Below, one piece after another: positions 1-64,000 of a stretch of DNA of 64,000 nt. The first letter of the stretch is position 1; every line of letters starts with the position of its first letter. The notes under the pieces were generated by a model. That model worked only from the letters and a program-made list of their open reading frames with translations. It made no database searches and was not told the DNA's origin. The translations under genes and the position numbers were made by a program. The DNA lies in assembly GCA_021775595.1 (NCBI GenBank), contig JAJFHN010000014.1:1-64000 (forward strand). The letters are read 5' to 3'. The DNA is from Hyphomicrobiales bacterium (GTDB lineage: Bacteria > Pseudomonadota > Alphaproteobacteria > Rhizobiales > Methyloligellaceae).

Positions 1-1
1 C

Positions 2-772
2 GCCGGTTCGCTGGAGAAAAACGCAAACTCGATGGCGGCGACGGCCGAACAGACCAATCAGAAATCGGTCACGGTCGCGGTGGCGTCCGAGCAAGCCAGC
101 AGCAGCGTGAATGTCGTTGCGTCGGCGACCGAAGAGATGAATTCGTCGATCAAGGAAATATCCGAACAGGTGATGAAGTCGGCCGAAATCGCCAAGGATG
201 CGGTGAGCCAAGCCAAATCAACCAACGAGCAGGTCAGCGCGCTTGAGAAAGCCGCCGCCGACATCGGCGACGTCGTCCAGCTCATTTCCGAAATCGCCGA
301 GCAGACCAACCTCTTGGCGCTGAACGCGACGATCGAGGCGGCGCGCGCCGGGACAGCCGGCAAGGGCTTTGCCGTTGTCGCTTCGGAAGTGAAAGACCTG
401 GCGACCCAAACCGCGCAGGCGACCGAAAAGATCTCGGTTCAAATCCAATCGATCCAGAGCGACACGACAGGCGCGGTGACCGCCATCGAAAGTATCGGCA
501 CGACCATTAGCGAGTTGGATCAGATCTCTTCGACCATCGCGGCGGCGGTCGAAGAACAGGCCGCGACGACAACCGAAATCTCGCAAAGCGTGCAGCAGGC
601 GGCCGAAGGCACCAAGGAAACGGTCAGCGCAATGGACGAGGTCAAGAGCGCCACGGAGGAGACGGGTAAAGTCGCTTCCAGCGTGCTTGGCGCGGCCAAA
701 GACTTGATGAGCCGGTCCGAAGCGCTGCGCGAAAGCGTGCAGCAGTTCCTGAGCGAAATCAAAGCGGCTTAG
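2..772 (+). CDS. Methyl-accepting chemotaxis protein, C-terminal part (5' end outside window)
   Basis: This is the cytoplasmic signalling end of a chemotaxis receptor. The reading frame is open from base 2, so the sensor, membrane and HAMP parts lie upstream of the window. The hairpin tip is recognisable as [18 protein letters not shown] at about 315-370, flanked by long Ala/Glu/Ser-rich heptad coiled coils, as expected for the region that contacts CheA and CheW. The protein ends in FLSEIKAA without a CheR-tethering pentapeptide. The ligand cannot be inferred. Just after the stop lies a 14-base self-complementary stretch (781-794) between this gene and the convergent small gene. Confidence 0.95.
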
Positions 773-793
773 GTTGAACCGGGCGCGCGCGCC

Positions 794-1024
794 CTACAAC
801 ACCAAGATTCTGGGACAGGTGTCGCGGCCGACGAGCCCCGTCGGCTCGTCCACATAGGTGCGGGTGATGAGGCCCGTGCCGGTGAAAAAATGACACTCGA
901 AGGTCTTGGCGCCGATCGGCGTTTCTTGCATCGGACCGGCCCCGACCAGCACGGCGCGCGAAGAGACCAGCAGTCCAAGCGACAGGGCGCCGAGGCACAT
1001 CAAGAGAAATACGATTGATTTCAT
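794..1024 (-). CDS. Small secreted protein of unknown function, 76 aa
   Basis: I do not recognise a family. The chosen start (MKSIVFLLMCLGALSLGLL) gives a typical signal peptide; longer starts add a basic, unlikely N-terminus lying within the mutase gene. The mature part is about 50 residues, with two cysteines (in FECHFF and DTCPRI) that could form a disulfide, and it ends CPRILVL. The start lies four bases after the stop of the mutase large-subunit gene on the same strand, so it is probably co-transcribed and translationally coupled with it. A secreted protein behind a cytoplasmic mutase is odd, so the link may be only transcriptional. Confidence 0.6.
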   Translation of the reverse strand: MKSIVFLLMCLGALSLGLLVSSRAVLVGAGPMQETPIGAKTFECHFFTGTGLITRTYVDEPTGLVGRDTCPRILVL

Positions 1025-1028
1025 AAGG

Positions 1029-3194
1029 CTATTCCGCCGCTTTCTTCGGGTCGAAACCCAGTTGATTTGAGAGTTTTTCCAAGAGATCACGCGCGGCATC
1101 GGCGATGACCGTGCCGGGCCCAAAGATCGCCTTGGCGCCGGCCGATGTCAGCGCATCGTGGTCTTGGGGCGGAATGACGCCGCCCACGACGATCATGATG
1201 TCGCCGCGACCTTGATCCTCAAGCGCCTTTTTGAGTTCGGGCACCAGCGTCAGATGACCGGCTGCGAGCGAGGAGACGCCGACGATGTGGACGTCGTTTT
1301 CGACCGCCTGACGGGCGGCTTCATCGGGGGTTTGGAACAGCGCGCCGATATCGACGTCGAAGCCCAAATCGGCGAAGGCCGAGGCGATCACCTTCTGGCC
1401 CCGGTCATGGCCGTCCTGGCCCATCTTGGCGACCAAGATGCGGGGCCGGCGGCCCTCGTGTTTTTCGAAAGTCTCGACCAGTTCAGTCACTTTTTCGAGC
1501 GCTGCGTTGCCCAAACCGACCTCTCGTTTGTAGACGCCTGAAATGGCGCGGATCTCGGCCCGGTGGCGGCCGAAGACCTTCTCCATGGCGGCCGAAATCT
1601 CGCCAACGGTGGCCAGCGCGCGGGCAGCGGCGACGCTCGCCTCCAGCAGGTTGCCGTCACCTGTTTCGGCGGATTTGGTAAGCGCGTCAAGGGCGGCTTG
1701 GGTGGCGGCTTCGTCGCGCTCCTCGCGCAGCTTGGCAAGCTTGTCGAGCTGTTGCTGGCGCACGGCGGCGTTGTCGACCTTGCGGATATCAATGTCCGCT
1801 TCGTCGTCGCTTTGATAGCGGTTGACGCCAACAATGGTTTGGGTGCCGGAATCGATGCGGCCCTGGGCGCGCGCCGCGGCTTCCTCGATACGCAGCTTCG
1901 GCAGTCCGGCCTCGATCGCTCGTGTCATGCCGCCGAGCTTTTCGACCTCGCCGATGTGCTCGAGCGCGCGGGCGGCCAGATCGTGGGTGAGGCGCTCGAC
2001 ATAGTAGCTGCCTCCCCAGGGATCGATCACCCGGCAAGTGCCGGTCTCGGCCGCGATGAAGAGCTGGGTGTTCCGGGCGATGCGGGCAGAAAAATCGGTG
2101 GGCAGCGCCAGCGCCTCGTCAAGTGCATTGGTGTGCAGCGACTGGGTATGTCCCTGGGTGGCGGCCATGGCCTCGATGCAAGTGCGCGCCACGTTGTTGT
2201 AGACATCCTGCGCTGTCAGGCTCCAGCCGCTGGTCTGGCAGTGGGTGCGCAGCGAAAGCGAGCGGGGATCCTCGGGCGCAAACTCCTTCATCAGTTTGGC
2301 CCAGAGCAGCCGCGCCGCGCGCATCTTGGCGATCTCCATGAAGAAGTTCATGCCGATGGCCCAGAAGAAAGAAAGTCGGGGAGCAAACTTATCGATTGGC
2401 AGCCCAGCCGCCACACCGCAGCGGGCGTATTCAACGCCGTCGGCCAGCGTGTAGGCGAGTTCCAGATCAGCCGTCGCGCCAGCTTCCTGCATGTGATAGC
2501 CGGAGATCGAAATCGAGTTGAAGCGCGGCATGTGTTTTGAGGTGTAGGAGAAAATGTCCGAGACGATCCGCATCGAGGGACCGGGCGGATAGATATAGGT
2601 GTTGCGGACCATGAACTCCTTCAAAACGTCGTTTTGAATGGTGCCCGAGAGCTTCTCGGGCGACACGCCTTGCTCCTCACCGGCGACGATGAAGAGCGCC
2701 ATGATCGGCAAGACGGCGCCGTTCATGGTCATCGAGACAGAGATGCGATCGAGCGGGATGCCATCAAACAGCGTGCGCATGTCGTAGATCGAGTCGATCG
2801 CCACGCCGGCCATGCCGACGTCGCCCTGGACGCGGGCATGATCGGAATCATAGCCGCGATGGGTGGCGAGGTCGAAGGCGACCGAGACGCCCTGTTGGCC
2901 GGCCGCCAGGTTCTTACGATAAAAGGCGTTGGAGTCTTCGGCCGTCGAGAAGCCGGCATATTGGCGCACCGTCCAGGGGCGCTGGGTGTACATGGTTGGG
3001 TAGGGTCCGCGCAGATAGGGCGCCAGGCCCGGCCAGGTCTCAAGAAAATCCAAGCCCTCGCGGTCGGCGGCCGTATAGATGGGCCGCACGGCGATGTTCT
3101 CGGGCGTCTCCCAAATCGGTTCGCCGGGGACGCTGGTCTTGGCCGGCTTGCCGCCATCGAAGGCGAGTGTGGTGAAGTCTGGAATCTGGCTCAT
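1029..3194 (-). CDS. scpA: Methylmalonyl-CoA mutase large (catalytic) subunit
   Basis: Adenosylcobalamin-dependent interconversion of methylmalonyl-CoA and succinyl-CoA, used in propionyl-CoA and branched-chain amino acid metabolism. The 721-residue length is right for the large subunit. The substrate-binding TIM barrel near the N-terminus shows [17 protein letters not shown]. The C-terminal cobalamin-binding domain (about 580-710) carries MGQDGHDRG with the cobalt-ligating histidine near residue 596, followed by [10 protein letters not shown]. It overlaps the small-subunit gene by four bases, so the two are made together. No MeaB chaperone or methylmalonyl-CoA epimerase gene is in the window. 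The symbol could equally be mutA, mutB or mcmA depending on convention. Confidence 0.97.
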
Positions 3195-5068
3195 TGGGGC
3201 GTCACACCGGTCGCGTCGTGAGCACGCATTAGCGCCTCGATCATATTGGCGCCCTTATGGATAAAGAGGGCGATGCCGGCCTCGCTGAGTGCCGTGCGCG
3301 TCTCGCCCGGCCGTCCAGCGAGCGCAATGAGGTCCGCGCCCGCATCCTTCAGCGCAATGGCTGCAGCTTCGGCGAGCGCCTCGTAGGTTTCGTCGGAGCC
3401 GCAGAGACAGGCGATCGGCGCGCCGCTTGCTTTGAAAGCCTTGGCCGCGGTCTGGGCTGTGTCAAAGCCGCCCTCATCCAACGCTTCGATCCCGCCAGAC
3501 GCAAACAGGTTGCGGGCATAGTTGGCGCGCGCGGCAAAGCCTGAGCGCTCGCCAAGATTGGCCAGGAAGACTTGCGGGCGATGTCCGCGGGTCTTGGCAT
3601 ACGCCTCGGCGTCATCGCGCAGCCGCTCGAAGGCTTGCGCCAGCCGGCGCAGAGGCACCGGCTCGACGGTGACGGCGGGATCATCGAGAGAATCAGGCAG
3701 GGGGTTTGGTTTCAGCGCAGGAATTGATTCAGCCAAATGGGGAAAGGCATTGATACCAATGAGCTCGCTTTGAGATGTTGCGAGCGCGCCAGCGCGGCTC
3801 TCAGCGCTCTTGGCCAGCTCGGCCTGCACGACGCCTTGGGCCAAAGCAGCCGCCATGCCGCCCTTGGCTTCGATCTCTTGGAACATATCCCAGGCCTTGG
3901 CGGCGAGCTCGTAAGAGAGCGCCTCCACATACCAGCTGCCGCCCGGCGCATCGACCACGCGGCCCAGATGCGATTCCTCCTGCATGATGAGCTGGGTGTT
4001 TCGCGCGATCCGGCGCATGAGGGCGTCGGGCTGGCCCAACAGGGCGCCATAGGGCAATACGCTGATCGCGTCGGCACCGCCCAAGGCAGCGGCGGCGCAG
4101 GCGGCGGTCGTGCGCAGCATGTTCACGTCTGGATCGAGCTTGCTCATCATGCGGGCCGATGTCTGCGCCGTGATCCGCACGTCCATCAGAGCTTTTTGGG
4201 CGCCGCAGGCTTGAGCGATTCTCGCCAGCAACATGCGGGCAGCGCGCAATTTGGCGATCGAGAGAAACAGGTCGGCGTCGCATGCGAGCGCGACCGCGAC
4301 TTGGCTCAGACCCTGTTCGGGGGTCAGTCCTCCCGCTTCCATGGCGCGCAAATAGGCGGCCAGAGTGGCGGCGAGGCAGGCGAGCTCCTGGGCTTCGCTT
4401 GCGCCGCCATCGTGATAGGGGCGCCCGTCGGCGAGCAATGCAGCGACACCGGGAAATTGCTCGTGCGTTAGGTGCGCGAGAGCGGCGGCGGCGGAGAGGC
4501 ACTCTTCGAAGGATTGATCGAGACCGCCCGCGCGTGCGCACGCGCCCAGGGGATCGGCGCCAAACCCGCCCTTCAGCGCGTCGGCGGCCAACCCTCGCTC
4601 GGCCCAAAAGGCCTGCAGGATTTCGGCAGTGGCGGCGAAATGGATGCCGGGCTCGAGATCGAGCCGAATAAAATCAAGATGGACGCCCTCCAGCGCGCGG
4701 GCGAGATCTTGGACGCCGGCCACAGCCAGACCGGCTTGCTCGGGCGCGGCGATGCGCAGCGCGATGGCGCTCGCGCCACCTTCCAGATCAGCGAGAATTT
4801 GGCGATTGGTTTCAGGCGCATCTGCGCTCCAGTGGAGCTGGCAAATGTCCCAGGCGGGCGAGGCCGGCAGTGCTCCCAGGCCGCGCGCGAAAGGCGCCGC
4901 AGCCGAGCGGCTGGCGTCTTCGTCGCCCAGCCCGTAAAGCGGTTTGACGGAAATCCGGTCGAGCGTGTGCGCGGTCAGCGCCTCAAGCCCGCCGCCCTTA
5001 AGCGCCTTTTCGGCCAGGGCGCGCCAGGCGGCTTCGTCGTGCGCCTCAAATTCGGTGGCCAGCTTCAC
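3191..5068 (-). CDS. Methylmalonyl-CoA mutase small subunit
   Basis: Non-catalytic partner of the cobalamin-dependent mutase, about 625 residues, homologous to the large subunit but with a degenerate cobalamin domain: no DxHxxG is present, and the corresponding region reads [17 protein letters not shown]. The barrel region keeps [25 protein letters not shown], parallel to [25 protein letters not shown] in the large subunit. I chose the GTG start (VKLATEF) because AAAGGAG lies eight bases upstream; a longer reading frame adds nine residues that overlap this ribosome-binding site. Its stop overlaps the large-subunit start (ATGA). It is divergent from the ATPase gene across a gap of about 100 bases that should hold both promoters. 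Confidence 0.93.
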
Positions 5069-5175
5069 GGTGCTTACTCCTTTGCGGGCACACACTTAGG
5101 GCGAAAGCGACCATTTGCAAAGATATCATGTGCCGATAGAGTGCGCTGGCGTAGCGAGCTTAAGTGGGGATTTTT

Positions 5176-6684
5176 ATGAGCGACGAGGGAACGGTCTTCA
5201 TCGGCAAGAGCACCAAAAATGAGGTGCTCAATCTCAAGCTCGCCAATCGGCACGGCCTGATCACCGGCGCCACGGGCACCGGCAAGACGGTCTCGCTGCA
5301 AATTTTGGCCGAAGGATTCTCGGCCCATGGCGTGCCGGTTTTTTGCGCCGACGTGAAAGGCGATCTCGCCGGTCTCGCCATGGCGGGCAAGAAAAAGGAT
5401 TTCCTCGAAGAACGCGCCAAGACGATCGGCTTAGAGGACTACGGCTACGAATCTTTTCCCGTCATATTCTGGGATCTGTTCGGCAAGCAAGGTCACCCGA
5501 TCCGCACCACGGTCTCGGAAATGGGACCCTTGCTGCTCTCGCGTCTCATGGACCTCACCAGCGCACAAGAGGGTGTGCTCAACATCGCCTTCCGGCTGGC
5601 GGATGAAGAGGGGCTGTTGATCCTTGATCTCAAGGACTTGCGCGCCCTGATGTCCAACGTGGCCGAACGCGCCAAGGAGCTCAGCGCCGAATACGGCAAT
5701 GTCTCACGCCAATCGGTCGGCGCCATCCAGCGGTCGCTGCTGGTGCTCGATGAGCAAGGCGGCGAACACTTCTTCGGCGAACCGGCGCTCGATATTTCGG
5801 ATCTGATGCGGACCGAAGGCGGGCGCGGAATGGTCAATGTGCTGGCCGCCGACAAGCTGATGGAATCGCCGCGGCTTTATGCAACCTTTCTGCTGTGGCT
5901 TCTGGCCGAGCTTTTTGAGGAGTTGCCCGAAGTGGGCGACGCGGACAAGCCCAAGCTGGTCTTCTTCTTTGACGAGGCGCATCTGCTGTTCGACGAGGCG
6001 CCCAAGGCATTGCTCGAGAAGGTCGAGCAGGTGGTGCGGCTGATCCGCTCCAAGGGCGTGGGCGTCTATTTTGTCACGCAGAATCCGTTGGACGTTCCCG
6101 ACAGCGTCTCGAGCCAGCTTGGCAATCGCATCCAGCATGCGCTCCGCGCCTATACGCCGCGCGAGCAGCGGGCCGTCAAGGCGGCTTCGGAGACCTTTAG
6201 GCCCAATCCCAAGTTCAAAACCCAGACCGCCATCATGGAACTCGGCGTGGGCGAAGCGTTGGTCTCGACGCTTGAAAAAAAGGGCCGCCCGTCGATGGTT
6301 CAGCGCACATTGGTGCGCCCGCCCTCGTCGCGGCTCGGGACGATCACCAAATCCGAGCGCAGGCAGATTATGGACGATAGCCCGGTGAGCGGTCTGTATG
6401 ACGAGACCAATGACCGCGAGTCGGCGTATGAGATGCTGCAGCAGCGCGCCAAGCAAAAGGCGGTGCGGGAAGAAAGCCAGCGCGAACAGGAAAACGCGCG
6501 CCAAACCAAGAAGCGCGGCGAATACTCGGCGTCTACGGCGAAGAAGCCGACCACGCGCCGGCGCAGCTACAAGCGTCAAAGCGTCACCGAGACATTTGCC
6601 AAACAGGTGGCGCGCTCAGTCGGCTCTTCGCTGGGGCGCATGCTGGTGCGAGGTATCCTGGGAAGCCTGAAGAGCGGCTCGTAG
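5176..6684 (+). CDS. HerA/YjgR-type P-loop ATPase (DUF853 family)
   Basis: A cytoplasmic hexameric-type ATPase of the HerA-FtsK superfamily, YjgR branch. The Walker A is GATGTGKT at residues 31-38, followed by [13 protein letters not shown], typical of the family. The Walker B is [14 protein letters not shown] near residue 265, with downstream [19 protein letters not shown] containing sensor and arginine-finger-type residues. The C-terminus is basic and low-complexity ([23 protein letters not shown]). The function of YjgR proteins is not firmly established; DNA-related translocation is inferred from the fold only. I chose ATG 5176 over GTG 5164 because GGGGA sits about six bases before it. 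Confidence 0.9.
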
Positions 6685-6817
6685 TTTTGTCCGACCGCTG
6701 AAGGTCTTGAAAATCATCCGCTGGCCACAATCTTGGGGGAGACAGTCATGGGTTGCCGGCAGGCGGCAGCTCGACTTTGAGTCACTGTAATGTCCCTTGG
6801 GATAAAGGAAAATATTG

Positions 6818-7312
6818 ATGGCCATTCTTTTGCGCGGACTTCGCGGGGAGCCCGTTAAGCGGCTTCAGGAAAAACTCGGTATCGACGCCGATGGAATATT
6901 TGGCGGTGGCACTGAGCGTGCTGTGCGCGACTTTCAAAAGGAACACGGGCTAAGCGCGGACGGCATCGCGGGACCCGACACTTTTGCAGCCATGGATCTC
7001 GATGAGCTGGTGCTGTTGCGCCGGGGCTCGCGCGGTGTGACTGTGCGCGCGATGCAAGAGAAGCTCAGCATCGATGCCGACGGTGTCTTCGGCGGCGGCA
7101 CGGAGCGCGCGGTGCGCGCCTACCAGGAAGAAAACGGCTTGAAGGCCGACGGCCTTGCCGGTCCGGCCACGTTGAGCAAAATGGGCGTGCTGGACTCAGA
7201 TGAAAAGACCATCGCCGCATCGGTCACCGAAGCGGGCGAAAGCATCTGGGAATCGATCGAAGAAGCGGCCGAGGGCGCGCTCGATCGGGTCAAGGGCATG
7301 TTCGGCGGCTAA
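6818..7312 (+). CDS. Two-repeat peptidoglycan-binding-domain protein without signal peptide
   Basis: The 164-residue protein is almost wholly two PG_binding_1 repeats (about 1-60 and 65-125) with nearly the same core: ADGIFGGGTERAVRDFQ and ADGVFGGGTERAVRAYQ. The similarity extends to the DNA, so the duplication may be recent or under constraint. A C-terminal amphipathic stretch (VTEAGESIWESIEEAAEGAL) ends in KGMFGG. No signal peptide or membrane segment is visible, unusual for a domain that normally binds cell-wall murein; it may be exported by another route or bind something else. The start ATG 6818 has AAAGGA eight bases upstream. It is followed by a strong bidirectional terminator. Confidence 0.85.
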   Translation: MAILLRGLRGEPVKRLQEKLGIDADGIFGGGTERAVRDFQKEHGLSADGIAGPDTFAAMDLDELVLLRRGSRGVTVRAMQEKLSIDADGVFGGGTERAVRAYQEENGLKADGLAGPATLSKMGVLDSDEKTIAASVTEAGESIWESIEEAAEGALDRVKGMFGG

Positions 7313-7339
7313 GCCTGAGGGCTTGATTGCCACAGACAA

Positions 7340-7369
7340 AAAAGGCCGGGGTGTGAACCCCGGCCTTTT
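7340..7369. terminator. Bidirectional intrinsic terminator
   Basis: A perfect 12-base-pair stem (AAAAGGCCGGGG / CCCCGGCCTTTT) with a six-base loop TGTGAA. The A-run on one side and T-run on the other let it serve both convergent genes, the peptidoglycan-binding protein and the PuuD-like gene. Confidence 0.92.
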
Positions 7370-7388
7370 GCATTTCAGTCTGGCGGTC

Positions 7389-7997
7389 TTAAGCGAAGCC
7401 GCCGTTCTGGGCTGCGACCATGCAATAGAGCATGGGGATCGAAAGCAAGGTGTTGGTGCGCGAAAAAATCAGCGCGGTCTTGCCCGCGGCCGCTTTTTCA
7501 TCGGCGCTTGCCTTGACCATGCCAAGAACCTTTCGCTGGTTCGGCCAAATCAGGAACCAGACGTTGAACCACATGATGATGCCGAGCCACATGCCGATGC
7601 CGATCGGTGTGCTGACGCCGCCGTCGAGAATGCCCAACGACAGGGCGGCCATTAGATAACCGCTCAAATGCGCCAAGATGAGACCAGTGGCGATCGTCGC
7701 CATGGCGCCCCAGCGAAACCACCACAATGCCGATGGCGCGATCACCTTGGTGATGGCTGGCTTCTGGTCGTCGGGGATCTTTGGCATACCGGGCACCTGC
7801 ACGAAGTTGAAGTACCAAAGCAGGCCGATCCACATCACGCCGCTCAAGACATGCAGCCAGCGGAAGAGGAATGCCAACCAGGCCGTATCGGGCAGGAAGC
7901 CGCCGCCCATCAACGGGCGGACGACGAGAATCAGCAGCAGCGCCAGGATGAAGCCGCTGATCACCGTCAGTTTGAGATCAGTCAATATATTTTGCAT
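7389..7997 (-). CDS. PuuD-like membrane protein (urate oxidase N-terminal domain only)
   Basis: The 202-residue integral membrane protein has about five hydrophobic segments and resembles the membrane domain of PuuD-type urate hydroxylase. Supporting stretches are FRWLHVLSGVMWIGLLWYFN, with the heme-type histidine context WLHVLSGVMW, WWFRWGAMATIATGLILAH, and MWFNVWFLIWPNQRKVLG. The usual C-terminal cytochrome c domain (CxxCH) is absent and the next gene does not supply one. Short versions are common in alphaproteobacteria and may not be urate enzymes. It stands alone, convergent with the peptidoglycan-binding gene. Confidence 0.8.
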   Translation of the reverse strand: MQNILTDLKLTVISGFILALLLILVVRPLMGGGFLPDTAWLAFLFRWLHVLSGVMWIGLLWYFNFVQVPGMPKIPDDQKPAITKVIAPSALWWFRWGAMATIATGLILAHLSGYLMAALSLGILDGGVSTPIGIGMWLGIIMWFNVWFLIWPNQRKVLGMVKASADEKAAAGKTALIFSRTNTLLSIPMLYCMVAAQNGGFA

Positions 7998-8108
7998 CGC
8001 CGTCTCCTATTTCCCTTAGCTAGCCCCCGGCAGATCGGGAAATGTCTGCACGGTGTCGACTGGGGATGGGTGGGTCAGATGAGAAGCACACTATGCGCTA
8101 GGCGGGCA

Positions 8109-9320
8109 TCAGGTAAAGCTCTGGATACCGGTCTGGGCGCGGCCCAGGATGAGGGCGTGCACGTCGTGGGTGCCCTCATAGGTGTTGACGGATTCCAAAT
8201 TCAAGGCATGGCGGATCACGTGATACTCGTCTGACACGCCATTCGCCCCCAACATGTCGCGCGCCTCGCGGGCGATTGCCAGCGCCTTTCCGCAATTGTT
8301 GCGTTTGACCAGCGATATGGCTTCGGGGCTCGCCTGATCTGCGTCCATTAAGCGCCCCAGGCGCAATGCCGCGTGTAGGCCGAGCGTTATTTCGGTTTGC
8401 ATGTCGGCGAGTTTTTTCTGAACGAGCTGATTGGCTGCGAGCGGCTTGCCGAACTGCTTTCGATCGAGCACATAGTCGCGGGCGGTGTGCCAGCAAAATT
8501 CGGCTGCACCCATCGCGCCCCAACAGATTCCGTAACGTCCTTGGTTGAGGCAGCGGAATGGCCCCGACAGTCCCTCGGCGCCGGGCAGCAGAGCGTCCTG
8601 ATTGAGGCGCACATCTTCGAGCACGATGCCGCCGGTCTCATAAGCGCGGAGCGAAAACTTGCCCTCGATCTTGGGCGTCGAGAGACCTTTTGCATCGCGC
8701 TCGACCAAAAAGCCGCGGATCTTGCCGTCCTGCGTCTTGGCCCAAACGATCAGAAGATCGGCTATCGGCGCGTTGCTGATCCAGGTCTTGGCGCCATTCA
8801 GCACGTAGCCGGCGCCGTCTTTTTCGGCCCGGGTCGCCATGGCGCCGACGTCGGAGCCGTGATCGGGCTCGGTCAGGCCAAAGCAGCCGATGAACTTGCC
8901 GCTGGTGAGTTTGGGCAGGTATTTGTTTTTTTGCTCGTCCGTGCCGTAAGTGAAAATCGGGAACCCGACGAGCGAATTTTGCACGCTCAAAATCGATCTA
9001 TAGGCAGAATCGACGCGCTCGATTTCGCGCGCGATCAGGCCATAGGCGACATAGCCCATCTGCGAGCCGCCAAAAGACTCGGGCAGCAGGATGCCCAGAA
9101 ATCCAAGCTCGGCCATCTTGCCGTAGATCGACCGATCGAAGCGCTCATGACGGAAGGCTTCGACGATGCCCGGCATCAGCTCCTGCTGGGCGAAGCGCCG
9201 CGCGGTCTCGCCCGCACTTTTGTCTTCCGCGCTCAATTCGCCCGTAAGGTCGAGCGGGTCGGTCCAGTCAAAGGGTTGGCGTGTCAGTTTCGCCTGATCG
9301 TCGCGCGCGTCCGATGCCAT
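8109..9320 (-). CDS. gcdH: Glutaryl-CoA dehydrogenase
   Basis: An FAD enzyme of the acyl-CoA dehydrogenase family that oxidatively decarboxylates glutaryl-CoA to crotonyl-CoA in lysine and tryptophan breakdown. The 403-residue length fits. The FAD/substrate motifs are [13 protein letters not shown] and [34 protein letters not shown] is typical of GcdH. The catalytic base is Glu 382 in [10 protein letters not shown]. Directly upstream on the same strand, nine bases away, is oligopeptidase B, so both may be on one transcript, though with no obvious metabolic link. The assignment over other acyl-CoA dehydrogenases rests on overall sequence resemblance. Confidence 0.93.
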
Positions 9321-9329
9321 GGAATGCCT

Positions 9330-11432
9330 CTAGCTGGCGGGTGTTTGGCTGATCATAAGCGCAAAGGCGTAAGCCAGTGCGACTTCCTTTAGACGGTCGA
9401 AGCGCCCCGATGCTCCGGCGTGTCCCGCTTCCATGTTGGTTCTGAGCAGCGTCAGGTTGGTGTCGGTCTTTAGAGCGCGCAGCTTGGCGGTCCATTTGGC
9501 GGGTTCCCAATAGGTGACCCGCGGGTCGGTGAGGCCGGCAAGACTCAGAATGTTGGGATAGGCCTGGGCCCGCACGTTGTCATAAGGCGAATAGGCGGCG
9601 ATCCAGCCATACTCTTCTGCGCTCTCGATCGGATTTCCCCATTCGGGCCATTCGGGCGGTGTGAGCGGCAGCGTGTCATCGAGCATTGTGTTGAGCACAT
9701 CGACGAACGGCACCTCGGCGATGATGCCGCGAAGGAGCTCCGGCGCCATGTTGGCGACGGCGCCCATCAGCATGCCGCCGGCGCTGCCGCCATGGGCGAC
9801 GATGGCGCCCTTGGAGCTGTAACCGGCTTGGCAGAGATGCTCGGCCGCGGCGATGAAGTCGTCGAAGGTGTTGGTCTTTTCGGCCAACCGCCCCTGGCGG
9901 TACCAGCGGTAGCCCTTGTCTTTGCCGCCGCGAATATGGGCGATGGCGTAAACGAAACCGCGATCGACCAAACTCAGGCAATTGGTCGAGAAGCCGGCCG
10001 GGATCGATATGCCGTAGGCGCCGTAGCCGTAAAGCAGCAACGGGGCGCTGCCATCGAGCTTGGTGTCGGTGCGGTAGAGCAGCGTGATCGGCACGCTCTC
10101 GCCATCGCGCGCCGGCGCCATGATGCGGCGGGTGACATAGGCGCTGGGGTCGTGCCCGCTCGGCACCTCCTGGGTTTTGATCAATGTGCGCGCGCGGCTG
10201 GTCATGTCGTAATCGAAGACCTGGGAGGGCGTGGTCATGGACGAATAGCTGAAGCGAAGCGTTGCGGTGTCGAACTCATAACCGGCCGAGAGCCCGAGCG
10301 CGTAAGCTTCTTCGTCAAAGTCGATGGCGTGCTCGGAGCCGTCCGCCAGCGCGCGCACGACGATGCGCGGCAGGCCATCCTGGCGTTCCAACCGCACCAA
10401 ATGGTTTTGATACGCCACGCAGTCGAGGATCAGGCGCCCGGCGTGGTGGGCTTCGACATCGCGCCAGTTTTCGCGCCCACACGCCGCCACGGGCGCCTCG
10501 ACGATCTTAAAATCTTCGGCGCCGTCGCAATTGGTCAAGATAAAGAGGCGTTCGCCGTGGTGCTCGACGTCGTATTCATGGCCCTCGCTGCGGGCCTCGA
10601 CCAGAACGGCGGGACCGGCGGGCGCATCGGCGTCGATCAGGCGGACCTCGCTGGTCTGGTGGTCGTGGGCGGTGATGGCGATGTATTTGCGGCTCTGGGT
10701 CGCGCCGACGCCGACGAAAAAACCCGTCTCGGTCTCCTCGTAGACCAACACATCGTCCTTTGCGTCCGTGCCCAAGGTGTGCCGGAAAACCTGCAGCGGG
10801 CGGTGGTTGTCATCAAGCCGGGCGTAAAACAGCGTTTGTCCGTCATTGGCCCAGACCGCACCGCCATTGGTGTCGGGAATTGGCGCACCGAGCGCCTCGC
10901 CGCTGGCGGCGTCCAAAATGTGCAGCTCGTAATACTCAGAACCCTTGATGTCGCGGGAATAGGCAATGCGCGTGTGGTCGCGGGAATGGGAGACGCCGCC
11001 GATGCGGAAATAGGCATGGGGCTCGGCAAGGGCGTTGCCGTCGATCAAAACCTGTTCGCCGCCGCCATGCGGCTTGCGGCAAAACAGCGGTTGCTCGCCG
11101 CCGGTCACAAAGCGCGTGTAATAGGCAAACGCGCCATCGTTGGCGGGCGGACTGGAGTCGTCCTCCTTGATGCGGCCCTTCATTTCGCTGAAGAGCGTTT
11201 TCTGCAGTGCTTCTGTACCGGCGAGCACGGTGGCGGTATGGGCGTTTTCGGCTTCAAGATAGGCGCGGATGTCGGCATCAAGCACGCCTGGATCGCGCAT
11301 CACGTCGCGCCAGTTGTCCGCCCGCAGCCAGGCATAGTCGTCGGTGCGGGTGATGCCGTGCCTTGTGTCGCTCGCCGGACGCTTTTCAGCGGCTGGCGGG
11401 GAGGGCGGATCGGCGGTCTCAATCGATGTCAT
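9330..11432 (-). CDS. ptrB: S9 family serine peptidase, oligopeptidase B type
   Basis: A cytoplasmic prolyl-oligopeptidase-family enzyme that cleaves small peptides, usually after Arg or Lys in the B type. An N-terminal beta-propeller (to about residue 410) precedes the alpha/beta hydrolase domain. Numbered from the chosen start, the catalytic Ser is near 550 (GGSAGG), the Asp near 636 (LTDPRV) and the His near 671 (EAGHAG). RIMAPARDGESVPITLLYR marks the domain boundary. I start at ATG 11432 (MTSIETADPP), 22 bases after the msrB stop; a start 33 bases further upstream would overlap msrB and has no visible ribosome-binding site. The 700-residue length is normal. Confidence 0.93.
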   Translation of the reverse strand: MTSIETADPPSPPAAEKRPASDTRHGITRTDDYAWLRADNWRDVMRDPGVLDADIRAYLEAENAHTATVLAGTEALQKTLFSEMKGRIKEDDSSPPANDGAFAYYTRFVTGGEQPLFCRKPHGGGEQVLIDGNALAEPHAYFRIGGVSHSRDHTRIAYSRDIKGSEYYELHILDAASGEALGAPIPDTNGGAVWANDGQTLFYARLDDNHRPLQVFRHTLGTDAKDDVLVYEETETGFFVGVGATQSRKYIAITAHDHQTSEVRLIDADAPAGPAVLVEARSEGHEYDVEHHGERLFILTNCDGAEDFKIVEAPVAACGRENWRDVEAHHAGRLILDCVAYQNHLVRLERQDGLPRIVVRALADGSEHAIDFDEEAYALGLSAGYEFDTATLRFSYSSMTTPSQVFDYDMTSRARTLIKTQEVPSGHDPSAYVTRRIMAPARDGESVPITLLYRTDTKLDGSAPLLLYGYGAYGISIPAGFSTNCLSLVDRGFVYAIAHIRGGKDKGYRWYRQGRLAEKTNTFDDFIAAAEHLCQAGYSSKGAIVAHGGSAGGMLMGAVANMAPELLRGIIAEVPFVDVLNTMLDDTLPLTPPEWPEWGNPIESAEEYGWIAAYSPYDNVRAQAYPNILSLAGLTDPRVTYWEPAKWTAKLRALKTDTNLTLLRTNMEAGHAGASGRFDRLKEVALAYAFALMISQTPAS

Positions 11433-11454
11433 ATTGAGCGCCCCGCCGGCGTCC

Positions 11455-11904
11455 TCAAGCGGCATCGGGCGATTGGATGCCGCCGTCGCTCTCGTCGTCC
11501 TCGGTTTTCAACTCCAACGACGTGCCATTGATGCAATAGCGCAGGCCCGTGGGTTCGGGGCCGTCGGGAAAAACGTGGCCGAGATGAGCATCGCAGCGGG
11601 CGCAATTGACCTCGGTGCGCCGCATAAAGAGCGAGCTGTCTTCCTTCTCAGACACCGCGTCTTCGTCCGCTGACGCCCAAAAACTTGGCCAGCCGGTTCC
11701 TGAATCGTATTTGGTCGTCGAGTGAAACAGCGGCTCACCGCAACAAACGCAATGGTAGGTGCCGGCACGCTTATCGGCCGCGAGGGCGTGCGAAAAGGCG
11801 CGCTCGGTCCCAGCCTCGCGAGTGATGCGGTACTCTTCGGGCGAGAGGTTCTCCCGCCACTCTGCGTCTGATTTTTCGATTTTTTCTCGCCTGCTTTCAG
11901 CCAT
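11455..11904 (-). CDS. msrB: Peptide-methionine (R)-S-oxide reductase
   Basis: Repairs the R-sulfoxide of methionine in oxidised proteins, using thioredoxin. The 149 residues comprise a full MsrB domain. Two CxxC pairs (HCVCCGEP and NCARCDAH) form the structural zinc site. The strand SGTGWPSFW is the substrate-binding signature, and the catalytic cysteine lies in [11 protein letters not shown]. The acidic C-terminal tail (TEDDESDGG) is not conserved in the family. It is upstream of ptrB on the same strand. There is no signal peptide, so it acts in the cytoplasm. Confidence 0.95.
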
Positions 11905-12172
11905 CGCAATCTCGCAACGCCTCCATAAATTCCTATCTTACAGAGATGGTGGAAAATTCGGATCATCGCAAGACGCAATGTATTGCCATGCGTCAACAAG
12001 ACGTCGCAGCGAGCGATGCGTGCGGTGCGGATGAGGCCGGGTCGCACAACCTTTGATAGTGCGCGCGAATCGGCGATACATCGACACTTAGTATTTACGC
12101 GCGTGATCGTCCGGGCCTGGTTTTGCTTCGTCCGGGCACCATTCGACTCAAGATCAATTGCAGGGCGGCGGC

Positions 12173-12646
12173 ATGTTGATTGTGAGCCTGAGTTTGGTTC
12201 TGTTCGGCTTCTGGCTCGTCCTGTCGGGACACTACACCGTGCTCACGGTGACGGCCGGGCTGGTTTCGACGCTTGCGGTGGTCGCGTTGGCCCAGCGCAT
12301 GGGCATGATCGATCGTGAAGGGCATCCGATACATCTGATACCGCGCGGCCTGACCTATTACCCGTGGCTTGCCAAGGAAATCGTTTTTTCGGCCTTTGGC
12401 GTCAGCAAGCTGATCCTAGATCCCAAGATGCCAATATCGCCCACCCTGGTGCAAGTACATGGCAACCAGCGCACAGCCACGGGCACGGCCACGTTTGCAA
12501 ATTCGATCACACTGACGCCCGGCACCATCACGGCGCGGCTGCGTGGGCACGAACTGCTGGTGCACGCGATCACGCGGGAGGACGCCGAAGAGCTGATGAA
12601 GGGCGCGATCAACGCCCGGGTCGTCGAGTTCGAGGGCACTGAGTGA
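12173..12646 (+). CDS. mrpE: Mrp antiporter subunit E
   Basis: First gene of a nine-gene multi-subunit cation/proton antiporter operon. MrpE (MnhE) is a small membrane protein needed for complex assembly. The protein starts MLIVSLSLVLFGFWLVLSGH (two N-terminal helices), then the family segment YYPWLAKEIVFSAFGVSKLILDP and a cytoplasmic domain with NSITLTPGTITARL. The 157-residue length fits. The first in-frame ATG with the hydrophobic helix directly behind it was chosen; an upstream TTG would add five residues. The TGA stop overlaps the mrpF start. The 270 bases upstream contain no gene and should carry the operon promoter. Confidence 0.93.
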   Translation: MLIVSLSLVLFGFWLVLSGHYTVLTVTAGLVSTLAVVALAQRMGMIDREGHPIHLIPRGLTYYPWLAKEIVFSAFGVSKLILDPKMPISPTLVQVHGNQRTATGTATFANSITLTPGTITARLRGHELLVHAITREDAEELMKGAINARVVEFEGTE

Positions 12647-12921
12647 TGTTCGAGATCGCCACATTCGCCGTGCTCGCCGCATTGGCGCTTGCGGTATACC
12701 GCGCGCTTTCAGGGCCGACCGTCTTCGATCGCGTATTGGCGGCGAATTTCATCGGAACGGGTGCGATTTTGCTGCTTGCGCTCGTTGGCTTCATCACTGG
12801 CCGGCCAGAGTTTCTCGACATCGGAATTCTGTACGCCCTGCTCAACATCATCGGCACGCTCGCGGTGCTGAAATTCTGGCGCTATGGCGATTTGAGCCAC
12901 TCCGGCGAAGAGGAGGGCTGA
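12646..12921 (+). CDS. mrpF: Mrp antiporter subunit F
   Basis: A three-helix subunit of about 91 residues. It shows the family core YRALSGPTVFDRVLAANFIGT followed by LDIGILYALLNIIGTLAVLKFW. The ATG overlaps the mrpE stop as ATGA, so translation is coupled; a GTG one codon earlier is possible. In the homologous archaeal complexes the corresponding subunit is MbhB. Confidence 0.95.
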   Translation: MFEIATFAVLAALALAVYRALSGPTVFDRVLAANFIGTGAILLLALVGFITGRPEFLDIGILYALLNIIGTLAVLKFWRYGDLSHSGEEEG

Positions 12922-12925
12922 GCCG

Positions 12926-13408
12926 ATGATGGATACCATCTTCATGCTGCTGAGCGGGGCCCTCTTGATCGTCGGCGCCTTCTTCTATTTGACCGGCGCC
13001 ATTGGATTGGTGCGCATGCCCGACGTGTTCACGCGCATGCAGGCGAGTGGCATTTCGGACACCGTTGGCGTCGGCTTTCTGATAGCCGGTATGATCGTTG
13101 CGGCAGGACCGACGCTGATCGCGGCCAAGCTCGCGATCATCCTGGCGGTTGTCGTGTTCATCACACCCGTCGCAACGCACGCGCTGGCCCAAGCCGCGAT
13201 GCACGCCGGCATCGAGCCGGTGCTCGCGAGCCCGCGGGTGCTGGGTCTGGGGGCGGGGCTGAAACCGCTGGAGACCAAACCCGCACAGGCGCCAGCCAAA
13301 AAACGCGCGATTAAGAAAAAGGCGGGCAAGGCAGCCGCGCGCCCGGTCAAGCGGGCATCGAGAACCAAGGCAAAAACACGAGCGGTCGCGAAAGGAAAAC
13401 GGTCATAG
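12926..13408 (+). CDS. mrpG: Mrp antiporter subunit G with basic C-terminal tail
   Basis: Residues 1-100 are an ordinary MrpG with three helices: LLSGALLIVGAFFYLTGAIG, then LVRMPDVFTRMQASGISDTVG, the family signature, and a third helix ending TPVATHALAQAAMHAG. Residues from about 122 to 160 form a lysine/arginine/alanine-rich tail (PAKKRAIKKKAGKAAARP, VKRASRTKAKTRAVAKGKR) resembling histone H1 tails, about 40 residues beyond the usual length. It is probably cytoplasmic, where it could contact lipid head groups, RNA or another subunit; that is inference. A similar short basic end is present in the next gene (KGRRKLKPGPKRKRIKR). Confidence 0.92.
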   Translation: MMDTIFMLLSGALLIVGAFFYLTGAIGLVRMPDVFTRMQASGISDTVGVGFLIAGMIVAAGPTLIAAKLAIILAVVVFITPVATHALAQAAMHAGIEPVLASPRVLGLGAGLKPLETKPAQAPAKKRAIKKKAGKAAARPVKRASRTKAKTRAVAKGKRS

Positions 13409-13422
13409 AAGCCCTCATCAAC

Positions 13423-13965
13423 ATGGTGCTGCTCACGCTCATGGCGATCATCACGATCGGCATTGTGCGTCTGCGCAACCTGTTTGCCGTCGTGATTCTT
13501 GGCGGCATCTACAGTTTTCTGATGGCCAGCGTGATGATCGTGCTGGACGCAGTCGACGTGGCCATGACCGAAGCTTCGGTCGGCGCAGGCATCTCGACCG
13601 TGCTGATGCTGGGAACGCTCTACCTTACCAAGACGGAGGAATCAGATCCCGGGCATTCGCCACTTTTGCCGCTGTTTGTGGCGGTGGTGATGGCGGGCGT
13701 GCTCGTTTACGCGACGATTGACCTGCCGCCATTCGGGCTGGCCGACAATCCCGTCCACGTTCATGTGGCGCCGCGTTATCTCGACTACTCGATCGAGGAA
13801 ACCAACGTGCCCAATGTGGTGACCTCGGTGCTGGCGAGCTATCGCGGCTACGACACGCTTGGGGAGACGGCGGTCATTTTCACAGCCGGTATCGCCGTGC
13901 TTTTGCTGCTCAAGGGCCGCCGGAAGTTGAAGCCCGGACCCAAGCGCAAGAGGATCAAACGATGA
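13423..13965 (+). CDS. MrpA C-terminal-domain protein (DUF4040; fused MbhD/MbhE equivalent)
   Basis: The 180-residue membrane protein matches only the C-terminal part of MrpA, not the large antiporter domain. The first half (RLRNLFAVVILGGIYSFLMA, DVAMTEASVGAGISTVLML) corresponds to DUF4040/MbhD, and the second half (PNVVTSVLASYRGYDTLGET) to MbhE or the end of MrpA. In archaeal Mbh these are two separate genes; here they form one polypeptide. The start follows the mrpG stop by 14 bases with only a weak ribosome-binding site (AGAAG). The C-terminus is strongly basic. The missing N-terminal antiporter domain is probably replaced by one of the extra MrpD-like proteins downstream. Confidence 0.88.
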   Translation: MVLLTLMAIITIGIVRLRNLFAVVILGGIYSFLMASVMIVLDAVDVAMTEASVGAGISTVLMLGTLYLTKTEESDPGHSPLLPLFVAVVMAGVLVYATIDLPPFGLADNPVHVHVAPRYLDYSIEETNVPNVVTSVLASYRGYDTLGETAVIFTAGIAVLLLLKGRRKLKPGPKRKRIKR

Positions 13966-14378
13966 GGCTCGACGTCATCTTCCGCGCGACGATGAAGATC
14001 ATGATGCCGTTCATTCTGGTCTTCGCGCTCTATGTGCAGTTTCACGGCGACTTTGGACCTGGCGGCGGCTTTCAAGCGGGGGTCATCGCGGCCGCCATGG
14101 TTATCCTTTACGCGATCATCTTCGGATTGGACGCGGCCAAACGCCTGGCGCCGCCTCGGCTTTTGGAGATCATGATTCCGCTGGGCGTGCTGATCTTCGC
14201 CGGCGTCGGCGCGATCAACATGATGCTGGGGGGCAATTTTCTCGATTACTCGGTCCTGGCGCACGACAGCGTGCACGGCCAGGAATACGGCATCCTGCTG
14301 GTCGAGGGGGGCGTGCTGATCACCGTGGCCGGCACCATGACGGCAATCTTCTATCTGATCGCGGGGCGGGGCCGCTAG
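13962..14378 (+). CDS. mrpB: Mrp antiporter subunit B
   Basis: An MnhB-domain membrane protein of 138 residues. The N-terminal helix is MPFILVFALYVQFHGDFGPG followed by GGFQAGVIAAAMVILYAIIF, the diagnostic MrpB signature, and later LVEGGVLITVAGTMTAIFYL. It overlaps the DUF4040 gene by four bases (ATGA), and its stop abuts the mrpC start directly. Confidence 0.95.
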   Translation: MRLDVIFRATMKIMMPFILVFALYVQFHGDFGPGGGFQAGVIAAAMVILYAIIFGLDAAKRLAPPRLLEIMIPLGVLIFAGVGAINMMLGGNFLDYSVLAHDSVHGQEYGILLVEGGVLITVAGTMTAIFYLIAGRGR

Positions 14379-14741
14379 ATGATCGGATTCGAAGACATCG
14401 TCGCCCATTACAATCACTGGATCACCGTTTTCTTGATGGTCTCGGGCCTCTACATCGTGGTGGCCCGCGGCAATATGGTGAAAAAACTGATCGGACTGTC
14501 GATATTCCAGACGTCCGTCTATTTGCTGTTCATTTCTGCCGGAAAGATCCTGGGCGGCACGGCGCCGATCATCAGCGAAGACTATCAGGTCTACTCCAAC
14601 CCCTTGCCTCATGTGCTGATCCTGACGGCGATCGTGGTCGGCGTGGCGACGCTGTCGCTCGGCTTGGCGCTGGTGGTCCGTATCAACGAGGCCTACGGCA
14701 CGATCGAGGAAGATGAGATTTTCGCAGAGGACGAGCAATGA
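14379..14741 (+). CDS. mrpC: Mrp antiporter subunit C
   Basis: A NuoK-like three-helix subunit of 120 residues. It shows FLMVSGLYIVVARGNMVKKL, IGLSIFQTSVYLLFISAG and NPLPHVLILTAIVVGVATLS; the last is the diagnostic MrpC/NuoK motif. The start abuts the mrpB stop and the end overlaps mrpD by four bases. It has an acidic tail (EEDEIFAEDEQ). Confidence 0.95.
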   Translation: MIGFEDIVAHYNHWITVFLMVSGLYIVVARGNMVKKLIGLSIFQTSVYLLFISAGKILGGTAPIISEDYQVYSNPLPHVLILTAIVVGVATLSLGLALVVRINEAYGTIEEDEIFAEDEQ

Positions 14742-16219
14742 TCGCGGCGCAATTGCCCGCTCTGCAGATTGTTATTCCGCTGCTTGGCGCGGTGCTGACG
14801 GCCATGATGCGGCGGGGCAGCTGGGCGTGGGCGGTGGCGCTCGCGGTCAGCTGGACGATGCCGCTTATCGCCGGCTCGCTGCTGATGCAGGTGTTGAGCA
14901 CGGGTCCGATCTCTTATGCGCTGGGGGGATGGAATCCGCCATGGGGTATTGAATACCGCATCGATGCGCTCAACGGCTTCGTGCTGGTGCTGGTTTCGCT
15001 GATCGGCGCGGTCATCATGCCCTATGCGCGGGTCAGCGTGGAAAAAGAGATCGCGCCCAAAAAACAGGCATGGTTCTACACGATGTATCTGCTCTGCCTG
15101 TGCGGATTGCTTGGCATCACCATCACGAATGACGCCTTCAATGCCTTTGTCTTTTTGGAAGTCTCATCGCTCTCAACCTACGCGCTGATCGCGCTGGGGC
15201 GCGATAGGCGGGCGCTGCTGGCGGCCTATCAGTATCTGATCCTCGGCACCATCGGTGCGACGCTCTATGTGATTGGTGTCGGACTGCTCTATACGATGAC
15301 TGGAACGCTCAATCTCAGTGACATTGCGGGCCGGCTCGACGGGGTGGAAAACATCCGTCCAATTCTCGCGGCCCTCGCCTTCTTGACCGTCGGCATCAGT
15401 CTAAAGCTCGCGCTGTTTCCCCTGCATGTCTGGCTGCCCAACGCCTATGCCTATGCGCCATCGGTGGCGACCGCCTTCCTGGCGGCGACCGCAACCAAGG
15501 TCGCGGTCTATCTGCTGCTGCGATATTACTTCTCCGTTTTTGGCGTGACTTTCGTCTTCGAGACGTTGCCGGTCTCGACGATCTTGCTCACCCTTTCGCT
15601 GGCGGCAATGTTCGGCGCATCGATCGTCGCCGTATTCCAGGACGACGTGAAGCGCATGCTGGCTTATTCGTCGGTGGCGCAAATCGGCTACATCACGCTT
15701 GGCATTGCGCTAGCCAATCAGACCGGGCTCACCGGCGGCATCGTCCATCTTTTCAATCACGCGCTGATGAAGGGCGCCTTGTTCCTGGTTATCGGCGCGG
15801 TCTTCTTCCGCATCGGCTCGGTCAAGCTCGACGATTTGGCGGGCCTGGGCAGGCGCATGCCGATCACCATGGGCGCATTCGTGATTGCGGGCTTGAGCAT
15901 CATCGGTACGCCGGGCACGGCCGGTTTCATATCCAAGTGGTATCTGGCATTGGGCGCGCTTGAGCAGGGCTCGTGGTGGCTGGTGCTGCTACTGGTGGCA
16001 AGCTCCTTCATTTCGATCGTCTATATCGGGCGGGTCGTCGAGGTCACTTGGTTCCGCCCCGTCGGCAAGATGGTGGCGGGCGCGCGCGAACCACCCACGT
16101 CAATGCTGATTCCCTCGCTGATCTTGGTGGCGGCGACGATCTATTTCGGCTTCGACACGACCATGACTGCAGGCGTTGCGGAGAAGGCGGCAGAGGCCTT
16201 GTTGGGGGCGAACCGATGA
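14738..16219 (+). CDS. mrpD: Mrp antiporter subunit D (first MrpD-type antiporter subunit)
   Basis: A NuoM/NuoN-like proton- and cation-channel subunit, 493 residues, about 14 transmembrane helices. Key charged residues typical of the family are present: a Glu in TM5 (VFLEVSSLSTYAL), a Lys in TM7 (SLKLALFPLHVWLP) and a Lys in TM8 (ATKVAVYLLLRYY). Further core segments are AYSSVAQIGYITLGIALA and HLFNHALMKGALFLV. It overlaps both neighbours by four bases. By sequence it is the standard MrpD of the set of three. Confidence 0.95.
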   Translation: MIAAQLPALQIVIPLLGAVLTAMMRRGSWAWAVALAVSWTMPLIAGSLLMQVLSTGPISYALGGWNPPWGIEYRIDALNGFVLVLVSLIGAVIMPYARVSVEKEIAPKKQAWFYTMYLLCLCGLLGITITNDAFNAFVFLEVSSLSTYALIALGRDRRALLAAYQYLILGTIGATLYVIGVGLLYTMTGTLNLSDIAGRLDGVENIRPILAALAFLTVGISLKLALFPLHVWLPNAYAYAPSVATAFLAATATKVAVYLLLRYYFSVFGVTFVFETLPVSTILLTLSLAAMFGASIVAVFQDDVKRMLAYSSVAQIGYITLGIALANQTGLTGGIVHLFNHALMKGALFLVIGAVFFRIGSVKLDDLAGLGRRMPITMGAFVIAGLSIIGTPGTAGFISKWYLALGALEQGSWWLVLLLVASSFISIVYIGRVVEVTWFRPVGKMVAGAREPPTSMLIPSLILVAATIYFGFDTTMTAGVAEKAAEALLGANR

Positions 16220-17679
16220 GCGGTGAAGCTCTCGTTATCCTCGCGGTCGCCTTGCCCTTCGCCGGCGCGGTGCTGATTTGGCTCACCGATTGGAACGCAA
16301 ATCTGCGCGAGGCGATGACACTCGCGACAGCCGGTGCGCTGATTTGGGTTGTGCTGAAGGTCCTAGATCTGGTTTTGACCGGAGCGGCGCCAGCGACGGG
16401 CGCATTAGAGATCGTGCCAGGCTTGTCGCTTGCGCTGGCGGTCGAACCGCTCGGCATGCTGTTTGCCTGCATCGCCTCGGCGCTGTGGATCGTCAATTCG
16501 ATCTACTCGATCGGTTATATGCGCGGCAACAAGGAGCCGCGCCAAACAATCTTCTATGTCTGTTTTGCTCTCGCCATCGCCAGCACGATCGGCATCGCGT
16601 TCTCGGCCAATCTCTTCACGCTGTTCTTGTTTTATGAGATTCTGACGCTCACCACCTATCCGCTCGTCACCCATAAGGCGAACCCCGAGGCGGTTGCCGG
16701 CGGGCGCACCTATCTGATTATGTTGCTCGGCACCTCGACGGTGCTGTTCCTGCCGGCAATCGTGCTGACCGCCTTTATCGCAGGAACGCTCGATTTCACA
16801 CCGGGAGGAATTTTGGAGGGCAAGGCAGACGGCCCGGTCATCGCCGTGCTGTTGGCGCTCTTTATGTTTGGCATCGGCAAGGCGGCGCTGATGCCGTTTC
16901 ATCGTTGGCTGCCGGCAGCGATGGTGGCTCCGACGCCGGTAAGCGCGCTGTTGCATGCGGTGGCAGTGGTCAAGGCCGGTGTGTTCTCGGTGGTGAAGGT
17001 GATTGTCTATATTTTCGGGGTCGACGCATTGGCCAGCTCAGGCAACGGCGATTGGCTGGTTTGGGTCGCCGGTTTCACGATCATCGCGGCTTCGGTTGTG
17101 GCCCTGCGCCAGGACAATCTGAAGGCAAGGCTTGCCTATTCCACCGTGAGCCAGCTCGCCTACGTTGTGCTTGGAGTGGCTATCCTGACACCGCTTTCCG
17201 TCATCGGCGCGGCCATGCATATCGCTGCCCATGCGGTGAGTAAGATCACATTGTTTTTCGCCGCCGGCTCAATCTACACAGCGACCAATCTCACAGAGAT
17301 AAGCCAGCTCAACGGGATTGGGAGGCGGATGCCCTGGACAATGGCGGCCTTCGCCATTGGGGCTCTGTCGATGATCGGCCTGCCGCCAACGGCAGGCTTT
17401 CTTGGCAAGTGGTTCATGCTGTCGGGAGCGATGGAAACCGGGCAATGGCTTCCCGTCGCCGTGATCATCACAAGCACTCTTTTAAACGCCGGGTATTTTC
17501 TGCCGATCCTCGTCCAAGCGTTCTTTTGCGAGCCGGGGGAGGAGGTCAAGGCGCACGCCAAGGGGGAGGCGCCGTTCCCTATCCTATTTGCCCTGACCGC
17601 GACGGCGGCTGCGACAATCGCGCTGTTTCTCTTTCCGCAGGTGCCACTGGCTCTCTCACGAATGCTTGCAGGACTCTAG
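16216..17679 (+). CDS. Second MrpD-type antiporter subunit
   Basis: A 487-residue NuoL/M/N-family membrane protein starting MSGEALVILAVALPFAGAVL; the start overlaps the mrpD stop. It keeps the channel residues: TM5 Glu in LFLFYEILTLTTYPLVTHK, TM7 Lys in GIGKAALMPFHRWLPAAM and TM8 Lys in AVVKAGVFSVVKVIVYIFG. The latter two stretches resemble subunits of hydrogenase-linked or MBX-type complexes more than classic MrpD. Because the operon lacks the MrpA antiporter domain, this subunit may take its place; that is inference from context. A longer upstream reading frame is an overlap with mrpD and was discarded. Confidence 0.92.
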   Translation: MSGEALVILAVALPFAGAVLIWLTDWNANLREAMTLATAGALIWVVLKVLDLVLTGAAPATGALEIVPGLSLALAVEPLGMLFACIASALWIVNSIYSIGYMRGNKEPRQTIFYVCFALAIASTIGIAFSANLFTLFLFYEILTLTTYPLVTHKANPEAVAGGRTYLIMLLGTSTVLFLPAIVLTAFIAGTLDFTPGGILEGKADGPVIAVLLALFMFGIGKAALMPFHRWLPAAMVAPTPVSALLHAVAVVKAGVFSVVKVIVYIFGVDALASSGNGDWLVWVAGFTIIAASVVALRQDNLKARLAYSTVSQLAYVVLGVAILTPLSVIGAAMHIAAHAVSKITLFFAAGSIYTATNLTEISQLNGIGRRMPWTMAAFAIGALSMIGLPPTAGFLGKWFMLSGAMETGQWLPVAVIITSTLLNAGYFLPILVQAFFCEPGEEVKAHAKGEAPFPILFALTATAAATIALFLFPQVPLALSRMLAGL

Positions 17680-17682
17680 ATC

Positions 17683-17949
17683 ATGAGCAAGACACGAAAA
17701 AAAGCGAACGACGATCATTGGCTGGTGCGGCCGAAGACGATCCAGCTGTTGTGGCGCATAGGCATTGGCATTCTCGCCGCCACATTGCTGGGCGACTTGT
17801 TCGTGACCCATCATCCCCATTTCGGCATCGACGGCACCTTCGGGTTTGCGGCCTGGTTCGGTTTTGTAAGCTGCGTCGTGCTCGTCGCTTTTGCCCAGGT
17901 TCTCGGCGCCTTCCTGAAGCGTCCCGACACTTATTACGATAATCAATGA
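17683..17949 (+). CDS. Small two-helix membrane protein in the Mrp operon
   Basis: An 88-residue protein of unknown family. After a charged N-terminus (MSKTRKKANDDHWLVRPKTI) come two hydrophobic segments, at about 24-43 (LLWRIGIGILAATLLGDLFV) and 52-77 (FGFAAWFGFVSCVVLVAFAQ), joined by a histidine-rich loop (VTHHPHFGIDG). It begins three bases after the second antiporter subunit and its stop overlaps the start of the third, so it is embedded in the operon and is probably an accessory subunit. None of the seven classic Mrp subunits matches it. Confidence 0.85.
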   Translation: MSKTRKKANDDHWLVRPKTIQLLWRIGIGILAATLLGDLFVTHHPHFGIDGTFGFAAWFGFVSCVVLVAFAQVLGAFLKRPDTYYDNQ

Positions 17950-19634
17950 TGACAGACAGCATTTCGATACCGCCTGGTCTGATCCTGATCGCCGCCGGAT
18001 TGCTTATCCCGCTGTTGCGCGCCCGCGCCCGCACTATGGTGCTCCTTCTGGCTCCCGTGCTGGTGCTCAGCATGGTCTGGCAAGTGCCCGATGGCGTTGT
18101 GCTGAGCACGGACTTCATGAGTTACAGGGTCGTCTTGGTGGAGGGCAGCGCACTAGCCCGGCTGTTTGGGACGATCTTCGCCATAATGGCCTTTGGCGGC
18201 GGTCTTTTCGCGATCAATCGGGACAATCCGGCCGAACTGGCGGCGGCGTTCGTCTACGGCGGCGCGGCGATAGGCGTGGCCTTTGCCGGCGACCTGATCA
18301 CGCTCTTCATTTTCTGGGAAGTGATGGCCATCGGCTCCACGATCGTCTTGTTGTGTGGCAGGGATAACGCGCGCAGCGCGGGCATACGCTACGCCGCGAT
18401 CCACTTGCTTGGCGGGGTGGTGTTGATGGCAGGTATCGCTGGCGAGATCACTGCGACGGGCTCGACCGTATTCAATGCAATGCAACCCGATACGATGGCA
18501 CGTTGGTTGATCCTCGCCGGTTTTCTTATCAACGCCGGAGCACCGCCTCTTTCCGCCTGGTTGCCCGACGCTTATCCGGAAGCGTCGTGGAGCGGCATGG
18601 TGTTTCTCTCCGCGTTCACCACGAAAACGGCTGTTTATGTGCTGTTGCGCGGTTTTCCAGGCGCCGACATTCTCATCTATGTCGGGCTGTTCATGGTGTT
18701 TTACGGCATCATCTACGCGATTCTCGAAAACGACATGCGGCGCATTCTGGCCTATTCGATCGTCAATCAGGTCGGTTTTATGGTGACCGGCATAGGCATC
18801 GGCACAACGATAGCGCTCAATGGCGCGGCCGCCCACGCCTTTACCCATATCATCTACAAGGCGCTGTTGCTGATGTCTGCCGGTTCGGTGCTCTATATGA
18901 CCGACAAGCGAAAATGCACGGATCTGGGCGGGTTGTTCAGGACGATGCCGCTGACGTGTATTTGCGGGATCATCGGTGCGCTTTCGATCTCGTCCTTCCC
19001 GCTCACCTCGGGTTTCATTTCAAAGTCCATGATTTCACAAGGTGCGGCAGATGAGCATCTGATGACCGTATGGATGCTGCTAACGGCGGCGTCCGCTGGC
19101 GTTTTCCTGCACGCCGGCATCAAGTTTCCATGGTTCGTTTTTTTCCAGAAGGACTCCGGACTGCGGCCGGCGGAGCCTCCATGGAACATGAGGGCAGCGA
19201 TGGTGTTGTTCTCGATTATGTGCATCTGGATCGGCGTGTTTCCGGAGCAGCTTTATGCAATTCTGCCGCATCAGGTGGACTATGTGCCCTACACCGGCGC
19301 TCATGTCGTGTTCCAGCTGCAGTTGCTGTTGTTTTCGGGCTTGGCTTTTTTCCTCATGCTCGAGTGGCTAAAGCGGAGCCTGACGATCACGCTCGACTTC
19401 GACTGGTTCTACCGCAAGGCTTTGCCGGAGCTGGCACAATGGGCGATGACATTTGGAGGCGCGGCGCGGCGCGGCGTTCTGGTGCGGCTGCAGCGCAGGC
19501 TGGAGCGCTTTCTGAATGAAATCTACCGCCATCATGGTCCGCAGGGCATTTTGGCGCGCACCTGGCCGACGGGCAGTATGGCGTTTTGGACGACGGTGTT
19601 GCTCGGCGTCTATCTGATCGCCTATTTCCTCTGA
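17946..19634 (+). CDS. Third MrpD-type antiporter subunit with C-terminal extension
   Basis: A 562-residue NuoM/MrpD-family protein. The TM5 Glu is present (LFIFWEVMAIGSTIVLL) and the TM8 Lys is present (AFTTKTAVYVLLRGFPG), but at the TM7 lysine position the sequence reads LINAGAPPLSAWLPDAY, with Asn for Lys and Ser for the usual His. It has about 70 more residues than MrpD: after the antiporter core there is an amphipathic, basic segment (RRGVLVRLQRRLERFLNEIY) and a final helix (FWTTVLLGVYLIAYFL), recalling the lateral helix of NuoL. It is the last gene of the operon. I recall proteins of this type annotated simply as antiporter subunit D. Confidence 0.9.
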   Translation: MMTDSISIPPGLILIAAGLLIPLLRARARTMVLLLAPVLVLSMVWQVPDGVVLSTDFMSYRVVLVEGSALARLFGTIFAIMAFGGGLFAINRDNPAELAAAFVYGGAAIGVAFAGDLITLFIFWEVMAIGSTIVLLCGRDNARSAGIRYAAIHLLGGVVLMAGIAGEITATGSTVFNAMQPDTMARWLILAGFLINAGAPPLSAWLPDAYPEASWSGMVFLSAFTTKTAVYVLLRGFPGADILIYVGLFMVFYGIIYAILENDMRRILAYSIVNQVGFMVTGIGIGTTIALNGAAAHAFTHIIYKALLLMSAGSVLYMTDKRKCTDLGGLFRTMPLTCICGIIGALSISSFPLTSGFISKSMISQGAADEHLMTVWMLLTAASAGVFLHAGIKFPWFVFFQKDSGLRPAEPPWNMRAAMVLFSIMCIWIGVFPEQLYAILPHQVDYVPYTGAHVVFQLQLLLFSGLAFFLMLEWLKRSLTITLDFDWFYRKALPELAQWAMTFGGAARRGVLVRLQRRLERFLNEIYRHHGPQGILARTWPTGSMAFWTTVLLGVYLIAYFL

Positions 19635-20067
19635 TCACTGATCGCAAGCGGTTCTCTGCGTCGCGGTTTTGCTGGCAAATCCGAGCGTTTGCCACAGCTG
19701 CACGGCGCCGCAAGCACACGGTTGTATGCCCAGGAGAGTGACGTATACGTCACAGGCGCAATGACCTGAGCTGCAAGGTGTAGCCTGTTACAATTACTAG
19801 ACTTTGTATATATAATCGGAGATAGGCTGCGCTTTGATGAGTATATCTGTGGCAGACGACAGAGCGAAGCGTGTCTCCGAGGCTGTTATCGGCTAAATTT
19901 TGGGCTTTACATCTTCGATAAACGTGTTGTATTGAGATCGGAGACGTAGAATTGGCCTGGAATTCAGTGTATTTTAGAGTACAACCTTTGACTGATCCAG
20001 GCGCGTATGGTTTCCACCTTAGATTGCAGGAATTAGGTCTTGTCTGGTGCAAGAGGGAGTTTGACCT
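19635..20067. other. 433-base spacer upstream of mucR, AT-rich in its second half
   Basis: No credible gene. The first 100 bases are GC-rich and follow the antiporter operon, with no clear terminator hairpin. At 19738-19753 there is a perfect 16-base palindrome. From about 19780 the sequence turns AT-rich (for example ACTTTGTATATATAATCGG near 19800) up to the mucR ribosome-binding site (AAGAGGGAG, 20051-20059). MucR/Ros proteins are known to bind AT-rich DNA with T-A steps and to repress their own genes, so this is a likely autoregulatory region; that is inference. Confidence 0.6.
19738..19753. promoter_or_regulatory. Perfect 16-base palindrome, candidate operator
   Basis: GTGACGTATACGTCAC reads the same on both strands without a gap. 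It lies about 100 bases after the antiporter operon and 315 bases before mucR. The half-site GTGACGT is a type bound by dimeric helix-turn-helix regulators, but I cannot name the regulator. Confidence 0.45.
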
Positions 20068-20478
20068 TTGGAAGAATTGACGGAAAAGAGTGAACTCGTT
20101 GAGCTTACGGCTGACATCGTATCGGCCTATGTAAGCAACAACTCCGTGCAAGTCGGCGACCTGTCGGTGCTTATCGGGGACGTTTACGAAGCCCTGAGCA
20201 AAGCAGCCGTGCGAGCCTCGCAGCCAGCCAAGGAAGAGCTCAAGCCGGCAATTTCGATAAAGAAGTCGGTGATGCCCGATTACATCATTTGCTTGGAAGA
20301 CGGCAAGAAGTTCAAGTCGCTAAAACGTCATTTGCGCACGCACTACAGTTTGACGCCCGAGGAATACAGGGAAAAATGGGGTCTGCCCCACGATTACCCG
20401 ATGGTGGCGCCAAATTACGCGGCCGCGCGTTCGGAGCTTGCAAAGAAGATGGGGCTCGGCCAACGCCGCCGCTCCTGA
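20068..20478 (+). CDS. mucR: MucR/Ros-family zinc-finger transcriptional regulator
   Basis: A global regulator that in rhizobia and Brucella controls exopolysaccharide, motility and virulence genes by binding AT-rich promoters as a higher-order oligomer. The 136 residues comprise an N-terminal oligomerisation part ([20 protein letters not shown]) and the C-terminal prokaryotic zinc finger [20 protein letters not shown] with ligands Cys75, Asp78, His88 and His92 (second Cys replaced by Asp, as in several MucR relatives), then [20 protein letters not shown]. The start is TTG, supported by AAGAGGGAG eight bases upstream; no ATG fits, so translation may be deliberately weak. The next genes are sufE and a DUF5330 gene. 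Confidence 0.95.
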
Positions 20479-20573
20479 CAAGCGACCGCTCAAGACACTT
20501 CCGCATTTCGTAGGGTTTCGGGGCAGGCGAGGGTTCGCCTTTGCACGCCCCGGCTTACGTCATTCCCGCTACG

Positions 20574-21038
20574 TCAAGACAGGCTGGGCGCGCCTGCAAG
20601 CGCGCTTTGGGCGTCGCTGCGAATGCGCAAGACCATGGCCATCAGACCGTTCGATCGCTGAGGCGTGAGGTGGTCCTTGAGGCCCAAGCTTGCAAAGACC
20701 TGCTCGGCGTCAATCGATAAAATGGTCTCGGCGCTCTGATTGGAAAACATCGCCAGTAAAATGGCGATGAGCCCTCGCACGATGTGGGCATCGCTGTCGC
20801 CCTGGAAAGTAAGCATCGGGGCGGCATCGCCGTCGCCGCGGTCAGTTCTGTGGGTCGCAAGCCAGACCTGGCTGACGCATCCCTGGACCTTATTGGCCGG
20901 CGTACGCGCACTCTCTGACAGCGGCTCGAGCCCGCGGCCCAATTCGATGACATAACGGTAACGGTCTTCCCAGTCTTCGAGCAGTTCGAAGTCGGCAAGG
21001 ATGTCGCCCAATGACCTTGCGGGTGCGCTGTCGCTCAT
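20574..21038 (-). CDS. sufE: Cysteine desulfuration protein SufE
   Basis: Takes sulfur from the SufS cysteine desulfurase and passes it to the Fe-S scaffold. The 154-residue single-domain protein contains the active-site Cys54 in NKVQGCVSQVWL, preceded by DRYRYVIELGRGLEPL and followed by DSDAHIVRGLIAILLAMFS, all typical. No other suf gene is in the window. It is convergent with mucR. A sufE-type gene near mucR matches the arrangement I recall in rhizobia. Confidence 0.93.
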   Translation of the reverse strand: MSDSAPARSLGDILADFELLEDWEDRYRYVIELGRGLEPLSESARTPANKVQGCVSQVWLATHRTDRGDGDAAPMLTFQGDSDAHIVRGLIAILLAMFSNQSAETILSIDAEQVFASLGLKDHLTPQRSNGLMAMVLRIRSDAQSALAGAPSLS

Positions 21039-21354
21039 GCCCTATCACTTAGACGATTGCGCATGTTTTGCAATGGGGATGGGGAGGCTGGAGGCGGCTT
21101 GGCAGCCGCCGGATTGGAAGCGAGCAGGCACAGCCAGACAGAAAAAGGGCAGGGAAACTGTCTGGCCGTGCTCGCTCTGGCAGGCGGTGGCTGCCGAAAT
21201 CGAATCTCTTAATTCACGCGGCCGTTTTGATTGGCCGCACATGCCCTCTTGGTGCGTCAAGCGGGTGCGATGACCACCGTGGCCTGAGCCTGTGACCGGT
21301 TGTCTTGCTATCTGGAGCCGACCGCTTGGCCGGCTCCAGATTGTGTACTAGCGC
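21039..21354. other. 316-base spacer between sufE and the DUF5330 gene
   Basis: Open reading frames here are short, lack ribosome-binding sites and resemble nothing I know. The only structured element is the hairpin at 21310-21341, just downstream of the DUF5330 stop. The rest should include the sufE promoter. Confidence 0.5.
21310..21341 (-). terminator. Hairpin after the DUF5330 gene, possible terminator
   Basis: Ten-base arms ATCTGGAGCC / GGCTCCAGAT enclose a 12-base loop that can itself pair further (GACC..GGCC). It sits 14 bases beyond the stop of the DUF5330 gene. There is no clear T-run after it on the minus strand, so it may terminate weakly or only protect the 3' end. Confidence 0.5.
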
Positions 21355-21711
21355 TTAGCTTGCGGGGCCGGACCAAGCCGGATCCGCATCGTTCTGGTTC
21401 AGCGTGTTCTGCGACTTGTTACCGAACAGCGAGAACCGGCGTGTGGGTTGCGCGTCGGCGTTTGCCGTTTCGCTGCCGTCAAAGTCCTTGACGAAGTCCA
21501 TCACCATGTTGGCGCCGAACTGAGCCTTCTGGGTGAACGTGTCGAAGGCGGTCTTGGTTTGAAGACAGACGACCGGATTGCGGTAACAAAAGTTCGAGAG
21601 ATCCTTTACCGCCGCTTCTGCGGTGCCATAGACCTCCTTCTGCTGCTCCTGGGTCGCAGGAAGAAGGAGAATGAGAATGGTTAGCCAAAAGGCTGTCCTG
21701 ATCAAAAACAT
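21355..21711 (-). CDS. DUF5330 domain protein, small exported or membrane-anchored protein
   Basis: A 118-residue protein beginning MFLIRTAFWLTILILLLPAT, a hydrophobic signal or anchor segment, followed by an alpha-helical part with two cysteines (DLSNFCYRNPVVCLQTKTAF) that could pair, then a polar tail. The FLIRTAFWL start and the CxxxPxVC pattern are what I associate with DUF5330 of alphaproteobacteria. Function unknown. It lies between sufE and the DivJ-like kinase. Confidence 0.8.
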   Translation of the reverse strand: MFLIRTAFWLTILILLLPATQEQQKEVYGTAEAAVKDLSNFCYRNPVVCLQTKTAFDTFTQKAQFGANMVMDFVKDFDGSETANADAQPTRRFSLFGNKSQNTLNQNDADPAWSGPAS

Positions 21712-22234
21712 GTGCCTACCCTTTCAAAATTGCGCCCTATTCATTGGACGATGAGCAGACACTAGCATCGGCGGAATAACACCAGGATAATCACCAGAGA
21801 TATATTGTTTTATTACTCTAGTAAAACTTGAATTTAATTAGAGTAAAATTGGATTATTCTTAGTTTTATTTAAAATTAATTACAGTTTTTGGCAACTTTG
21901 ATCTGAGATTGATTAAAATTTGAATCATTCTGCCGGGCGAGGATTGTAGGGGAAATAACGCGGTTTTCTGCTGTTTTCGAGCCGCATAGAGGTGCGATTG
22001 CAGTCTGGTAGGCGCCGGCAAATGCTGCTGGCTGAGTGACGGCGTAGCGAGAGGCGGGCCAAGAACCGATGGCTGAATGGGCGCGGGAGCGGGAGGTCTC
22101 AAAGGATACAACATCCTGTTAACCATGGCGCGCGATGGGCCCGTTTGTGGGCCCGTGGCGGCAAACTCAAGCCAAGCAATCCCAGTAATTTTAGGGTTCA
22201 TTAAAGCGCAGCCAACATAATCATGGCCGGTTAG
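21712..22234. other. 523-base spacer with AT-rich island upstream of the DivJ-like kinase
   Basis: No convincing gene. Bases from about 21785 to 21930 are strikingly AT-rich compared with the rest of the window and contain the inverted repeat TTACTCTA (21813-21820) / TAGAGTAA (21839-21846). The remainder is of ordinary composition. Such AT-rich stretches are the preferred targets of MucR-type regulators, and mucR is 1.3 kb away; a regulatory link with the kinase gene is inference. Confidence 0.55.
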
Positions 22235-24061
22235 ATGGGACGGCGCCGCGTGTTCTGGCGCCGAGTAGTTGTGACAGTATCCAGTGGTCTAAAGGGGCTT
22301 GGCGCCTTCTTCGGCTCCCTCGTTCATGAATCGGCGCGCGCGGACAAGATTTCGCGAGCGCGGCATAGGTCATTCATCGCGTCACATCTGATGGGTGGCT
22401 TGCTGGCGCTGTGTGTTTTTCCACTCTATTTGGGATTTATGGGCCGACCCTCGGCGCTGCCGGCGATCGCCTTTGTTTGGCTGATGTCGCCAATCGCCAT
22501 TGCTTGGTTCTTGTCGAAAACAGGCCGTCTCGGCGCCGCGCACCTGATGTCTGCCGGAAATCTCGGCGCCCTGGTGACTTTCGCAGCGGCAATCACGGGC
22601 GGCGTTAGCTCGTTCCTGTTGCCCTGGATGATCGTCGTGCCGCTCGAAGGCGCGCTTTCATCCAACAGAAAGGTTGTGCTGTGCGCGATCGCCATCGCGG
22701 CGCTTGGCGTTTTGGCGCTGATCGTGGGCGCGGTGTTCAATCTGCTGCCCCAACCGCTGGCCTTTTCGACCGATCCTGCGATTTTGGCGTTGGTGGGATC
22801 GCTCTCGGCCATCCTCTATGCGGGCGGTTTGGCGATTTCGGTGCAGATCGTGCACGAGCAGGCCGAAGACGCGATCCGCGAAGGCGAGACGCGCTATCGG
22901 TTGCTGGCAGAGAACGCCACCGATCTGATCACACGCCATGCCCCCGGCGGCGACGTTGTGTTGGCGTCGCCAGCGGCCCAGCATCTGGCGGGTGTGGAGC
23001 CGGATGATTTGCTCGGCAAGGGGCTGTTCGATCGCATTCACACCGGTGACCGCCCTGCTTATATGAGCGCGCTCAGCGATTCGATCGCCCAAGACCGCCA
23101 GGCAGCGGTCGAATTCAGGTTGCGCAGTGAAGCTGGCGAAGGCCTTGAAGCTGGCTACAAATGGGTCGAGATGCGCTGTCGTCCGGTCGCCGATGACCAA
23201 TCAGATGAGCGCGAACTCGTCGCCATCACGCGTGATATCTCAGAGCAGAAAGCCCAGCAGGTGGAACTGCTCAAGGCACGCGACGAGGCCGAAAGCGCGA
23301 GCCGCGCCAAAACGCAATTTCTGGCCAATATGAGCCACGAACTGCGCACGCCGCTGAACGCCATTATCGGCTTTTCCGATATTCTGGACCGCGAGCTCTT
23401 CGGCCCAATCGGCGAGGCGCGCTACCGCGATTACTCCAGGCTGATCAACGAAAGCGGCGAGCATTTGCTCAGCGTCGTCAACGGCATTCTCGACATGTCG
23501 AAAATCGAAGCCGGCAAGTTCGATATCGTCGCCGAACCGTTCGATGTCGCGGAACTGGTGCATTCGTGCAAAGAGCTGATGCACAATGTGGCCGAGCGGA
23601 AATCGATCGAGATCATCACGCAATCGGCGCTCAATCTGCCCGAAGTCGTCGCCGACAAACGCGCCTGCAAGCAGATTTTGATCAACCTGTTGTCGAACGC
23701 GGTGAAATTCACCGACGAGGGCGGCTGGGTGAAAATAGACGCACGGCAAGAAGGCGACATGCTCGAGCTCGCCGTTTCCGATAACGGCATTGGCATCGCG
23801 CGCGAAGATCTATCGAAACTCGGAAATCCCTTCGTACAGGCGGAAAGCTCTTATGCGCGCAACTATGAGGGCACGGGCTTGGGGCTGTCGCTGGTCAAGG
23901 GGCTGGCGCAACTGCACGGTGGCGAAACCGATATCGAAAGCGAGCAGGGCGTCGGCACCGTGGTCACCATCAGATTGCCGCTTGAATGCGCTTCCAGCCG
24001 GCAGCCCGAACCAGAGGGCGCCGAAAAGCCCAAGAAATTGCGCCTGGTGGCAGGCGCCTGA
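22235..24061 (+). CDS. Membrane PAS sensor histidine kinase, DivJ-like
   Basis: The 608-residue kinase has an N-terminal membrane region of about six helices (residues 50-205), a PAS domain (about 220-335), then HisKA and ATPase domains. The phosphorylated His is residue 368 in FLANMSHELRTPLNAIIGF. The stretch FGPIGEARYRDYSRLINESG then ILDMSKIEAG is the pattern of the DivJ/PleC/PdhS group that acts on the single-domain regulator DivK. ATP-binding motifs are NLLSNAVKF, DNGIGI and GTGLGLSLV. In Sinorhizobium, divJ is, as I recall, a neighbour of mucR, which supports DivJ over other members. No response regulator is adjacent. Confidence 0.85.
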   Translation: MGRRRVFWRRVVVTVSSGLKGLGAFFGSLVHESARADKISRARHRSFIASHLMGGLLALCVFPLYLGFMGRPSALPAIAFVWLMSPIAIAWFLSKTGRLGAAHLMSAGNLGALVTFAAAITGGVSSFLLPWMIVVPLEGALSSNRKVVLCAIAIAALGVLALIVGAVFNLLPQPLAFSTDPAILALVGSLSAILYAGGLAISVQIVHEQAEDAIREGETRYRLLAENATDLITRHAPGGDVVLASPAAQHLAGVEPDDLLGKGLFDRIHTGDRPAYMSALSDSIAQDRQAAVEFRLRSEAGEGLEAGYKWVEMRCRPVADDQSDERELVAITRDISEQKAQQVELLKARDEAESASRAKTQFLANMSHELRTPLNAIIGFSDILDRELFGPIGEARYRDYSRLINESGEHLLSVVNGILDMSKIEAGKFDIVAEPFDVAELVHSCKELMHNVAERKSIEIITQSALNLPEVVADKRACKQILINLLSNAVKFTDEGGWVKIDARQEGDMLELAVSDNGIGIAREDLSKLGNPFVQAESSYARNYEGTGLGLSLVKGLAQLHGGETDIESEQGVGTVVTIRLPLECASSRQPEPEGAEKPKKLRLVAGA

Positions 24062-24172
24062 AAGGCTGCCGTGGACTTAGGAAACTGTTCACGATCGCAA
24101 TTCAATAATGGAACGCGATAAGGCGGGCCTGAGATTCGGTCCCTTGCAGCAACCCATTGGGTCGAGCCGGAT

Positions 24173-24787
24173 ATGGACGCACGGAACGCAAAATTGGTTT
24201 TCGGAGGCTTTGTCGGCCTCGCTGCCGCTATTACGTTCAATGCCTTGGCTCTGCAGACGGGAAGGCACCCGGCGCCGATGAAAACAGCCAGCGCCTCGCA
24301 CGAGGCGGCGGCGCCCGTACCGAAATCGAGCGATCAGCAGGCAAGCGAGCGGGCGCGGGTCAAGGCCATTCAGCGCGAACTCACCACCAAGGGTTACGAT
24401 CCAGGGCCCGTCGATGCGACCATGGGCCTGTTCACCCGCGCCGCCATCATGGCCTATGAGACCGACCAGGGGCTGCCGCTCATCGGCGAGCCGTCGCCCG
24501 AGCTGCTGGAACACATCGTATTGGGCGAATCGGTCATGCCGGTGGTAAATCCGTCAGCCCCGCCGGCGGAGACGGTCGCGCTTGTAAAGGCGGTTCAACA
24601 GATCCTCACCGATCAGGGCTATGACCCGGGCACCGTCGATGGCGTTATCGGCGCTGGAACAATCGCGGCGATCAAAGCCTTTGAACGCGACCGCAGTCTT
24701 GATGAGACCGGACGCATATCGGGCAAATTGCTGCGAAAGATCATCGGCGCGACGGGCGCCAAGATCACCACGTCCTCCTTCGACTAA
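24173..24787 (+). CDS. Membrane-anchored protein with two peptidoglycan-binding domains
   Basis: A 204-residue protein with one N-terminal hydrophobic segment (LVFGGFVGLAAAITFNALAL, residues 8-27), then a polar linker, then two PG_binding_1 repeats at about 60-118 and 132-195 (TTKGYDPGPVDATMGLFTRA and LTDQGYDPGTVDGVIGAGTI). It should sit in the periplasm anchored to the inner membrane or be secreted. No catalytic domain is present, so it would bind murein or present a partner to it. It follows the kinase gene by 111 bases. It differs from the repeat protein at 6818 in having an export or anchor segment. Confidence 0.85.
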   Translation: MDARNAKLVFGGFVGLAAAITFNALALQTGRHPAPMKTASASHEAAAPVPKSSDQQASERARVKAIQRELTTKGYDPGPVDATMGLFTRAAIMAYETDQGLPLIGEPSPELLEHIVLGESVMPVVNPSAPPAETVALVKAVQQILTDQGYDPGTVDGVIGAGTIAAIKAFERDRSLDETGRISGKLLRKIIGATGAKITTSSFD

Positions 24788-24990
24788 GAACGATCTGACG
24801 GCGATAGGCGATGGCACTGTTGCGCCCGCGCGCCCGGCCTTTGCGCCCGCATTCCCAAAATCGATCAAACATTAGCGGTTTGTTAACCATAGTCGCTGCC
24901 AAATAGGAGCGTTCCGGTAGGTGCCGGATAACGCGACTCAAACGGTCCTCGAAGCGGGCAATCCCGCCAGTCAGGACCAAGGAAGGCAGC

Positions 24991-25176
24991 ATGGCCAAGA
25001 TCATTCAATTTCCCTTGCCAGCCGAGCATTCGATTGACCGCAGCACCAAGGGCAGGGCGCCGCTGGCGCACACCGAAAGCGCTGAGATCATCATCTTCCC
25101 GGGCGTGCGAATCGAGCGGTTCGCCGCGATAAGCAACACGTCGCCCGCGGTTTCGTCGATCAAGACCAGGCGGTGA
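24991..25176 (+). CDS. Small conserved-looking hypothetical protein, 61 aa
   Basis: The start ATG has a good ribosome-binding site (AAGGAAGG, about five bases before). The protein begins MAKIIQFPLPAEHS and contains EIIIFPGVRIERF, a motif I believe recurs in short alphaproteobacterial proteins of unknown function, often next to a histidine-containing or basic segment. It has no signal peptide and no cysteine. A lipoprotein gene follows 54 bases downstream on the same strand. Confidence 0.6.
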   Translation: MAKIIQFPLPAEHSIDRSTKGRAPLAHTESAEIIIFPGVRIERFAAISNTSPAVSSIKTRR

Positions 25177-25230
25177 GGCACAAGGCCCCCAAGCCCGTGT
25201 GAGTTCCAGTAGGAGTTAGCGAGTTCCAGT

Positions 25231-26199
25231 ATGATGCGTTTGTTCTTTGGCGGTAACGCAGCCGATCGCCAGCCCTGGCGATCAGGCTCACTCAAGCGGC
25301 GGTTGTCCCACTGCCGCGTGTCCCAATCTCGCCCGGTCGTCCTCAAGTTGGCGCTTGTCGCTTCGCTCGCCGTGTTTGCTCAAGGCTGCGCACTCAACGG
25401 CGATTTCGGCCGGCCCAAGCCCAGCACGTTCAAGCTCGCGCAAGTCTATCAAGACGTCACCGATTACGTCATGGACGGCGGCGAACCCTCGTATTTCAGA
25501 CTGACCAGCGACGAGACCCGAATGCGCGAAACGGCCTACCGGTTGCGCACCAAGGTGCACTCGCCGCTGCCGGCCAATATGATTCCCTACAATGAGAGCG
25601 GTTACGCCAATCACCTGACCGCCACCGGCCGGGTTTACGGCCCCTCCAGGTTGGCGACCATCGACGACGAGATCACTGGTGATCAGGAAGCGCTGACGGT
25701 ATTCAGCCAATCGACGCGTCTGGTGGTTGTCGCAGACCGCCGCCGGTTGATGGCGCTGGCCAAAGGTGCGCCCAGCTACTCGCAGGGCGATTTCGACAAC
25801 GCGATCAACCGGGTCGAAGAGAACTACGCCTTCATCGAGGGCACGTTCGAAGACTTAAACAATCGGGTCGTGGCTTATCGTATCGCCGTCGACCGGGCCA
25901 AGATCGAAACCCCGGCGATCAACGCTGTCTCGCTGGAAAGCGCGCTCAATCACCTGCATGAACGCTCGCTGGCCTTGCGTTACGAGCTTGCCGAATACCA
26001 CCGCGTGTCGATGCAACAATTCGGTCCCGTGGCGGTCCTGCCGCCGCCGCCCGAAGGCCCGCCGCCGCCGATGATGCCCTATCCCAGCATGAAACCGGCC
26101 GCGACACAGCCTCCGCCTCCAGGGCCAGGTATGCTCTCAAAGTCGATGCGCTTGAAGCCGCCATGGACGGAGAAGACGGCCGCGGTGACGACGCGCTGA
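25231..26199 (+). CDS. Lipoprotein of unknown function with proline-rich C-terminus
   Basis: The 322-residue protein has an extended N-terminus followed by a hydrophobic segment and lipobox LAVFAQGC at about residues 46-53, so the mature protein would be a lipid-anchored periplasmic protein of about 270 residues. The core (QVYQDVTDYVMDGGEPSYFR to about residue 260) is alpha-helical and charged; I do not recognise it. From about 265 there are proline runs (LPPPPEGPPPPMMPYPSMKP). The unusually long, arginine-rich segment before the lipobox hints that the true start may be further downstream, but no ATG lies between. Confidence 0.75.
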   Translation: MMRLFFGGNAADRQPWRSGSLKRRLSHCRVSQSRPVVLKLALVASLAVFAQGCALNGDFGRPKPSTFKLAQVYQDVTDYVMDGGEPSYFRLTSDETRMRETAYRLRTKVHSPLPANMIPYNESGYANHLTATGRVYGPSRLATIDDEITGDQEALTVFSQSTRLVVVADRRRLMALAKGAPSYSQGDFDNAINRVEENYAFIEGTFEDLNNRVVAYRIAVDRAKIETPAINAVSLESALNHLHERSLALRYELAEYHRVSMQQFGPVAVLPPPPEGPPPPMMPYPSMKPAATQPPPPGPGMLSKSMRLKPPWTEKTAAVTTR

Positions 26200-26230
26200 G
26201 GCGCGGTCTAAATCGGCTGAGTGGTTCTGA

Positions 26231-26800
26231 TCAACGAGCGACTTGGGCGCCGGGCAAAATGCGCCCGCAGGAAGCCCGGTGCAGGGCGCGCTCGGTGCGA
26301 TCGGCATAGCTGGACCCAGCCAACGGCGCCCGAATCATCACCAGACCGAGATCATTGGGCGAGTTGACTACGAGGGAATCTTCGCTGTCGATGAGAGCGC
26401 TTGTCTCATCATCCAGCAGGGCGTTGCTCTGGGTCGAGACGATGATCTCGATTTTTTCGCGTTTAATATCGCCGCCGCTGATTGTGTAAAAATTGGTGCC
26501 GCTGGAATCGTAAAAGGCGATTGTCCACAATTCGTCGGGAATGCGGGTCGAAATGCGCACGGGCCCGCGCGTGAGGTCGAAGCGGCAAATGGCATAGCGC
26601 ATGTCGGGCGCCATCATGTGCAATATCAATTGGGCCGGGCTTGGTTGGGGCAGCACAACCAGGGTGTTGACGTCAGCCAGCGTGGTCAGCCGCGTCCAGG
26701 CGTTGCGCGGCGCGATCTGGGGAATGCCCAATACGGCGATGATGTGGATGATGCCCGCAACGAGCAGCGCCAAGGTGACGGCATACCAAGAAATCTTCAT
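26231..26800 (-). CDS. DUF1254-type membrane protein
   Basis: A 189-residue protein with an N-terminal helix (SWYAVTLALLVAGIIHIIAV) and a periplasmic beta-rich domain carrying PQIAPRNAWTRL, DMRYAICRFDLTRGPVRI and ELWTIAFYDSSGTNFYTISG, as in the short DUF1254 proteins of Rhizobiales. It overlaps the DUF1214 gene by four bases, and the two families usually occur as a pair, suggesting one membrane complex of unknown role. The C-terminus ends ILPGAQVAR. Confidence 0.8.
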   Translation of the reverse strand: MKISWYAVTLALLVAGIIHIIAVLGIPQIAPRNAWTRLTTLADVNTLVVLPQPSPAQLILHMMAPDMRYAICRFDLTRGPVRISTRIPDELWTIAFYDSSGTNFYTISGGDIKREKIEIIVSTQSNALLDDETSALIDSEDSLVVNSPNDLGLVMIRAPLAGSSYADRTERALHRASCGRILPGAQVAR

Positions 26801-27393
26801 GAGCAGCTGATCCGCTTGATGCTCGGCAGTTGCGCGTCGGTCCGGCGCTCACCGGAGGCGTCGCGCGAAGACCGCGGGCCGTAAATCCGCAACATGATCT
26901 GAAACTGGTCGCTGTCGATGGTGGGCAGCCAATTGCCCGGACTGGGCTCCGCCGACAAGACGATGCTGAATCTGCCGTCGGCGCCCCTGGCGACGTCACG
27001 GTTGGAAAAGGCGTAACGGCTGGCTTTATTGGGGATGAGACGGCCCGAGCTACGATAGGCGGCGATGCTCCACCAGGCGGCATCCAGCGGTTTGCCCTCG
27101 ATCGAATAATCGCATTCGGATGTCAGACGGTCGCCCTCATCGTCGCGATTGGCCGTGTAGTAGAGGGCGCTTGTGGTGGTGACGGGCAGGCGGCCTTGAC
27201 GAGCGAAATGGGCCCGCGTGTAGGGGTCGGCGTCCGGATTGCCGGCGCGATACCACACCGACCAGGGGCCGCTGCGCGCGGTCGTAAGCCGCGAGCCCCT
27301 ATCGACCATGTACCAAGCCGAAGAGAGGCCAACGACCACAGCCAGACCGCTATAGGCGGTGAGCTGGACAATTTTGGGCATGGTCCGGAACAT
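26797..27393 (-). CDS. DUF1214-type membrane protein
   Basis: A 198-residue protein with one N-terminal helix (IVQLTAYSGLAVVVGLSSAW) and a periplasmic domain with NPDADPYTRAHFARQGRLPV, WSIAAYRSSGRLIPN and GNWLPTIDSDQFQIMLRIYG; the last is the DUF1214 signature. Upstream partner of the DUF1254 gene (ATGA overlap). It lies 46 bases downstream of the penicillin-binding protein gene on the same strand, so co-transcription is plausible. A start five codons later (MPKIVQ) is possible. Confidence 0.82.
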   Translation of the reverse strand: MFRTMPKIVQLTAYSGLAVVVGLSSAWYMVDRGSRLTTARSGPWSVWYRAGNPDADPYTRAHFARQGRLPVTTTSALYYTANRDDEGDRLTSECDYSIEGKPLDAAWWSIAAYRSSGRLIPNKASRYAFSNRDVARGADGRFSIVLSAEPSPGNWLPTIDSDQFQIMLRIYGPRSSRDASGERRTDAQLPSIKRISCS

Positions 27394-27439
27394 ACGAGTG
27401 TCTGGCGCCTAAGGGCGGACCGCGGGTCCGCCTGCTGAT

Positions 27440-29758
27440 CTAGGGTGAACGGACGCGCTCGGCGGCGAACCGCCGGCCGTCGCGATCCATATCGCTGCGC
27501 CGGCCATCGCCAGCAGGCGCATCTGGCGCCGGCGGCGCACCATCGCCAGCGCTATCGTCTGGAACCGCGGCGCGACGGTCTTGGGGGCCCGTTGCGCCAG
27601 CGCGCGCGTCTTCAAACAATTCGCGCATCTCGCGCAGCACCTTGCGTGTGCGCGGCGATATGCTCCGGACGCTCGAGCCAATGGTGCCGAGGCTGGGATC
27701 GGCTTGCTTCAACCGGGAAATCTGGTTTTGTGCTTGGAGCTGATTTGGATGAATGGCCAGGCCCGGAATGGGCGGAATGTTCTTGGTGGCATGGGCATAG
27801 ACCATGAAGTCCTTCCAGGTCTGGGCCGGCAGGCTGCCGCCGGTCACCCTGGCCATCGGTGTGAAATTGTCGTTGCCGAACCAAACACCCGTCACATATT
27901 GGCCCGTAAAGCCCATAAACCAAGCATCCTTGAAGCCCGAGCTCGTCCCGGTTTTGCCGGCTGACGCGGTGAAGTCGAGCTGCGAGCGGCGGCCTGTTCC
28001 GCTGGTCACCACCAGGCCGAGCATGGAGTTGAGCTGCTCGATTTTTTTGCGCTCGAAGATCTGCTTGGGCTTGGGCTCATCGCGCTCATGGAGATAAATC
28101 AGCTCGTCTTTCGTGTTGCGGATTTCTTCGATCACATAGGGCGGCGTGCGCTTGCCGCCAGCGGCGAAAACCGCATAGCCGCCGGTGTGCTGCAGCGGTG
28201 TGATGCCCGTATCGCCCAACGCCATGGAGCAGCTCTTGCGCACATCCATGCCGAGCTTCTTGACGTTGGCGACGACCTTTTCGCGACCGACGCGCAAGGA
28301 CAGTTTGACGGCCACGGTGTTGATCGAACGCATCAGGGCGTGGGCCATGATCATCCGGCCGCGATAACCGCCTGAATAGTTGCGTGGCGACCAGCGTCCG
28401 CAACTCACATAACCGTCGACAACGGCCGAGTTCGGCGTGTAGCCGTTTTCGAGTGCGGTCAAATACACATAAGGTTTGAAAGACGAACCCGGCTGGCGGC
28501 GCGCATGGGTGGCGCGGTTGAACTGGCTTTCGCCATAGTCGCGGCCGCCGACGATGACCCGCACCGCGCCATCTGGCTCCATCGAAACCAGCGCGGCCTG
28601 ACGCGCGCGCTTTCCGCGGCCGAATTTGCGCAAGGTGTTCTCTACCGCTTCCTGGGCGTTGCGCTGGAGGCTCAAGTCCACGGTCGTTTGGGCGGTCAGA
28701 ACGTACTGTTCCTTGTCCTTCATCAAGCGCCGGACTTCCTCGAAGGCGTAATCGAGGAACCAGTCGGGGCTGTAGAAGTCGCTTCGATCGACAATCGTAG
28801 CTGGATTGAGACGGGCACCGTGTACTTGACCTTCGGTCATATAACCGGCCTCGACCAGATTGCTCAAAACGATGTTTGCCCGTGCCCGCGAAGCCGGCAG
28901 ATCGAGGTGCGGGGCATAGCGAGTCGGCGCCTTGAACAGGCCTGCCAGCATGGCGGCTTCGGCAAGAGTTATGTCGCGCACGCTCTTGTTGAAATAGAGC
29001 TGGGACGCGGCTTCGACGCCGAAGGCGCCGCCGCCCATATAGGAGCGGTCGAGATAGTATTTCAGAATTTCTTTCTTGGTCAGGCGCGCTTCGAGCCACA
29101 GCGCCAGAAAAGCTTCCTTGATCTTGCGTTGCAGTGAGCGTTCGGGTGACAGGAAGAAGTTCTTGGCAAGCTGCTGGGTGAGCGAGCTGCCGCCTTGGAC
29201 GACATCGTTGGCGCGCACGTTTTCGACCATGGCGCGCGCCGTGCCGATGATGTCGATGCCAAAGTGATCGAAGAACCGCCGATCCTCGGTGGCCAGTGCC
29301 GATTGGATCATGTGGTCTGGAATGTCGGCGAGCGGTACGGCGTCGGAGTGGAGAATGCCCCGCTTGCCAATCTCATTGCCGTAGCGGTCGAGGAAGGTGA
29401 CGCTGAACTGGCCAGCCGTTCGCCACGAATCGTTGGTTTCCTCGAAAGCCGGCAGCGCCAGCGCGAGCATCACCACAAGCCCACCGGCACCCAGGGTGAG
29501 GGATTCGGAGGCGGTCTCGGCGAAGACGCGTCTTAGGCCGGAGACATGAAAGCGGGAGAAAAAACTCGAATAGCTGCTCCAGACATTGCGCAGCCGCTCC
29601 CAGGCGCCATAAAGCGACGAATCGATCCATGAATCGAGCGCCAGCCAATCGACCCGCCCTTTTCTGATCCGGCCTTTCAAATTCCAGTTGGACACGTGAC
29701 CGATTACCTCGAAAGGTTGCAGCGGAGCGCGCTTTGACGCGTCCTCGCGCATCGCCAT
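27440..29758 (-). CDS. Class A penicillin-binding protein (PBP1A type)
   Basis: Bifunctional peptidoglycan synthase, 772 residues. It has a cytoplasmic N-terminus, one membrane helix at about 88-104, then a GT51 glycosyltransferase with catalytic Glu158 (ATEDRRFFDHFG) and GGSSLTQQLAKNFFLSPERS. The transpeptidase domain has the active Ser near 424 (QPGSSFKPY), the SxN motif in MRSINTVAV and KTGTSSGFKDAWFMG near 602. The C-terminal tail after about 690 is rich in Pro, Asp, Ala and Arg and is presumably disordered. All catalytic residues are intact. It is divergent from ycgN across about 80 bases. Several PBP1a paralogues are normal in Rhizobiales, so I give no letter. Confidence 0.93.
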   Translation of the reverse strand: MAMREDASKRAPLQPFEVIGHVSNWNLKGRIRKGRVDWLALDSWIDSSLYGAWERLRNVWSSYSSFFSRFHVSGLRRVFAETASESLTLGAGGLVVMLALALPAFEETNDSWRTAGQFSVTFLDRYGNEIGKRGILHSDAVPLADIPDHMIQSALATEDRRFFDHFGIDIIGTARAMVENVRANDVVQGGSSLTQQLAKNFFLSPERSLQRKIKEAFLALWLEARLTKKEILKYYLDRSYMGGGAFGVEAASQLYFNKSVRDITLAEAAMLAGLFKAPTRYAPHLDLPASRARANIVLSNLVEAGYMTEGQVHGARLNPATIVDRSDFYSPDWFLDYAFEEVRRLMKDKEQYVLTAQTTVDLSLQRNAQEAVENTLRKFGRGKRARQAALVSMEPDGAVRVIVGGRDYGESQFNRATHARRQPGSSFKPYVYLTALENGYTPNSAVVDGYVSCGRWSPRNYSGGYRGRMIMAHALMRSINTVAVKLSLRVGREKVVANVKKLGMDVRKSCSMALGDTGITPLQHTGGYAVFAAGGKRTPPYVIEEIRNTKDELIYLHERDEPKPKQIFERKKIEQLNSMLGLVVTSGTGRRSQLDFTASAGKTGTSSGFKDAWFMGFTGQYVTGVWFGNDNFTPMARVTGGSLPAQTWKDFMVYAHATKNIPPIPGLAIHPNQLQAQNQISRLKQADPSLGTIGSSVRSISPRTRKVLREMRELFEDARAGATGPQDRRAAVPDDSAGDGAPPAPDAPAGDGRRSDMDRDGRRFAAERVRSP

Positions 29759-29841
29759 AATCTAGGCGCGCGATGCGAATTTGCCAGTATATACCGATGT
29801 AGACATGCAATTCGGGCAATTCCACGAACGAGAGATAACTG

Positions 29842-30303
29842 ATGGCCGGACAAGATCAAGCCTTTTGGCGGCGCAAGACGCTGGCGGAAATGTCGGCCCA
29901 GGAATGGGAATCGTTGTGCGATGGCTGCGCCCAGTGCTGTTTGATCAAATTGGAAGACGACGACACGGGCGAGCTGTTTCACACAAAGCTTTCCTGCCAC
30001 CTGCTCGATATCGGCTCATGCCGGTGCAGCGATTATGACAACCGGCACGCCCGCGTGCCCGATTGCATCCATCTGACAGCCGAAAACGCCGGCACGCTCG
30101 AGTGGCTTCCACAGAGCTGCGCCTACCGGTTGGTGGCGGAGGGTAAGGATCTCTACTGGTGGCATCCGTTGATCTCGGGCGACGCCGATACGGTGCGCCA
30201 AGCCGGCATTTCGGTGAGCGGATTTGCCCGCAGCGAAGGTGGGATCGCAGTGGAAAAGATGGACAGATTCGTAATCCAAGATCCCTCCAGAGGGCGGCGA
30301 TAA
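29842..30303 (+). CDS. YcgN family cysteine-cluster protein
   Basis: A 153-residue cytoplasmic protein with an iron-sulfur-type cysteine array: [16 protein letters not shown], then [24 protein letters not shown] and QSCAYRL. The family is UPF0260/YcgN within the YkgJ group; the metal and role are not established. [16 protein letters not shown] at the start is typical of the family. The feuN-like gene follows 76 bases downstream, but an independent promoter is likely. Confidence 0.9.
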
Positions 30304-30379
30304 TTGCTAAAAATCCAGCGTGAAATGGCCTGAAATCCGGGACATAGGGCATTCATCTTCGGTTCAGGGAAGCCCAGTT

Positions 30380-30724
30380 ATGGTACGGGTACTGAGCAAT
30401 AGGGTTATGAGGCAACACTTGCACACCAAGTCACCGATACTTGCTGGAATTGCAGCGATCTGCATGCTGTTGCCGGCGCCGAGCATGGCGCGCGCCGCCG
30501 ATTGCATTGCTTGGTCCGAAGCCCGCCCCATCATCGCACAACGCGGCTTGATCGGCTCCGAGGAGGCGAGCGCGCTGGCGCAAGGCCGCTTTGGGGGCGA
30601 AACGCTGGTCAATGTGAAGTTCTGCCAGACGGGCGATCGCTACGTCTATTTCGTGTTTCTGCTGCGGCCCGACAACAACAAGCTGCGCCGCGTGGTGGTT
30701 GATGCCTCGAGCGGACAGCTCTAA
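30380..30724 (+). CDS. Small periplasmic PepSY-like protein, FeuN-like
   Basis: A 114-residue exported protein. The signal peptide reads SPILAGIAAICMLLPAPSMA RA around residues 17-38, followed by a short PepSY-like domain (CIAWSEARPIIAQRGLIGSE, then RVVVDASSGQL at the end). It stands 61 bases before a response-regulator and kinase pair. In Sinorhizobium the FeuN protein has this position and form and holds the FeuPQ system in check; the same role here is inferred from layout. Two cysteines (CIAW and VKFCQTG) could form a disulfide. The start has AGGGAAG eight bases upstream; ATG 30407 is an alternative. Confidence 0.75.
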   Translation: MVRVLSNRVMRQHLHTKSPILAGIAAICMLLPAPSMARAADCIAWSEARPIIAQRGLIGSEEASALAQGRFGGETLVNVKFCQTGDRYVYFVFLLRPDNNKLRRVVVDASSGQL

Positions 30725-30785
30725 CTGGTGTGATGGCAAGGCGCCCATGACACAATGGCGCGCTTGAAGGAAGGCGGTCAGTCCT

Positions 30786-31457
30786 GTGCGGCTCCTGGTG
30801 GTAGAAGACGATCCCGATCTCAATCGGCAGCTGGTGGCAGCGTTGAACGACGCGGGCTATGCGGTCGACAGCGCGCTCGATGGCGAAGAGGGACACTTTC
30901 TCGGCGACACCGAGCCTTATGATGCGGTGATCTTGGATATCGGCCTGCCCACCATGGACGGCATCTCCGTGCTTGAGCAGTGGCGGCGCGATCAGCGCAT
31001 CATGCCGGTCTTGATCCTCACCGCGCGCGACCGTTGGAGCGATAAGGTGGCGGGCATGGACGCCGGCGCCGACGACTATGTCTCCAAGCCGTTTCATATG
31101 GAGGAGATATTGGCGCGCGTGCGAGCGCTGCTGCGCCGTTCGGCCGGTCACGCCACCAGCGAAATCGAATGCGGCCCCATTCGACTGGACACAAAGACGG
31201 CGCGCGTCACCATCGACGGCTCGGCGGTCAAGCTCGCATCGCACGAGTTTCGGTTGCTCTCCTATTTGATGCATCACCGCGACAGGGTGGTCTCGCGCAC
31301 CGAACTGGTGGAACACCTCTACGAGCAGGACTTCGATCGCGATTCAAACACGATCGAGGTTTTCATTGGCCGACTGCGCAAGAAGATCCCGGCCGATTAC
31401 ATCAAGACTGTGCGGGGGCTTGGTTACAGTCTCGCAGACCCGCAGAATGAAGCTTAA
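30786..31457 (+). CDS. feuP: OmpR-family response regulator, FeuP-like
   Basis: A 223-residue transcription regulator. The receiver domain has acidic residues in VVEDDPD, phospho-acceptor Asp51 (VILDIGLPTMDG), a Thr in LTARDRW and Lys in SKPFHMEEI. The winged-helix DNA-binding domain covers about 125-220 (ASHEFRLLSYLMHHRDRVVS, TVRGLGYSL). The start is GTG. The stop lies 11 bases inside the kinase gene. In Sinorhizobium, FeuPQ activates cyclic beta-glucan export in response to low osmolarity; PhoP-like naming is an alternative because FeuP belongs to the PhoP branch. Confidence 0.85.
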   Translation: MRLLVVEDDPDLNRQLVAALNDAGYAVDSALDGEEGHFLGDTEPYDAVILDIGLPTMDGISVLEQWRRDQRIMPVLILTARDRWSDKVAGMDAGADDYVSKPFHMEEILARVRALLRRSAGHATSEIECGPIRLDTKTARVTIDGSAVKLASHEFRLLSYLMHHRDRVVSRTELVEHLYEQDFDRDSNTIEVFIGRLRKKIPADYIKTVRGLGYSLADPQNEA

Positions 31458-32811
31458 TTCACTCTCATTCCGGTTGTTCGCTTCGGCGGCGGGTTGGACG
31501 CTGATCGTTCTCCCCATCATGGCCGTGATTCTGATTTCGTTGTTTCGCGAAGCCGTCGAGCGCAGCTTTGATGCGCGGCTCAACACCTATTTGACCGACC
31601 TGTTGGCCGAAAGCGTCGACACGGCATCGGGCAATCTGATTCCACCGCCGGATCTGGGTATTTCCGAATTCAATCTGCCCCTGTCTGGCTGGTACTGGCA
31701 GATCAGCCCGATCAAGGGCGGCTTGCCGACGGCCAGGCCGCTCTATGCCTCGACATCTTTGCTGGCGGAGATTCTGCAGCTTCCCTCGCGGCGTTTGATT
31801 CCAGACCCGAGCGGTTTGAAACGCGCCTATGTCGCCGGGCCCAAGGGCCAGCGTCTGCGCATCATCGAACGCGCCGTGACGGTGGGTCCAACGGTTTATG
31901 CCTTCATGGTCGCGGGTGCGGACTCTGAAATCGAACAAGAGATTTCCGATTTTCAGTTCATGGTGATCGTCGCACTTTCGGTCTTCGGCGCCGGGTTGGT
32001 CCTGGCGACAGTATTCCAGGTCCGCTTTGGCTTGCGGCCGTTGCGCGCAATCCGCGAAGGATTGCTGGCGATCCGTTCGGGCAAAGCAAGCGCGCTCGAA
32101 GGCGATTACCCGCTCGAAATTGAGCCTCTGCAAGACGAACTGAACGCGCTGATCCGCTCAAACAACGACGTGGTGGAGCGCGCGCGCACCCATGTTGGCA
32201 ATCTGGCGCATGCCCTCAAAACACCGCTGAGCGTCATCACCAACGAGGCGCGCGGCAAGAAGACGGCCTTGGCCGCAACCGTGGTGACGCAATCGGACTT
32301 GATGCGGACGCAGATTTCACACCATCTCGACCGCGCGCGCGTTGCCGCGCGAGCCGGGGTGATCGGCGGACTGACGGACGTCAAACCCATCCTCGATGGA
32401 TTGGGCCGGGCGCTCGGGCGCATTCATGACGACAAACGAATCGCGCTTGATATCGCGTGCCCGGACGAACTCAAATTTCAGGGCGAGAAACAAGACTTCG
32501 AGGAAATGGTCGGCAATCTGCTGGACAACGCATGCAAATGGGCCAAGAGCCGCGTCGGCGTCACGGTCGGGCGGGCCAGCGGCGAAGCGGGCGTAATTGT
32601 CATCGATGTGGATGACGATGGCCCAGGCCTTTCCAAAGCTCAACGCATAGCTGCCGTCAAACGCGGCCGGAGGCTTGATGAGACAAAGCCCGGATCGGGT
32701 TTGGGGCTTTCAATCGTTGCCGATCTCGCGCATCTTTACAAAGGCAGTTTCGAGCTGGACGTCTCGCCCTTGGGAGGGCTGCGCGCCAGACTTCGATTGC
32801 CGGCGGCATAG
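31447..32811 (+). CDS. feuQ: Sensor histidine kinase, FeuQ-like
   Basis: A 454-residue membrane kinase. Two membrane helices (about 14-34 and 171-191) flank a periplasmic sensor of about 135 residues starting REAVERSFDARLNTYLTDLL. A HAMP-like linker precedes His255 in GNLAHALKTPLSV, then N-box LLDNACKWAKSRVGV, DDDGPGLS and GSGLGLSIVADLAHLY. The layout matches PhoQ/FeuQ kinases. The start ATG overlaps the response-regulator gene by 11 bases, so the pair is coupled. The periplasmic FeuN-like protein encoded upstream is a plausible partner of the sensor domain. Confidence 0.85.
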   Translation: MKLNSLSFRLFASAAGWTLIVLPIMAVILISLFREAVERSFDARLNTYLTDLLAESVDTASGNLIPPPDLGISEFNLPLSGWYWQISPIKGGLPTARPLYASTSLLAEILQLPSRRLIPDPSGLKRAYVAGPKGQRLRIIERAVTVGPTVYAFMVAGADSEIEQEISDFQFMVIVALSVFGAGLVLATVFQVRFGLRPLRAIREGLLAIRSGKASALEGDYPLEIEPLQDELNALIRSNNDVVERARTHVGNLAHALKTPLSVITNEARGKKTALAATVVTQSDLMRTQISHHLDRARVAARAGVIGGLTDVKPILDGLGRALGRIHDDKRIALDIACPDELKFQGEKQDFEEMVGNLLDNACKWAKSRVGVTVGRASGEAGVIVIDVDDDGPGLSKAQRIAAVKRGRRLDETKPGSGLGLSIVADLAHLYKGSFELDVSPLGGLRARLRLPAA

Positions 32812-32953
32812 ATCAGACCCTGCACAGTCGAAATTTTGCCGGATTTTTGGCGCTAAACCGCAAGGGTCTCATGAACGACTCGCGATCGAGTTGTTTGGTA
32901 ATGCCATAAGAACATTGTGTTATGTTTCGCATAGACTGCATGGGCGAAAAGCA

Positions 32954-33403
32954 ATGAGATCGATAACAATCATAGCCATCGTGCTCGTCTTGGCTGTGCT
33001 TGGCGGTTGCAGGCGCGGAGAAAACGCAGCCAGCGGGACTTCGGCAAGTACGAGCGGCAATCCGGTGAGCAGCGGTCAGAACCGGGCGATCGCCACGGCC
33101 GTGGGCTCGGTGGTTGGTGGAATTTCCGGCCATCAAATCGGCCGGAGTTTGGACGAAGCCGACCGACGGGCTGCTATGGCGGCTGAATATCGCGCGCTTG
33201 AATACGGCAAGGCTGGTGCGGCGACACCCTGGCGCAACCCAAGCAACGGCAATCACGGCTCCGTAATGGTGCAGAGCCCTTATGTATCGGGCAATCAGCA
33301 TTGCCGCGGCTACACGCACACCGTCTATATCGGCGGACAGCCCCAGACCATGAACGGCAAGGCGTGCCGCAGGCCCGACGGCACTTGGAGCAACGTCGGC
33401 TAA
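32954..33403 (+). CDS. Lipoprotein, 17-kDa surface-antigen-like
   Basis: A 149-residue lipoprotein. The start MRSITIIAIVLVLAVLGGCR gives a textbook lipobox (LGGC, Cys19). The mature part has a glycine-rich segment (IATAVGSVVGGISGHQIGRS) as in the 17-kDa antigen family, then a C-terminal domain with CRGYTHTVYIGGQPQTMNGK ACRRPDGTW, including two cysteines that could pair. I chose ATG 32954 because of the signal peptide; the longer reading frame runs back into the kinase gene. Function unknown; outer-membrane location likely. Confidence 0.82.
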   Translation: MRSITIIAIVLVLAVLGGCRRGENAASGTSASTSGNPVSSGQNRAIATAVGSVVGGISGHQIGRSLDEADRRAAMAAEYRALEYGKAGAATPWRNPSNGNHGSVMVQSPYVSGNQHCRGYTHTVYIGGQPQTMNGKACRRPDGTWSNVG

Positions 33404-33528
33404 TCATTCTCCGGCAAACGTGCAGCGGATGCTCGGCCGATTTTGCCGATCAACGTCATCATCCAACTTTCGGCCCAGGCGCATGTTAGGCATTTGCCGG
33501 GTCTCATTGGGCAGGCTATTGGGTCGCC

Positions 33529-34677
33529 ATGGTTTTGTGGTTTGTTTTCGCTCTGTTGACGTGTCTCGCGCTCGGCGCCGTTTTGTGGCCGTTGCTGCGT
33601 GAGACGGGCTCGGCCGCGGACGATGAAATGAGCGACGCTGATGTCTACCGGGATCAGTTAAGGGAAATCGAAGCGGATTTGGCCGAAGGCCTGCTGGCGC
33701 CGCGCGAAGCCGAAGCGGCGCGGCTTGAAGTCTCGCGCCGGCTGCTGGCAGCCGGCCGGGCAGGCAAATCGGCGACCGGAAGCGGCTCAAAAAAAAGGAC
33801 CCGCCGGACGAAGGGCTCGGCAAAGCCCGATGCGGCGATCCTCACGGGCGTCGCGCTGGCACTGCCGCTCTTGAGCGTCGGTCTCTACTTGTTGAGTGGT
33901 TCACCAAGTCTTCCGGGCGCGCCATACCAGGCAAGATTGGAGGCCGCGCCAGAGGGACGAAACATCGCCAGGCTGATCGCGCAGGTCGAGGAGCGCTTGC
34001 GTGAGCACCCACAAGACGGCGAGGGATGGAACGTGATTGCGCCCGTTTACGTGCGGCTTGGCCGATATGCCGATGGGGCCGACGCCTATCGGCGGGCCGC
34101 CGCACTGCTCGGCGAAACCGCAAAGCGGCTTGAGGGTTACGGTGAAGCCCGCACATTGGCAGACAATGGCATTGTGAACGAAGCCGCCCGCAAATCCTTC
34201 GAGCGAGCTTTGGTGCTCGATGGCGCGCGACCGAAAGCGCGCTATTGGCTCGGCGTCGCGCTCGAGCAAGACGGCCGTGCCGGTGAGGCCATCGCGACTT
34301 GGAAAAAACTGCTGGAAGGCGCCGCGCCCGAGGCGCCTTGGCGGCCTTTGGTCGAACAGCGCATCGCCAACGCAGCACCAGGGAACGCCGATCAAAGCGC
34401 GCCTAGGGGACCTGGTGCGGCGGAAATTGCGGCGGCGGCAGAAATGAGCCAAGCCGACCGGGCGGCGATGATCAATCAAATGGTTGCAGGCTTGGCGCAG
34501 CGGCTGAACGAGGACGGCAGCGATTTGCAGGGTTGGCTGCGCCTTACCCGTGCCTACATGGTATTGCAGAAGCCCGATGAGGCTCGCGATGCGCTGACGC
34601 GCGCGCGCAAGTCGATGGCGGGCGATACCGCAGCGCTGGCACAGCTCGATGCATTGGCGCGGGAGCTCAAGCTATGA
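33529..34677 (+). CDS. ccmI: Cytochrome c maturation protein CcmI (CycH)
   Basis: Chaperone that delivers apocytochrome c to the heme ligation complex CcmFH. The 382-residue protein starts with a helix ([20 protein letters not shown]), has a cytoplasmic loop with [20 protein letters not shown], characteristic of CcmI, a second helix near 105-122 and a periplasmic TPR region ([20 protein letters not shown]). First gene of ccmI-ccmE-ccmF-ccmH, the rhizobial cycHJKL order. The helper genes ccmABCDG are not in the window, as usual for this split arrangement. Confidence 0.95.
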
Positions 34678-34708
34678 CATCGCCAAACAGCATGCCGGAG
34701 GACCATCG

Positions 34709-35170
34709 ATGACGCGCAAGAAGCGACGGGGTGTGCTGATCGCCGCCGCGCTCGGCGTGCTGGGACTTGCGGCGGCACTTGTGTTGATCGCTATGGAGGA
34801 GAGCATCGTGTTCTTCCAGAGCCCGAGCGACGTGGCCTCGAAGGCATTGGAGCCGGGCAAACGCTTTCGTTTGGGCGGCTTGGTGGCCGAGGGCAGCCTG
34901 CGGCGCGGCGAGGGCACAACTGTTCGATTTGAGGTCACCGACAACGCGAAATCGGTGGCCGTCAGCTACACGGGCATTTTGCCCGATCTCTTTCGCGAAG
35001 GCCAAGGCGTGGTGAGCGAAGGGGCGCTCGATGGCTCCGGCATCTTCATCGCCGATACCGTGCTCGCCAAACACGATGAAACCTATATGCCGCCTGAAGT
35101 CGCGGCCTCGCTGAAGAAGCAGGGCGTGTGGCGTGGTCCAGCCGGCGCGGCGGCTGAGAAAGCGCCATAG
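34709..35170 (+). CDS. ccmE: Heme chaperone CcmE (CycJ)
   Basis: Holds heme covalently in the periplasm before transfer to apocytochromes. The 153 residues comprise a basic N-terminus (MTRKKRR), one anchor helix and an OB-fold domain with [20 protein letters not shown] and [16 protein letters not shown]. The heme-binding motif [12 protein letters not shown] supplies His122 and Tyr126. The start has CCGGAGGA six bases upstream, which decides against a longer frame beginning inside ccmI. The stop lies just before the ccmF start. Confidence 0.97.
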
Positions 35171-35171
35171 C

Positions 35172-37157
35172 ATGATAGCCGAGACCGGACATTTCGCTTT
35201 GATACTGGCGCTGGTTGTCGCGCTTGCCCAAACAGCCTTGCCGTTGTGGGGCGCTTGGAGGCATTCGCCACTCTTGTTGCGCGTGGCCGCGCCGGCGGCT
35301 CAAGCCCAGCTGGGCTTGGTGGCGATCGCTTTCGCTTGCTTGACGGCCGCCTATGTCACGTCTGATTTCTCGCTGCAGAATGTGGTCAACAATTCGCACT
35401 CGGCCAAGCCGCTGATTTACAAAATCTCCGGCGTATGGGGCAATCACGAGGGCTCGATGCTGCTGTGGGTTTTGATCCTCGCGCTGTTCGGCTCGACGGT
35501 GGCCACCTTCGGCAGCAAGTTGCCCGAACGCTTGCAGGCGCTGGTTTTGGCCAGCCAAGGCGCCATCGGATTTGCTTTCCTCACCTTCATCGTAGCCACG
35601 TCGAACCCGTTTGCGCGCATTTCACCCGCGCCCTTCGAGGGCCAGGGGCTCAACCCGATCCTGCAAGATCCTGGGCTCGCCTTCCATCCACCGCTGCTCT
35701 ATGCGGGTTATGTCGGTTTCTCGATGGCCTTCTCCTTCGCCGTGGCGGCGCTGATCGACGGCAAGGCCGATGCCGCTTGGGCGCGCTGGGTGCGGCCTTG
35801 GACGTTGGCGGCCTGGATGTGCCTCACGCTCGGCGTCGCCATGGGCTCGTGGTGGGCCTATTACGAGCTAGGCTGGGGCGGTTGGTGGTTTTGGGATCCG
35901 GTCGAGAATGCGTCCTTCATGCCGTGGCTCTCGGGCACCGCCTTGCTGCACTCCGCTCTTGTGATGGAGAAGCGCGAAGGCCTCAAGATCTGGACGATCC
36001 TGCTGGCCATCCTGACATTTTCGCTCAGCTTGATGGGCACTTTCTTGGTGCGCTCTGGCGTCTTGACGTCGGTGCATACATTCGCCGTGGATCCGGCGCG
36101 CGGCGTTTTCATCCTGGCGATCATGGGCGTCTTTGTCGGCGGTGCGCTGGCGCTTTATGCCTTGCGGGCGCCGCTGTTGCGCCAAGGTGATCTGTTCGCG
36201 CCGATCAGCAGGGAAGGCAGCTTGGTGCTGAACAATCTGCTGCTGACGACCGCCTGCGCCACGGTCTTTATCGGCACGCTTTATCCGCTTGCGCTTGAAG
36301 CGCTGACGGGCGCCAAGATCTCGGTCGGCGCACCCTATTTCAACGCCACGTTCGTGCCGCTGATGATCCCGCTGCTGATCGCCGTGCCGTTTGGTCCGAT
36401 GCTGCCCTGGAAGCGCGGCGATTTGGCAGGCGCCGCCCAGCGCCTGATGTTGGCTGCTGGGCTTGCGGCGGGCGCCATGATTGTGGTGGCGAGCCTGCAG
36501 GGGCGTGGCCCCTGGCTTGCACCGATCGGTGTGGCAATCGCGGTTTGGCTGATGGCCGGCTCGGCGAGCGAGATCGGATACCGCGTCAAGGCGTTTCAGG
36601 CTCCCTGGGCCGAAGTGGCGCGCCGGATGCGCAACCTGCCGCGAGCTGCTTATGGGACGTTCTTGGCCCATTTCGGTTTGGGGGTAATGGTGCTTGGTAT
36701 CGTTGCGACCACCGCCTGGCGGTCGGAATCGATCCTCGCGATGAAACCAGGTGACAAAACGGAGCTCGCCGGCTTCAGCCTCGTCTTCAAGGGCGTGGCG
36801 CCGGCGCAAGGCCCCAATTACAGCGAGCTCGTCGGCTTGTTCGATGTATCGCAAGACGCTTCGCACGTGATCCGGCTGTCGCCCTCAAAACGGCAGTATC
36901 AAGCACGCGAAATGACGACAAGTGAAGCCGGCATCTACGCCTCCTGGACGGGTGATCTCTATACCGTTCTGGGTGACGCTCTGGATGGCGGCGGCTATTC
37001 GGTTCGGATTTACTTCAATCCGCTGGTGCGGCTGATTTGGATCGGCGCGGTGATCATGTTTTTGGGCGGTCTCGCATCGCTCAGCGACCGGCGGTTGCGC
37101 ATTGGTGCGCCCCGGCGGGCAGCGCGCGCCGCCAGCGCGCCGGCGGCAGCGGAATGA
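35172..37157 (+). CDS. ccmF: Heme lyase subunit CcmF (CycK)
   Basis: A polytopic membrane protein, 661 residues and about 15 helices, that with CcmH attaches heme to apocytochrome c. It has WGNHEGSMLLWVLIL near residue 90 and the tryptophan-rich WWD motif in WGGWWFWDPVENASFMPWLS, flanked by conserved histidines (HSALVMEKREG, SVHTFAVDP). The ATG follows the ccmE stop by one base and its stop overlaps ccmH (ATGA). All expected landmarks are intact. Confidence 0.97.
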   Translation: MIAETGHFALILALVVALAQTALPLWGAWRHSPLLLRVAAPAAQAQLGLVAIAFACLTAAYVTSDFSLQNVVNNSHSAKPLIYKISGVWGNHEGSMLLWVLILALFGSTVATFGSKLPERLQALVLASQGAIGFAFLTFIVATSNPFARISPAPFEGQGLNPILQDPGLAFHPPLLYAGYVGFSMAFSFAVAALIDGKADAAWARWVRPWTLAAWMCLTLGVAMGSWWAYYELGWGGWWFWDPVENASFMPWLSGTALLHSALVMEKREGLKIWTILLAILTFSLSLMGTFLVRSGVLTSVHTFAVDPARGVFILAIMGVFVGGALALYALRAPLLRQGDLFAPISREGSLVLNNLLLTTACATVFIGTLYPLALEALTGAKISVGAPYFNATFVPLMIPLLIAVPFGPMLPWKRGDLAGAAQRLMLAAGLAAGAMIVVASLQGRGPWLAPIGVAIAVWLMAGSASEIGYRVKAFQAPWAEVARRMRNLPRAAYGTFLAHFGLGVMVLGIVATTAWRSESILAMKPGDKTELAGFSLVFKGVAPAQGPNYSELVGLFDVSQDASHVIRLSPSKRQYQAREMTTSEAGIYASWTGDLYTVLGDALDGGGYSVRIYFNPLVRLIWIGAVIMFLGGLASLSDRRLRIGAPRRAARAASAPAAAE

Positions 37158-37636
37158 AAACCGCGCGCGGGCTAGGTGCGATGCTGGTTGCGCTGATCGC
37201 CTTCGTGGCGCTTTCGGGCGGCGCACAGGCTGTCGAACCCAATGAGATCCTGCCCGATAGCGCGCTCGAGACGCGGGCGCGATCGATCTCGACCAATTTG
37301 CGATGTTTGGTGTGCCAGAACCAATCGATAGACGATTCCGATGCGCCGCTCGCCCGCGATCTTCGCATCTTGGTGCGCGACCGGCTCAAGGCGGGAGACA
37401 GCGATGCCGAGGTGATCGACTTTGTCGTCTCGCGCTACGGCGAATTCGTTTTGCTGAAGCCCCGGCTCAACCGGGCGACGGCGCTGTTATGGGCGGGACC
37501 GTTCCTTGTTTTGCTGCTTGCCAGCGCGGCGCTTTGGCGAGCGGTTAGCCGGCGGCGTAAAGAGGTCCAACCCGCCGCCCAGGCGCTGACGGCGGCTGAA
37601 AAACGCGACCTAAAGAAGCTGATGGACGAAGATTGA
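37154..37636 (+). CDS. ccmH: Cytochrome c biogenesis protein CcmH (CycL)
   Basis: A membrane-anchored thiol oxidoreductase that reduces apocytochrome cysteines. It has a signal peptide (to about residue 26), the periplasmic domain with the redox motif LRCLVCQNQSIDDS (Cys51 and Cys54), RYGEFVLLKP and then a C-terminal helix. The 160-residue length fits the short CcmH. It overlaps ccmF by four bases. Last gene of the cytochrome c maturation operon in the window. Confidence 0.96.
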   Translation: MKTARGLGAMLVALIAFVALSGGAQAVEPNEILPDSALETRARSISTNLRCLVCQNQSIDDSDAPLARDLRILVRDRLKAGDSDAEVIDFVVSRYGEFVLLKPRLNRATALLWAGPFLVLLLASAALWRAVSRRRKEVQPAAQALTAAEKRDLKKLMDED

Positions 37637-37753
37637 AGCCAGCCGATCACGCGATTGCGATCTGGCCGCATCTTGTCCGATCCTCCGTATCCACCCATTT
37701 TTCTGTCTGCGGAACATCCCGCCCAATTCGACGCCGTCCCACGGAGCTGCGCC

Positions 37754-38998
37754 ATGGCTAAAAACTCACAAAAACTCACCTTTATCGGCGCCCAGGGAGA
37801 TGAACTCGCCGCCCGGCTCGACCTGCCGCCGGGCAAGCCGCGCGCTTACGCGCTGTTTGCCCATTGCTTCACCTGCTCAAAGGACATCTTCGCCGCCGCG
37901 CGTATCGCGGACGAGTTGGCTGCCCATGGTTTCGCGGTGCTGCGCTTTGATTTTACCGGGCTTGGCATGAGCGAGGGCGAATTCGCCAACACGAATTTCT
38001 CGTCTAATGTCGAGGATCTGATCAAGGCAGCCGACTATATGCGCGAGCATCACGGCGCGCCCGAAATCCTAATCGGACACAGTCTGGGCGGCGCAGCGGT
38101 GCTGGCGGCGGCAGGCGATATCGCGGAAGTCAAAGCCGTCGCAACCATCGGCGCGCCGGCGGATGCCGCCCATGTGGTGGCGAATTTCGGCGCAAAACTT
38201 GAGGAAATAGAGGAAGAAGGCGTGGCGGAGGTCTCGTTGGCGGGGCGCAGTTTCACGATCAAGAAACAGTTCATCGACGATCTCAAGGCGCAAACGGTAC
38301 AAGCCCGAATTGCCGCCATGAAGAAGCCGCTGCTGGTGTTTCATGCCCCGCGCGATGCGGTGGTCGGTATCGAGAACGCGTCGGCGATCTTCATGGCTGC
38401 CAAACATCCAAAGAGCTTTATTTCACTGGACGACGCCGATCATCTGCTCTCGCGACGCTCGGACGCGATCTATGTGGCCGATATCCTGAGCGCCTGGGCG
38501 GCGCGTTTCATCGCAGACGCTCAGGAGGAGCACGTGCTGGCCTTCCCAGGAGCCGATGGTGAAGTCGCCGTGGCTGAAACGAGGGCCGGCAAGTTCCAGC
38601 AGGAGGTCGTATCCGGCAACCATCGCCTGATCGCCGACGAGCCGGCCAGCTATGGCGGCGACGACACCGGGCCATCTCCCTATGATTTCTTGTCGGTCGC
38701 GCTCGGCAGCTGCACGACCATGACGCTGAGAATGTACGCCGACCACAAAAAGCTGCCGTTGGAGCGGGTATCGGTTCGGGTCACCCACGGCAAGGTGCAC
38801 GCAAAAGATTGCGCCGATTGCGGTGAAGGCCGCGAAGGCCGAATCGACCGATTCGAGCGGCATCTTACGATTGAAGGCGATTTGGACGAGGCTCAGCGCG
38901 AGCGGTTGAAAGAAATTGCCGACCGCTGCCCGGTGCACAAAACCCTAGAGCAATCCTCGGTTGTCGTGACCACTTTGGCACCCGAAGCGGCGGCTTGA
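37754..38998 (+). CDS. Bifunctional alpha/beta hydrolase-OsmC family protein
   Basis: A 414-residue natural fusion. Residues 1-250 are an alpha/beta hydrolase with nucleophile Ser110 (LIGHSLGGAA), oxyanion region AHCFTCSKD and a likely Asp/His pair (FHAPRDAVV and DADHLLSR). Residues from about 275 form an OsmC/Ohr-type domain with two redox cysteines, in ALGSCTTMTLRMYA and DRCPVHKTLE, where OsmC peroxidases keep theirs; two further cysteines (DCADCGEG) lie between. The fusion architecture is widespread but the substrate is unknown; peroxide or organic hydroperoxide reduction is inferred from the OsmC part. It sits between ccmH and degP. Confidence 0.9.
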   Translation: MAKNSQKLTFIGAQGDELAARLDLPPGKPRAYALFAHCFTCSKDIFAAARIADELAAHGFAVLRFDFTGLGMSEGEFANTNFSSNVEDLIKAADYMREHHGAPEILIGHSLGGAAVLAAAGDIAEVKAVATIGAPADAAHVVANFGAKLEEIEEEGVAEVSLAGRSFTIKKQFIDDLKAQTVQARIAAMKKPLLVFHAPRDAVVGIENASAIFMAAKHPKSFISLDDADHLLSRRSDAIYVADILSAWAARFIADAQEEHVLAFPGADGEVAVAETRAGKFQQEVVSGNHRLIADEPASYGGDDTGPSPYDFLSVALGSCTTMTLRMYADHKKLPLERVSVRVTHGKVHAKDCADCGEGREGRIDRFERHLTIEGDLDEAQRERLKEIADRCPVHKTLEQSSVVVTTLAPEAAA

Positions 38999-39120
38999 TC
39001 GGAGCGGCGGCCTAAAATGGCCTGTTTTGACTGTAAGGATTGGTGAAACGGCGTTGCGAACGGCGTACGCGTCAGTCTTACCAAAATTTAATGCCGAAGA
39101 TAGGGCCAGGTAAGGTCTGA

Positions 39121-39149
39121 CACCCTATATAGGCTGAAGAGATAGGGTG
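39121..39149. promoter_or_regulatory. Inverted repeat upstream of degP
   Basis: CACCCTAT and ATAGGGTG, separated by 13 bases, end 44 bases before the degP start. A perfect 8-base inverted repeat at this distance could be an operator or a leader hairpin. No regulator can be named. Confidence 0.4.
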
Positions 39150-39193
39150 AACCGCGCCTGCAGCGGCCCCGCGATGATGAAAGGACGACCTTC

Positions 39194-40741
39194 ATGACGA
39201 ATTCCAACGAGCCAACTCACTCGTCTTCGCGGGCCAGGGCCCTCGTAAAGCCATCGGCATTGGTGCTGGCGGGTCTGCTGGCGGCAGGCCTGACGGGCGC
39301 ATATATGGCGTCCGAAGGACCGGCGCCTGCCGCACTGGCCGAAACGACCGCCCAAACGGTCATGACGCCTTATGGCGCCGCGCCGCTGAGTTTTGCCGAA
39401 CTTGCAGCAAAGGTGCGGCCGGCGGTTGTCAGCGTTCATGTCAGGAACGGCGGCGGCCAGAAAATGGGCCAGAATTTCGAGTTTCGCGGCATGCCCGACC
39501 TGCCCGATGATCATCCGCTCAACGAGTTCTTCAAGCGCTTCCGCAAGGGCTCGCCTGAAGGGCCCCGTGGTGGCGGAGGCGGCAGCGTGCGCCCGTCGCT
39601 GGCTCAAGGCTCGGGCTTCATCATTTCGAGCGACGGATACGCGGTCACAAACCACCACGTGATCGATGAAGCGAGCGAGATCAACGTCACCTTGGACGAT
39701 GGCACCAAATACAAGGCAACAATGGTGGGATCCGATCCCCGCACCGACATTGCGCTCATCAAGATCGAGGGCAAAAGCGCCTTTCCGTTCGTGAAATTCG
39801 CCCAGAGCCCTGCGCGCGTCGGCGACTGGGTGCTCGCGGTCGGCAATCCGTTCGGCCTCGGCGGTACGGTGACGGCGGGAATCATTTCCGCTCACAACCG
39901 CGATATCGGCTCGAGCCCCTATGACTTCCTGCAGATCGATGCGGCCGTCAATCGCGGCAACTCGGGTGGACCCACCTTCAACCTTCAGGGCGAAGTGATC
40001 GGCGTCAACACGGCTATTGTCTCGCCCACGGGCGGCAATGTTGGTATCGCGTTTGCCATCCCGGCAACATTGACTGAAGAGGTTATCGCCCAGCTCAAAT
40101 CCAGCGGCTCTGTCGCGCGTGGTTGGCTCGGCGTCACCATTCAGAACGTTAGCGACGACATCGCCGCGAGCGTCGGTCTGGATGAGCCCAAGGGCGCGAT
40201 GATCACGACGTTCTCCGAAAATGCGCCAGCAAGCGGCTCGGGCGTTGCAGTGGGCGACGTGATCCTGAAGATCGACGGCGAGGAGATCGAGGACTCCCGC
40301 GATCTGGCACGGACGATTGCCGGCAAGGCGCCCGACGCCAAGGTGAAAGTCACGGTGCTGCGCGACGGCACCACCAAGGATTACACTGTCTCGCTCGGTC
40401 GCTTCCCCGGCGCCAAGCAATTGGCAGCAATCCAATCGGGCAAGCCCGTTGGTGAAGAGCTCGAAGACTTGGGCCTAAGCCTGGCTCCCGCGGCCTCGTA
40501 TGAGGGCGCTGGCAAGGAAGGCGTGGTGATTACCAGCATCAAGTCCAACAGCAAGGCAGCGGAAAAAGGTCTCAAGACCGGCGACGTTATCGTTGCTGTC
40601 GCTGGAACGCCTGTTTCCAAACCACAGGACGTGATCACCAGTGTTCGCAAGGCCAAGGACAAAGGCCGCAAGGCTGTGTTGCTGCAGGTGCGTTCGGGCG
40701 AACAGAACCGCTTTGTGGCGATTCCACTGAATAAGGCATGA
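39194..40741 (+). CDS. degP: Do-family periplasmic serine protease/chaperone
   Basis: Degrades or refolds damaged envelope proteins. The 515-residue protein has an N-terminal hydrophobic export segment (about 20-40), then the trypsin-like domain with His155 (VTNHHVID), Asp185 (DPRTDIALIK) and Ser257 (NRGNSGGPTF), and two PDZ domains (about 285-375 and 410-505). A glycine-rich loop (PRGGGGGSVRPS) lies before the protease core, as in DegP LA loops. The start has AAAGGA about eight bases upstream. A GC-rich hairpin follows the stop. In rhizobia degP also follows the cycHJKL genes and precedes a two-component pair, as here. Confidence 0.95.
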   Translation: MTNSNEPTHSSSRARALVKPSALVLAGLLAAGLTGAYMASEGPAPAALAETTAQTVMTPYGAAPLSFAELAAKVRPAVVSVHVRNGGGQKMGQNFEFRGMPDLPDDHPLNEFFKRFRKGSPEGPRGGGGGSVRPSLAQGSGFIISSDGYAVTNHHVIDEASEINVTLDDGTKYKATMVGSDPRTDIALIKIEGKSAFPFVKFAQSPARVGDWVLAVGNPFGLGGTVTAGIISAHNRDIGSSPYDFLQIDAAVNRGNSGGPTFNLQGEVIGVNTAIVSPTGGNVGIAFAIPATLTEEVIAQLKSSGSVARGWLGVTIQNVSDDIAASVGLDEPKGAMITTFSENAPASGSGVAVGDVILKIDGEEIEDSRDLARTIAGKAPDAKVKVTVLRDGTTKDYTVSLGRFPGAKQLAAIQSGKPVGEELEDLGLSLAPAASYEGAGKEGVVITSIKSNSKAAEKGLKTGDVIVAVAGTPVSKPQDVITSVRKAKDKGRKAVLLQVRSGEQNRFVAIPLNKA

Positions 40742-40754
40742 CCCTCCTCCCAAT

Positions 40755-40778
40755 GGGGCGGCGCCATTGCGCCGCCCC
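40755..40778 (+). terminator. GC-rich hairpin after degP
   Basis: Perfect 10-base-pair stem GGGGCGGCGC / GCGCCGCCCC with loop CATT, 14 bases after the degP stop. It lacks a proper T-run, so it may be a weak or factor-dependent terminator or an mRNA 3' stabiliser. Confidence 0.65.
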
Positions 40779-40861
40779 GCCCTGCGATTATATTGACCGC
40801 TCTGCATAGTCTCGCAAACAGCGGTGGCGACCATGGCCAATTTCCTATCGACTCGACGCCT

Positions 40862-41542
40862 ATGCACATCCTGGTGATCGAAGACGAGCCGGAAACGGCG
40901 GCCTATCTGCAAAAGGCACTCGGTGAATCCGGCCACACGGCAGACCACGCCGGCGATGGCGAAACGGGCTTTGCGATGGCGCGAGATGGCGCCTATGACG
41001 CGCTGATCGTCGACCGCATGCTGCCCGAGCGCGATGGCCTGAGCGTCATCTCCGGATTGCGCGAACAAGACGTCACCACACCCGTCCTTATCCTTAGCGC
41101 GCTCGGCGATGTTGACGACCGGGTGAAAGGTTTGCGGGCGGGTGGTGACGACTATCTTCCCAAACCCTATGCGTTCAGCGAGCTATTGGCGCGGATCGAA
41201 GCGCTGGCGCGCCGGACAAATCCGGATGACACGCAAACCCGCTATGTGGTGGGCGATTTGTCGCTCGACCGACTGAAGCGCGAAGTGACCCGTGCCGGTC
41301 AGGTCATTCCGCTGCAACCGCGCGAATTTCGCTTGTTGGAATATTTGATGCGGCATGCCGGTCAGGTGGTGACGCGCACCATGTTGCTAGAGCGCGTCTG
41401 GGACTATCATTTCGATCCCCAGACCAATGTGATCGATGTGCATATTTCGAGGCTGCGCGGCAAAATCGACAAAAATTTCGACACGCCGCTGCTGCACACC
41501 GTGCGGGGTGCGGGTTACGCAATCCGCGACGATCGCGGCTAG
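40862..41542 (+). CDS. OmpR-family response regulator
   Basis: A 226-residue DNA-binding response regulator. The receiver has VIEDEPET, phospho-acceptor Asp51 (LIVDRMLPERDG), LSALGDVDDRV (Ser rather than Thr at the switch position) and Lys in LPKPYAFSE. The winged helix covers about 130-222 (LQPREFRLLEYLMRHAGQVV, TVRGAGYAI). The downstream kinase follows by 15 bases. The stimulus is unknown; position behind degP suggests envelope stress, which is inference only. A longer reading frame adds 23 residues without a ribosome-binding site. Confidence 0.93.
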   Translation: MHILVIEDEPETAAYLQKALGESGHTADHAGDGETGFAMARDGAYDALIVDRMLPERDGLSVISGLREQDVTTPVLILSALGDVDDRVKGLRAGGDDYLPKPYAFSELLARIEALARRTNPDDTQTRYVVGDLSLDRLKREVTRAGQVIPLQPREFRLLEYLMRHAGQVVTRTMLLERVWDYHFDPQTNVIDVHISRLRGKIDKNFDTPLLHTVRGAGYAIRDDRG

Positions 41543-41557
41543 ATTGGAAACTCTCAT

Positions 41558-42967
41558 ATGAGTTTCCTGCCGAAACTCTTCCGCACCACGACCTTCCGTC
41601 TCTCGGTCCTGAACCTTGTGCTTTTCGCAACCGCCGCTGCGGTCGCCATCGCCTATATCTATTGGAACACGAGCGGTCTGATCGCCCGTCAACTCGACGG
41701 CGTCATTCAGGCGGAAATCCAGGGCTTGGCCGAGCAATACCGTGCTGGCGGCATGGCGCGCCTCACCAAAACCGTTGCCGAACGCAGCCAAACGCCGGGC
41801 GAGAGCCTCTATCTCGTCACCGACCGCAATGGCCGCTATATCGCGGGCAATCTGACGTCGATCACGCCGGGCCTGTGGAATGCGGTGGGCCAGATCGAAT
41901 TTGTCTATCAGCGCAGAAATGGGGCCGAGTCGCAAAACCGGCTGGCGCTCGCCAACGTGTTCCGTCTGCGTGGCGGCTATCGTCTGATTGTCGGGCGCGA
42001 TATCGAAGAGCGCCGCGCCTTCGAGCGGGTCATACTCTCGGCCGTGCTTTGGGGGCTTGGATTGATGGGCCTCATCGGTCTTGGTGGCGGCCTGCTGGTC
42101 AGCCGCAATTTGCTGGCGCGCATCGACAAAGTCACCGCCACCAGCCAGACGATCATGGCTGGCGATCTTTCGGAGCGCATTTCCGTAACGGGCGCCGATG
42201 ACGAGCTGGACAGGCTTTCGGAAAGCTTGAACGCCATGCTCGACCGCATCGAGCAGCTGATGACGGGGCTGCGCGAGGTGTCCGACAACATCGCTCATGA
42301 TCTCAAGACGCCGCTCAATCGGCTGCGCAACCGGGTCGAGGACGCACTGCGCGCCAAGAGCGGCGCGGCGGACTACCGCGATGTGCTGGAGCGCACGATC
42401 GAAGAGGCAGACGATTTGATCAAGACCTTCAACGCGCTTTTAAGCATAGCGCGCCTTGAAGCCGGAACGACGGAGGCGGCGCGCGGCCAAATCGACCTGG
42501 CCGAACTGGTGAGTGACACGGTCGAGCTCTATGAGCCGTTGGCCGAGGAAAGCGGCATGAAGCTCGAGACGCGGCTTTTGCAGAAGGCGCACATTTCCGG
42601 CGACCGGCAACTGCTCGGTCAGGCGCTTTCCAATTTGATCGACAACGCCATCAAGTATGGCCGGGGCCAGGGAAAGGCGCAGGCCGATCCGATCGTGATT
42701 GACCTGAAAAAACGCGGTGATCAATTCGAGATCGCGGTGGCGGACCGGGGCCCTGGAATCGAAACGCGTGATCGCAAGCGCGTCCTGGAGCGTTTTGTCC
42801 GCTTGGAGACAAGCCGCTCGCGGCCGGGCAGCGGTCTCGGCCTGTCGCTGGCGGCCGCGGTGGCGCGGTTGCATGGTGGCGACATCAAGCTCGCAAACAA
42901 CAAGCCCGGCCTGCGTGTCGTGATAACCTTGCCCGCTTCGGGAGCAGCCGACGCAGCCGAAACGTGA
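41558..42967 (+). CDS. Sensor histidine kinase, HAMP type
   Basis: The 469-residue kinase partners the preceding response regulator. Helices at about 15-37 and 160-182 bound a periplasmic sensor of about 120 residues (ARQLDGVIQAEIQGLAEQYR). HAMP is at about 183-236 and His247 lies in SDNIAHDLKTPLNRL. ATPase motifs are LIDNAIKYGRG, DRGPGIE and GSGLGLSLAAAVARLHGG. It resembles QseC-like or DUF-type kinases that precede glnE in rhizobia. No additional domain is present. Confidence 0.93.
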   Translation: MSFLPKLFRTTTFRLSVLNLVLFATAAAVAIAYIYWNTSGLIARQLDGVIQAEIQGLAEQYRAGGMARLTKTVAERSQTPGESLYLVTDRNGRYIAGNLTSITPGLWNAVGQIEFVYQRRNGAESQNRLALANVFRLRGGYRLIVGRDIEERRAFERVILSAVLWGLGLMGLIGLGGGLLVSRNLLARIDKVTATSQTIMAGDLSERISVTGADDELDRLSESLNAMLDRIEQLMTGLREVSDNIAHDLKTPLNRLRNRVEDALRAKSGAADYRDVLERTIEEADDLIKTFNALLSIARLEAGTTEAARGQIDLAELVSDTVELYEPLAEESGMKLETRLLQKAHISGDRQLLGQALSNLIDNAIKYGRGQGKAQADPIVIDLKKRGDQFEIAVADRGPGIETRDRKRVLERFVRLETSRSRPGSGLGLSLAAAVARLHGGDIKLANNKPGLRVVITLPASGAADAAET

Positions 42968-43001
42968 TTGGAACGGTGGGGCAAAACGAGGGGCGCGGGC
43001 C

Positions 43002-45932
43002 TTGACTGGTTTTATCGAACGCATCGTGACGATGCCGCCGGTCCATGACGCGGTGCGCGCCGATCAAGCTCTCGATGACCTCGAGACGTTGATCGCGACC
43101 AACGGCGAGCTTGAGCAATTGGTCGCGATGCTGGCGGCAGACAACGAATGCCGTGCGTTGCTGCGCAGCGTATTCAGTGCGTCTCCATTCCTGACGCGTA
43201 CGGCATTGCGCGATCCCGAGGGACTCCAGATCGTGCTGCGATCCGATCCCCGCGACGTGATCCAAGAGCTTGGAATCAAAGCCAAAACCGAAATGTCGAA
43301 CGGTCCCTCGATGGACCAAGCGATGGCGCTGTTGCGAAGCTATAAGCGGCGTGTGGCGTTGACTGTGGCGTTGGCTGACGTTGCCGGCGTGTGGTCCACG
43401 ATGGAGGCAGCGGCGGCTTTGAGCGGTGCAGCCGATCTGACCATCGAGCTCTCTGTGGCCTATCTCATCGGCCGCGCGCATGACGCCGGCGACATCGTCG
43501 GTGTGGCTGCCGGCGAGCCCGCTGCAGAGAGCGGTTACTTCGTGCTCGCCATGGGCAAGCTCGGCGCAAACGAACTCAATTATTCAAGCGATGTGGATCT
43601 GATGGTTTTTTACGATCCATCGCGCCCGTCGTTCGGCAAAGACGTCGAGGCCGGTCCGCTGTTTGTGCGCCTGACGCGAGATCTCATTCGCATGCTGCAA
43701 GAGCGCACAAGCGACGACTATGTCTTCCGCACGGATTTGCGCCTGCGGCCTGATCCAGGTGCGACACAGATTGCGATTTCGACCGAGGCCGGGCTCACAT
43801 ACTATGAGAGCTTCGGGCAGAATTGGGAGCGCGCGGCGCTGATCAAGGCACGCATCGTTGCCGGCGATTACGAGGCGGGCGGACGCTTTCTGGAACAGCT
43901 GGCGCCCTTTGTCTGGCGCAAATATCTCGACTACGCGGCGATCGCCGATATTCACGCCATGAAGCGGCGCGTGCACGCCTTCAAGGGTCATGGCGAAGTC
44001 GCGGTGGCCGGCCATGACGTCAAGCTCGGGCGTGGCGGCATTCGCGAGATCGAATTTTTCGTGCAGAGCCAGCAGCTGATTGCCGGCGGACGGCAGGTAG
44101 ATTTGCGGACGAGGCAAACGCTTGAGACGCTCAAGCGCCTGGCCCAGCACGACTGGATTTCAGATGATGCGGCAGACCAGCTGACCCAAGCCTATTGCTT
44201 CTTGCGCAAGGTCGAGCACCGCATTCAAATGATTGCCGACGAGCAGACGCATCACTTGCCCAAGGACGAGGAGGGCTTGTCGCGGGTCGCTCACTTTACG
44301 GGCTTTGCGGGCGCGCAAGAGTTCGGCGAGGCGTTGGTCAAGACGTTCAATACGGTACAAGAGCATTACGACGCGCTGTTTGAGGATTTGCCCGAGCCGC
44401 CGCAACAGGTCAGCACGCTCAGCTTCCAGGGCGACGAGGACGATCCCCAGTCGCTTGCCGTGCTCGAGCGCCTGGGATACGGCAATCCCCAAGCCGTGAG
44501 CGCAGCGGTGCGGGGTTGGCGCTTTGGGCGTTATGCGGCAACTCACAGCGAGGCGGCGCGCGAACAGCTCGACGCATTTCTTCCCCATTTGCTGGAGGCG
44601 CTGGCCGAGACCGCACAGCCCGATCTGGCGTTTTCCGCCTTTGACCGCTTTCTGGCCGACTTGCCGACGGGCATTCAACTCTTTTCGCTGCTGCGTTCAA
44701 ATCCAAGCCTGCTGCGGCTGATCGCCGATATCATGGGAACGGCGCCCCGGCTCTCCAGCGTCTTGAGCCGGCGCGCGCGCGTGCTCGACGCGGTGCTCGA
44801 TCCAGGCTTTTTCGGCGATCTGCCGACGCAAGAGGAGCTCGAGAGCTTGGTGCGCGACGGGTTGGGCGAAGCCGGCGACTATCAAGGCAAACTCGACCGC
44901 GCGCGTGTCCTGGGGCGCGAACAAGCCTTTCTAATTGGCGTTCGCGTGCTTTCGGGAACGATCACGGCCGATGACGCCGGCGGCGCCTATGCGCGGCTGG
45001 CCGAAACCCTGGTCCAGGCGCTGAAAGATGTCGTTGAAGCCGAACTTGAAAGCGCGCACGGACGCATCAAGGGAGGGGCCGCGGCGGTCGTCGCCTTGGG
45101 TAAGTTGGGCGGGCGCGAAATTACCGCGGCCTCAGATCTCGACCTCATCGTGATCTATGACTTCGACGAGGACGCAGCCTCCTCCGATGGCGCCAAACCG
45201 CTTGCGGCCAGCCAATATTATGCCCGCCTGACCCAACGCTTGATCAGCGCGCTGGCTGCGCCCACGGCCGAGGGGACGCTCTATGAGGTCGACATGCGCT
45301 TGCGTCCTTCGGGCAATGCCGGGCCGGTTGCTACGAGCTTGAAGAGTTTTACGGACTATCAGCAAAAAGAGGCCTGGACCTGGGAGCATTTGGCGCTGAC
45401 GCGTGCAAGGGTGATTGCCGGCCCCGAACCCCTGAGACGCGCCATAGAGTGGGCAATCGGCGATGTCATCGCGCGTCCTCGCGAAACGGCGAAGATTGCC
45501 GCCGACGTGCGCGAGATGCGCGCAAAGATCGAGAAGGAAAAGGGCACGCAAGACCCCTGGGCGCTCAAGCAGGTGCGCGGTGGCTTGGTCGATCTCGAGT
45601 TCATCACGCAATTTCTGCAGATCACTTCGGCGAGCGTTCATCCCCAAGTGATCGAACAGAACACGGCCGCCTGCCTCGCCAAGCTGAGTGAGGCCGGCGT
45701 ATTGGGGGCGGGCGAGGCCGAAACCCTGCTACCCGCCGCCAAGCTCTACAACAATCTGACCCAGGTGCTTCGCCTCTGTCTTGAGGGCTCCTTCAAGCCC
45801 GAGGAGGCGCCCCAAGGATTGAAAGATTTGCTGGACCGGGCGACCGGATTGCCCGATTTCAGTACGCTGGAGCGGCACCTGAAAGAGACGCAAATGGCAG
45901 TCAAAGAGCTGTTTGACAAGTTGATCGACTGA
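43002..45932 (+). CDS. glnE: Bifunctional glutamine synthetase adenylyltransferase/deadenylase
   Basis: Controls glutamine synthetase by adding or removing AMP in response to PII protein. The 976 residues contain two nucleotidyltransferase domains: the N-terminal deadenylase with LGANELNYSSDVDLMVFYD near residue 186 and the C-terminal adenylyltransferase with LGGREITAASDLDLIVIYD near residue 700, each followed by a helical regulatory domain (VRGGLVDLEFITQFLQ; RGGIREIEFFVQSQQL). Both active sites keep the Asp pair. The start is TTG with GAGGGG eight bases upstream; a GTG or ATG about ten codons later is possible. Length is normal. Confidence 0.95.
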   Translation: MTGFIERIVTMPPVHDAVRADQALDDLETLIATNGELEQLVAMLAADNECRALLRSVFSASPFLTRTALRDPEGLQIVLRSDPRDVIQELGIKAKTEMSNGPSMDQAMALLRSYKRRVALTVALADVAGVWSTMEAAAALSGAADLTIELSVAYLIGRAHDAGDIVGVAAGEPAAESGYFVLAMGKLGANELNYSSDVDLMVFYDPSRPSFGKDVEAGPLFVRLTRDLIRMLQERTSDDYVFRTDLRLRPDPGATQIAISTEAGLTYYESFGQNWERAALIKARIVAGDYEAGGRFLEQLAPFVWRKYLDYAAIADIHAMKRRVHAFKGHGEVAVAGHDVKLGRGGIREIEFFVQSQQLIAGGRQVDLRTRQTLETLKRLAQHDWISDDAADQLTQAYCFLRKVEHRIQMIADEQTHHLPKDEEGLSRVAHFTGFAGAQEFGEALVKTFNTVQEHYDALFEDLPEPPQQVSTLSFQGDEDDPQSLAVLERLGYGNPQAVSAAVRGWRFGRYAATHSEAAREQLDAFLPHLLEALAETAQPDLAFSAFDRFLADLPTGIQLFSLLRSNPSLLRLIADIMGTAPRLSSVLSRRARVLDAVLDPGFFGDLPTQEELESLVRDGLGEAGDYQGKLDRARVLGREQAFLIGVRVLSGTITADDAGGAYARLAETLVQALKDVVEAELESAHGRIKGGAAAVVALGKLGGREITAASDLDLIVIYDFDEDAASSDGAKPLAASQYYARLTQRLISALAAPTAEGTLYEVDMRLRPSGNAGPVATSLKSFTDYQQKEAWTWEHLALTRARVIAGPEPLRRAIEWAIGDVIARPRETAKIAADVREMRAKIEKEKGTQDPWALKQVRGGLVDLEFITQFLQITSASVHPQVIEQNTAACLAKLSEAGVLGAGEAETLLPAAKLYNNLTQVLRLCLEGSFKPEEAPQGLKDLLDRATGLPDFSTLERHLKETQMAVKELFDKLID

Positions 45933-45988
45933 GCCGCAGCGATCGGGTGCCAGCGGACGGTCACATCGATTCTGGACAAACATTTCGC

Positions 45989-46483
45989 ATGACAGAGATT
46001 GTTCAATTCGAAGAGGTCCGTTGGCCGAATGTGTGGCGGGTCATGCAGCCCGTTTTCAAGGCGGGCGAGACATATCCCTACGCGCCGGAGATCAGCGAGG
46101 CGGAGGCACATACAGCGTGGATTGAAATTCCTGCGGCGACCTATGTCGCAGTTGGTTCGGATGGGGCTGTGTTGGGCACCTATTACATCAAGGCCAACCA
46201 ACCCGGTCTTGGCGGTCATGTTTGCAATTGCGGATACATCGTTTCGGAGGCCGCAAGAGGAGGAGGGGTCGCATCACAGATGTGCGAACACTCCCAGCGA
46301 GAGGCATTGCGTCTTGGATTTTTGGCGATGCAATACAATTTTGTCGTTGCCACAAACGAACAAGCTGTCCGCCTTTGGCAGAAACACAACTTTGAAATAA
46401 TTGGAACTTTGCCCGATGCCTTTCGCCACGCGCGTTTCGGCCTGGTCGATGCTCACATCATGCACAAAAACCTAAAAGGTTGA
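45989..46483 (+). CDS. GNAT-family N-acetyltransferase
   Basis: A 164-residue GCN5-related acetyltransferase. The acetyl-CoA-binding core reads CGYIVSEAARGGGVASQMCE (the R/Q-x-x-G-x-G/A variant), followed by AMQYNFVVATNEQAVRLWQK HNF, where NxxAxxLWxKxxF is the family C-terminal motif. The substrate is unknown. It stands between glnE and the EF-hand gene with its own spacing and need not share their control. I chose ATG 45989; a GTG further upstream would overlap a GC-rich stretch without ribosome-binding site. Confidence 0.88.
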   Translation: MTEIVQFEEVRWPNVWRVMQPVFKAGETYPYAPEISEAEAHTAWIEIPAATYVAVGSDGAVLGTYYIKANQPGLGGHVCNCGYIVSEAARGGGVASQMCEHSQREALRLGFLAMQYNFVVATNEQAVRLWQKHNFEIIGTLPDAFRHARFGLVDAHIMHKNLKG

Positions 46484-46589
46484 ATTTGGCGCGACGGATT
46501 TGATCCGCTCGATGCGTACAAGCTCCCAGAATGGCCGCGCACCCGACTGTGACCCCCATCGCGGCGGCTAAACGCAAGGAGCGACAACA

Positions 46590-47078
46590 ATGACGAATCG
46601 AGGAACTATGCTGGCCGCGATAACGATGGCCGGATTTATGGCAGCGGCCGGCAGCTCGGTCATAGCGTTCGCCGACGACGGCGTCCGCGCAGGCCAACCG
46701 AACGCCACGCACGTTAAATGGCGCGGCGGTCATGGCGGCCATGGCAAGGGCTGGATGAAACGCGCTGATGCCAACAAGGACGGCACGATAACTCTGGAAG
46801 AGACGCTGAGCGTCCGCGATGAAAAATTCGAACGTTTCGATACGGACAAGAATGGCGTGGTGACCGACGAAGAAGTTCAGGCGGTCGTGCAAGAGCGTGT
46901 TGATCGCATGTCGACGCGGATCGTTCGCAAATACGATCAAGACCGCGACGGCAAGATCACGCGGGACGAATTCGACCGGTTCGCTAAGGAGCGGTTCGGG
47001 TGGATGGATTTGGACGATAACGGCAAGCTCGAAAAAGACGAATTGCCGAAGTCCATGAAGCACAAAACGAAGAAGTGA
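46590..47078 (+). CDS. Periplasmic EF-hand calcium-binding protein
   Basis: A 162-residue exported protein. A signal peptide (to about residue 28, ...SVIAFADD) precedes a His/Gly-rich linker (WRGGHGGHGKGW) and four canonical EF-hand loops: DANKDGTITLEE, DTDKNGVVTDEE, DQDRDGKITRDE and DLDDNGKLEKDE. All keep the calcium-coordinating Asp and Gly positions. The ribosome-binding site CAAGGAG lies about eight bases upstream. An ECF sigma factor gene follows 21 bases after the stop, so the protein may sense or buffer calcium for that system; this is inferred from context. Confidence 0.92.
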   Translation: MTNRGTMLAAITMAGFMAAAGSSVIAFADDGVRAGQPNATHVKWRGGHGGHGKGWMKRADANKDGTITLEETLSVRDEKFERFDTDKNGVVTDEEVQAVVQERVDRMSTRIVRKYDQDRDGKITRDEFDRFAKERFGWMDLDDNGKLEKDELPKSMKHKTKK

Positions 47079-47099
47079 CTGCAGACCCCAGTAACGGGA

Positions 47100-47735
47100 A
47101 TGTATGGCGTGGAGCCAGCAACACGGGCGCCGGATCGCGAGCTTGCCTCGCGGCCCGGCCGCCACAATCAGCACCAGGCGTTGCGTGACGGTCGGCTCAT
47201 GGCGGCCGTCGCGCGGGGCGACCAGCATGCCTATGGCGAGCTCGTCGAAACAGAATTGCCGCGCGTCGTCGCCGTGGCTCGCAGGGTACTGGGCAACGAC
47301 AGCGAGGCGGACGATGTCGCGCAGGAGGCGTTGCTTCGATTGTGGCGACAGGCCGCCGACTGGCGGGCGGGCGAGGCCCGGGTCCGGACCTGGCTTTACC
47401 GGGTGGCGGTGAACCTGGCGATAGATCGATTGCGGCGCCGGCGCGAGGAAACGGGCACCGAGGCGCCCGAGATCGCGGAACCGGCAAGCCAGCAGCGTCA
47501 GTTGGAGGATCAGGATCTGGCTGCCGTCGTGAACGACGCGCTGCAGAAGCTGCCCGAGCGCCAACGCATCGCGCTCACGCTGTTTCACTATGAGGGCGAG
47601 ACAATGGCCGATGTGGCCGAGGTCATGGATACGAGCCCGGATGCGGTCGAATCGCTGCTCGGGCGGGGGCGACGAGCACTGAAGAAGCAACTCGCGCATC
47701 ATTGGCAAAACATCATGCCGGACGCGCAAAACTAA
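47100..47735 (+). CDS. ECF-type RNA polymerase sigma factor
   Basis: The 211-residue sigma-70-family factor has region 2 at about 40-115 (SEADDVAQEALLRLWRQAAD, WLYRVAVNLAIDRLRRRRE) and region 4 at about 145-198 (LPERQRIALTLFHYEGETMA, then a helix-turn-helix ending ESLLGRGRRALKK). The N-terminal 30 residues are variable and may not all be translated; GGGA directly before ATG is a poor ribosome-binding site. Downstream membrane-protein genes are the likely regulators. No C-terminal SnoaL-type extension is present. Confidence 0.93.
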   Translation: MYGVEPATRAPDRELASRPGRHNQHQALRDGRLMAAVARGDQHAYGELVETELPRVVAVARRVLGNDSEADDVAQEALLRLWRQAADWRAGEARVRTWLYRVAVNLAIDRLRRRREETGTEAPEIAEPASQQRQLEDQDLAAVVNDALQKLPERQRIALTLFHYEGETMADVAEVMDTSPDAVESLLGRGRRALKKQLAHHWQNIMPDAQN

Positions 47736-47750
47736 CGGGGCTGGAGAGCA

Positions 47751-48257
47751 ATGACGACGAGAGACGACATAAATCGCCTTGCGGAGGTGCTGGAGATCTT
47801 CGGTCCTGAAGCCGAACGCTGGCCGGCGGCAGAGCGCGATCGGCTTGAGGCGCTTGTCGGACGCGAAGAGGCGGCGGGCAAGCTCGTTGTCGAGGCACGA
47901 GCGCTTGCCGCCGTCATGGCCCATGCGCCAGCTGGTGCGGCGAGTGCCGAGCTCAAGGCGCGCATTCTGGCAGCCGCTTCACCCGAGGCGCAGGGCGCGC
48001 CAATCATCGTCCGGGCGCCGGAAAGTCCGCTGCGCCGGTTATTCGGATCGGGCTGGAGCTTCGGTCCGGCGTGGCCTTCGGCGGCGGTGATGGCCGCCTC
48101 GTTGGCGTGCGGTATTTATCTCGGCGCGAGCGGGCTCGCTCAGCCCGTGTTCGACGACGCCTTTACGATGGCATCGCTCGACAGCGGTGTGGAGGATGCG
48201 GAGGATCTGTTCAAGGAAGACGATGAGAGCAACTTGGGCGAGGAGAGCATGCTGTGA
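47751..48257 (+). CDS. Single-helix membrane protein, probable regulator of the sigma factor
   Basis: A 168-residue protein of no family I can name. A soluble, helical N-terminus (MTTRDDINRLAEVLEIFGPE AERWPAAER, about 1-100) is followed by one membrane helix (AAVMAASLACGIYLGASGLA, about 108-127) and an acidic, presumably periplasmic C-terminus ending GEESML. Place and topology are those of an anti-sigma factor, but no zinc motif (HxxxCxxC) is present. The last codons contain AGGAG and serve as ribosome-binding site for the next gene, whose GTG overlaps the TGA stop. Its helix and tail recur in the next gene. Confidence 0.8.
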   Translation: MTTRDDINRLAEVLEIFGPEAERWPAAERDRLEALVGREEAAGKLVVEARALAAVMAHAPAGAASAELKARILAAASPEAQGAPIIVRAPESPLRRLFGSGWSFGPAWPSAAVMAASLACGIYLGASGLAQPVFDDAFTMASLDSGVEDAEDLFKEDDESNLGEESML

Positions 48258-48675
48258 GCGAGATCAAGCAGAAATTGCCCGTGACGGCCCCGCGACATTG
48301 GCGCTGGGCCCGGTTTGCTCTCGTTGCCTTGCCGACGCTCGGCTTGTTCTCTATCGGCGCTGCCGTGGGTTCGATTTGGGCAACGGCCGTGTTGGCGTCG
48401 GCACTGGCGCTGGGACTCTATCTCAGCACGCAGGGCATGACGCGGTCCGCACTTGACGGCGACACACAGGCCAGCGCGGCAGAGGATGGCGGCGAGGAAG
48501 CCAACACCCGGTATGCAGCCGACGGTAAGACCGTGTTCGGCAAGGAGAGTATGTTGTGAGCACTGACACGCAGAAGACGCCGGGCCGCTGGCGTTGGGGC
48601 CGGATTGCGCTGATCGCGTCGCTGGCTCTGAACCTGCTCTTTGTGGGCGCCATAGGCGGTTCGATTTGGGCCATG
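48105..48675 (+). repeat. Two diverged tandem copies of an approximately 302-base segment
   Basis: Matching landmarks are spaced 302 bases apart: TATCTC at 48117 and 48419, and AGGAGAGCATGCTGTGAGC (48241) against AGGAGAGTATGTTGTGAGC (48543), with two mismatches in 19. The distance from the helix landmark to the overlapping GTG start is 137 bases in both. After the start, both copies reach GGTTCGATTTGGGC (ending near 48381 and 48670). Each copy thus runs from the membrane helix of one gene to the membrane helix of the next. Confidence 0.7.
48254..48559 (+). CDS. Small chimeric membrane protein, 101 aa
   Basis: No family recognised. Residues 1-45 (PRHWRWARFALVALPTLGLF ... AAVGSIWA) resemble the N-terminus of the next gene (GRWRWGRIALIASLALNLLF ... 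GAIGGSIWA). Residues 46-101 (AVLASALALGLYLSTQGM ... FGKESML) resemble the helix and tail of the preceding gene (AVMAASLACGIYLGASGL ... GEESML). It therefore looks like a fusion made at the joint of a tandem duplication, with two adjacent helices. The GTG start overlaps the upstream TGA, and its own stop overlaps the next GTG, so it is translated in series with its neighbours. Role unknown. Confidence 0.8.
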   Translation: MSEIKQKLPVTAPRHWRWARFALVALPTLGLFSIGAAVGSIWATAVLASALALGLYLSTQGMTRSALDGDTQASAAEDGGEEANTRYAADGKTVFGKESML

Positions 48676-49176
48676 TGGGCAGGGTATTGGAGCGGACCGC
48701 GCCACCATGCATTCGCCGGCGCGGTGCACCATCTGATGCGCACGCTGCCCGATGAGAGGCGCAAGACCGTACGCCAAGTGCTGCGAAGCCACCGCGGGGA
48801 AATCAAACCGTTGCGGCGTGAGGTGCGTCAGGCGCGCAGAGCAGCAGCGCGCGCGATGCGACGCGAGCCACTCGATGAGGCGGCCCTGCGGAGCGCATTG
48901 GGTGGGTTGCGCGCGGCCGAAACGAAAATCAGCGCAGCCGTGGCCGAAATGGCCATTGAGCTCGCCAAGACGCTCGATCTGGAAGAGCGGCGCGAATTGC
49001 TGCACGGCTTAGCGCGTCATGGCCGCTTCGGCCGAAAGCGCGGCAAGCGGGGCGGTGAGCGCCGCGGCGACATCGAGCGCGAACAGAGTGCCGACAAAGC
49101 ATCGGAAGGCGCCCCCGCCGACAAAGCCAAGGACGCAACAGTTCAACCGGTCCAGCCGGTCCAACCTAAACCCTAA
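48556..49176 (+). CDS. Periplasmic heavy-metal-sensor/Spy-CpxP-like protein
   Basis: A 206-residue protein with one N-terminal helix (IALIASLALNLLFVGAIGGS) and a periplasmic all-helical domain of the heavy-metal-resistance (CnrX/Spy-like) family: HHLMRTLPDERRKTVRQVLR, LRREVRQARRAAARAMRREP and AVAEMAIELAKTLDLEERRE, where LPxxRR is the LTxxQ-like motif. The C-terminus is basic, then Ala/Asp/Pro-rich. Such proteins commonly stand next to ECF sigma factors and gauge envelope or metal stress. The start GTG overlaps the preceding stop. Its TAA overlaps the stop of the convergent PleC-like gene. Confidence 0.87.
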   Translation: MSTDTQKTPGRWRWGRIALIASLALNLLFVGAIGGSIWAMWAGYWSGPRHHAFAGAVHHLMRTLPDERRKTVRQVLRSHRGEIKPLRREVRQARRAAARAMRREPLDEAALRSALGGLRAAETKISAAVAEMAIELAKTLDLEERRELLHGLARHGRFGRKRGKRGGERRGDIEREQSADKASEGAPADKAKDATVQPVQPVQPKP

Positions 49177-51476
49177 TCGTCTGCGGTCGCGTCACTTGCC
49201 GTCAGAATCGGCTGGGTGGGCAGGATGCAGGTCACCGCGGTGCCTTGGCCCTCTTTGGAGGTGATCTCGATCAAGCCGCCATGCATCTCGATCAGCGACC
49301 GCGAGATTGAGAGCCCCAAACCGCTGCCCTTGTGGCTCTTGGTGAACTGATTTTCGATCTGCTCGAAGGGCTTGCCCAATTTATCGAGTTCACGCGCGGG
49401 GATGCCGACGCCGGTGTCCTTGATGATAATTTTGACCCGCCCTTTGGCGCCGCGCGCCAGCCTGATCCTGACTTCGCCACCCTCGGGCGTGAATTTGACG
49501 GCGTTGGAAAGCAGATTGAGCAGGGTTTGCTTCAAAGCCCGCCTGTCGGCCTCGATCTTGAGGCTGTCGGCGCCGGTGCGCTTGAGTTTCACTTTCCGCT
49601 TCTTGGCGCTTTCGGCCACCACGCGCAGGCTGTCCTCAATGATCTCGCCCAAGTCGAGCTGTTCGATTTCGAGTTGAATGCGGCCCGCCTCGATCTTGGA
49701 CATGTCCAAAATATCGTTGATCACTTCGAGCAGATAGGTGCCGCTCTCATGGATATCGCGGGCGTACTCTTCGTATTTTTCGTTGCCGAGCGGGCCGAAC
49801 AACGCTTGCTGCATGACGTCTGAAAAGCCCAGCACGGCGTTGAGCGGTGTGCGGAGCTCGTGGCTGAAGTTCGCCAAGAACTGAGACTTGCTGCGATTGG
49901 CGGCCTCGGCGCGATTTTTCTCCAGCGCGTATTTCTCGGTCAGATCGACGAGTTGCTGTTTCTGCAGTTCGAGCTCCTGCCTGGAATTGCGCAAATCCGA
50001 CACGGTCGTCTGCAGCTCCTGATCGTGCTCGAACAGTTTCTGTTCGTTCTGTTTGAGGCCGGTGATGTCCACGCTGACGCAGACATAGCCGCCGTCCTTG
50101 GTTCGGCGCTCATCGACATGGAGCCAACGATTGTCCTCCAGCTGAGCCTCATAGGTCCGGGCATGGGAGTCGCCATCGCCCGATACATCAACGCGCTTGA
50201 GCACCGGGGGCTCGCTGGCGGCAGAGAGCACTTGCTCATAAGGCGTGCCGGGGATGACGCTTGAATCGGGCAGATTGTGGAACTGTTGATATTTTGAGTT
50301 ACACAGCACCAGCCTGTTGTCGCTGTCCCACAGCACGAAAGCCTCGGAAATGGATTCAATCGCATCGCGCAGACGGGCGTCGGCCGCCGCGCTCCAATCA
50401 CCGGCTGTCCCGGTTTTATCTTTTTGGCTGACCGCGGCAATGAGATGAGGTTCCCCGCTGGCCTCGTCGCGGATCAGGCGGCCGGCCAGACGCACGTCGA
50501 CCCAATCACCGGCGGCGTTGCGGATGCGGAAATTCTCGTCTAGCGCGTCGGCGTCGTCGGCCATGGCGCGTTGAGCGATGGCATAAAGATCGGTGTCACC
50601 TTGAACAGCTTTGGCGATGTCGTGAAAGGCGATGGGGTCGTCGCTTGGCTCGAGCCCGAGAAGCGTGAACATCGATTGGGACCAGCGCATATTGCCGCGC
50701 GCAATGTTCCAATCCCATAGACCGCATCCGGTTGCGCCCAAGACCTGGTCGAAGGGACCCATCGACGCGGCCAGACCGGGCGCGGCGGCACTTGCTGGGC
50801 GCGACAGGAAGGCGGCGATGATCAGTATCAGCAAAAGACCCGTGGTCGCGAAGATCGTGATGTCGAACACGGCCTCGCGCCACCAGCCTTCAAGCGCGCG
50901 GGCTTGGGGTTGGAACATGGCGAGCTGCATGGCCGAGCCTTCGATGTTGCGAACGGTGACAATGGCCTCGTGCCCGTTGCGCAGAACGACCGGCAACACG
51001 CCGGCCTCAGCGGCGAAGGCCATCAGCGGTTGCTCCGATCCGATGACCTCCTCCATCGGGCGATCGACGCGCGAGAGGTCATAGGGGGCCGTGGCCCGTA
51101 TGCGCCCTTCCGTATCGGCAATCAGGACGATGCGGCCCTCAAGGGTGGCGCGCGGCGGCAGGTTTGCGGCAAGCGTGTTTTGCCAATCATCGCCCGCGCT
51201 AGCGCCAGAAAGCTGATAGCGGGCGGCCACCGAATCGGCGATCAGGCCCAGATCGTCGCGCGCTTTGGCAAGCGCGACGGTCTTGCCATAGAGGATGTGG
51301 CTGGCGGTGCCGGCGACGGTGAGCGCGAAAAAGACCGATATCAGAACGAGGACGGTGCGGCGCAGCGCCGTTTCCGACGGCAAAAGCCGTGCGCCAAGAT
51401 TCGCACGAGGAGTCCCTCGTACTCCACCTGCGGGGAACGAATCCACGCCCCCGCGGACGGATGACGTCCGCGCCAT
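49173..51476 (-). CDS. pleC: PAS sensor histidine kinase, PleC-like
   Basis: A 767-residue membrane kinase. Two helices (about 40-62 and 205-225) bound a periplasmic domain of about 140 residues; two PAS domains (about 245-355 and 370-480) follow, then a coiled coil, then His539 in FLANFSHELRTPLNAVLGF with FGPLGNEKYEEYARDIHESG and INDILDMSKIEAG, the DivJ/PleC signature. ATPase motifs: NLLSNAVKF, DTGVGI, GSGLGLSIS. PleC removes phosphate from DivK in relatives. The glnE-pleC-pepN neighbourhood matches what I recall for rhizobial pleC. The start at 51476 is decided by GAGGGGG six bases upstream; a longer frame (18 residues) has none. Confidence 0.85.
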   Translation of the reverse strand: MARTSSVRGGVDSFPAGGVRGTPRANLGARLLPSETALRRTVLVLISVFFALTVAGTASHILYGKTVALAKARDDLGLIADSVAARYQLSGASAGDDWQNTLAANLPPRATLEGRIVLIADTEGRIRATAPYDLSRVDRPMEEVIGSEQPLMAFAAEAGVLPVVLRNGHEAIVTVRNIEGSAMQLAMFQPQARALEGWWREAVFDITIFATTGLLLILIIAAFLSRPASAAAPGLAASMGPFDQVLGATGCGLWDWNIARGNMRWSQSMFTLLGLEPSDDPIAFHDIAKAVQGDTDLYAIAQRAMADDADALDENFRIRNAAGDWVDVRLAGRLIRDEASGEPHLIAAVSQKDKTGTAGDWSAAADARLRDAIESISEAFVLWDSDNRLVLCNSKYQQFHNLPDSSVIPGTPYEQVLSAASEPPVLKRVDVSGDGDSHARTYEAQLEDNRWLHVDERRTKDGGYVCVSVDITGLKQNEQKLFEHDQELQTTVSDLRNSRQELELQKQQLVDLTEKYALEKNRAEAANRSKSQFLANFSHELRTPLNAVLGFSDVMQQALFGPLGNEKYEEYARDIHESGTYLLEVINDILDMSKIEAGRIQLEIEQLDLGEIIEDSLRVVAESAKKRKVKLKRTGADSLKIEADRRALKQTLLNLLSNAVKFTPEGGEVRIRLARGAKGRVKIIIKDTGVGIPARELDKLGKPFEQIENQFTKSHKGSGLGLSISRSLIEMHGGLIEITSKEGQGTAVTCILPTQPILTASDATADD

Positions 51477-51644
51477 TGCTGGCCCCCTCTGTGTGTTTTT
51501 CCTGAAGGCATCCAGGAAAAACTGCCGCATCGCCGCATCAGCGAATCACTTGGTCATTTGATTCGATTGGGCGGCCTTTTGTCCAGAGAGAACATGTGGA
51601 GAACCTGTGTGTGGATAATCGAGAATCTGTTGGATTTCCGCCGC

Positions 51645-54290
51645 TTAGGCCAATGTCTTGCTGACTATCTCGAAGCAATCGCGCGACAGATCGGGGCTGC
51701 CTGAGATGCGCCCAAGCTCACTCTCGACCAGTGCGCGGCGGCGCGATTCGAGCTGGCGCCAGGTCTTGAAAGCGCCCGCCAAACGAGCCGCCATTTGGGG
51801 ATTGAAGCGGTCCAATTCGAGCACAGCGTCGGCGATGAAGGCATAGCCCGTCCCGTCGGGGCGGTTGAAGCCGGTTGGGTTGGCGGCCGCGAAAGTGCCG
51901 ATCAGGGCGCGCACCTTGTTGGGCGTCTTGTATGAAAATTGGGCGTGTTTGACGAGGCTTCGGACGTGATCGAGGGTGCCGGGCAGGGTGGAGAGTGCTT
52001 GCAACGCGTACCATTTGTCGACGACCAGATGATCGTCCTTCCATGTTCGATAAAAGTCGTCGAAGGCTGCTTGCCGGGCGGCGTCTTCGCTGTGGGTCAA
52101 GATCGATAGGGCGGCGATCTTGTCGGTCATATTGGCGGCTGCGTCATAGTGCTGTTTGGCGCGCGTGATTTCGCCGGGCCGGGCGCTGGCGCACAACAGG
52201 GAAAGGGCGGCGTTGCGCAGAGAGCGTCCGCCCGCGCTCGCAGCATCTGGCGAGTAGGCCTCGCTGCCGGCCATCTCCACATAAAGCGCTTCAAGGTGTT
52301 GATAGAGATCGGCGCCGACCCGCTGGCGCAGGCGTTGGCGGGCCTGGTGGATTGCGTCTGGGTCGACGTCTTGGCCTATTTCGCGCGCGATATCGGTTTC
52401 GCTGGGTAGTTGCAGAAACTCGGCGCGATAGGCTGCCTCAAGCGCATCATCGCTCAAGGTCGCGGCGAGCGCTTCGGCAAAGGCCGCGCCAGCGCGCGGT
52501 TCGGCGCCGGCGCGGATCGCGGCCACCATGTCGATCATGACGGCGCTGGCATAGGCTTGGCCGGCCTGCCAGCGGTTGAACGGATCGCTGTCATTGGCCA
52601 TCAGAAACGCCAGCTCGCGTTCATCGCGGGGCGTGACAATTTTGACCGGCGCAGAAAAGCCACGCAGCAGCGAGAGGACGGGCGCGGATGGAACCGAGCT
52701 GAAAGAAAATGTCTGTTTGTCAGCGGTGAGCTCTATTTGGTCGCTGGCCAGGGGCGTGCCGGAGCCGTCGATCAACGGCAGATCGTCGCCGTTTGGGCCG
52801 AGCAAGCCGATTCTGACGGGCATGGGCAGCGGCGCCTTAACACTCTGGCCAGGGGTTGCGGGTGTGCTCTGTTCAAGCTCGAGCGCGACCGTTTTGGCGC
52901 CTGCGTCATAGGTCATCGACCAGGCGAGCTCCGGTGTGCCGGCTTGGCCGTACCAAGCCATAAACGGCGTCAAGTCGAGCGCGTTGGCCTCACCCATGGC
53001 GGTGATGAAATCTTCGACCGTTGCCGCTTCGCCATCGTGGCGGGCGAAATAGAGATCGAGGCCCTTGCGAAAGCCGTTGCGGCCGAAGCGTGTCTGCAAC
53101 ATGCGGCAGAGCTCGGCGCCTTTCTCGTATACGGTCGCGGTATAGAAATTGTTGATTTCAATATAGGAAGACGGCCGCACGGGATGGGCGAGAGGTCCGG
53201 CGTCTTCGCTGAATTGGTGGGCTCTTAGAGCACGCGCATCGGAGATGCGTTTGACGCTGGCTGCGCGCACGTCGGATGTGAATTCCTGATCGCGAAAAAC
53301 CGTCAAACCTTCCTTCAGGCAGAGCTGAAACCAATCGCGGCAGGTCACGCGGTTGCCGGTCCAATTGTGGAAATACTCGTGCGCGATTACGGCTTCGATT
53401 GCCGCATAGTCGGCGTCGGTCGCCGTATCGGGTCGGGCCAGGATCAGCTTGTCGTTGAAGACATTCAGGCCCTTGTTCTCCATCGCGCCCATATTGAAGT
53501 CGCTTACGGCGACGATCATGAAGACGTCGAGGTCGTATTCGAGGCCGTAGCGCTCTTCATCCCAGGCCATGCAACGCTTGAGCGATTCCATTGCCCAGGC
53601 GCAGCGATCCTCCTTGCCGGGCTCCACATAAATGCGCAATTCGACCGAGCGTCCCGAGCGCGTTGTGAAACGGTCGGCGACGAGCGCCAGGTCGCCGCCA
53701 ACGAGCGCGAAGAGATAACTCGGTTTGGGGTGAGGGTCGTGCCAGCGAGCAAAGTGACGCGTCGTGCCGGCGATCAAGCCGCTCTCGCCCGGATTGCCGT
53801 TGGCGAGAAGAACGGGCACCTCGGCCTGCTCTGCCTCCACGCGCACCGTGTAGACCGACAAGACGTCGGGGCGGTCGGGAAAATAGGTGATGCGCCGGAA
53901 GCCCTCAGGTTCGCACTGCGTGCAATAGATGCCGCGCGAGCGATAGAGGCCCGAGAGCGCTTTGTTGGCTTCGGGATCGCAGTGGCTGACGATCTCGAGC
54001 AGAAATGCGCCATCGAACGGGCCCGCAAGCTTAAGGCCGCTTTCGGTTGTCTCGAAGTCCGCTGGCTCCAGCATGCGGCCGTCGAGCGCGATGGATTCCA
54101 ATGCGAGACCGACGCCATCTAGCAGCAATGGTTTGCCGCCTGCAGCGTCGGGGTTGGGGCGGAGCGACAGGCGGGAGGCGACGCGGGTTTTGCTCGGCGC
54201 CAGCGCAACATCGAGCTCGACGCGCTCGACCAGAAAGTCGGGCGGGCGGTAATCGGCGAGAAAGATGGGTTCCGGCTTGGCGTGACTCAT
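51645..54290 (-). CDS. pepN: Aminopeptidase N
   Basis: An M1-family zinc metalloprotease that removes N-terminal residues from peptides in the cytoplasm. The 881 residues fit the E. coli PepN type. The exopeptidase motif GAMENKGLNVF lies near residue 265, and the zinc site HEYFHNWTGNRVTCRDWFQL with the distal Glu in CLKEGLTVFRDQEF lies near 304-330. C-terminal helical domain (from about 540) ends RISGSPDLSRDCFEIVSKTL. I start at MSHAKPEPIFLADYRPPDFL because LADYRPPDF is the normal PepN beginning; the 19-residue longer frame has no support. Confidence 0.95.
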   Translation of the reverse strand: MSHAKPEPIFLADYRPPDFLVERVELDVALAPSKTRVASRLSLRPNPDAAGGKPLLLDGVGLALESIALDGRMLEPADFETTESGLKLAGPFDGAFLLEIVSHCDPEANKALSGLYRSRGIYCTQCEPEGFRRITYFPDRPDVLSVYTVRVEAEQAEVPVLLANGNPGESGLIAGTTRHFARWHDPHPKPSYLFALVGGDLALVADRFTTRSGRSVELRIYVEPGKEDRCAWAMESLKRCMAWDEERYGLEYDLDVFMIVAVSDFNMGAMENKGLNVFNDKLILARPDTATDADYAAIEAVIAHEYFHNWTGNRVTCRDWFQLCLKEGLTVFRDQEFTSDVRAASVKRISDARALRAHQFSEDAGPLAHPVRPSSYIEINNFYTATVYEKGAELCRMLQTRFGRNGFRKGLDLYFARHDGEAATVEDFITAMGEANALDLTPFMAWYGQAGTPELAWSMTYDAGAKTVALELEQSTPATPGQSVKAPLPMPVRIGLLGPNGDDLPLIDGSGTPLASDQIELTADKQTFSFSSVPSAPVLSLLRGFSAPVKIVTPRDERELAFLMANDSDPFNRWQAGQAYASAVMIDMVAAIRAGAEPRAGAAFAEALAATLSDDALEAAYRAEFLQLPSETDIAREIGQDVDPDAIHQARQRLRQRVGADLYQHLEALYVEMAGSEAYSPDAASAGGRSLRNAALSLLCASARPGEITRAKQHYDAAANMTDKIAALSILTHSEDAARQAAFDDFYRTWKDDHLVVDKWYALQALSTLPGTLDHVRSLVKHAQFSYKTPNKVRALIGTFAAANPTGFNRPDGTGYAFIADAVLELDRFNPQMAARLAGAFKTWRQLESRRRALVESELGRISGSPDLSRDCFEIVSKTLA

Positions 54291-54451
54291 ACGAGGGGAT
54301 CTGTTGCTGGGATCCCGCTGTTTAGTCTCTGACGCGCGCAAAGCCAAGACTTGGAGCGTAAGCTCAAACTTGCCTTGCGATCAATACGCAGGAGCCTCAG
54401 CCCGCTGATGCATCAGATGGGCCGCCGGCGGCAATTGATTTGGAAGGGCCG

Positions 54452-55111
54452 CTAGGCTCGTGCCGGCGCCGGTTCCGGGGCCTGAAAAGCGGCCTGGACT
54501 TGACTTGGCTGGCTCGCCTGGCGGGGCTCGTCGGCGGACTGTACTGCCTCCGCCTCTTCTGGCGTCTCAGACCGCGCCGTTTGATCGATCTGCTCGATTA
54601 CGCGCCCTGAGAGCTGGGCCAGGTCCAGCAGCGCGCTGGAGAAATTTTCCGGATCAGTCTTGGCTTGCTCGACGAATTTGGAGAGCAGGGCAAACAGCAC
54701 GGGCGCGCGAACAAGCAATTGGGCCTGCTGTTCGATGCGATGGGGGTCGAGGTCGTATTCAGCACCTGGAACGCGCCAGCCGCCCCAGTCACGCTCGGTC
54801 GTGGCGATGACAGGATGGGTGCCGGGGTATGGATGATGACCGCACTGCTCGGCCGATTTCCAACGGTTCTGGCCGCGCAACAAATGCCATTCCGTGCCCA
54901 TGCCATTGACGGCAGTGGTTTGCTGGAGCGCGGTGGTCTCTTCTTCGAGTTCCTCTTGCGCGAATTCGCGGCCCATGCCGCAGTCGTACATGACCTTGAT
55001 GGGCTCTTCGCAGCCACGGACCCATTTGGGAACGATTTGCTCGATATGGGCCCATGTTCCCACGGGCTTTACGAATACGCGCTGTGACTTGTGGTACTTG
55101 GCCTTCGCCAT
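54452..55111 (-). CDS. Conserved-looking hypothetical protein, 219 aa
   Basis: No family recognised. The N-terminal half is a compact, aromatic- and cysteine-containing region: VFVKPVGTWAHIEQIVPKWV, KVMYDCGMGREFAQEELEEE, TEWHLLRGQNRWKSAEQCGH. It is followed by DWGGWRVPGAEYDLDPHRIE and a helical segment (LVRAPVLFALLSKFVEQAKT). From about residue 185 the tail is Ala/Gln/Pro/Glu-rich and probably disordered. It has no signal peptide. The YHKSQRVFVKPVGTWAHIE start looks like a small beta-barrel (SH3-like) fold. It lies alone between pepN and dusA, with an AT-rich upstream region. Confidence 0.75.
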   Translation of the reverse strand: MAKAKYHKSQRVFVKPVGTWAHIEQIVPKWVRGCEEPIKVMYDCGMGREFAQEELEEETTALQQTTAVNGMGTEWHLLRGQNRWKSAEQCGHHPYPGTHPVIATTERDWGGWRVPGAEYDLDPHRIEQQAQLLVRAPVLFALLSKFVEQAKTDPENFSSALLDLAQLSGRVIEQIDQTARSETPEEAEAVQSADEPRQASQPSQVQAAFQAPEPAPARA

Positions 55112-55396
55112 AGCCCGTTCTTTACCCCCGAAACAAGAATGTGTCCTAATGCATCGGCGATATTAGCGAAAAACACTTATGAATTCTTTAAGTCAATAGC
55201 TTCAATTCTAACTAATCCTAAGTGTGAAGCCCCATAAATTCAGTATTATTTTAGTGTATTACGAAGAGTCCTACGAAGTAATCCAAGATAATGATGGTTA
55301 ATACTTCTTTTTATTGCGCAGCGCGCGGCGATAAGTCCAACCAACAGGACAACGAAGTCTGGTCTCTGAGGATCGGACGCGGTATTTGGGTTAGGT
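55112..55396. other. AT-rich divergent promoter region
   Basis: 285 bases between the hypothetical gene (minus) and dusA (plus). Bases from about 55170 to 55320 are markedly AT-rich, and the direct repeat TACGAAG-N5-TACGAAG lies at 55260-55278. No gene is visible. It should hold promoters for both genes. Confidence 0.55.
55260..55278 (+). promoter_or_regulatory. Direct repeat TACGAAG-N5-TACGAAG
   Basis: Two identical 7-base units with a 12-base period, in an AT-rich divergent intergenic region. The spacing is close to one helical turn, as for operators of tandem-binding regulators. Function unproven. Confidence 0.35.
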
Positions 55397-56428
55397 ATGA
55401 GCCAAGCGAATAAAGCACGGGTCGAACATCATGGCGCCGGCATCGAGCGGCGATTTGCCGTAGCGCCGATGATGGAGTGGACCGACAGGCATTGCCGCAG
55501 ATTTTTGCGGCTGATATCCGCGCGCGCCTTGCTCTATACGGAAATGATCACGGCGAATGCGCTGATTTTTGGCGATGCCGAACGTTTGCTGGCATTCGAC
55601 CGGGCCGAACATCCGGTTGCCTTGCAGCTGGGCGGTTCGGAGCCGGAGGCTTTGGCACAGGCCGCCCGTCTTGGTGAGGCGGCGGGCTATGATGAGATCA
55701 ATCTCAATGTGGGCTGCCCATCCGACAGGGTGCGCTCTGGACGGTTCGGCGCCTGTTTGATGGCAGAGCCCGAGCGCGTTGGCGCGAGCATCGCCGCGAT
55801 GATCGACGCGGTTGGCGTTCCCGTCACGGTCAAATGCCGCATTGGGATTGACGAGCAGGATGTCGAGCAAGACCTGAACCGGTTCATCGACGTCGTCGCG
55901 GCAGCCGGCTGCGGCACATTCGTCGTGCACGCCCGCAAAGCGTGGCTCAAGGGGTTGAGCCCGAAGGCCAATCGCGACGTGCCGCCGCTCGATTATGAGC
56001 GCGTATACCGCTTGAAGGAGAGCCACCCCGAGCTCGAGATCATCATCAATGGCGGAATCGAAACGCTCGAACAATGCAAAGACCATTTGAATCATGTCGA
56101 TGGCGTCATGCTGGGGCGTGCGGCCTATCACGATTCCTACCTGTTGGCGGGCGTCGATGAGCAGATCTTTGGCGATGGGCGGCCGGGACCAAGCCGCGCT
56201 CAGATTTTGCAGAACTTCTTGGTCTATGCCGAGAGCGAGCTCGCCAAGGGCGAACCGCTGCATCATTTGACGCGGCACATATTGGGTTTGTTCAAGGGAC
56301 AACCAGGCGCTCGGGCCTATCGGCGGCTGCTCAGCCAAGGCGCGTGCGGCCCGAGCGATATCGAGCCGTTGGCGCGCGCGTTCGAAGCGATGAGTGCGGA
56401 CGCACCACAGATCGCCGCCGCCGAATAG
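55397..56428 (+). CDS. dusA: tRNA-dihydrouridine(20/20a) synthase
   Basis: An FMN enzyme that reduces uridines in the tRNA D-loop. The 343 residues start with the FMN-binding segment RRFAVAPMMEWTDRHCRRF; PMMEWTDRHCR marks the DusA branch. The catalytic Cys107 lies in INLNVGCPSDRVRSGRFGAC. Phosphate-binding motifs are CRIGIDEQD, FVVHARKAWLKGLSPKANR and IIINGGIETLEQ, then DGVMLGRAAYHDSYLL. The stop is four bases before the convergent phosphomannomutase stop. Confidence 0.96.
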   Translation: MSQANKARVEHHGAGIERRFAVAPMMEWTDRHCRRFLRLISARALLYTEMITANALIFGDAERLLAFDRAEHPVALQLGGSEPEALAQAARLGEAAGYDEINLNVGCPSDRVRSGRFGACLMAEPERVGASIAAMIDAVGVPVTVKCRIGIDEQDVEQDLNRFIDVVAAAGCGTFVVHARKAWLKGLSPKANRDVPPLDYERVYRLKESHPELEIIINGGIETLEQCKDHLNHVDGVMLGRAAYHDSYLLAGVDEQIFGDGRPGPSRAQILQNFLVYAESELAKGEPLHHLTRHILGLFKGQPGARAYRRLLSQGACGPSDIEPLARAFEAMSADAPQIAAAE

Positions 56429-56432
56429 GGCG

Positions 56433-58022
56433 TCAAATTTTCTGGTTATATTCGCCGACCTCGGGGTAGTCCGAGAGGTGGGAATCGATCTCTTCGAAGA
56501 TCGCCCGCATGTTGGCTTCCGATGTCGGACTTTCGACAACCACCACCAATTCAGGCTTATTGGATGAGGCGCGCACCAGACCCCAAGTGCCGTCCTCTAA
56601 GACGATGCGGATGCCGTTTACGGTGATCAGCTCGCGGATCGCCTGACCGGCAAGCGAGCCGCCTTCGGCTGCAATTGCGCTGAAATGGTCGATAGCGCCC
56701 GCCACCACGTCATATTTCACCTCGTCGCCGCACGCTGGAGACATCGTCGGCGATTGCCAGGTCTGCGGCAGGGCCTTTTTGAGATCTTCGAGCGTTTTGT
56801 CCGGGTTGCGGTCGAGCATATCGAGGACGGCAAGAGCGGAGACCAAGCCGTCGTCATAACCACGGCCCAGGGGTGGATTGAAAAAGAAATGCCCAGACTT
56901 CTCAAAGCCCACAAGGGCGCCTGTCTCATGGCTGTAACGCTTGATGTAGGAGTGGCCCGTCTTCCAATAGGTGCAGGTCGCTCCGTTGGCCTTGAGGACC
57001 GGGTCGGTCATGAAAAGGCCAGTCGATTTGACGTCGGCGACGAAGTGGGCCTCGGCATGCTGGCTTGAGATGTCGCGGGCCAGCATCACGCCGACCTTGT
57101 CGGCGAAAATCTCATGGCCGGTATTGTCGACGATGCCGCAGCGGTCGCCGTCGCCATCGAATGCCAGTCCGAGATCCGCGCCGGAGGCGAGTACCGCTTG
57201 GCGCAAATCGGCCAGCATGGCCATGTCTTCTGGATTGGGATTGTAATGGGGGAAATTGTGATCAAGCTCGCAATGGAGCGGCACCACGTCGCATCCCACC
57301 GCCGAGATCACCTGCGGCGCGAACGCGCCAGCCGTGCCGTTGCCGCAGGCCACGACCGCTTTCAGCGGTCGGGAGAGTAACGGGCGGTCGATGAGGTCGG
57401 CGATGTAGCGCTCGGCGAAGCCGGCGACCTCGATCCGTTCACCGCCAGGGCGCGTGGCGCAGCGGCCGCCAAGAACAAGACTTTTGAGCTCGTCCATGTC
57501 GTCGGGTCCGAATGTGAGCGGGCGCTCGAGACCCATTTTGATGCCCGTCCAGCCATTGTCGTTGTGGCTTGCCGTCACCATAGCGACGCCTTCGACCTCA
57601 AGGGCGAACTGGGCGTAATAGGCGGTGGGCGAGAGCGCCAGACCGATGTCGTGAACCTGAGCGCCGCCAGCGACCAAACCGGAGATGAGCGCCTCTTTGA
57701 TATCGACCGAATAGGAGCGGTAGTCGTGGCCTACGACAAGGCGAGGCGGCACGTTGCGCGCGTGGAACAGTTCGGCCAAGCCTAAGCCGATCGCCTCGAT
57801 GCCTTTCAGGTTGATTTCTTCAGGATAGCGCCAGCGGGCGTCATATTCGCGGAAGCCCGTCGTCTTGATAAAGGGATGGTGCTCGAACTCCGGCGAATCC
57901 GGGGTCAGGTCGCTGCGAGGTTTCTGAAGCATGGCCGCTGGGTTCGCATCCGCTGCTGTTTTGGGCGCGGGCGAACCATCGGGCGCGCATTGGCCCGCGT
58001 CAACAGGCGTTTGATCGTTCAC
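56433..58022 (-). CDS. Phosphomannomutase/phosphoglucomutase
   Basis: An alpha-D-phosphohexomutase that interconverts hexose 1- and 6-phosphates for sugar-nucleotide and envelope polysaccharide synthesis. The 529 residues fit the rhizobial AlgC/ManB-like type. The phosphoserine is Ser152 in MVTASHNDNGWTGIKMG (Asp-Asn instead of the common NPxxYNG), metal binding is DGDGDRCGIVDN near residue 290, and sugar binding is GFEKSGHFFF. The first 45 residues are Pro/Ala-rich and extend beyond the family core. The start overlaps the upstream aspartic-protease gene by four bases. Confidence 0.92.
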   Translation of the reverse strand: MNDQTPVDAGQCAPDGSPAPKTAADANPAAMLQKPRSDLTPDSPEFEHHPFIKTTGFREYDARWRYPEEINLKGIEAIGLGLAELFHARNVPPRLVVGHDYRSYSVDIKEALISGLVAGGAQVHDIGLALSPTAYYAQFALEVEGVAMVTASHNDNGWTGIKMGLERPLTFGPDDMDELKSLVLGGRCATRPGGERIEVAGFAERYIADLIDRPLLSRPLKAVVACGNGTAGAFAPQVISAVGCDVVPLHCELDHNFPHYNPNPEDMAMLADLRQAVLASGADLGLAFDGDGDRCGIVDNTGHEIFADKVGVMLARDISSQHAEAHFVADVKSTGLFMTDPVLKANGATCTYWKTGHSYIKRYSHETGALVGFEKSGHFFFNPPLGRGYDDGLVSALAVLDMLDRNPDKTLEDLKKALPQTWQSPTMSPACGDEVKYDVVAGAIDHFSAIAAEGGSLAGQAIRELITVNGIRIVLEDGTWGLVRASSNKPELVVVVESPTSEANMRAIFEEIDSHLSDYPEVGEYNQKI

Positions 58023-58573
58023 TGAACGAGGATCAGTTCGTTGCCCTGCATCTCAAAACGCGAGAGCTTGGAAATGAAACTCATGCCAAGCAGGTTGACG
58101 TTCAGTTTACCGGGCTCGGCCACCATGGCGCGCACATTGCGTACGATGATGTCATCGACTTCGATGCGGTTGATCATGACCGGCGCCACGCGGGCGGTGC
58201 CGTTGGCCGTTTTGGTCACGGCCGTGAATTGCAGGCCGCCAGTCAGTCCCAACCTGCCGGCCTCCTCATAACTCAGCGCGACAACCGTCGCGCCCGTATC
58301 AGCCATGAAATCGACCGGACGGCCATCGACATACGCCTTGACGGCAAAATGACCGCGGCGGTCGGCCCGCACGCGTACGCTGCGCTCGTAGCCATTTGAG
58401 CTGTTGCTGTCATGCACGACCGCGGCATGTTCGATAACGCCGCGCGTCTTGGCGGCAGCTTCCTCGAGCGTCATGTCGAGATTGTTGACGTAATAGAGGC
58501 CGATGCCGATGGCACAGGCGGCGAGCGACCAAGTGATCGCCTCGCGTAAGACGTGATGAAGACCAGTTCCCAT
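58019..58573 (-). CDS. Retropepsin-like aspartic protease, membrane-anchored (first of two)
   Basis: A 184-residue protein of the TIGR02281 type (clan AA). One N-terminal helix (AITWSLAACAIGIGLYYVNN), a linker, then a retroviral-type protease domain with the catalytic Asp92 in DFMADTGATVVALSYEEAGR, followed by ILINRIEVDDIIVRNVRAMV-like strands and NLLGMSFISKLSRFEMQGN. It should act as a dimer in the periplasm. Related to the rickettsial protease class. Its stop overlaps the phosphomutase start. Confidence 0.9.
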   Translation of the reverse strand: MGTGLHHVLREAITWSLAACAIGIGLYYVNNLDMTLEEAAAKTRGVIEHAAVVHDSNSSNGYERSVRVRADRRGHFAVKAYVDGRPVDFMADTGATVVALSYEEAGRLGLTGGLQFTAVTKTANGTARVAPVMINRIEVDDIIVRNVRAMVAEPGKLNVNLLGMSFISKLSRFEMQGNELILVQ

Positions 58574-58627
58574 TAGATAAAATCCCTGAATGAGCGACCT
58601 GAGCGGCCCATTGGAAGGATTTGGGGG

Positions 58628-59332
58628 TCAGCCGCGCAGGGTCAGGAAATCGCCGGAAAACTCATAAGAACGCAAACGGCTTAAAAAACTCATACCGAGC
58701 AGACTTTGGTGCAGCGAGCCGGGTGGCGCGACCAGCGCATCGACGTTGGAGACCGCGAGCGGCCCGATCGAAATCATGTTCAAGCGGATGCGCGCTGCCC
58801 GGCTGGTGCCGTTGGCGGTCAGAACCGGTACGGAATAGCTCAATCGGCTGGTGTCGATGCCCATGCGCTGGGCATCGCTCGAATTGAGCACAACGGAGGC
58901 GGCGCCGGTATCTACCATCATGGTGATGGCGGCGCCGTTCACGAGGGTGCGGGCGACGAATTGACCGTCGCCATGGCGGCGGATGCGCACCGAGGGCGCC
59001 GTTCCAGGTTCGGTTTGGACGGCAATTGGCGCGCCAGGCACAAGTTCGCCAGTGATGCGGGCAACGAGCGGTTCGAACTCATCGCGCAGGGAATAAAGCG
59101 ATATCAGAAGCAGGCCCATACCGGCCCAGGTGACGGCGTCGCGAAAGGCGCGGGCGCCCCGCCCGCGGTAACCGGCAAACAACGAGCCGCTCAAATAGAT
59201 CAACAGAGCCGCCATCGCCGCGACGGCGGCGAAGTTGTCGGTCTGGAGACCCGCAATGGTGCCCGCATCGTGCTGCAGCACAAGAATCAATCCAGCGACA
59301 ATCAAGAGTGATAGGGCCAGCCAGGCACCCAT
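58628..59332 (-). CDS. Retropepsin-like aspartic protease, membrane-anchored (second of two)
   Basis: A 234-residue protein like its downstream neighbour but with three hydrophobic N-terminal segments (LALSLLIVAGLILVLQ, FAAVAAMAALLIYLSGSLFA, VTWAGMGLLLISLYSL). The protease domain has catalytic Asp141 in MMVDTGAASVVLNSSDAQRM and the C-terminal SLLGMSFLSRLRSYEFSGDF. The two genes are 54 bases apart and clearly paralogous; they may form hetero- or homodimers. Substrates are unknown. Confidence 0.9.
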   Translation of the reverse strand: MGAWLALSLLIVAGLILVLQHDAGTIAGLQTDNFAAVAAMAALLIYLSGSLFAGYRGRGARAFRDAVTWAGMGLLLISLYSLRDEFEPLVARITGELVPGAPIAVQTEPGTAPSVRIRRHGDGQFVARTLVNGAAITMMVDTGAASVVLNSSDAQRMGIDTSRLSYSVPVLTANGTSRAARIRLNMISIGPLAVSNVDALVAPPGSLHQSLLGMSFLSRLRSYEFSGDFLTLRG

Positions 59333-59417
59333 GACGAGGCCTCCGGTGGTGGTTACTCGTTAAGTAAGGGACCAAATTAAGATGGGGATGTGACGGCAGC
59401 GAAACAATTGTTGCCGC

Positions 59418-60962
59418 TCAAGCCTCGCGCCGGCTGCGATGCTTCCAAATGCTCAAGGGACGCTCGCTGGCTTCCGAATCGCCAGGTTCGGACAAGCGCG
59501 GCAACGCCTTCATCACCCTTTGACGCGGGAAAACAGCGGTTGCTTCGGTGCCGTGGCGCAGCTTGCTCTTGAGCTCGAAAGTGCCGCCATGGAGCTGCAT
59601 CAGGCTCTTGACGATCGGCAGGCCGAGCCCGGTTCCGCCCTCGGCGGTTTGGTGGGCCAGCGAGCCTTGGCCGAAGGTGCTCAAGACTTTCGGGATTTCG
59701 TCTTCGGGAATTCCCGGCCCCGTATCGCGCACGCTCAGGTATTGGCCGCCTTCAGGGTTCATGCCGATCGACAGCGTGATCTCGCCGCCGCTTGGCGTGA
59801 ATTTGATCGCGTTGGAAAGCAGATTGATACAAATCTGGCGCAGGGCGCGCTCGTCGGCCCATAAATGGGACAAGCTGCCTTCAAAATTCTCTATAATTTT
59901 CAGACCTTTATTCTGAGAGCGCAGATTGAGCAGGCGATGGCAGTCTTGCGCCACGTCGCTCAGCAGGATCGGCTCTTCGTGCAGCTCATAGCGGCCGGCT
60001 TCGATGCGTGAGAGGTCGAGAATTTCGTTGATCAGGTTCAGAAGATGCTCGCCGCTTTCGTGAATGTTGCTGGCGTATTCCTTGTAGGTGGAGACCTTGT
60101 GGGGGCCCATGATCTCCTCTTTCATGACCTCCGAAAATCCGAGTATAGCGTTGAGCGGCGTGCGCAGTTCATGGCTCATCGTGGCGAGAAAACGCGACTT
60201 GGCGACATTGGCGGCTTCTGCTCGGTGACGGGCTTCGTCCGAGATGGATTTGGCCTCGGCCAGCTCGGCGATTAGCGCGTCCTTCTCGGCCCGAAACTCG
60301 AGCATCGCCAGCACGTTGGAATTGAGGCCGCGCATCAGCGAGATGAAATAAATGTGCAAACCCACCGCCAGCGCGGCCATGGCCCAGTAAAAAGCGTTGT
60401 CGAGCAACAGGAAACGCAACACCAGGGCCGCCGTCATGGGCAGGGTACCGGCATAGATAATCGGCATCGCGGTCGAGGCGAACATCATGCGGATCGAGAT
60501 GACAACCGTTATGGCCGCAAAGACGAAGATATGGGCCGAGGGGTAGGGGCTGTCGATGTCGATGAAAGCGATGCCGGCCCAGGTCACGCCATAGAGGAAT
60601 TCGCCGGCGGTCAATTTGGCCTGCCAGGTCTTCACGTTGACGTCGGCTTCCGCCCTTTTCTGGAATTGGCGGCACAGACTGAGCAGGATGCCTTTGGACA
60701 TCAGCACCGTGGCCAGCCAGAAAATGAGCTCGTTGGAAGGCGCCCAGAACATCGAGGCGAGCGCCACGATGACGGCGAACAGCGGTACGGTAAGGGACGC
60801 ATTGAGCTCGTTCTTGACGAACATCAACAACAGCTCGTAATCGAATTCGGGGCGTGAGGTGCGGCCGTAGGTCAGGCGCTCGCGTACCTCTTGGATTCGG
60901 TCGGCGCTCTGGCGGCGCAACCGCGACGAGGCGGCATCATTGGTGTCTGCTTGGCTGCTCAT
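59418..60962 (-). CDS. Membrane sensor histidine kinase of the DivJ/PleC type
   Basis: A 514-residue kinase with five or six N-terminal helices (about 55-205) and no clear PAS domain, then a coiled coil (EFRAEKDALIAELAEAKSIS). His264 lies in FLATMSHELRTPLNAILGF, followed by YKEYASNIHESGEHLLNLIN and EILDLSRIEAG, close to the DivK-interacting kinases but with MGPHKVS where they have FGPxG. ATPase motifs: NLLSNAIKF, DTGPGI, GTGLGLPIV. The partner regulator is not adjacent. The C-terminal 40 residues are charged and variable. Confidence 0.88.
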   Translation of the reverse strand: MSSQADTNDAASSRLRRQSADRIQEVRERLTYGRTSRPEFDYELLLMFVKNELNASLTVPLFAVIVALASMFWAPSNELIFWLATVLMSKGILLSLCRQFQKRAEADVNVKTWQAKLTAGEFLYGVTWAGIAFIDIDSPYPSAHIFVFAAITVVISIRMMFASTAMPIIYAGTLPMTAALVLRFLLLDNAFYWAMAALAVGLHIYFISLMRGLNSNVLAMLEFRAEKDALIAELAEAKSISDEARHRAEAANVAKSRFLATMSHELRTPLNAILGFSEVMKEEIMGPHKVSTYKEYASNIHESGEHLLNLINEILDLSRIEAGRYELHEEPILLSDVAQDCHRLLNLRSQNKGLKIIENFEGSLSHLWADERALRQICINLLSNAIKFTPSGGEITLSIGMNPEGGQYLSVRDTGPGIPEDEIPKVLSTFGQGSLAHQTAEGGTGLGLPIVKSLMQLHGGTFELKSKLRHGTEATAVFPRQRVMKALPRLSEPGDSEASERPLSIWKHRSRREA

Positions 60963-61071
60963 ACTTCAACGCGACCGACTGCTCTAACGCCACCAAATGT
61001 GATCCGCGCCGGCCGGGTCTGCCAGAGGGCTGGAACGGATCGGGATTCCGACCGCTCCAGTCTCGGGCCAA

Positions 61072-61950
61072 TTACTTAACTTGGCGTTTACTTTGTCTGC
61101 TGTTTTTGGCGCGCGAGGCCGCTTTTTTGGCCGGTTTTGGGCGTTCGGGCAGGGTACGCAAAAACGCGCGCACATAGGCATCGGCAGGTTTGGAGACGAT
61201 GCCCGAGGGCGTGCCTTGTTGGATGATGGCGCCGTCCTTCATGATGGCGATGCGCTCGCCCAGACGAAGCGCTTCGTTCAAATCATGCGTGATGAACAGA
61301 ATTGTCTTTTTCAGGGTTTTTTGCAGAGCGAGCAACTCGTCCTGCATATCGCGGCGGATTAGCGGGTCCAGGGCGCTGAAGGGCTCGTCCATCAGCAAGA
61401 TTTCGGGATCGGTGGCGAGCGCGCGCGCCAAGCCGACGCGCTGTTTCATGCCGCCCGAGAGCTCGTCGGGAAGCGCCGCGTCATAGCCGCTCAGGCCCAC
61501 CGTTTCGATCCAGCGCCGCGCGCTGGCGTGGCGCGTCTCCCGATCAAGCCCGCGCACGCTCAAACCATAGGCCACGTTGTCGAGGACCGAGCGGTGGGGA
61601 AACAGGGCGAAATCTTGAAAGACCATCGACACTTTGTGGCGGCGAAAATCGCGCAGAGCGCGCTGTGTTAGGACGCCAAGCGGCTCGCCGTCGACGATGA
61701 CGTCGCCGCTGGTTGGCGAGATCAACCGGTTCACCAGGCGCACCAGCGTCGACTTGCCCGAACCCGACAGGCCCATGACCACTTGGCAGCGGCCCTTGGC
61801 GACATCGAGCGAGACGCGATCGAGCGCCAGGGTGGCGCCCGTTTCGGCCCTGATCTCATCCTTGGAGCGACCGGCCTCGCGCATGGCGAGCGCGCGTGCG
61901 GCTTGCGCGCCATAGATCTTGGAGACTTCGCGGAAGGAGATTTTCGCCAC
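61072..61950 (-). CDS. Betaine/choline ABC transporter ATP-binding protein
   Basis: ATPase of a quaternary-amine importer (ProV/ChoV type). The 292 residues start at GTG (VAKISFREVSKIYG), one base after the permease stop. Walker A is GLSGSGKST (about 60-68), signature LSGGMKQRVGLARAL, Walker B ILLMDEPFSALDP, H-loop FITHDLNEAL. KDEIRAETGATLALDRVSLD is typical of ProV-like proteins. The CBS domains that make ProV ionic-strength sensitive are absent; instead there is a short basic tail (PAKKAASRAKNSRQSKRQVK). Confidence 0.93.
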   Translation of the reverse strand: MAKISFREVSKIYGAQAARALAMREAGRSKDEIRAETGATLALDRVSLDVAKGRCQVVMGLSGSGKSTLVRLVNRLISPTSGDVIVDGEPLGVLTQRALRDFRRHKVSMVFQDFALFPHRSVLDNVAYGLSVRGLDRETRHASARRWIETVGLSGYDAALPDELSGGMKQRVGLARALATDPEILLMDEPFSALDPLIRRDMQDELLALQKTLKKTILFITHDLNEALRLGERIAIMKDGAIIQQGTPSGIVSKPADAYVRAFLRTLPERPKPAKKAASRAKNSRQSKRQVK

Positions 61951-61951
61951 G

Positions 61952-62812
61952 TCAACCCGCCGGCCGGCGCCCGTAGCGGTCGCTTGAGGCCACGGCCTGG
62001 GTGATGCGGTCAAACACGATGGCCAGCGCCACGATGGCAATGCCCGCCTCGGCGCCGCGTCCAAAATCGAGCCGCTGGATACCGAGCAGAACCTCTTGGC
62101 CCAGGCCACGCGCGCCGATCATCGAGGCGATCACCACCATGGCGAGCGCCATCATGGTCGTCTGGTTGACGCCTTGCATAATGGTGGGAAGCGCCAGGGG
62201 CAGCTGAACGCCGGTGAGCTTCTGCCAACGGCTGGCGCCGAAGGCATCGGCCGCTTCGACGATGTCCTTATCGACCAGGCGAATGCCAAGATCGGTGAGC
62301 CGGATGAGCGGCGGCGCGGCGTAAATGACCGTCGCCAGGATTGCAGGAACTTTTCCAAGCCCAAACAGCATGAGAGCCGGGATCAGATAGACGAAACTCG
62401 GCATGGTTTGCATCACATCGAGCAGCGGCAGAATGAGCGTTCGAGCGCGCTTGGAGAACGACATCAAGATTCCCGCCGGCACCCCGATGGCGATGCATAT
62501 GCCGATAGAGACCAGCATGATAGCGAGGGTCTGCATTGCCAGATCCCACAGGCCGAAGAGGCCGATGACCAACATGGCGGACATCAGCAGGACCGACTTC
62601 AGCGGCTTTCGGGTGGCGGCGAGCGCGAGCAAACCAACGGCGCCGACCACGACCCACCAGGGGAGCCCGCGCAAGGATTGCTCGATGGCCAGCAGAATGA
62701 AAAGCAAGCCTTCCGCGAAGGCTTCAAAACGGGCGCCGTGGGTTGCGACGAGCCACTCGATGGCCCGATTGATCCAGTCGCCGAGCGGTATGCGGTATTT
62801 TTCAGGAAACAT
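61952..62812 (-). CDS. Betaine/choline ABC transporter permease
   Basis: Inner-membrane channel of the importer, 286 residues, ProW/ChoW type. It starts FPEKYRIPLGDWINRAIEWL, as typical, then has six or more helices and the EAA loop EAADAFGASRWQKLTGVQLP followed by LPTIMQGVNQTTMMALAMVV, a highly conserved ProW region. It lies between the binding-protein and ATPase genes. The stop is one base from the ATPase start. Confidence 0.95.
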   Translation of the reverse strand: MFPEKYRIPLGDWINRAIEWLVATHGARFEAFAEGLLFILLAIEQSLRGLPWWVVVGAVGLLALAATRKPLKSVLLMSAMLVIGLFGLWDLAMQTLAIMLVSIGICIAIGVPAGILMSFSKRARTLILPLLDVMQTMPSFVYLIPALMLFGLGKVPAILATVIYAAPPLIRLTDLGIRLVDKDIVEAADAFGASRWQKLTGVQLPLALPTIMQGVNQTTMMALAMVVIASMIGARGLGQEVLLGIQRLDFGRGAEAGIAIVALAIVFDRITQAVASSDRYGRRPAG

Positions 62813-62842
62813 CGGCGCTTGCGCTTTCTCCCCGGCGCGGAG

Positions 62843-63877
62843 TTAGAGCTTTGCCTTGCGGGCCTGGCGTTCAAGGGCTTGGTGCACGCGCTCGGCGTGT
62901 TCTGGCGGGAGCCAGGCCGTCCAGACGTCGGCCCGCCGCCGCAGAAAATCGGCCGCCGCCCCCTCGACGTCCGCGCTCTTGTTGTTCTGCATGTAAAGAA
63001 GCGCCTTGCCCACCATGTCGTTGGAGGTGCGGTAGGCGGTGAGGAATTTTGCAATTTCCGGCGCCTTGTCGGCGAAGGCGGAATTGGCGCCAGTATAGAC
63101 GGTCACCAGCGGATAGGCGCAGGCGGTTTGGGGCCGATCGTTCGCTTTCAGTGCTTTCCAGACCTCGGGATCGTGATCAGGCTCTTTGAGCATCACGCTA
63201 TCGTATTTGGTCATGATCCAGCTCGGTCCCCAATGGTAGTAGAGAACCGGCTTTTTGCGCTCGTGGGCGGCCGAGATGGCGGCGGCCAGCGCGGCGTCGC
63301 TGCCGGGTCTGAAATTGCTGATGTGTGGCGTCAGGCCATAGACCTCGAGTTTCTTCGTGTTGATGGTCTCGCAGTCCCAGCCGAGTTTACAATTATAGAA
63401 GCGGCCCTTGCTGGGTTCTTCGGGATCGCGGAACAGCGCCTTGTAGCGCGGTAGGTCGGCGACGCTGACCAGGCCCTTAGCCGGCGCGTCTTCGCCCTCC
63501 ACCAGGTAACGCGGCACAAACCAGCCCTGGATGGCGTCGGGAAAATTGACGCCCAACAGCTTGACCTTGCCGGCGCGCTCGGCCTTGTCCCAAACTTCGG
63601 TGAGCTGGCCCTTCCAGACCTCCATGACGATATCGAGATCGCCGCGGGCCAGCCCGGTCAGCAGGGGGATCGTGGAACCGGGCAGCGCTTCGCTCTCGCA
63701 GCCGAAACCGTGTTTGAGAATGAAGCTGGCGACGGCGACGTGAAAGCGATTGCTGTCCCAGTCGAGGCCGGCCATGCGGATCGGACGATCGAGCTCGCAG
63801 TCCGGGGCAGCGGCTTGGAGCGGACCGGCCCATGCACAAAGCACGAAAAGGGCGGCGATCACTGTGCGATAAAACAT
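62843..63877 (-). CDS. Betaine/choline ABC transporter substrate-binding protein
   Basis: A periplasmic binding protein of the OpuAC/ProX-ChoX family, 344 residues. The signal peptide MFYRTVIAALFVLCAWAGPLQA decides the start; the longer frame adds 15 unlikely residues. The mature protein begins DCELDRPIRMAGLDWDSNRF and has EVWKGQLTEVWDKAERAG, GWFVPRYLVEG, YHWGPSWIM; the tryptophan- and tyrosine-rich stretches are what cages quaternary ammonium groups. It ends RVHQALERQARKAKL. Substrate choice between choline, glycine betaine and others cannot be read by eye. Confidence 0.93.
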   Translation of the reverse strand: MFYRTVIAALFVLCAWAGPLQAAAPDCELDRPIRMAGLDWDSNRFHVAVASFILKHGFGCESEALPGSTIPLLTGLARGDLDIVMEVWKGQLTEVWDKAERAGKVKLLGVNFPDAIQGWFVPRYLVEGEDAPAKGLVSVADLPRYKALFRDPEEPSKGRFYNCKLGWDCETINTKKLEVYGLTPHISNFRPGSDAALAAAISAAHERKKPVLYYHWGPSWIMTKYDSVMLKEPDHDPEVWKALKANDRPQTACAYPLVTVYTGANSAFADKAPEIAKFLTAYRTSNDMVGKALLYMQNNKSADVEGAAADFLRRRADVWTAWLPPEHAERVHQALERQARKAKL

Positions 63878-64000
63878 TGCGGCATTCCGATAGCAGGCGG
63901 CAGGTGAGATGTCACATGTCATGAGGCTGGGCCAGGGGCCGCGGCCGGGTCTATAAACATAGCACCGTTGAGGGGTAAGCCTATGACAGGTCTCTTCGAG

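Follow-up and report, generated by a model that had tools for sequence, protein, structure and literature searches.

In the CnrYXH and NccYXH systems of Cupriavidus, an ECF sigma factor, a membrane anti-sigma factor and a periplasmic sensor work together in a three-part logic, with a gene order unlike that of the module described here. In lanmodulin the paired EF loops are separated by 12-residue linkers, and a proline at loop position 2 serves as a lanmodulin criterion. A pairing of an EF-hand protein with an ECF sigma factor has been described in C. vibrioides as CaBP-SigV (CCNA_02838/CCNA_02837; PMC13171946, May 2026): CaBP is periplasmic and its promoter has been mapped, both partners influence each other, with CaBP affecting sigV expression, and both genes respond to EGTA and acid. 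The same authors reported that cabp and sigV are transcribed separately, the sigV promoter being intragenic, which argues against one operon in that species, and they also described SigT dependence; the link between the two proteins at the membrane was left by them as a question mark. According to the parts of the sources used here, the RpoE8 operon of Azospirillum brasilense comprises a sigma factor, a hypothetical protein and a periplasmic heavy metal sensor that are co-induced (PMC12826043), while the RpoE1 (ECF26) operon of S. meliloti, SMc01418-rpoE1-ecfR1, is involved in the sulfite response (PMC3511301, PMC6180224).

Organization of the locus

The window, i.e., the whole 64-kb stretch of DNA analysed, contains between positions 46590 and 49176 five genes on the plus strand. 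A check of the open reading frames, frames and junctions gave the same picture as the first reading, which had described five co-directional genes with gaps of 21 (EF/SIG) and 15 (SIG/ANT) bases followed by two GTG/TGA overlaps; both overlaps (ANT/CHI and CHI/MET, -4 each) are the 4-base GTGA. The features are as follows:

46491..46518, plus strand: predicted autoregulated promoter, GCGACGGA-N16-CGTA, with -35-like CGACGGA at 46492 and -10-like CGTA at 46515
46590..47078, plus strand: EF, secreted four-EF-hand protein, 162 aa (Pfam EF-hands, loop positions, hydrophobic N-terminus)
47100..47735, plus strand: SIG, ECF sigma factor, 211 aa (Sigma70 r2 and r4 domains)
47751..48257, plus strand: ANT, single-pass membrane anti-sigma candidate, 168 aa (position after SIG, invariant residues, AF2 helices)
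48254..48559, plus strand: CHI, chimeric protein, 101 aa (MET-derived front, ANT-derived back)
48556..49176, plus strand: MET, membrane-anchored periplasmic sensor with a CnrX/Spy-like fold, 206 aa (PF13801, AF2 model, transmembrane helix)
49173..51530, minus strand: PAS histidine kinase outside the module, convergent, with a 4-base overlap with the MET end

The histidine kinase homologue follows MET convergently in 9 of 10 family relatives, the contig of the remaining one (L029) stopping at MET. The two flanking genes scanned encode a GNAT acetyltransferase and the histidine kinase, and the reading frames further out look, by eye, GlnE-like and aminopeptidase-like. No cation efflux gene was present among the open reading frames flanking the module in the window. 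The same EF-SIG-ANT-MET order is found in relatives, so a chance arrangement is excluded.

Properties of the EF-hand protein, the sigma factor and the anti-sigma candidate

EF has a hydrophobic N-terminus and up to four stretches matching Pfam EF-hands; its loops start at residues 60, 84, 116 and 140, i.e., 24 residues from start to start within each pair, and it is probably a calcium-binding secreted protein. Four loops and 12-residue linkers within the pairs are shared with lanmodulin, but EF reached only 45.6 bits with NF053806, far under the family cut-off of 135, and lacks the proline at loop position 2. Homologues with 34–47% identity, one of them truncated, are encoded upstream of SIG in five family relatives.

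SIG was assigned by Pfam (Sigma70_r2, E 3.8e-21; r4_2, E 3e-14) and by NCBIfam NF004113 (214.5 bits against a cut-off of 208), and is 52–54% identical to its counterparts in 10 relatives. ANT, encoded directly 3' of SIG in the relatives as well, is made up of a helical N-terminal domain bearing a G..RWP motif, a transmembrane segment at approximately 107–131 with G121xxxG125 and a short acidic periplasmic tail. Residues G18, W24, P25, G121 and G125 were invariant in 47 sequences, and helices within 3–76 were mostly confident in the AF2 model. No Pfam family matched ANT, and its NCBIfam 'anti-sigma factor' match was weak (E 9.2e-7, under its cut-off); NF052375 was found in 9 of 11 ANT members, the window ANT being sub-threshold. 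Comparison with CnrY and with known folds in general gave neither a PDB sequence match to CnrY nor a significant fold match for this small domain, so the anti-sigma role is based on position, architecture and the sub-threshold NCBIfam match, which make ANT a likely membrane-bound inhibitor of SIG. Features of zinc-binding anti-sigma factors (HxxxCxxC, zf-HC2) were absent from ANT, which has a single Cys, in agreement with its initial annotation as a non-zinc candidate.

Properties of the sensor

MET belongs to the Metal_resist family (PF13801, E 6.7e-29) and has a transmembrane helix seen both in the AF2 model and in the hydropathy profile; N26, within this helix, was invariant in 43 of 43 sequences. 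Among the PDB chains, NccX and CnrX were the best matches to the MET model, with Z 12.7 and 2.2 A over 109 residues for CnrX (4wwf), a score to be read with the caveat that helical bundles score high by chance. The Foldseek E-values were weak (best 1.4e-2), with the CnrX rows ranking above the unrelated ones. The fold match suggests a system built like CnrYXH and bears out the initial reading of MET as a Spy/CnrX-like sensor. At the level of sequence, CnrX was not among the best 60 of the 107 PDB matches of MET and Spy appeared at 0.093; ferritin light chains (E 6e-4 and above) were dismissed as chance helical similarity. In CnrX the metal ligands are His42, His46, Glu63, His119 and Met123. 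In MET, His50 is present in 8 of 11 family sequences, including the window; the wider set A5 does not conserve it. Position 130 is His in 9 of 10 family relatives and Ala in the window.

Origin of the chimeric gene

Residues 1–43 of CHI (48254–48382) derive from the front of MET and residues 44–101 (48383–48556) from the back of ANT. The alignment scores were 91 for the front (maximum of 55 in block shuffles) and 111 for the back (maximum of 59), neither reached in 500 shuffles, so that the chimeric two-helix protein proposed from the first reading is real. The two blocks share only 67 and 57% DNA identity with their parents, which rules out an assembly or recent-copy artefact. Of the parental features the chimera retains the signals for coupling and the ESML found at the C-terminus of ANT; it has lost N26 of MET, G125 of ANT and the domains presumed to serve in sigma binding and sensing. 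A CHI-like gene between ANT and MET was found in none of 179 loci, judging by distances between the two genes that were estimated from profile matches. By sequence comparison, CHI is the lineage-specific product of a tandem duplication, found among the genomes compared in the source genome only.

There is about an even chance that CHI is a relic whose reading frame stays open only because a stop or a frameshift would uncouple the translation of MET from that of ANT: it lies between two GTGA couplings and has lost invariant residues of both parents, but dN (0.30 and 0.48 in the clear blocks) is well below dS (1.0–1.4, near saturation) even in the N-terminal block, though these pairwise values include the constraint on the parent genes. 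A working third regulator, such as a decoy competing for the ANT or MET helix, would explain why 101 codons stayed open at such dS and why the coupling signals and the ANT-type end were retained; it is nevertheless doubtful in view of the lost residues and domains, of the occurrence of CHI in one genome only, and of dN and dS values obtained from few codons without a statistical test.

Distribution of the module

The set of 188 loci included 10 from the family, 20 from the order, 40 from the class, 38 from the genus Caulobacter and 80 named loci (the best 80 of 566), with L031 (no ANT) and L182 (the same place as L147) left out and some genomes, such as L176 and L219, possibly counted twice. 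The order loci were 20 of the 67 other matching genomes (20 of the best 21), and the class loci were hand-picked as 40 of 110 matches, mostly from the better-scoring part. SIG, ANT and MET occurred together in 179 of the 188 loci, four of the other nine being at contig ends. The 70 loci from the family, the order and the class were selected by an ANT match, so that the presence of ANT in them is by construction; in the 118 loci picked by the sigma factor alone, ANT came next in all 118 (E < 0.01) and MET was present in 114, the other four being at contig ends. The GTGA overlap of 4 bases joins ANT and MET directly in family relatives. In one locus, L101, an EF-hand ORF stands in place of MET.

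The module was present in 11 of 30 family genomes, and ANT matches were obtained in 68 of the 199 genomes of the order and in 111 of the 387 of the class. The Caulobacter family was entered through HfaD. In 55 genomes of the genus (at least 95% complete), the SIG profile found an EF-linked sigma factor in 38 (E 5e-58 to 5e-51, one 3.9e-46), with EF adjoining SIG in all 38 loci examined; 12 genomes had no match at 1e-30 and five had a more distant match only. EF, SIG, ANT and MET thus form a recurrent, patchily distributed alphaproteobacterial module. The five-gene set was dropped as an unknown conserved system, since four genes recur and the fifth is lineage-specific. Accordingly, the initial view that the full set could not be named stands only for the fusion: the core of four genes is found repeatedly within the class, and the EF-hand and sigma pair has been published (PMC13171946).

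Predicted promoter and regulon

Of 184 loci, 142 have the motif CGACGGA-N14..17-CGT 5' of the module (mean of 0.4 and maximum of 2 in 50 shuffles) and 42 lack it, 23 of the latter being among the 39 class loci. All eight family relatives having upstream sequence have the 16-base spacer, and the motif at 46492 is the only occurrence within the window. It lines up in register with the promoter mapped for cabp, GGAAA-N13-CGTTCA (PMC13171946), and differs from the Caulobacter form by GGAT for GGAA and a spacer one base longer. The strict form GGAAN-N13-CGTT was found in none of 10 family relatives; GGAAN-N13-CGT[TA] was present upstream in 35 of 38 Caulobacter-genus loci. A conserved promoter motif is present in front of EF, and the initial view of the locus as one regulatory unit is supported.

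The pattern GCGACGGA-N16-CGTW had 36 sites in the 11 module-bearing family genomes versus 12 in the 19 without the module, the reversed-pattern control giving 11 and 29, respectively. BA14K-type genes were recurrent predicted targets in five genomes (three by Pfam, two by motif), a SIMPL gene lies 39 bases past a promoter site in genome G000, and the source genome has three motif sites, one of them inside an ORF. Several other leads were rejected: housekeeping sigma-70 promoters or terminators in the region were no more frequent than in shuffles; models of GGAAT with a spacer of 14–18 gave no excess, after which the 13-base spacer stood out; and the published sigV promoter pattern matched in 13 of 390 Caulobacteraceae, none in genus g368, with 11 of the 13 being one identical 33-mer from another genus, read as unrelated. 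A search of Rfam with the conserved element of seven relatives gave no match.

Comparison with described systems

The locus has in common with CaBP-SigV an ECF sigma factor gene immediately preceded by that of a secreted EF-hand protein, a promoter apparently of the same type and, judging from SIG profile matches in Caulobacter, an orthologous sigma factor. It differs in having four EF loops instead of three and a longer promoter spacer, and in the two membrane genes and the chimera that follow, in contrast to the two monocistronic genes described. In a near relative with EF-SIG-ANT-MET (L161), six of eight published NA1000 primers were located in the expected order, with no mismatch for Procabp5, one each for sigV-5, sigV-del and sigV-3, and three and four for the two cabpXho primers; the other two (cabp 5' and Procabp3') had five to seven mismatches in the four best genomes, and no exact sigV-5 match was found in the Caulobacter-genus genomes searched. 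Judged from these other Caulobacter genomes, the module very probably includes the CaBP-SigV pair of C. vibrioides.

With CnrYXH/NccYXH the locus shares a periplasmic membrane-anchored sensor modelled with the CnrX fold, and CnrH is among the PDB matches of the SIG profile (E 1.7e-12, below sigma-H, SigW and SigE); the differences are the absence of an efflux gene beside the module and the added EF-hand gene. The order of the RpoE8 operon is also annotated in A. lipoferum and A. ramasamyi records, which differ from the window in having no EF gene annotated beside the triad and an RND permease upstream. The RpoE1 operon, in the part of its description used here, likewise starts with a secreted protein gene followed by a sigma factor and a single-pass anti-sigma factor and has a GGAAT-type -35, but its first protein has 'lipoprotein 15' motifs, a MET counterpart is unmentioned there and the response is to sulfite. 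The window promoter resembles the published ECF26 elements (-35 GGAATA, -10 GT).

Proposed mechanism and alternatives

We regard the module as probably a transmembrane switch of the CnrYXH type, to which an EF-hand protein has been added as an accessory. This reading is based on the EF-SIG-ANT-MET order, one conserved promoter motif and invariant residues in both membrane helices, and on a CnrX-like sensor fold predicted from the model. The cytoplasmic helical domain of ANT would hold SIG, the ANT helix (GxxxG) would pack on the MET helix (Asn26), and the periplasmic domain of MET would keep ANT in the holding state. A change in the cell envelope (cation, pH or damage) would alter MET and free SIG, which would then transcribe from CGACGGA-N16-CGTA and produce more EF, SIG, ANT and MET, a positive feedback with its own brake. 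SIG might also raise a few envelope proteins: the SIMPL-domain protein in the source genome, and BA14K and an RND adaptor-like protein in relatives. As a secreted, probably calcium-binding output, EF would buffer calcium in the periplasm or report on it, with a feedback on MET/ANT, and CHI most likely still inserts into the membrane, where it may weakly modulate the ANT-MET pairing or be kept only as a coupled ORF.

One alternative gives EF the leading role, as a true calcium sensor whose apo or Ca-loaded form binds MET or the ANT tail as the main gate; such gating has been suggested for CaBP and SigV by the Caulobacter authors, who observed the effect of CaBP on sigV expression and the responses to EGTA and acid (PMC13171946). 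EF indeed adjoins SIG in 127 of the 188 loci, and in every Caulobacter locus examined, but SIG-ANT-MET and the same promoter can persist without it: the other 61 loci (four at contig ends), Paraburkholderia among them, have no EF upstream, and G025 keeps the remaining module with a 70-aa EF remnant without loops. The promoter motif was present in 31 of 60 loci counted as EF-less, two of which (L094 and L230) do carry EF. The absence of EF from about a third of the loci makes an accessory or output role more likely for it than that of core sensor and means that calcium cannot be the core signal in general; we consider this alternative unlikely. We give equally little credence to a system for sensing a transition metal (Ni, Co, Zn or Cu) in which MET binds the metal, as in CnrYXH: the modelled fold, the frequent His50 and His130 of the family and the RND efflux permease adjoining the triad in the two Azospirillum records speak for it, but the window MET has Ala at 130, His50 is not conserved in the wider set and no efflux gene lies beside the module. 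Calcium or metal status, as initially proposed, is therefore only a candidate signal. A calcium-tuned version of the CnrYXH-type switch, in which the lanmodulin-spaced secreted EF is a diffusible ligand of the MET/ANT pair and the duplication-born CHI, part sensor and part anti-sigma, vies with both parents for contact between the helices, appears quite improbable.

Implications

The pairing of an EF-hand protein with an ECF sigma factor is known already (PMC13171946), and only the fusion gene is peculiar to this locus. ANT and MET, directly downstream in Caulobacter genomes, are obvious and testable candidates for the missing membrane link between CaBP and SigV, and their genes suggest that the CnrYXH-like switch serves the envelope in many alphaproteobacteria and is not a speciality of metal resistance. 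Regulons can be predicted from the conserved promoter, and CHI clearly exemplifies the birth of a new membrane gene between two translationally coupled genes.

Gene organization and predicted proteins

The arrangement described in the initial annotation, five one-strand ORFs with gaps of 21 and 15 bases followed by two overlaps and headed by a four-EF-hand gene, was recovered as described:

EF, 46590-47078, + strand, EF-hand protein gene with four EF-hand loops
SIG, 47100-47735, + strand, ECF sigma factor with both ECF regions
ANT, 47751-48257, + strand, membrane anti-sigma candidate; no family in Pfam, sub-threshold NCBIfam anti-sigma match
CHI, 48254-48559, + strand, MET-front/ANT-back hybrid
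MET, 48556-49176, + strand, predicted CnrX-like periplasmic sensor with a Metal_resist domain

Both overlaps are 4 bases long, each GTGA. EF, SIG, ANT and MET are referred to below as the module, and the last three as the triad. The loops within each EF pair are 24 residues apart start to start, a short spacing like that of lanmodulin; lanmodulin was among the best PDB sequence matches, but the EF of the window lacks the Pro at position 2 of its loops. The gene at 49173-51530 encodes a PAS histidine kinase; it points towards the module and its end overlaps MET by 4 bases; its homologues are convergent, beyond MET, in nine of the ten family relatives.

The proposed Spy/CnrX-like sensor was supported by the predicted MET structure (43 sequences, mean pLDDT 80.6), whose best matches were NccX and CnrX (Foldseek E 1.4e-2 to 8.4e-2), with a VIA Z of 12.7 to 4wwf (2.2 A, 109 residues), although a Z of this size can arise by chance among helical bundles. 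The rows for CnrX covered the domain and stood clearly above the unrelated rows of the match list, and ZraP, the Salmonella VirG-like protein STV, CpxP and Spy came next. The ANT model (pLDDT 74.5) had a confident helical N-terminus, and its fold search gave no significant match.

Distribution of the module

The module was present in 11 of 30 family genomes, the window's included. All ten relatives bearing it had SIG-ANT-MET and none had CHI; ANT and MET overlapped by 4 bases in nine of them (start codons as called), and in the tenth (L029), where MET runs off the contig, their distance was estimated at -4. ANT matches (E up to 0.001) were found in 68/199 order and 111/387 class genomes, so that the module is widespread but patchy.

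Altogether 188 loci were fetched: 10 from the family, 20 from the order, 40 from the class, 38 from the genus Caulobacter and 80 from named genomes (the best 80 of 566). With this limit on the named set, SIG was followed by ANT in all 188 and ANT by MET in 179 (four of the nine misses at contig ends), and at least two EF loops lay just upstream of SIG in 127; the 61 loci without EF there include four with contig ends. ANT was the criterion of selection for the loci of family, order and class, so its presence carries independent weight only in the 118 Caulobacter and named loci selected by SIG (named: best 80 of 566), where ANT followed SIG in 118/118 and MET was present in 114, the other four being at contig ends.

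In 178 of the 179 loci ANT and MET were an estimated -70 to +62 bases apart; an inserted gene in the exception, L169 (+133), was rejected in favor of a frameshift within MET. The annotation of Phaeobacter sp. G2 reads EF-hand, sigma factor, hypothetical protein and periplasmic heavy metal sensor, and the triad without EF is annotated in Azospirillum lipoferum and A. ramasamyi and occurs in the Paraburkholderia loci. At L101 an EF-hand ORF (about 4205-4612, module strand) lies downstream of ANT, occupying the place of MET. The EF of genome G025 (L026/L289) has lost its loops and keeps a signal peptide and C-terminal tail, with promoter, SIG, ANT and MET intact; that of G026 (L027) looks degenerate, as the profile matched it only in part and loops were not seen.

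Relation to the Caulobacter CaBP-SigV system

According to PMC13171946, CaBP is a periplasmic EF-hand protein encoded beside the ECF factor SigV; the two influence each other's expression, EGTA and acid induce, and the authors write that they have yet to identify the membrane component. The Caulobacter family was located via the holdfast protein HfaD. Of 55 genomes of the genus, 43 matched the SIG profile at 1e-30, 38 closely and five more distantly, and 12 did not. All 38 close loci had EF-SIG-ANT and 36 also MET, the other two being at contig ends.

The published NA1000 primers fitted four genus genomes best, with mismatches of 0 or 1 for Procabp5, 1 for sigV-5, 1 or 2 for sigV-del, 1 to 5 for sigV-3 and 3 or 4 for two cabpXho primers; the remaining two did not fit in these four. 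The fitting primers were in the expected order in two of them (L161 and L148). An exact sigV-5 match was found in none of 75 genus genomes, and a one-mismatch match in four. The EF-SIG gap was 26 bases in 17/30 loci (first start codon taken), the same value that follows from the start sites given in PMC13171946 (87 and 58 bases) once the stop codon is subtracted. We strongly infer that sigV of NA1000 is followed by ANT and MET. Within the literature searched, CCNA_02837/CCNA_02838 were mentioned only in PMC13171946, and CCNA_02835/CCNA_02836 were not mentioned.

Promoter motif and predicted regulon

GGAAN and CGT[TA] were paired at a 13-base spacer in 61 loci and in at most five at any other spacer from 8 to 19. 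Of the 184 loci whose upstream sequence reached at least 200 bases (named: best 80 of 566), CGACGGA-N14 to N17-CGT preceded the first gene in 142, against a mean of 0.4 and a maximum of 2 in 50 shuffles: 8/8 in the family, 18/19 in the order, 16/39 in the class, 37/38 in Caulobacter and 63/80 in the named set. It was absent upstream in 42, the class set most. The spacer is 15 in most loci and 16 in the window and in all eight family relatives of this set; the motif occurs once in the 64-kb window, and its position agrees in register with that of the cabp promoter as mapped. The strict Caulobacter form was found in 0/10 family loci.

The search for target promoters, the module's own included, gave three GCGACGGA-N16-CGTW sites in the window's genome: a predicted one at the module, a predicted one 39 bases ahead of a SIMPL-domain gene, and a third that falls within an ORF. 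The 11 module-bearing family genomes held 36 such sites and the 19 without the module 12, against 11 and 29 for a reversed-pattern control, genome sizes differing. BA14K-type genes stood at sites in five relatives (L275, L302 and L306 by Pfam, L301 and L307 by motif), and the single cases were L291, with a second EF-hand gene, and L276, with a gene that by eye is RND adaptor-like; at several other sites a convincing gene start was not found.

In seven relatives (L286, L287, L288, L290, L293, L303, L308) a common conserved element closely follows a promoter of the module type, GCGACGGA-N16-CGTA. It has C-rich stretches and a consensus fold of -69.8 vs a mean of -22.0 in 50 column shuffles; of its 46 pairs, 12 are changed on both sides and 10 are broken in at least one sequence, and an Rfam search gave no match. 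The element is probably non-coding and may be a small RNA that belongs to the regulon.

Origin of the chimeric gene

The chimeric two-helix protein of the initial annotation proved a hybrid: CHI residues 13-43 are 55% identical to MET residues 9-39 and residues 43-101 match the last 59 of ANT at 32% identity, with alignment scores above every one of 500 block shuffles; neither similarity continues past the joint. A DNA repeat with 302-base spacing spans both GTGA overlaps. Such a pattern would be expected of a tandem duplication that reached from the membrane helix of ANT to that of MET, with both genes left intact and a MET-front/ANT-back hybrid between them. The age of the copies rules out an assembly error as well as a fresh event (dS 1.0 and 1.3, dN 0.30 and 0.48 in the two clear blocks). 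CHI has neither the presumed sigma-binding domain nor the sensor domain and, from the alignments, retains only the G121 equivalent of the invariant MET N26 (43 sequences) and ANT G121 and G125 (47 sequences). With its first helix N-in, the second would return the ANT tail to the cytoplasm.

Proposed function

Parts of this picture are known separately; the joined four-gene module and promoter were not found in the literature searched, which included PMC3511301, PMC6180224, PMC10880074, PMC8103513, PMC8999054, PMC12826043, PMC12322963 and PMC8315932, and ECF classification papers may list the neighborhood. EF as the primary sensor is the less likely explanation, because the rest of the module persists without it and because all that is left of it in G025 is a 70-aa remnant devoid of loops. 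The best reading is a CnrYXH-like switch, in which ANT would hold SIG, MET would gate ANT across the membrane and EF, under the same promoter, would be a secreted accessory; binding between the parts is inferred, as are the signal and whatever role CHI may have.
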